Source: Akkermansiaceae bacterium (GTDB taxonomy: Bacteria > Verrucomicrobiota > Verrucomicrobiia > Verrucomicrobiales > Akkermansiaceae). From it: a stretch of 11,330 nt of DNA. The notes under the pieces are model-generated. The model worked only from the letters and a program-made list of their open reading frames with translations, did not search any database and was not told the DNA's origin. The stretch covers positions 1 to 11,330 of the forward strand of contig JAQGPE010000740.1 in the NCBI GenBank assembly GCA_028293225.1. Direction: 5' to 3'. Of this stretch, positions 1 through 11,330 are shown piece by piece; position 1 is the stretch's first letter, and each line of letters opens with the position of its first letter. A program made the position numbers and the translations under genes.

Positions 1-1173
1 CTGACCCTCAATCCGACCGCCGGCGTCGACCCCGCCGAATTGATCGACTGCACGCCTTTCCTGAATGATCTGGCGCAGATCATCATCTCCCAGCGCGAGT
101 TCTACGATCTGCCTCGTAAATTCAACATCGCCATCGACGGCGGCGGCCTGGTCAGCGCGGTCGAGGACACCAACGACATCGGCGTGAAAGCCGTGCGCTT
201 CGGCGATGAGGTCATGTTCCGCATCTGCCTGGGTGGCGCGACCGGCCACCAGAAGTTTGCCAGCGATCTCGGCGTGCTCGTTTCGCAGCAGGACATCGTG
301 GCTGTGATCGTCGCGATCGTGCGGGTCTTCATCGCCAACGGCAACCGGACCAATCGCAAGAAATCGCGGCTGAAGCACCTGCTGGAGACCTGGTCGCTGG
401 AGCGCTACCTGGAGGCTACGGAAAAGCTGCTCGGCCGCCAACTCATGCGCGTGCCGCTGGAGTCCACGCCACTCATCTGGCCATCCGAGCAGCTCGCTCA
501 TTCCCATGTCGGGGCCTATGAGCAGAAGCAGAAGGGCTTTCATTATCTCGGTGTTTCCATCCCTGTCGGCCAGATCAGTCCGAAGCAGATGCTGCGACTC
601 GCCGACCTTGCCGACCACTACGGCTCCGGCGACATCCGCCTGACCGTGTGGGAAAACCTGATCCTCCCGAACATTCCGTCCGCTTACCTGGAGACCGTAA
701 AGAAGTCGGTCGAAAAGATGGGCCTGCGCTGGCAGCAGTCGAACGCTTCGACCGGCGTCATCGCCTGCACCGGCAGCCGCTACTGCAAGTTCGCCTCGAC
801 CGACACGAAGAGCCATGCGATCGCGCTGATGAAGCATCTGGAAAAGAAGCTGCAGCTCGACCAGCCGGTGAACATCCACGTGACCGGCTGCCCGAACTCC
901 TGCGCCCAGCACTACATGGGGGACATCGGACTGCTTGGCACCAAGACCCACGACGGGCGGGAAGCGTATCACATTTTCGTCGGCGGCGGCTTCGGCTCGA
1001 ACCAGGCGTGCGGCCGGCAGGTCTTCCAGGCGATGGCCTTCGAGGAGGTGCGCGGAATGGTCGAGACCATGCTGCGGGCCTGGCAGAGAAACCGGGAAGG
1101 GGCCGAGTCGTTTCAGAGTTTCACCACCCGCCATGACCTGAATGCGTTGCAGGTGATGTTTTCCGGGGACTGA
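1..1173 (+). CDS. nirA: Ferredoxin-nitrite reductase-type sirohaem reductase (NirA family), 3' part
   Basis: This is the C-terminal 390 residues of an assimilatory sirohaem/[4Fe-4S] reductase. The reading frame is open from base 1, so the start lies outside the window. Enzymes of this family reduce nitrite to ammonium (or sulfite to sulfide) with six electrons, usually from ferredoxin, in the cytoplasm. The fragment shows the end of the first catalytic half, a ferredoxin-like half-domain (about residues 176-245 of the fragment) and the second catalytic half. The four cluster/sirohaem-bridging cysteines are visible as C-x5-C (CTGSRYC, codons at 766-786) and C-x3-C (CPNSC, codons at 889-903). 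CPNSC followed by a GDIGLLG segment is typical of NirA-type nitrite reductases; sulfite reductases more often have CPNGC. The family is secure. Substrate preference is inferred from the motif, and a sulfite reductase cannot be excluded given the sulfur genes about 4 kb downstream. Confidence 0.85.
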   Translation: MTLNPTAGVDPAELIDCTPFLNDLAQIIISQREFYDLPRKFNIAIDGGGLVSAVEDTNDIGVKAVRFGDEVMFRICLGGATGHQKFASDLGVLVSQQDIVAVIVAIVRVFIANGNRTNRKKSRLKHLLETWSLERYLEATEKLLGRQLMRVPLESTPLIWPSEQLAHSHVGAYEQKQKGFHYLGVSIPVGQISPKQMLRLADLADHYGSGDIRLTVWENLILPNIPSAYLETVKKSVEKMGLRWQQSNASTGVIACTGSRYCKFASTDTKSHAIALMKHLEKKLQLDQPVNIHVTGCPNSCAQHYMGDIGLLGTKTHDGREAYHIFVGGGFGSNQACGRQVFQAMAFEEVRGMVETMLRAWQRNREGAESFQSFTTRHDLNALQVMFSGD

Positions 1174-1197
1174 TGCTCCCGGAAGGTCCGGCAGCAT
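1173..1197 (+). terminator. Hairpin just after the sirohaem reductase gene
   Basis: An 11-base-pair stem with one C-C mismatch and a 3-base loop starts on the last base of the stop codon (arms ATGCTCCCGGA and TCCGGCAGCAT). No T-run follows, so it is a weak candidate for an intrinsic terminator. It could equally be an mRNA 3'-end stabilising hairpin. Confidence 0.35.
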
Positions 1198-1263
1198 GAT
1201 CACGCGATCCCGTACCTTTAATCTCTCGATTCCCTCTCCAAGTCATGGCATCTCCGCGGTGGC

Positions 1264-1914
1264 ATGATCTCCTCCCCCCGAACCTCTGCTGTCCTGTTAT
1301 CTCTTGGTCTGGTTCTCGCCTCTCCTCTGCATGGCCAGAGCACGGTGAGTCTGGAGAGCGCCGATGCCAATCGCGATGGCTTCGTCACCAAGGCGGAACT
1401 GCTTTCCGCCTATTTCGCCAAGACCCCGGGCAGCACCGCCGAGGTGCGCGCCGCCTTCGCCGACTCCACTCTGGAACGCCTGGACGCCAACAAGGACGGC
1501 AAGCTTTCCAAGGATGAGATCGCCGCCGGCGTGCCGAAGCCAGGGACCGTGATGGTCGAGAAGGGCAATCCGGACACTGCCCGGATCATCATGGCGGCTC
1601 TGGCGGAATACCGGAAGAGCCACGCCGGCGTTCCCGCGCAAACGCTCAATGATCTGTCAAAAGACGGGCTGGTTCCCGCCGCGGCCCTGCTTTGCACCCT
1701 CGCCAACGGCCAGAAGTCGCCCTGGACCTATACCCCCGCGGGCCAGAAGCCGCTCGATCTCGACGCCGTGCTGCTTTACTCGCCGGGCCCGGTCGATGCC
1801 GCCGGCCACCTGATCATCGGAATGGGTGACGGCAAGGTGTTGGTGGCCAAGACCACCGACTTGGACATGCGGAAGGCACCGATCGTCCGGGTCAACGGAG
1901 TCCGTACCCATTGA
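1264..1914 (+). CDS. Secreted EF-hand protein with pilin-like C-terminal region
   Basis: This is a 216-residue protein of unknown function. It begins with a signal peptide (charged start, hydrophobic core at about residues 8-21, likely cut after HGQ near residue 25). Two canonical EF-hand calcium loops follow: D34-A-N-R-D38-G...E45 and D74-A-N-K-D78-G...E85, with acidic or polar residues at loop positions 1, 3, 5, 9 and 12. The remainder (about 103-216) has an ALAEYRKSHAGVPAQTLNDL segment and a later SPGP...GDGKVLV segment. These recall the soluble domains of type II secretion/pilin-like proteins common in Verrucomicrobia and Planctomycetes, but that resemblance is only suggestive. An ATG at 1245 lies in another frame; 1264 was chosen because it gives the signal peptide at once. 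No Shine-Dalgarno is seen. The likely location is periplasmic or outside the cell, with calcium binding expected. Confidence 0.75.
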   Translation: MISSPRTSAVLLSLGLVLASPLHGQSTVSLESADANRDGFVTKAELLSAYFAKTPGSTAEVRAAFADSTLERLDANKDGKLSKDEIAAGVPKPGTVMVEKGNPDTARIIMAALAEYRKSHAGVPAQTLNDLSKDGLVPAAALLCTLANGQKSPWTYTPAGQKPLDLDAVLLYSPGPVDAAGHLIIGMGDGKVLVAKTTDLDMRKAPIVRVNGVRTH

Positions 1915-1924
1915 CCGGTTTTTT
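1887..1924 (+). terminator. Intrinsic terminator overlapping the end of the EF-hand gene
   Basis: The arms CCGGGTCAA (1887-1895) and TTGACCGG (1911-1918) form an 8-base-pair stem with one bulged G. A small inner CGGA/TCCG pairing is also possible. Six T residues (1919-1924) follow immediately. The 3' arm includes the TGA stop codon, so termination would occur right at the end of the gene and separate it from thrC. Confidence 0.6.
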
Positions 1925-1982
1925 CTCTGAAAGTCATGGTGTTCCATAGGTTCAGGGCGGATTGACGCCATTTAGCGTGGAC

Positions 1983-2044
1983 TCTCCGGCGACCTGTCCG
2001 GAGAATCCGCTTGCCGGTGCTCCCGGCGCCCACAGCACCGGAGG
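1983..2044 (+). promoter_or_regulatory. thrC leader RNA with two hairpins and a competing pairing over the ribosome binding site
   Basis: Hairpin 1 has perfect arms TCTCCGG (1983-1989) and CCGGAGA (1998-2004) with an 8-base loop. Hairpin 2 has perfect arms CCGGTGCT (2014-2021) and AGCACCGG (2034-2041) with a 12-base loop. The Shine-Dalgarno GGAGG (2040-2044, 6 bases before the ATG) shares its first two G residues with hairpin 2. The sequence CCGGAG occurs both in hairpin 1 (1998-2003) and at the ribosome binding site (2038-2043). CTCCGG at 1984-1989 can therefore pair with either copy, which is the geometry of a translation switch. Whether it acts as one is inference. No threonine- or isoleucine-rich leader peptide is present. 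Confidence 0.4.
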
Positions 2045-2050
2045 ACCACC

Positions 2051-3352
2051 ATGCTCTATCACTCCACGACCACCCCATCGCACCGGGTCGACCTGAAGGA
2101 AGCAATCCTGCGTTCACTGCCGCCTGACAATGGCCTCTACATGCCTGACGCCCTGCCGGTGCTGAGCTCCGACTTCTGGGCCATCTGGCGGGATCTGGAG
2201 TTTCAGGAAGTGGCCTATGCCGCCGCGCACGCCTTTTTCCAGGAAGACGTTCCGGCTGCCGCGCTGAAGGATATGGTTGAGGGTACCCTGACCTTTGAGG
2301 TGCCGCTGGTCTGCCTGTCTCCGGGTGACCATATCCTGGAGCTTTTCCATGGACCGACCCTGGCTTTCAAGGACTTCGGCGCGCGTTTCATGGCCCGGCT
2401 GATGGCCTGGCTGGTGCGGGGTGAAAGCCGCGAGCTGACCGTGCTGGTCGCCACTTCCGGCGATACCGGTGGTGCGGTGGCTTCCGCTTTCCACCAGGTC
2501 CCGGGCACCCGCGTGATCATCCTCTATCCGGAGGGCAAGGTCTCCGGCCTGCAGGAAAAGCAGCTGACCACCCTCGGCGACAACATTTCCGCGCTCGAAA
2601 TCGCCGGCACCTTCGACGACTGCCAGCGCCTGGTGAAGTCCGCCTTCCTCGACCGCGAGCTGTCGGAGCGCCTGAACCTGACCTCCGCGAACTCGATCAA
2701 TCTCGCGCGCCTGGTGCCGCAGAGCTTCTATTACCTGGAGGCCACCCGCCAGCTGCCTGAGGGAGTCGACCCGACCTTCGCCATCCCGTCCGGCAATTTC
2801 GGCAACCTGACCGCCGGCCTGCTGGCCGTGCAGCTCGGCCTGCCGGTCAAGCAGTTCATCGCTGCGACCAACATCAACGACGTGGTCCCGGCCTACCTCA
2901 AGTCCGGCACCTACGAGCCGCGACCCAGCACCGCCACCATCTCGAACGCGATGGATGTCGGCGCGCCGTCGAATTTCGCGCGCATGCAGGCGCTCTTCGG
3001 CAACTCGTGGGAAGCCATGCGCCAAAAGATCGTGGGCTACCGGATCAGCGACGACGAGACCCGCGCGGCGATCCGCGAGGTGAAGTCCCTCCACGACTAC
3101 GAACTTGATCCTCACGGCGCCGTGGCCTGGATCGCCGCCCGCCGCTGGCGCGCAGCGAACCCGACCCACCCGACCATCGTGCTGGAAACCGCCCACCCGG
3201 CCAAGTTCCTGGACGTCATGGAGCATGAGCTCGGCAAGGGCGTGGTGGAAATCCCGGAACGGCTCGCGATTCTGGCCCATCGGGAGAAGGTGGCGGCGAA
3301 GCTTGCTCCTGACGAGGCCGCCTTCAAGGAGTGGCTGCTGGGGAACCGCTGA
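2051..3352 (+). CDS. thrC: Threonine synthase
   Basis: This cytoplasmic PLP enzyme converts O-phospho-L-homoserine to L-threonine and phosphate, the last step of threonine synthesis. The 433-residue length fits the long bacterial/fungal class. The N-terminal segment (MLYHSTTTPSHRVDL...DNGLYMP, residues 1-32) is characteristic. The PLP lysine is K107 in the motif HGPTLAFKDFGARF, and the cofactor phosphate/substrate loop ATSGDTGGA spans residues 134-142. A second conserved run, IPSGNFGNLTAG, lies mid-protein. The start is fixed by a clear GGAGG six bases upstream, the only strong Shine-Dalgarno noticed in this window. The leader carries two hairpins that may control access to that site. The lipoprotein gene begins 10 bases after the stop, so the two are probably co-transcribed, although no functional link is apparent. 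Confidence 0.95.
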   Translation: MLYHSTTTPSHRVDLKEAILRSLPPDNGLYMPDALPVLSSDFWAIWRDLEFQEVAYAAAHAFFQEDVPAAALKDMVEGTLTFEVPLVCLSPGDHILELFHGPTLAFKDFGARFMARLMAWLVRGESRELTVLVATSGDTGGAVASAFHQVPGTRVIILYPEGKVSGLQEKQLTTLGDNISALEIAGTFDDCQRLVKSAFLDRELSERLNLTSANSINLARLVPQSFYYLEATRQLPEGVDPTFAIPSGNFGNLTAGLLAVQLGLPVKQFIAATNINDVVPAYLKSGTYEPRPSTATISNAMDVGAPSNFARMQALFGNSWEAMRQKIVGYRISDDETRAAIREVKSLHDYELDPHGAVAWIAARRWRAANPTHPTIVLETAHPAKFLDVMEHELGKGVVEIPERLAILAHREKVAAKLAPDEAAFKEWLLGNR

Positions 3353-3362
3353 TCCTGAAAAG

Positions 3363-3743
3363 ATGCAGCGTCATCTTCGTCAAATCCTCCTTGTCCTCGG
3401 TCTCTTAGCGGCCGTGTCTCTCGCAGGCTGCGGCCTGACCGGAGTGGGATCGTCGCGGTCGCAAACGCCGCCTCATACCAAGATCGGCTACTCCTTCAAA
3501 AGCGGCGGCCAGGATCGGGAATTGTTTATCTGGAGCCATCTGAAATTGAGGCAGGGCGATACCACCAGCTTTGCGGAGGTCACTGCGTTGGACGGACGGA
3601 ACTACGTCTTCGAGGATGGCCAGAAGCTGTCTTTCTCGCAGGGCCGGGTCATCCTTTCCGGAAAGAGCCAGGGTGTTTTGAGCGGCAGCTTCGTCCTCAG
3701 CGGCCACGAGTTGAAGACGGGGTTCATCCGGACGTTTGATTGA
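3363..3743 (+). CDS. Small predicted lipoprotein
   Basis: This is a 126-residue protein of unknown function. It has a lipoprotein signal peptide: basic start (MQRHLRQ), hydrophobic segment (residues 8-20) and lipobox L20-A-G-C23. C23 would be lipidated and become the first residue of the mature protein. The mature part is short, polar and probably beta-rich, with alternating hydrophobic stretches such as YVFEDGQKLSFSQGRVILSG and SGSFVLSGHELK. No known domain was recognised. The frame is also open upstream inside thrC, but the ATG at 3363 is preferred because it places the signal peptide at the N-terminus and avoids overlap with thrC. It follows thrC by 10 bases and is likely on the same transcript. 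The expected location is the periplasmic face of the inner membrane or the outer membrane. Confidence 0.75.
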   Translation: MQRHLRQILLVLGLLAAVSLAGCGLTGVGSSRSQTPPHTKIGYSFKSGGQDRELFIWSHLKLRQGDTTSFAEVTALDGRNYVFEDGQKLSFSQGRVILSGKSQGVLSGSFVLSGHELKTGFIRTFD

Positions 3744-3796
3744 GGGGCGGTTTTTCCCAGGCCCATGTTGCTGGTACCTCCTTGACGCGCACGGCT

Positions 3797-3812
3797 CTTC
3801 GCCTCAGCGAAG
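3797..3812 (+). promoter_or_regulatory. Short hairpin abutting the start of a small ORF
   Basis: A perfect 6-base-pair stem CTTCGC/GCGAAG with a CTCA tetraloop ends four bases before the ATG at 3816. It has no T-run. It may be a local structure affecting the small gene's translation, or chance in GC-rich DNA. Confidence 0.25.
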
Positions 3813-3815
3813 CCT

Positions 3816-3971
3816 ATGGCGAACGACAAGCTTCCGGATGGTTGGACCGAGTGGGACTGGAGCCGCCGCAAGGCTGCGCTGGCGCTTTTCCCTGCTCATC
3901 GCGATGAAGAAGAGCGCGAACTGGTCGCACGTCCCACCCTTTGGGACGGCGTCGATCCGAGCGAAGAGTGA
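3816..3971 (+). CDS. Possible small acidic tryptophan-rich protein (51 residues)
   Basis: A short reading frame encodes a 51-residue soluble-looking peptide that starts MANDKLPDGWTEWDWSRRKA and ends GVDPSEE. It has four tryptophans (W10, W13, W15, W43), an amphipathic basic/alanine stretch in the middle (about 16-30) and a run of acidic residues (DEEERE, 30-35). The composition looks more like a real protein than the arginine/proline-rich shadows typical of GC-rich noncoding frames, and most codons end in G or C. It fills an otherwise empty gap between the lipoprotein gene and the minus-strand PEP-CTERM-type gene. No Shine-Dalgarno is present, and no family was recognised. The call rests on composition and position only. 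Confidence 0.45.
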   Translation: MANDKLPDGWTEWDWSRRKAALALFPAHRDEEERELVARPTLWDGVDPSEE

Positions 3972-3986
3972 GCTCTTTCCAGGCCC

Positions 3987-4022
3987 AAAAAAGGGGCGGC
4001 CGCGATTTGCAGCCACCCCTTT
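3987..4022 (-). terminator. Intrinsic terminator of the PEP-CTERM-type protein gene
   Basis: The arms AAAGGGGCGGC (3990-4000) and GCCACCCCTTT (4012-4022) form an 11-base-pair stem with one mismatch and an 11-base loop. Read on the minus strand, the stem runs into six U residues (A3987-A3992 on the plus strand). It lies 55 bases past the stop codon of the minus-strand gene. Read on the plus strand it has no following T-run, but it could also help end transcripts arriving from the lipoprotein side. Confidence 0.7.
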
Positions 4023-4077
4023 GCCTTAGACGAACAACCGGGAAAAGAAAGCCGGATGCGCGCACCGATCGATCTGA

Positions 4078-4902
4078 TCAGGCGCGGCGGCGGCGCAGCA
4101 GGCTCACGAGGCCGCATGCGGCGATGAGCGATGCCGCCGAAGCTTCAGGAACGGCCTGGCCGCTGACAGCCATGATCGCCAGGTTGCCTTGTCCGGTGTT
4201 GCTGATGTCGAACGAGACGAGCTGCTTGGCCTGGTCATCACCATTGAGAGTGATGGAGGACTCATAGATGCTGATATTGTCCTGGGACTGGTAGAAGACG
4301 TTGGTATAGCCGTCGTCACTGCGGTTGGAGACGCGGTCGCCCACGATCAGGGCTGCCGTCTGGCTGCCGTCGTTGAACCAGTCGCCGCCGATTCCCGTCC
4401 CATTTGCGATCGTGTAGACCGAAGTCGTGGAATCGGAGAAATGCAGGGTCACGGTGGCGGAGGTCGGGCCGCCGGAGGTGCTGCCGTAAAGGGCCAGGGT
4501 GTTCAGGGAGGTCGGAATCGTGAGCGTGAGGGTGCCCTGGTTCGTTCCGTCCGTGGTATTCAGCAGCAGAGCGTTGCTCGCTGCGAAGTCCTGGAACTGG
4601 AAGGTGGCGCCGCTACCCGTGGCGCTCGTGTAGACGTTTTGCGTCAGTCCGCTCACGACTTGGGTGGCTCCGCCTGCCAGCGGGTAGGTGCCGGCTTCGC
4701 CCCAGGTCCAGTTTTCGTGGCTGCCCGGGCCGTTGTCCATGCTGCCCGTGATGGTGGTGTCGTAGGTGCCGCCGCCGTTGTTGATGACGATGTCCTGGTT
4801 CCAGCCGGTCACACCGATGGTGGTGATGGCGGCGTTGCCGAGCATCGGCGCGAGGGCCGACAATGCAGCGAGGGCTGCGAGGCTTGTGGTGAATTTTTTC
4901 AT
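4078..4902 (-). CDS. Exported PEP-CTERM-type sorting-signal protein
   Basis: This is a 274-residue predicted surface or extracellular protein of unknown specific function. It starts with a signal peptide (MKK, hydrophobic residues 6-22, likely cut at GNA-A near residue 24). The body is low in charge, rich in Thr, Ser, Gly and Asn, and looks beta-rich, as in other exported PEP-CTERM substrates. It closes with a sorting tail: VPEAS (251-255), a hydrophobic helix (about 256-269) and RRRR (270-273). In PEP-CTERM systems this tail is recognised by an exosortase, which anchors or processes the protein at the cell envelope. The tripeptide here reads PEA instead of PEP, a variant. No exosortase gene lies in the window. 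The gene is a single transcription unit read toward its own terminator, divergent from the encapsulin operon. No Shine-Dalgarno is evident before the ATG. Confidence 0.8.
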   Translation of the reverse strand: MKKFTTSLAALAALSALAPMLGNAAITTIGVTGWNQDIVINNGGGTYDTTITGSMDNGPGSHENWTWGEAGTYPLAGGATQVVSGLTQNVYTSATGSGATFQFQDFAASNALLLNTTDGTNQGTLTLTIPTSLNTLALYGSTSGGPTSATVTLHFSDSTTSVYTIANGTGIGGDWFNDGSQTAALIVGDRVSNRSDDGYTNVFYQSQDNISIYESSITLNGDDQAKQLVSFDISNTGQGNLAIMAVSGQAVPEASAASLIAACGLVSLLRRRRA

Positions 4903-5468
4903 GGTGGTAATCGAGTGCTAGCAAAGGCAGGCCGGAAGGATCGGGAGGGGGAAACCCCAAACCTGTGAGGGCTACCAACCACGAATTCTGCTAGAAGTTC
5001 CAAAGGAGATTTCACAAAAAGTCATTTATCTTGTTTTAAACTGCATGATCTTACGGAGGATTGAACACCGTGATGCCTGAGAATCATGAGGATGCGTCAT
5101 TTTTGTGCAGCTTCCCGGAACGTCCCGGCTGAGGTGCCAATCTCGCTACGTTGGGGCGGAAATCCGGTCGACGGAAAACATGCGACGATTCCTGAGCGGG
5201 AGAGGCGGTTCAGAGGCTTCCGGCGGCCCCTTTGAATTGACATTCCGTCCGATCGATTTCAGCGTGCAGCGTTCCTGCCGCAGCCAACTGACAGGACCGC
5301 CGACCATACTTCTGGAGGCTCTCAGCCGCGATCGCCGACCCCACGCAAGGGGGGCTGTTCGCCCACCTATGGATCTGACTCGCTTTCGGCGGAGGATTCA
5401 CCGATCAATTAACCGCCGCCCATGTTATCGGCGGTGCAGATTCTTCATCTCCCTTCCCGTATCCTTCC
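4903..5468. other. Divergent intergenic region between the PEP-CTERM-type gene and the encapsulin operon
   Basis: These 566 bases contain no convincing gene. The part at about 4995-5105 is notably AT-richer than its surroundings and is the likeliest site for a promoter of the minus-strand gene. Arms TGATGC (5071-5076) and GCGTCA (5094-5099, one G-T pair), followed by TTTTT (5100-5104), could form a weak terminator for a short plus-strand RNA. A TTGACA at 5237-5242 resembles a -35 box but has no matching -10 element. A plus-strand open frame through 5105-5689 has an arginine/proline-rich translation and runs into the encapsulin gene out of frame, so it was not called. No riboswitch class was recognised. 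Confidence 0.5.
5412..5435 (+). promoter_or_regulatory. Perfect hairpin in the encapsulin operon leader
   Basis: The arms ACCGCCG (5412-5418) and CGGCGGT (5429-5435) form a 7-base-pair GC-rich stem with a 10-base loop, ending 33 bases before the encapsulin ATG. It has no T-run. It could be an operator (inverted repeat for a dimeric regulator) or an mRNA leader structure. The sequence alone does not decide. Confidence 0.35.
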
Positions 5469-6413
5469 ATGAGCGATCCTGCCCATTCACCCGTCCGTCT
5501 CAGCGTCAGTGCCGAGGCCGCCCGCAATCTCGCCACCGCCACCGTCACCCCGCCACAGTGGGACGAGATCACGCCGCGGTGGCTGCACATCCTGCTGCCA
5601 TGGGTCGACGTCGATGGCGGCGTCTACCGCGTCAACCGGGTGAAGCGCAAGCCGAGCGGGGTGACCGTGGACCTGCTGACCGTCGATGACGGCGAGCCGA
5701 CGCTGCCGACCTCCTTCGTCGACTACGAAGAGGACCCGCGCGAATACCACCTCAGCACCATCCAGACGATCGTCCGCACCCACACGCGGGTCACCGATCT
5801 CTACAGCAACGCGATCGACCAGTTGCGCGAACAGGTCCGCCTGACGGTCGAGGCAGTAAAGGAGCGCGAAGAGCACGAACTGATCAACCACCCGAAGTTC
5901 GGCCTGCTCAATGCCGTCATCGAGTCGCAGCAGATCAAGACCCGCAAGGGCCCGCCAACACCGGACGATCTCGACGAGCTCATTTCGCTGGTCTGGAAGA
6001 AGCCTGCCTTTTTCCTCGCCCATCCCAAGGCGATCGCCGCCTTTGGCCGGGAAGCCACCCGCCGCGGCGTGCCGCCTCCGACCATCACTCTCTTCGGCTC
6101 GCCGTTCCTCACCTGGCGCGGGATTCCGCTGATCCCGAGCGACAAACTCCCGATCAACGATGGCAAGACCAGCATTCTGCTCCTGCGCGTGGGCGAGAAG
6201 CAGCGCGGCGTGGTTGGCCTGCAGAAAGCCGGCGTCGCCGGTGAGATCGAGCCGGGCCTGTCCGTGCGCTACATGAGCACCGACGTGAACTCGATCGCGT
6301 CCCACCTGGTGACGCGCTACTTCTCCGTGGCCAAGCTCGGTGAGGATGCAATCGCCCGTCTGGATGACGTCTCGATCGGCAACTACCACGAATATGTCTA
6401 TCCCACGGCTTGA
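5469..6413 (+). CDS. srpI: Family 2A encapsulin shell protein (SrpI-like)
   Basis: This is a 314-residue HK97-fold shell protein that self-assembles into a closed protein nanocompartment; characterised Family 2A shells are 60-subunit T=1 particles. Family signs include an N-terminal arm with AARNLATATVT (residues 18-28), followed by PRWLHILLPWV (36-46) and a GGVYRVNRV strand. A long helical region with REEHELINHPKFGLLNA follows mid-protein, then a PxxFLAHPKAIAAFGREATRRG segment and a C-terminal YFSVAKLGEDAIARL...YHEYVYP. The length matches Family 2A, and the cyclic-nucleotide-binding insert of Family 2B is absent. The next gene is the cysteine desulfurase that is the known cargo of this family. 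It overlaps this gene by 20 bases, implying coupled synthesis of shell and cargo. The start agrees with the usual N-terminus of the family, and no Shine-Dalgarno precedes it. Shell identity is well supported; particle size and pore properties are inferred from relatives. Confidence 0.93.
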   Translation: MSDPAHSPVRLSVSAEAARNLATATVTPPQWDEITPRWLHILLPWVDVDGGVYRVNRVKRKPSGVTVDLLTVDDGEPTLPTSFVDYEEDPREYHLSTIQTIVRTHTRVTDLYSNAIDQLREQVRLTVEAVKEREEHELINHPKFGLLNAVIESQQIKTRKGPPTPDDLDELISLVWKKPAFFLAHPKAIAAFGREATRRGVPPPTITLFGSPFLTWRGIPLIPSDKLPINDGKTSILLLRVGEKQRGVVGLQKAGVAGEIEPGLSVRYMSTDVNSIASHLVTRYFSVAKLGEDAIARLDDVSIGNYHEYVYPTA

Positions 6414-8214
6414 TCTGCCCGCCCAGGCGCCAGGCCTGCCCGCGGAGCAGTTTCACACGGACGCGATCGCCCGTCTGGCGAACGAGCTCTTCAAGCAGGG
6501 ACCTGCAGGCTCTGCCGCGCCCGCTTCTTCCGCGGCTCCCGCGTCTGCCCCCACGGCCATCGCGGGTCTGCCCTCGGGCTGGCACCCGGAGGGGATTCTC
6601 GGCGCGCCGGAACTCCAGGCTCCGGCGTCGTCCTCACCGGACGATCGCGACATCGCCCTCTCCGGCGGCTTTCCCTCGTCGTCCTCGCCCTCCGCTCCAC
6701 CGCCGGTGCACCCGACGGTGGTCAGCTCCGAGCCTGCGCCCGCGGGCAAAGAGCAGGCGACCGAGAGCGGCGCGCATCGCCCCGGCGACGGCAACTCGCA
6801 GGAATTCGGCGAGCCTTCCTTTTACACGGAAGGACTGCGCGCCAACTCCCGGAACTCCGCGAGCCCTGAATCCCCTCACGCGGGTCTGGGCCTGCCGGGC
6901 TTCGAGGACAGTAGCGCGCCGGACTCCGGCTTCTACTTCCTGGAAGGCATCCCGAACGTCGACGTCTTCCAGCGTGGAGCCTCGCCGCGCGCCCGCCTGC
7001 CGGAGTTCAACATCGATGGCGTGCGCCGGGATTTCCCCGCGCTTCAGCAGCATGTGAACGGACGCCCGCTGGTGTGGCTGGACAATGCCGCCACGACCCA
7101 CAAGCCGCAGAGCGTGATCGACGCGACCTCGAGCTTCTACTCGCGCGACAACTCGAACATCCATCGCGCGGCGCACACGCTGGCGGAACGCTCCACGCGG
7201 CTGTTCGAAGCGGGCCGGGAAAAGGTCCGCCAGTTTCTCGGCGCAGCGGACGCGAAGGAGATCGTTTTCGTTCGCGGCACCACCGAGGCCATCAATCTGG
7301 TCGCCCAGAGCTGGGGCCGGCAAAACATCGGCGCCGGGGATGAGATCATTCTCAGCCAGCTGGAGCACCACGCGAACATCGTCCCGTGGCAGATCCTGGC
7401 CGGTCAGGTCGGCGCGAAGCTGCGGGTGATTCCGATCAACGACCGCGGCGAACTGCTGGTGGAGGAGCTGCCGAAGCTGCTCAACGAGCGCACCAGGATC
7501 GTTTCGGTCACGCAGGTTTCGAACGCCCTCGGTACGGTGAATCCCGTAGAGGAAATCATCGCCATCGCGCATGCCCACGGCGTGCCGGTGTTGGTGGACG
7601 GCGCCCAGTCGACGCCGCACATGCCGATCAACGTCCAGACGATGAACGCGGACTTCTTCGTCTTTTCCGGGCATAAGATCTTTGGTCCGACCGGGATCGG
7701 CGCGCTTTACGGAAAGTCGCATCTGCTCGAGGCCATGCCGCCGTGGCAGGGCGGGGGCCACATGATCCAGGACGTGACCTTTGAGAAGACGATCTACAAC
7801 CGGCCGCCGGAGAAGTTCGAGGCCGGCACCCCGGACATCGCCGGGGTGGTGGGGCTCGGCGCGGCGATCGACTACATGATCAGTCTCGGCATTCCCGCCC
7901 TCGCGGCCTATGAGCACTCGCTGCTGGAGTATGCCGAGGAGGCGCTGCGCTCGGTGCGCGGCGTGCGTCCCATCGGCACGGCGGCGAATAAGGCCAGCGT
8001 GTTCGGCTTCGTCATCCCGGGCATCCCGAATGACCGGATCGCCAAGCATCTCGACCAGCAGGGTATCGCTGTGCGGGCCGGGCATCACTGCGCCATGCCG
8101 GCCGTGCGGCACTTCGATATCGAGACCACCATCCGCCCGTCGCTGGCGTTTTACAACAACCGTGGCGATGTCGATGCCCTGATCGAGTCGCTGCATCAGA
8201 TTGCCCGTCGCTGA
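6394..8214 (+). CDS. Encapsulated type II cysteine desulfurase with disordered N-terminal cargo domain
   Basis: This PLP enzyme converts L-cysteine to L-alanine, leaving sulfur as an enzyme persulfide. With the start at 6394 it has 606 residues, against about 400-410 for ordinary SufS. The catalytic domain spans about 203-606. It has the histidine pair in LEHHANIVPW (323-332), the PLP-binding lysine K428 in SGHKIFGP and the catalytic cysteine C566 in RAGHHCAMPA, all typical of SufS/CsdA type II enzymes. Residues 1-202 are rich in Ala, Pro, Ser and Gly and presumably disordered. They hold a few conserved-looking islands: an amphipathic helix with IARLANELF (25-33), GWHPEGILG (62-70), SFYTEGL (142-148) and SGFYFLEGIPNVDVF (178-192). 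In Family 2A systems such an extension directs the enzyme into the shell. An in-frame ATG at 6340 would add 18 residues inside the encapsulin gene and is less likely. No SufE/SufU-type sulfur acceptor gene is in the operon; the rhodanese is a candidate acceptor. Confidence 0.93.
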   Translation: MSIPRLDLPAQAPGLPAEQFHTDAIARLANELFKQGPAGSAAPASSAAPASAPTAIAGLPSGWHPEGILGAPELQAPASSSPDDRDIALSGGFPSSSSPSAPPPVHPTVVSSEPAPAGKEQATESGAHRPGDGNSQEFGEPSFYTEGLRANSRNSASPESPHAGLGLPGFEDSSAPDSGFYFLEGIPNVDVFQRGASPRARLPEFNIDGVRRDFPALQQHVNGRPLVWLDNAATTHKPQSVIDATSSFYSRDNSNIHRAAHTLAERSTRLFEAGREKVRQFLGAADAKEIVFVRGTTEAINLVAQSWGRQNIGAGDEIILSQLEHHANIVPWQILAGQVGAKLRVIPINDRGELLVEELPKLLNERTRIVSVTQVSNALGTVNPVEEIIAIAHAHGVPVLVDGAQSTPHMPINVQTMNADFFVFSGHKIFGPTGIGALYGKSHLLEAMPPWQGGGHMIQDVTFEKTIYNRPPEKFEAGTPDIAGVVGLGAAIDYMISLGIPALAAYEHSLLEYAEEALRSVRGVRPIGTAANKASVFGFVIPGIPNDRIAKHLDQQGIAVRAGHHCAMPAVRHFDIETTIRPSLAFYNNRGDVDALIESLHQIARR

Positions 8215-8262
8215 GCGAAAGGCCTCCCGCTCCGCCCTGTCTGTCCCGTCCGATTCGAACGC

Positions 8263-8733
8263 ATGATCCCGATCGACATTCCGGGCTTCGGCCCGTTGCG
8301 GCTGGTCCATCTGGTGATCGATTTCAATGGCACCCTGGCCATCGACCGCTGTCTGCACTTGGGCATCGGCCAGACGCTCCGGCATCTGGCCGAGCGCCTG
8401 GAGATCCACGTGGTGACGGGCGACGAGTCGGGGGACGCCATGAAACAGCTCGGCGATCTGCCGCTGCGCCTGACCCTGATCCAGGGCGGAAACCAGGCAG
8501 AGGCGAAACTGGACTATGTGAAGAGCCTGGGCGCTGAAAGCGTCGTGGCCATCGGCAACGGCCGCAACGATCACCTGATGATCGAGGCCGCGGCCCTGGG
8601 GATCGCCGTGATTCACAAGGAAGGCGCCGCGCAGCAGGTGATCCGCGCCTCCGATGTCGTGACCACCAGCGTCATCGATGCCCTCGACCTGCTGTTCCAA
8701 CCGCGCCGCCTGATTTCCACGCTCCGTTCCTGA
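8263..8733 (+). CDS. Small HAD-superfamily protein, soluble P-type-ATPase-like
   Basis: This is a 156-residue cytoplasmic HAD-fold protein resembling the soluble P-type ATPase group (COG4087-like). Motif I reads D20-F-N-G-T-L: the aspartate nucleophile is present, but the usual second Asp of HAD phosphatases (DxD) is Asn22. P-type ATPases likewise lack that second Asp (DKTGT). Motif II is probably T52 in VTGD, motif III K82 in EAKLDYVK, and motif IV GNGRND (98-103), whose aspartate would bind magnesium. No cap domain or membrane segment is visible. Such proteins may be phosphatases or phosphotransfer/sensor domains; the substrate is unknown. The gene lies 48 bases after the desulfurase and 23 before the rhodanese, so it is almost surely co-transcribed with the sulfur genes, but its role there is unknown. 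The fold assignment is strong; the function is open. Confidence 0.8.
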   Translation: MIPIDIPGFGPLRLVHLVIDFNGTLAIDRCLHLGIGQTLRHLAERLEIHVVTGDESGDAMKQLGDLPLRLTLIQGGNQAEAKLDYVKSLGAESVVAIGNGRNDHLMIEAAALGIAVIHKEGAAQQVIRASDVVTTSVIDALDLLFQPRRLISTLRS

Positions 8734-8756
8734 TCGCATCCCACGCCTTTCCCGCC

Positions 8757-9293
8757 ATGAAAACCATCACGCCTGAAGCTCTCGCCCCTCTCCTCGCCGC
8801 CGACCCGGCGCTGCCGGTGATCGATGTCCGCACGCCGCTGGAGTTCGATGAGACCCACCTCGCCCGTTCGCGGAATCTGCCGCTTGACCGGCTTTCCCCG
8901 CGCGATCTGCTCGAGCAGCAGGCCCTGCCGGTCGATGCTCCGATTTATCTGCTCTGTCGCTCCGGCCAGCGCGCGACCAAGGCGGCGGAACGTCTCGAGG
9001 CCGCCGGCTTTCAGCACGCCACGGTGGTCACCGGCGGCATTCTCGCCTGGGAGCAGGCCGGGCTGCCGGTCACCCGCGGCGAGTCAAAGGTCATCAGCCT
9101 GGAGCGCCAGGTCCGCATCGGTGCGGGCTCGCTGGTGTTCATCGGCGTCCTGCTCGGCTGGTTCGTCCACCCGGGCTTCTTCGGCCTGTCCGGCTTCGTC
9201 GGCGCGGGTCTTGTTTTTGCGGGTATCTCCGACTGGTGCGGCATGGGCCTGCTGCTGGCGAAGGCACCCTGGAATCAGCGAAAATCTTCATGA
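8757..9293 (+). CDS. Membrane-anchored rhodanese (rhodanese plus DUF2892, YgaP-like)
   Basis: This is a 178-residue sulfurtransferase. The N-terminal rhodanese domain (about 1-105) has VIDVRTPLEFDETHL (21-35) and the active loop C67-RSGQR72. C67 is the residue that carries persulfide sulfur. The tail GGILAWEQAGLPV (93-105) is typical of single-domain rhodaneses. Residues 115-172 match the DUF2892 membrane unit: SLERQVR, then two hydrophobic segments (about 121-138 and 141-158), then CGMGLLLAKAPWN with a further cysteine, C161. The same architecture is found in E. coli YgaP, an inner-membrane rhodanese. The catalytic domain should face the cytoplasm. In this operon it could accept or supply sulfur for the encapsulated desulfurase pathway, or oxidise or transfer sulfide at the membrane; that role is inferred. 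The stop codon overlaps the next start as ATGA, indicating translational coupling to the serine acetyltransferase. Confidence 0.88.
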   Translation: MKTITPEALAPLLAADPALPVIDVRTPLEFDETHLARSRNLPLDRLSPRDLLEQQALPVDAPIYLLCRSGQRATKAAERLEAAGFQHATVVTGGILAWEQAGLPVTRGESKVISLERQVRIGAGSLVFIGVLLGWFVHPGFFGLSGFVGAGLVFAGISDWCGMGLLLAKAPWNQRKSS

Positions 9294-10270
9294 GCGATCT
9301 GCCGCTTTCCTTTTCCCAATACGACCGCGCGGAGGGCTCCGCCTTCGTCATGCCCTATGGGGAGTTCGTCCCCAAGCTGCTGGCCTCCTACGAACGCTTC
9401 GGCGGCATCAACAACGCCGACGCGATGAACCTGCCGTCCAAGCGGGCGGTGGGGGAGATCTGCGAGAGCCTGCTGCAGCTGCTCTTCCCTGGCTTTCACG
9501 ACCTCGACGTGGTGCAGAACGGCAACCTCGCCGAGCTGACCGCGCGGCGGCTGTGGGATGTGGTGACGCGTCTGGAGGACCAGGTGCGCAAGAGCGTCCG
9601 CATCGGCAATCCGTCCGTGCCGACCGGCAAGACCCCGCCGATCATGCGCAAGTTCTGCCGCGCCCTGCACATCGTGCGGGAGGTGCTGCGGACCGACATT
9701 GATGCGGCCTACGCCAATGACCCCTCGGCGCGCAGCCGGGAGGAAATCATCCTGTCGTATCCCTTCATCGAGGCCATCGCGATCCAGCGCCTGGCGCACC
9801 GCCTGTTCCGGGCGGGCGCGCCGATCATCCCGCGCATGATGACGGAGTGGGCGCACAGCCGGACCGGGATCGACATCCATCCCGGGGCCAGCATTGGCTC
9901 GCACTTCTTCATCGACCACGGCACCGGCGTGGTGATCGGCGAAACCTGCTACATCGGCAACCGCTGCAAGATCTACCACGGGGTCACGCTCGGCACCCGC
10001 ACCTTCATCAAGGACGAAGCCGGCCACGTGGTGAAGGGCCTGAAGCGCCACCCGGTGCTGGCGGATGACGTGACCATCTACCCGAACTCCACCATCCTCG
10101 GCGGCGACACGGTCATCGGCGAGAACTCCACCATCGGAGCGAACGTCTTTCTCATGCACAGCATCCCGGCGAATTCGCTGGTGATCTATGAGGAGAAAAA
10201 CCTCAGCATCAAGACCAAGCCGCCGCGTGACGACTCCAAGAGCCAGGCGGACCTGCTCTGGTCGATCTGA
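9290..10270 (+). CDS. cysE: Serine O-acetyltransferase (CysE/EpsC type)
   Basis: This cytoplasmic enzyme acetylates L-serine with acetyl-CoA to give O-acetylserine, the first step of cysteine synthesis. It has 326 residues. The N-terminal half (1-185) is helical, as in the long plant/EpsC-like forms. The C-terminal half is a left-handed beta-helix of hexapeptide repeats, with active-site residues D195 in DIHPGA and H210 in IDHGTGVVIGET (equivalent to D143 and H158 of E. coli CysE), then YHGVTLGTR and ADDVTIYPNSTILGG. The protein ends in isoleucine (DLLWSI). In CysE family members a C-terminal Ile inserts into the cysteine synthase active site to form the cysteine synthase complex, and the next gene is cysteine synthase. 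An upstream in-frame ATG (9236) exists, but 9290 forms an ATGA overlap with the rhodanese stop and is preferred. Confidence 0.93.
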   Translation: MSDLPLSFSQYDRAEGSAFVMPYGEFVPKLLASYERFGGINNADAMNLPSKRAVGEICESLLQLLFPGFHDLDVVQNGNLAELTARRLWDVVTRLEDQVRKSVRIGNPSVPTGKTPPIMRKFCRALHIVREVLRTDIDAAYANDPSARSREEIILSYPFIEAIAIQRLAHRLFRAGAPIIPRMMTEWAHSRTGIDIHPGASIGSHFFIDHGTGVVIGETCYIGNRCKIYHGVTLGTRTFIKDEAGHVVKGLKRHPVLADDVTIYPNSTILGGDTVIGENSTIGANVFLMHSIPANSLVIYEEKNLSIKTKPPRDDSKSQADLLWSI

Positions 10271-10297
10271 TTTCATTTCCCTCCTCCTGCCCAAGCC

Positions 10298-11305
10298 ATG
10301 ACCCCTCCTCCCACCTACTTCGGCCTCGACCACTACGTCGGCAGGACGCCGTTGCTGCGCCTGAAGAAACTGTCCGCTCTGACAGGCTGCGAAATACTAG
10401 GCAAGGCGGAGTTCATGAATCCAGGCGGCTCGGTGAAGGACCGCGCGGCCTATGGGATCATCACCGATGCCGAGCGGCGCGGGTTGCTGCAGCCGGGCGG
10501 AACCATTGTGGAAGGGACCGCGGGCAATACGGGCATCGGGCTTACGGTGATCGGCCAGGCGCGCGGCTACCGCACCGTCATCGTGATTCCCGACACCCAG
10601 GCGCCGGAGAAGATTGAGCAGCTGCGTGCCCTCGGCGCGGAGGTCATTCCCGTGCCGCCGAAGCCCTTCAGCGATCCCGGCAACTACAACCACATCGCCC
10701 GCGAGTTGGCGGCGGAGCGGGGCGGGTTCTGGGCCAACCAGTTCGACAACGTCGCGAACCGCCAGGCGCATTTCGGCACCACCGGCCCGGAGATCTGGGA
10801 ACAGACCGGCGGCACCGTGAACGCCTTCGTCGCGGCGGTCGGGACCGGTGGCACCCTGGCGGGGACCTCGCAATTTCTCAAGACGCAGAACCCGAAGGTC
10901 GCGGCCGTCTGCGCGGATCCTTACGGCGCCGCGATGTGGTCGTGGTTCACGAATGGCAATCTGGATACCGATGATGGCGACTCGTTCGCGGAAGGCATCG
11001 GCCAGGGCAGGGTGACGAAGAACCTGGAGGATCTGGTGATCGATAAGGCCTACCGTATCGATGATCAGACGGCCCTTTCGGTAATCTATCAACTGCTGCG
11101 GGAGGAGGGGCTGCTGCTCGGTCTTTCCAGCGGCATCAACGTGGCCGGCGCGGTGCGGTATGCGCTGGAGCACGGGCCGGGCCTGACCATTGCGACCATC
11201 CTCTGTGACACCGGTTTGAAGTACCGGCAGAAGCTCTCGAATCCGGCCTGGCTGACGGAGAATGGCTTGGATCCGGATCTGCCGGTGGAGAGCGTGTTTG
11301 CGTGA
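10298..11305 (+). CDS. cysK: Cysteine synthase (O-acetylserine sulfhydrylase)
   Basis: This PLP enzyme combines O-acetylserine with sulfide to give L-cysteine and acetate, using the product of the preceding gene. The 335-residue length is typical. The PLP lysine is K47 in NPGGSVKDRAA. The substrate loop reads GTAGNTG (73-79) where E. coli CysK has PTSGNTG. The cofactor phosphate loop is VGTGGTLAG (181-189), EGIG lies at 232-235, and S278 in GLSSGIN contacts the PLP ring. The C-terminus (ILCDTGLKYRQKL) is common to bacterial CysK enzymes. CysM or cystathionine beta-synthase-type activity cannot be fully excluded, but the pairing with serine acetyltransferase favours O-acetylserine as substrate. 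The gene starts 27 bases after its neighbour without a Shine-Dalgarno and is the last gene of the visible operon. The 25 bases that follow show no terminator, so the operon may continue. Confidence 0.92.
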   Translation: MTPPPTYFGLDHYVGRTPLLRLKKLSALTGCEILGKAEFMNPGGSVKDRAAYGIITDAERRGLLQPGGTIVEGTAGNTGIGLTVIGQARGYRTVIVIPDTQAPEKIEQLRALGAEVIPVPPKPFSDPGNYNHIARELAAERGGFWANQFDNVANRQAHFGTTGPEIWEQTGGTVNAFVAAVGTGGTLAGTSQFLKTQNPKVAAVCADPYGAAMWSWFTNGNLDTDDGDSFAEGIGQGRVTKNLEDLVIDKAYRIDDQTALSVIYQLLREEGLLLGLSSGINVAGAVRYALEHGPGLTIATILCDTGLKYRQKLSNPAWLTENGLDPDLPVESVFA

Positions 11306-11330
11306 AGGTGCTTCCAGCCATCTTCGACAA

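Follow-up and report, generated by a model that had tools for sequence, protein, structure and literature searches.

The Family 2A encapsulin of A. baumannii reportedly stores sulfur (work of Benisch et al. from 2024; PDB 8t6r). It is the best PDB match, over residues 10-309, to the shell protein described below. The closest described gene cluster, the srp cluster of S. elongatus PCC 7942, lies on a 46-kb plasmid and is arranged co-directionally as cysK-epsC-srpI-cyd-rhodanese (Nichols et al., 2021; PMC8049743). The accessible text of that paper gives LARLANEFFS and AASPYYFLDG as the cargo motifs of the SrpI system, describes the induction of SrpI and its cargo by sulfate starvation, and raises both the retention of sulfur and its passing on. 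In the accessible part of a survey from 2021 (PMC8346489), an acetyltransferase (serine O-acetyltransferase, SAT) and a rhodanese are the most enriched partners of these operons. A single run of shell, desulfurase and cysteine enzymes is already known, therefore, from the type member. PMC13274419, in its accessible portion, concerns a BMC locus, and in the open-licence PMC literature we found nothing joining an encapsulin with Luteolibacter.

The locus analysed here lies in a stretch of 11,330 nucleotides (the window), which is an entire contig of a 62%-complete Akkermansiaceae genome. It resembles the S. elongatus cluster in having a shell protein that is 58% identical to that of S. elongatus (and likewise 58% identical to that of A. 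baumannii), a cargo desulfurase of the same kind, a SAT, a cysteine synthase and a rhodanese. However, the synthase and SAT genes precede the shell gene in S. elongatus, the rhodanese there is 116 aa long by its coordinates rather than 178, the CysK and SAT proteins are only 36% and 45% identical to those of the window, and no match to the HAD protein of the window was found within a 12-kb stretch of the cluster. What we add to the known systems is a six-gene order found in two genera, extra copies of SAT and CysK that are linked to the shell, sulfur genes as neighbours and the association of a HAD protein with the shell.

The operon and its predicted products

Six open reading frames, all on the + strand and all with ATG starts, are packed tightly across positions 5469-11305, and their junctions measure, in gene order, -20, +48, +23, -4 and +27 bases. 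The initial annotation had described co-directional genes with gaps of at most 48 bases and two overlaps, and this is exact (positive values are gaps, negative ones overlaps). From the spacing we infer that the six genes are probably co-transcribed. By its predicted products the locus is a Family 2A encapsulin operon that brings its own supply of cysteine. The best matches to the shell protein come from Verrucomicrobiaceae and Haloferula, in agreement with the earlier attribution to a likely verrucomicrobial genome. The contig stops 25 bases past cysK, and the downstream side of the operon lies beyond the window. A promoter scan found no promoter. There are 3 terminator-like sites where shuffling gave 3.5, and one of the three (9292-9307) coincides with the start of the SAT gene.

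The first gene (5469-6413, + strand) encodes a predicted SrpI-like Family 2A shell protein of 314 aa. It scores 464.9 bits against NF041162 (cut-off 380) and is also above the cut-off of the Family 2B model (438.9 bits; cut-off 400). As the protein passes both models, it is the absence of a cNMP-binding domain (PF19307 is the sole Pfam family found in its 314 residues) that decides for Family 2A. Its best PDB relatives are 8t6r_A and 6x8m_A. The second gene (6394-8214, +), which overlaps the first by 20 bases, encodes a putative SufS-type cysteine desulfurase of 606 aa that scores 544.7 bits against TIGR01979 (cut-off 475.1). Its PF00266 domain occupies residues 227-596 and is preceded by a long unannotated N-terminus, with an extension of about 200 residues rich in A, P, S and G; an AlphaFold model of the whole protein, at pLDDT 39, was too poor to judge disorder in this part. 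Both N-terminal cargo motifs were found. The first, TDAIARLANELFKQ (6457-6498, +), includes ARLANELFKQ and compares with the published LARLANEFFS, and the second, SAPDSGFYFLEGIPN (6913-6957, +), includes SGFYFLEG and compares with AASPYYFLDG; the first motif also aligns, with variation, across six desulfurases. The shell model, the PF00266 and TIGR01979 matches and the cargo motifs together bear out the initial assignment of a Family 2A shell with a cysteine desulfurase cargo. The desulfurase misses the NCBI Family 2A cargo model NF041166 (776.8 bits against a cut-off of 800, aligned over residues 16-603 of 606), but it falls just short of a threshold set for naming, and passing that model is not among the defining features in the accessible parts of the literature consulted.

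The HAD protein, encoded third (8263-8733, +), is considered separately below. The fourth gene (8757-9293, +) encodes a predicted rhodanese of 178 aa with a YgaP-like membrane tail (PF00581, PF11127) and a CRSGQR loop, and the cysteine loop is intact in all five operons inspected. The catalytic domain of the desulfurase, for its part, carries the SGHK and GHHC motifs. The fifth gene (9290-10270, +; 4-base overlap with the rhodanese gene) encodes a putative SAT of the CysE/EpsC type, 326 aa long and ending in WSI, which lies under the cut-off of TIGR01172 (152.7 bits; cut-off 210.65) and just over that of NF041874 (151.8 bits; cut-off 150). The sixth (10298-11305, +) encodes a predicted cysteine synthase A (O-acetylserine sulfhydrylase) of 335 aa with a PGGSVKDR motif, at 478 bits against NF007989 (cut-off 387). 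In known SAT-CysK complexes the C-terminal isoleucine of SAT docks into CysK. Because the SAT of the operon retains this isoleucine, the two enzymes probably act as the usual complex. The residue ends the sequence in 35 of the 37 best SAT hits that are complete, that of S. elongatus included, although the tail preceding it is variable; the two SATs without it (L015 and L038) are both encoded on the opposite strand.

Upstream of the shell gene lies a conserved dyad, GCCGACC-N8-GGAGGC (5299-5319), a candidate operator or hairpin whose first base is 170 nt before the shell start. In the window and in five other loci (L010, L011, L090, L091 and L092) its start lies 166-178 nt upstream of the shell, and near forms occur in L017 and L194. 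L016 and L018 have it too, there between the OscA-like gene and the porin-like one. The pattern occurs too inside Methylobacterium and other loci of the fetched DNA, and a relaxed form had no match within 400 nt upstream in 36 of 45 loci. As for a larger RNA at this upstream element, single-strand folds were no better than shuffles in five of five cases. Rfam gave no match at the gathering threshold, and one weak match (E 0.98) near the element. The dyad may be a sulfur-regulon operator.

Conservation and genomic neighbourhood

Gene neighbourhoods were compared over 44 shell loci, and the six-gene order of the window recurs in five other genomes. Four of these belong to the window's genus (L011, L090, L091 and L092) and one (L194) to another genus of the same family. 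The 20-base overlap of shell and cargo genes is present in the four congeneric loci, as in the window. The HAD proteins of these operons are 53-63% identical to that of the window, and the genes downstream of the operons differ. Between L090 and L091, dN/dS is 0.03-0.09 for all six genes, and between L011 and L092 it is 0.04-0.17. The repetition of the order in five genomes, with the low dN/dS of the L090/L091 pair, argues that the arrangement is not due to chance. Variants also occur: L016 has all six genes plus an O-acetylhomoserine sulfhydrylase gene between those for CysK and HAD, and L012 has no rhodanese.

Within the window's genus the shell was found in 5 of 18 genomes, and full-length HAD in the same five only. 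Each of these five genomes carries inside the operon a SAT that scores 154-162 bits and a CysK that scores 261-276 bits, and the remaining 13 have no such hits. CysE and CysK above their cut-offs are found additionally in 17 of the 18, the exception being the incomplete genome G000. The operon types, separated here from the housekeeping types by score and position and not by a tree, are therefore extra copies, additional to housekeeping, and the block thus travels as a unit. A second CysK is also present in two genomes without a shell (G012 and G016), in another score class (330-334 bits).

The 44 loci comprise 38 from genome contigs (of 80 kept), L090-L094 and L194. The other 42 loci, mostly from Methylobacterium and its kin with 2B-type split matches, were omitted, and five of those retained (L043-L047) also show a split match of this type. 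Ignoring strand and order, and with many loci clipped by contig ends, SAT is present in 38 of the 44, any cysteine synthase in 29 and both in 27; a match to the window's rhodanese at 50% identity or more occurs in 30, and HAD in nine. Cysteine supply beside the shell is recurrent and already visible in the type member. The initial annotation had stressed that both cysteine-making enzymes accompany the shell, and their presence stands, but with S. elongatus and 27 of the 44 loci as precedents it is no headline novelty. Six of the loci are from Nitrospira; in all six the shell and desulfurase are accompanied by SAT and a cysteine synthase-type gene, and in five by sulfate ABC genes. Unlike the window, these operons carry a cysteine synthase of another type, placed upstream, and lack both HAD and any rhodanese match that reaches 50% identity.

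Genes for sulfate uptake and sulfur starvation recur near the shell. As raw counts, sulfate ABC transporter genes (at least 45% identity) lie within about 10 kb of it in 15 of the 44 loci, OscA-like genes are near it in 13, and one or both kinds are found in 19. Neither was found in the remaining 25, which include the six-gene loci L011, L091 and L092 and many loci clipped by contig ends. L016 has upstream of its shell an Rrf2 gene, an OscA-like gene (weak, below cut-off), a porin-related gene, a gene for a sulfate-binding protein, an over-cut-off CysK, the transporter genes for CysT, CysW and CysA, and a second sulfate-binding protein (Sbp completes the transporter set identified). The Rrf2 regulator of L016 is related to CymR, under the cut-off of that model, and its porin-type gene is related to the porin gene of L090, where Rrf2, DUF2292, porin and solute-binding protein genes follow the operon's CysK. 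However, the Rrf2 regulator is not tied to the shell. A match is present in 11 of the 18 genomes of the genus, shell-bearing and shell-less (in G000 as a piece of 48 residues), and its position varies: it adjoins the operon in G006, lies about 8.6 kb beyond cysK in G008 and is elsewhere in G009 and G015.

The HAD protein

The product of the third gene, a predicted HAD protein of 156 aa, matches PF08282 weakly (22.8 bits; cut-off 20.9) and belongs to a family of 1319 proteins at E <= 0.001, named 'soluble P-type ATPase' in some sources. Its motifs are DxNGTL, TGD, K82 and GNGRND. D20, T52, D54, K82 and D103 are conserved in 19 of 19 proteins, as is N22, which makes motif I DxN; in motif IV, N99 is present in 120 of 120 among the matches listed, of the 1319. 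A structure model (pLDDT 91.6) has the HAD fold without a cap domain, and resembles the P-domains of P-type ATPases and KdsC phosphatases. The elements of a soluble HAD of the P-type-ATPase-like kind (nucleophile Asp, T(G/A)D, Lys and GxGxND) are thus all present on a HAD fold, whereas in place of the canonical phosphatase signature (DxD in motif I, with the general acid/base Asp, and GDGxND) the protein reads DxN and GNGRND. A solved phosphoserine phosphatase, 5it4, likewise reads GNGxND, so phosphatase activity may still be possible. This structure is also the best PDB match (1.4e-7, residues 31-117), followed by a copper ATPase (2.3e-7). As the copper ATPase is a nearly equal match and motif I differs, the idea that the HAD protein is a phosphoserine phosphatase feeding SAT is unsupported.

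HAD comes third, directly behind the cargo gene, in the window, in the five matching operons and in L012 and L026, and it lies elsewhere within the cluster in L016 and L041. Among 97 relatives, full-length HAD was found in six, all of them among the eight with a shell (G084 and G087 have a shell without HAD); 10 further genomes have weak or partial matches only, for example G050 (residues 81-156, no shell). In a phylum sample HAD was present in 6 of 387 genomes and the shell in 12, with both in five. In an overlapping class sample the figures were 11 and 21 of 384, with both in nine, so that a shell of any kind was found in 9 of 11 HAD genomes against 12 of the 373 others. For five of those 21 shells the match is confined to the later part of the model; these are 2B-like and include those of G170, which is also in the phylum sample, and G657; in these two genomes HAD is 1.1 Mb from the shell or on another contig. 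With the 16 shells that are not 2B-like, 7 of 11 HAD genomes have a 2A shell against 9 of the 373 others (7 with both, 4 with HAD only, 9 with the shell only and 364 with neither). Ignoring descent, Fisher tests gave p = 3.3e-11 by genome and 4e-6 by genus for any shell, and 1.5e-8 and 0.003 for 2A shells. Within the class, HAD and encapsulins are thus statistically associated. Among the encapsulin genomes from the contig search, it was found in 7 of the 38 searched (of 80 loci), in five of them inside the fetched locus.

The notion that HAD is specific to encapsulins was rejected. Five plasmid records have a HAD match, and none of these is among the 32 with a shell match; in the three of the five that were inspected, the HAD neighbours are hydrogenase-like genes and an inorganic diphosphatase gene (two Burkholderia records) and a universal stress gene (a Cupriavidus record). 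In G458, the one HAD genome of the phylum sample with no shell, HAD adjoins genes for GTP-PEPCK and a phosphate transporter. Since it is also found so far from encapsulins, the HAD protein looks like a recruited accessory. In the open-licence PMC literature we found no report of a HAD-bearing encapsulin operon, although Fig. S5 of PMC8346489, which is accessible in part, may list one. A more ambitious proposal, which we regard as doubtful, is that verrucomicrobial sulfur encapsulins would form a branch in which HAD is a working component. With its nucleophile Asp kept and its general-acid Asp lost, it would be a slow or regulatory phosphoryl enzyme, a P-type-ATPase-like phospho-switch gating the SAT-CysK complex, the serine supply or the movement of sulfur between shell and membrane rhodanese. 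On that view serine would drive the whole operon as a self-contained and redox-neutral machine that stores assimilated sulfide as S0, and the GCCGACC-N8-GGAGGC dyad would be its sulfur-starvation operator, common to it and to sulfate uptake genes.

A probable sulfur reserve and its alternatives

We consider it probable that this encapsulin operon, with its own cysteine supply, serves as a sulfur reserve under sulfur limitation. Under such conditions, assimilatory sulfate reduction would provide sulfide, SAT would make O-acetylserine and CysK would add the sulfide to give cysteine. The cysteine would enter the shell, where the encapsulated desulfurase would remove its sulfur as a persulfide and leave alanine, and the shell would keep the sulfur as a reserve, in sulfane or elemental form. 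The membrane rhodanese would take up sulfur or pass it on (it could drain rather than serve the store), and HAD would be a conserved accessory. By our own arithmetic, and with the persulfide ending as S0, the net reaction would be serine + H2S = alanine + S0 + H2O, redox-neutral at a cost of one acetyl-CoA thioester, with the hydroxyl carbon of serine as electron acceptor. The likeness of the window's shell to those of S. elongatus and A. baumannii, and analogy with the work on the latter, lead us to infer that it would store sulfur. Against the reserve stand the cargo score under its curated cut-off, the 25 loci with neither kind of sulfur gene, the second CysK of the shell-less G012 and G016, and the restriction of HAD to nine of the 44 loci.

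The initial annotation had suggested that the operon could run as a sulfide sink, with sulfur stored in the shell and alanine and acetate released; in such a sink, excess sulfide would switch the operon on. Every enzyme of this route is present and the net reaction calculated above needs no outside oxidant, but the neighbours of the operon in relatives are genes for sulfate uptake and of the sulfur-starvation type, sulfate starvation induces SrpI, the homologue that has been studied (accessible text of PMC8049743), and one acetyl-CoA per sulfide seems costly for detoxification. The neighbouring genes and the induction of SrpI make sulfur economy the favoured setting over detoxification, and so the evidence favours a reserve under sulfur limitation; the sink has been lowered to a rival that we think improbable. 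Delivery instead of storage, with the shell restricting access to the persulfide and the membrane rhodanese as dedicated acceptor for Fe-S or thio-cofactor pathways, is the model of PMC8346489 in its accessible part. It would agree with the intact cysteine loops and frequent matches of the rhodanese, and we see it as possible though rather unlikely: a separate over-cut-off SufS is present in 16 of the 18 genomes of the genus (G001 has none and G000 the cargo enzyme only), and an encapsulated pool with a rhodanese outlet is compatible with storage too. Finally, SAT and CysK are a standard pair and might represent ordinary housekeeping cysteine synthesis, brought beside the encapsulin by chance. 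This we judge very improbable, since within the genus both are additional copies that fall into a score class of their own and are found only where the shell is, and the single-contig genome G009 has both kinds of copy.

These findings place a putative sulfur encapsulin in a genus with what appears to be a cultured member, Luteolibacter luteus, and show that the supply of its substrate accompanies the shell as extra gene copies, just where the shell occurs in the genus. As the system lies near sulfate uptake genes in both Verrucomicrobiota and Nitrospira, the question of whether it would act as a reserve, in delivery or as a sink becomes one that may be tested in an environmental strain.

Flanking genes of the window

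Bases 1-1173 of the window encode the C-terminal portion of a NirA/CobG-like protein of the nitrite/sulfite reductase type, truncated at the contig end. The protein encoded on the minus strand at 4078-4902 had no match in Pfam or NCBIfam, and its C-terminal tail, VPE...RRRR, is PEP-CTERM-like.

The HAD family and a variant gene order

The motif IV Asn of the HAD family (GNGRND) is invariant among the matches listed (120/120). This motif departs from GDGxND; one solved phosphoserine phosphatase among the PDB matches (5it4) has the same Asn. Genome G553, in which no shell was matched, has its HAD-family match split into two overlapping pieces (C3:317792-318251), perhaps by a frameshift. At another shell locus (L041, 1-8454) the order is variant: sulfate ABC genes, cysteine synthase, rhodanese, HAD, a second cysteine synthase, shell and desulfurase.

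Sulfur genes and a conserved upstream dyad

An Rrf2 regulator, an OscA-like/DUF2292 gene and sulfate-transport-type genes lie close to the encapsulin operon at shell loci L016 (257-9337), L090 (732-4038), L010 and L012. Synechococcus elongatus (L119, 1797-2231) also has an annotated Rrf2 family regulator, approximately 4 kb upstream of srpI on the opposite strand. A dyad, GCCGACC-N8-GGAGGC, is conserved 5' of the shell gene (window 5299-5319), starting 166-178 nt 5' of the shell genes in the window, L090, L091, L092, L011 and L010, with a near form at L017. The same dyad has a second setting at L016 (position 1264), with an OscA-like gene on one side and a porin-like gene on the other. This dyad is a candidate operator of a sulfur regulon.
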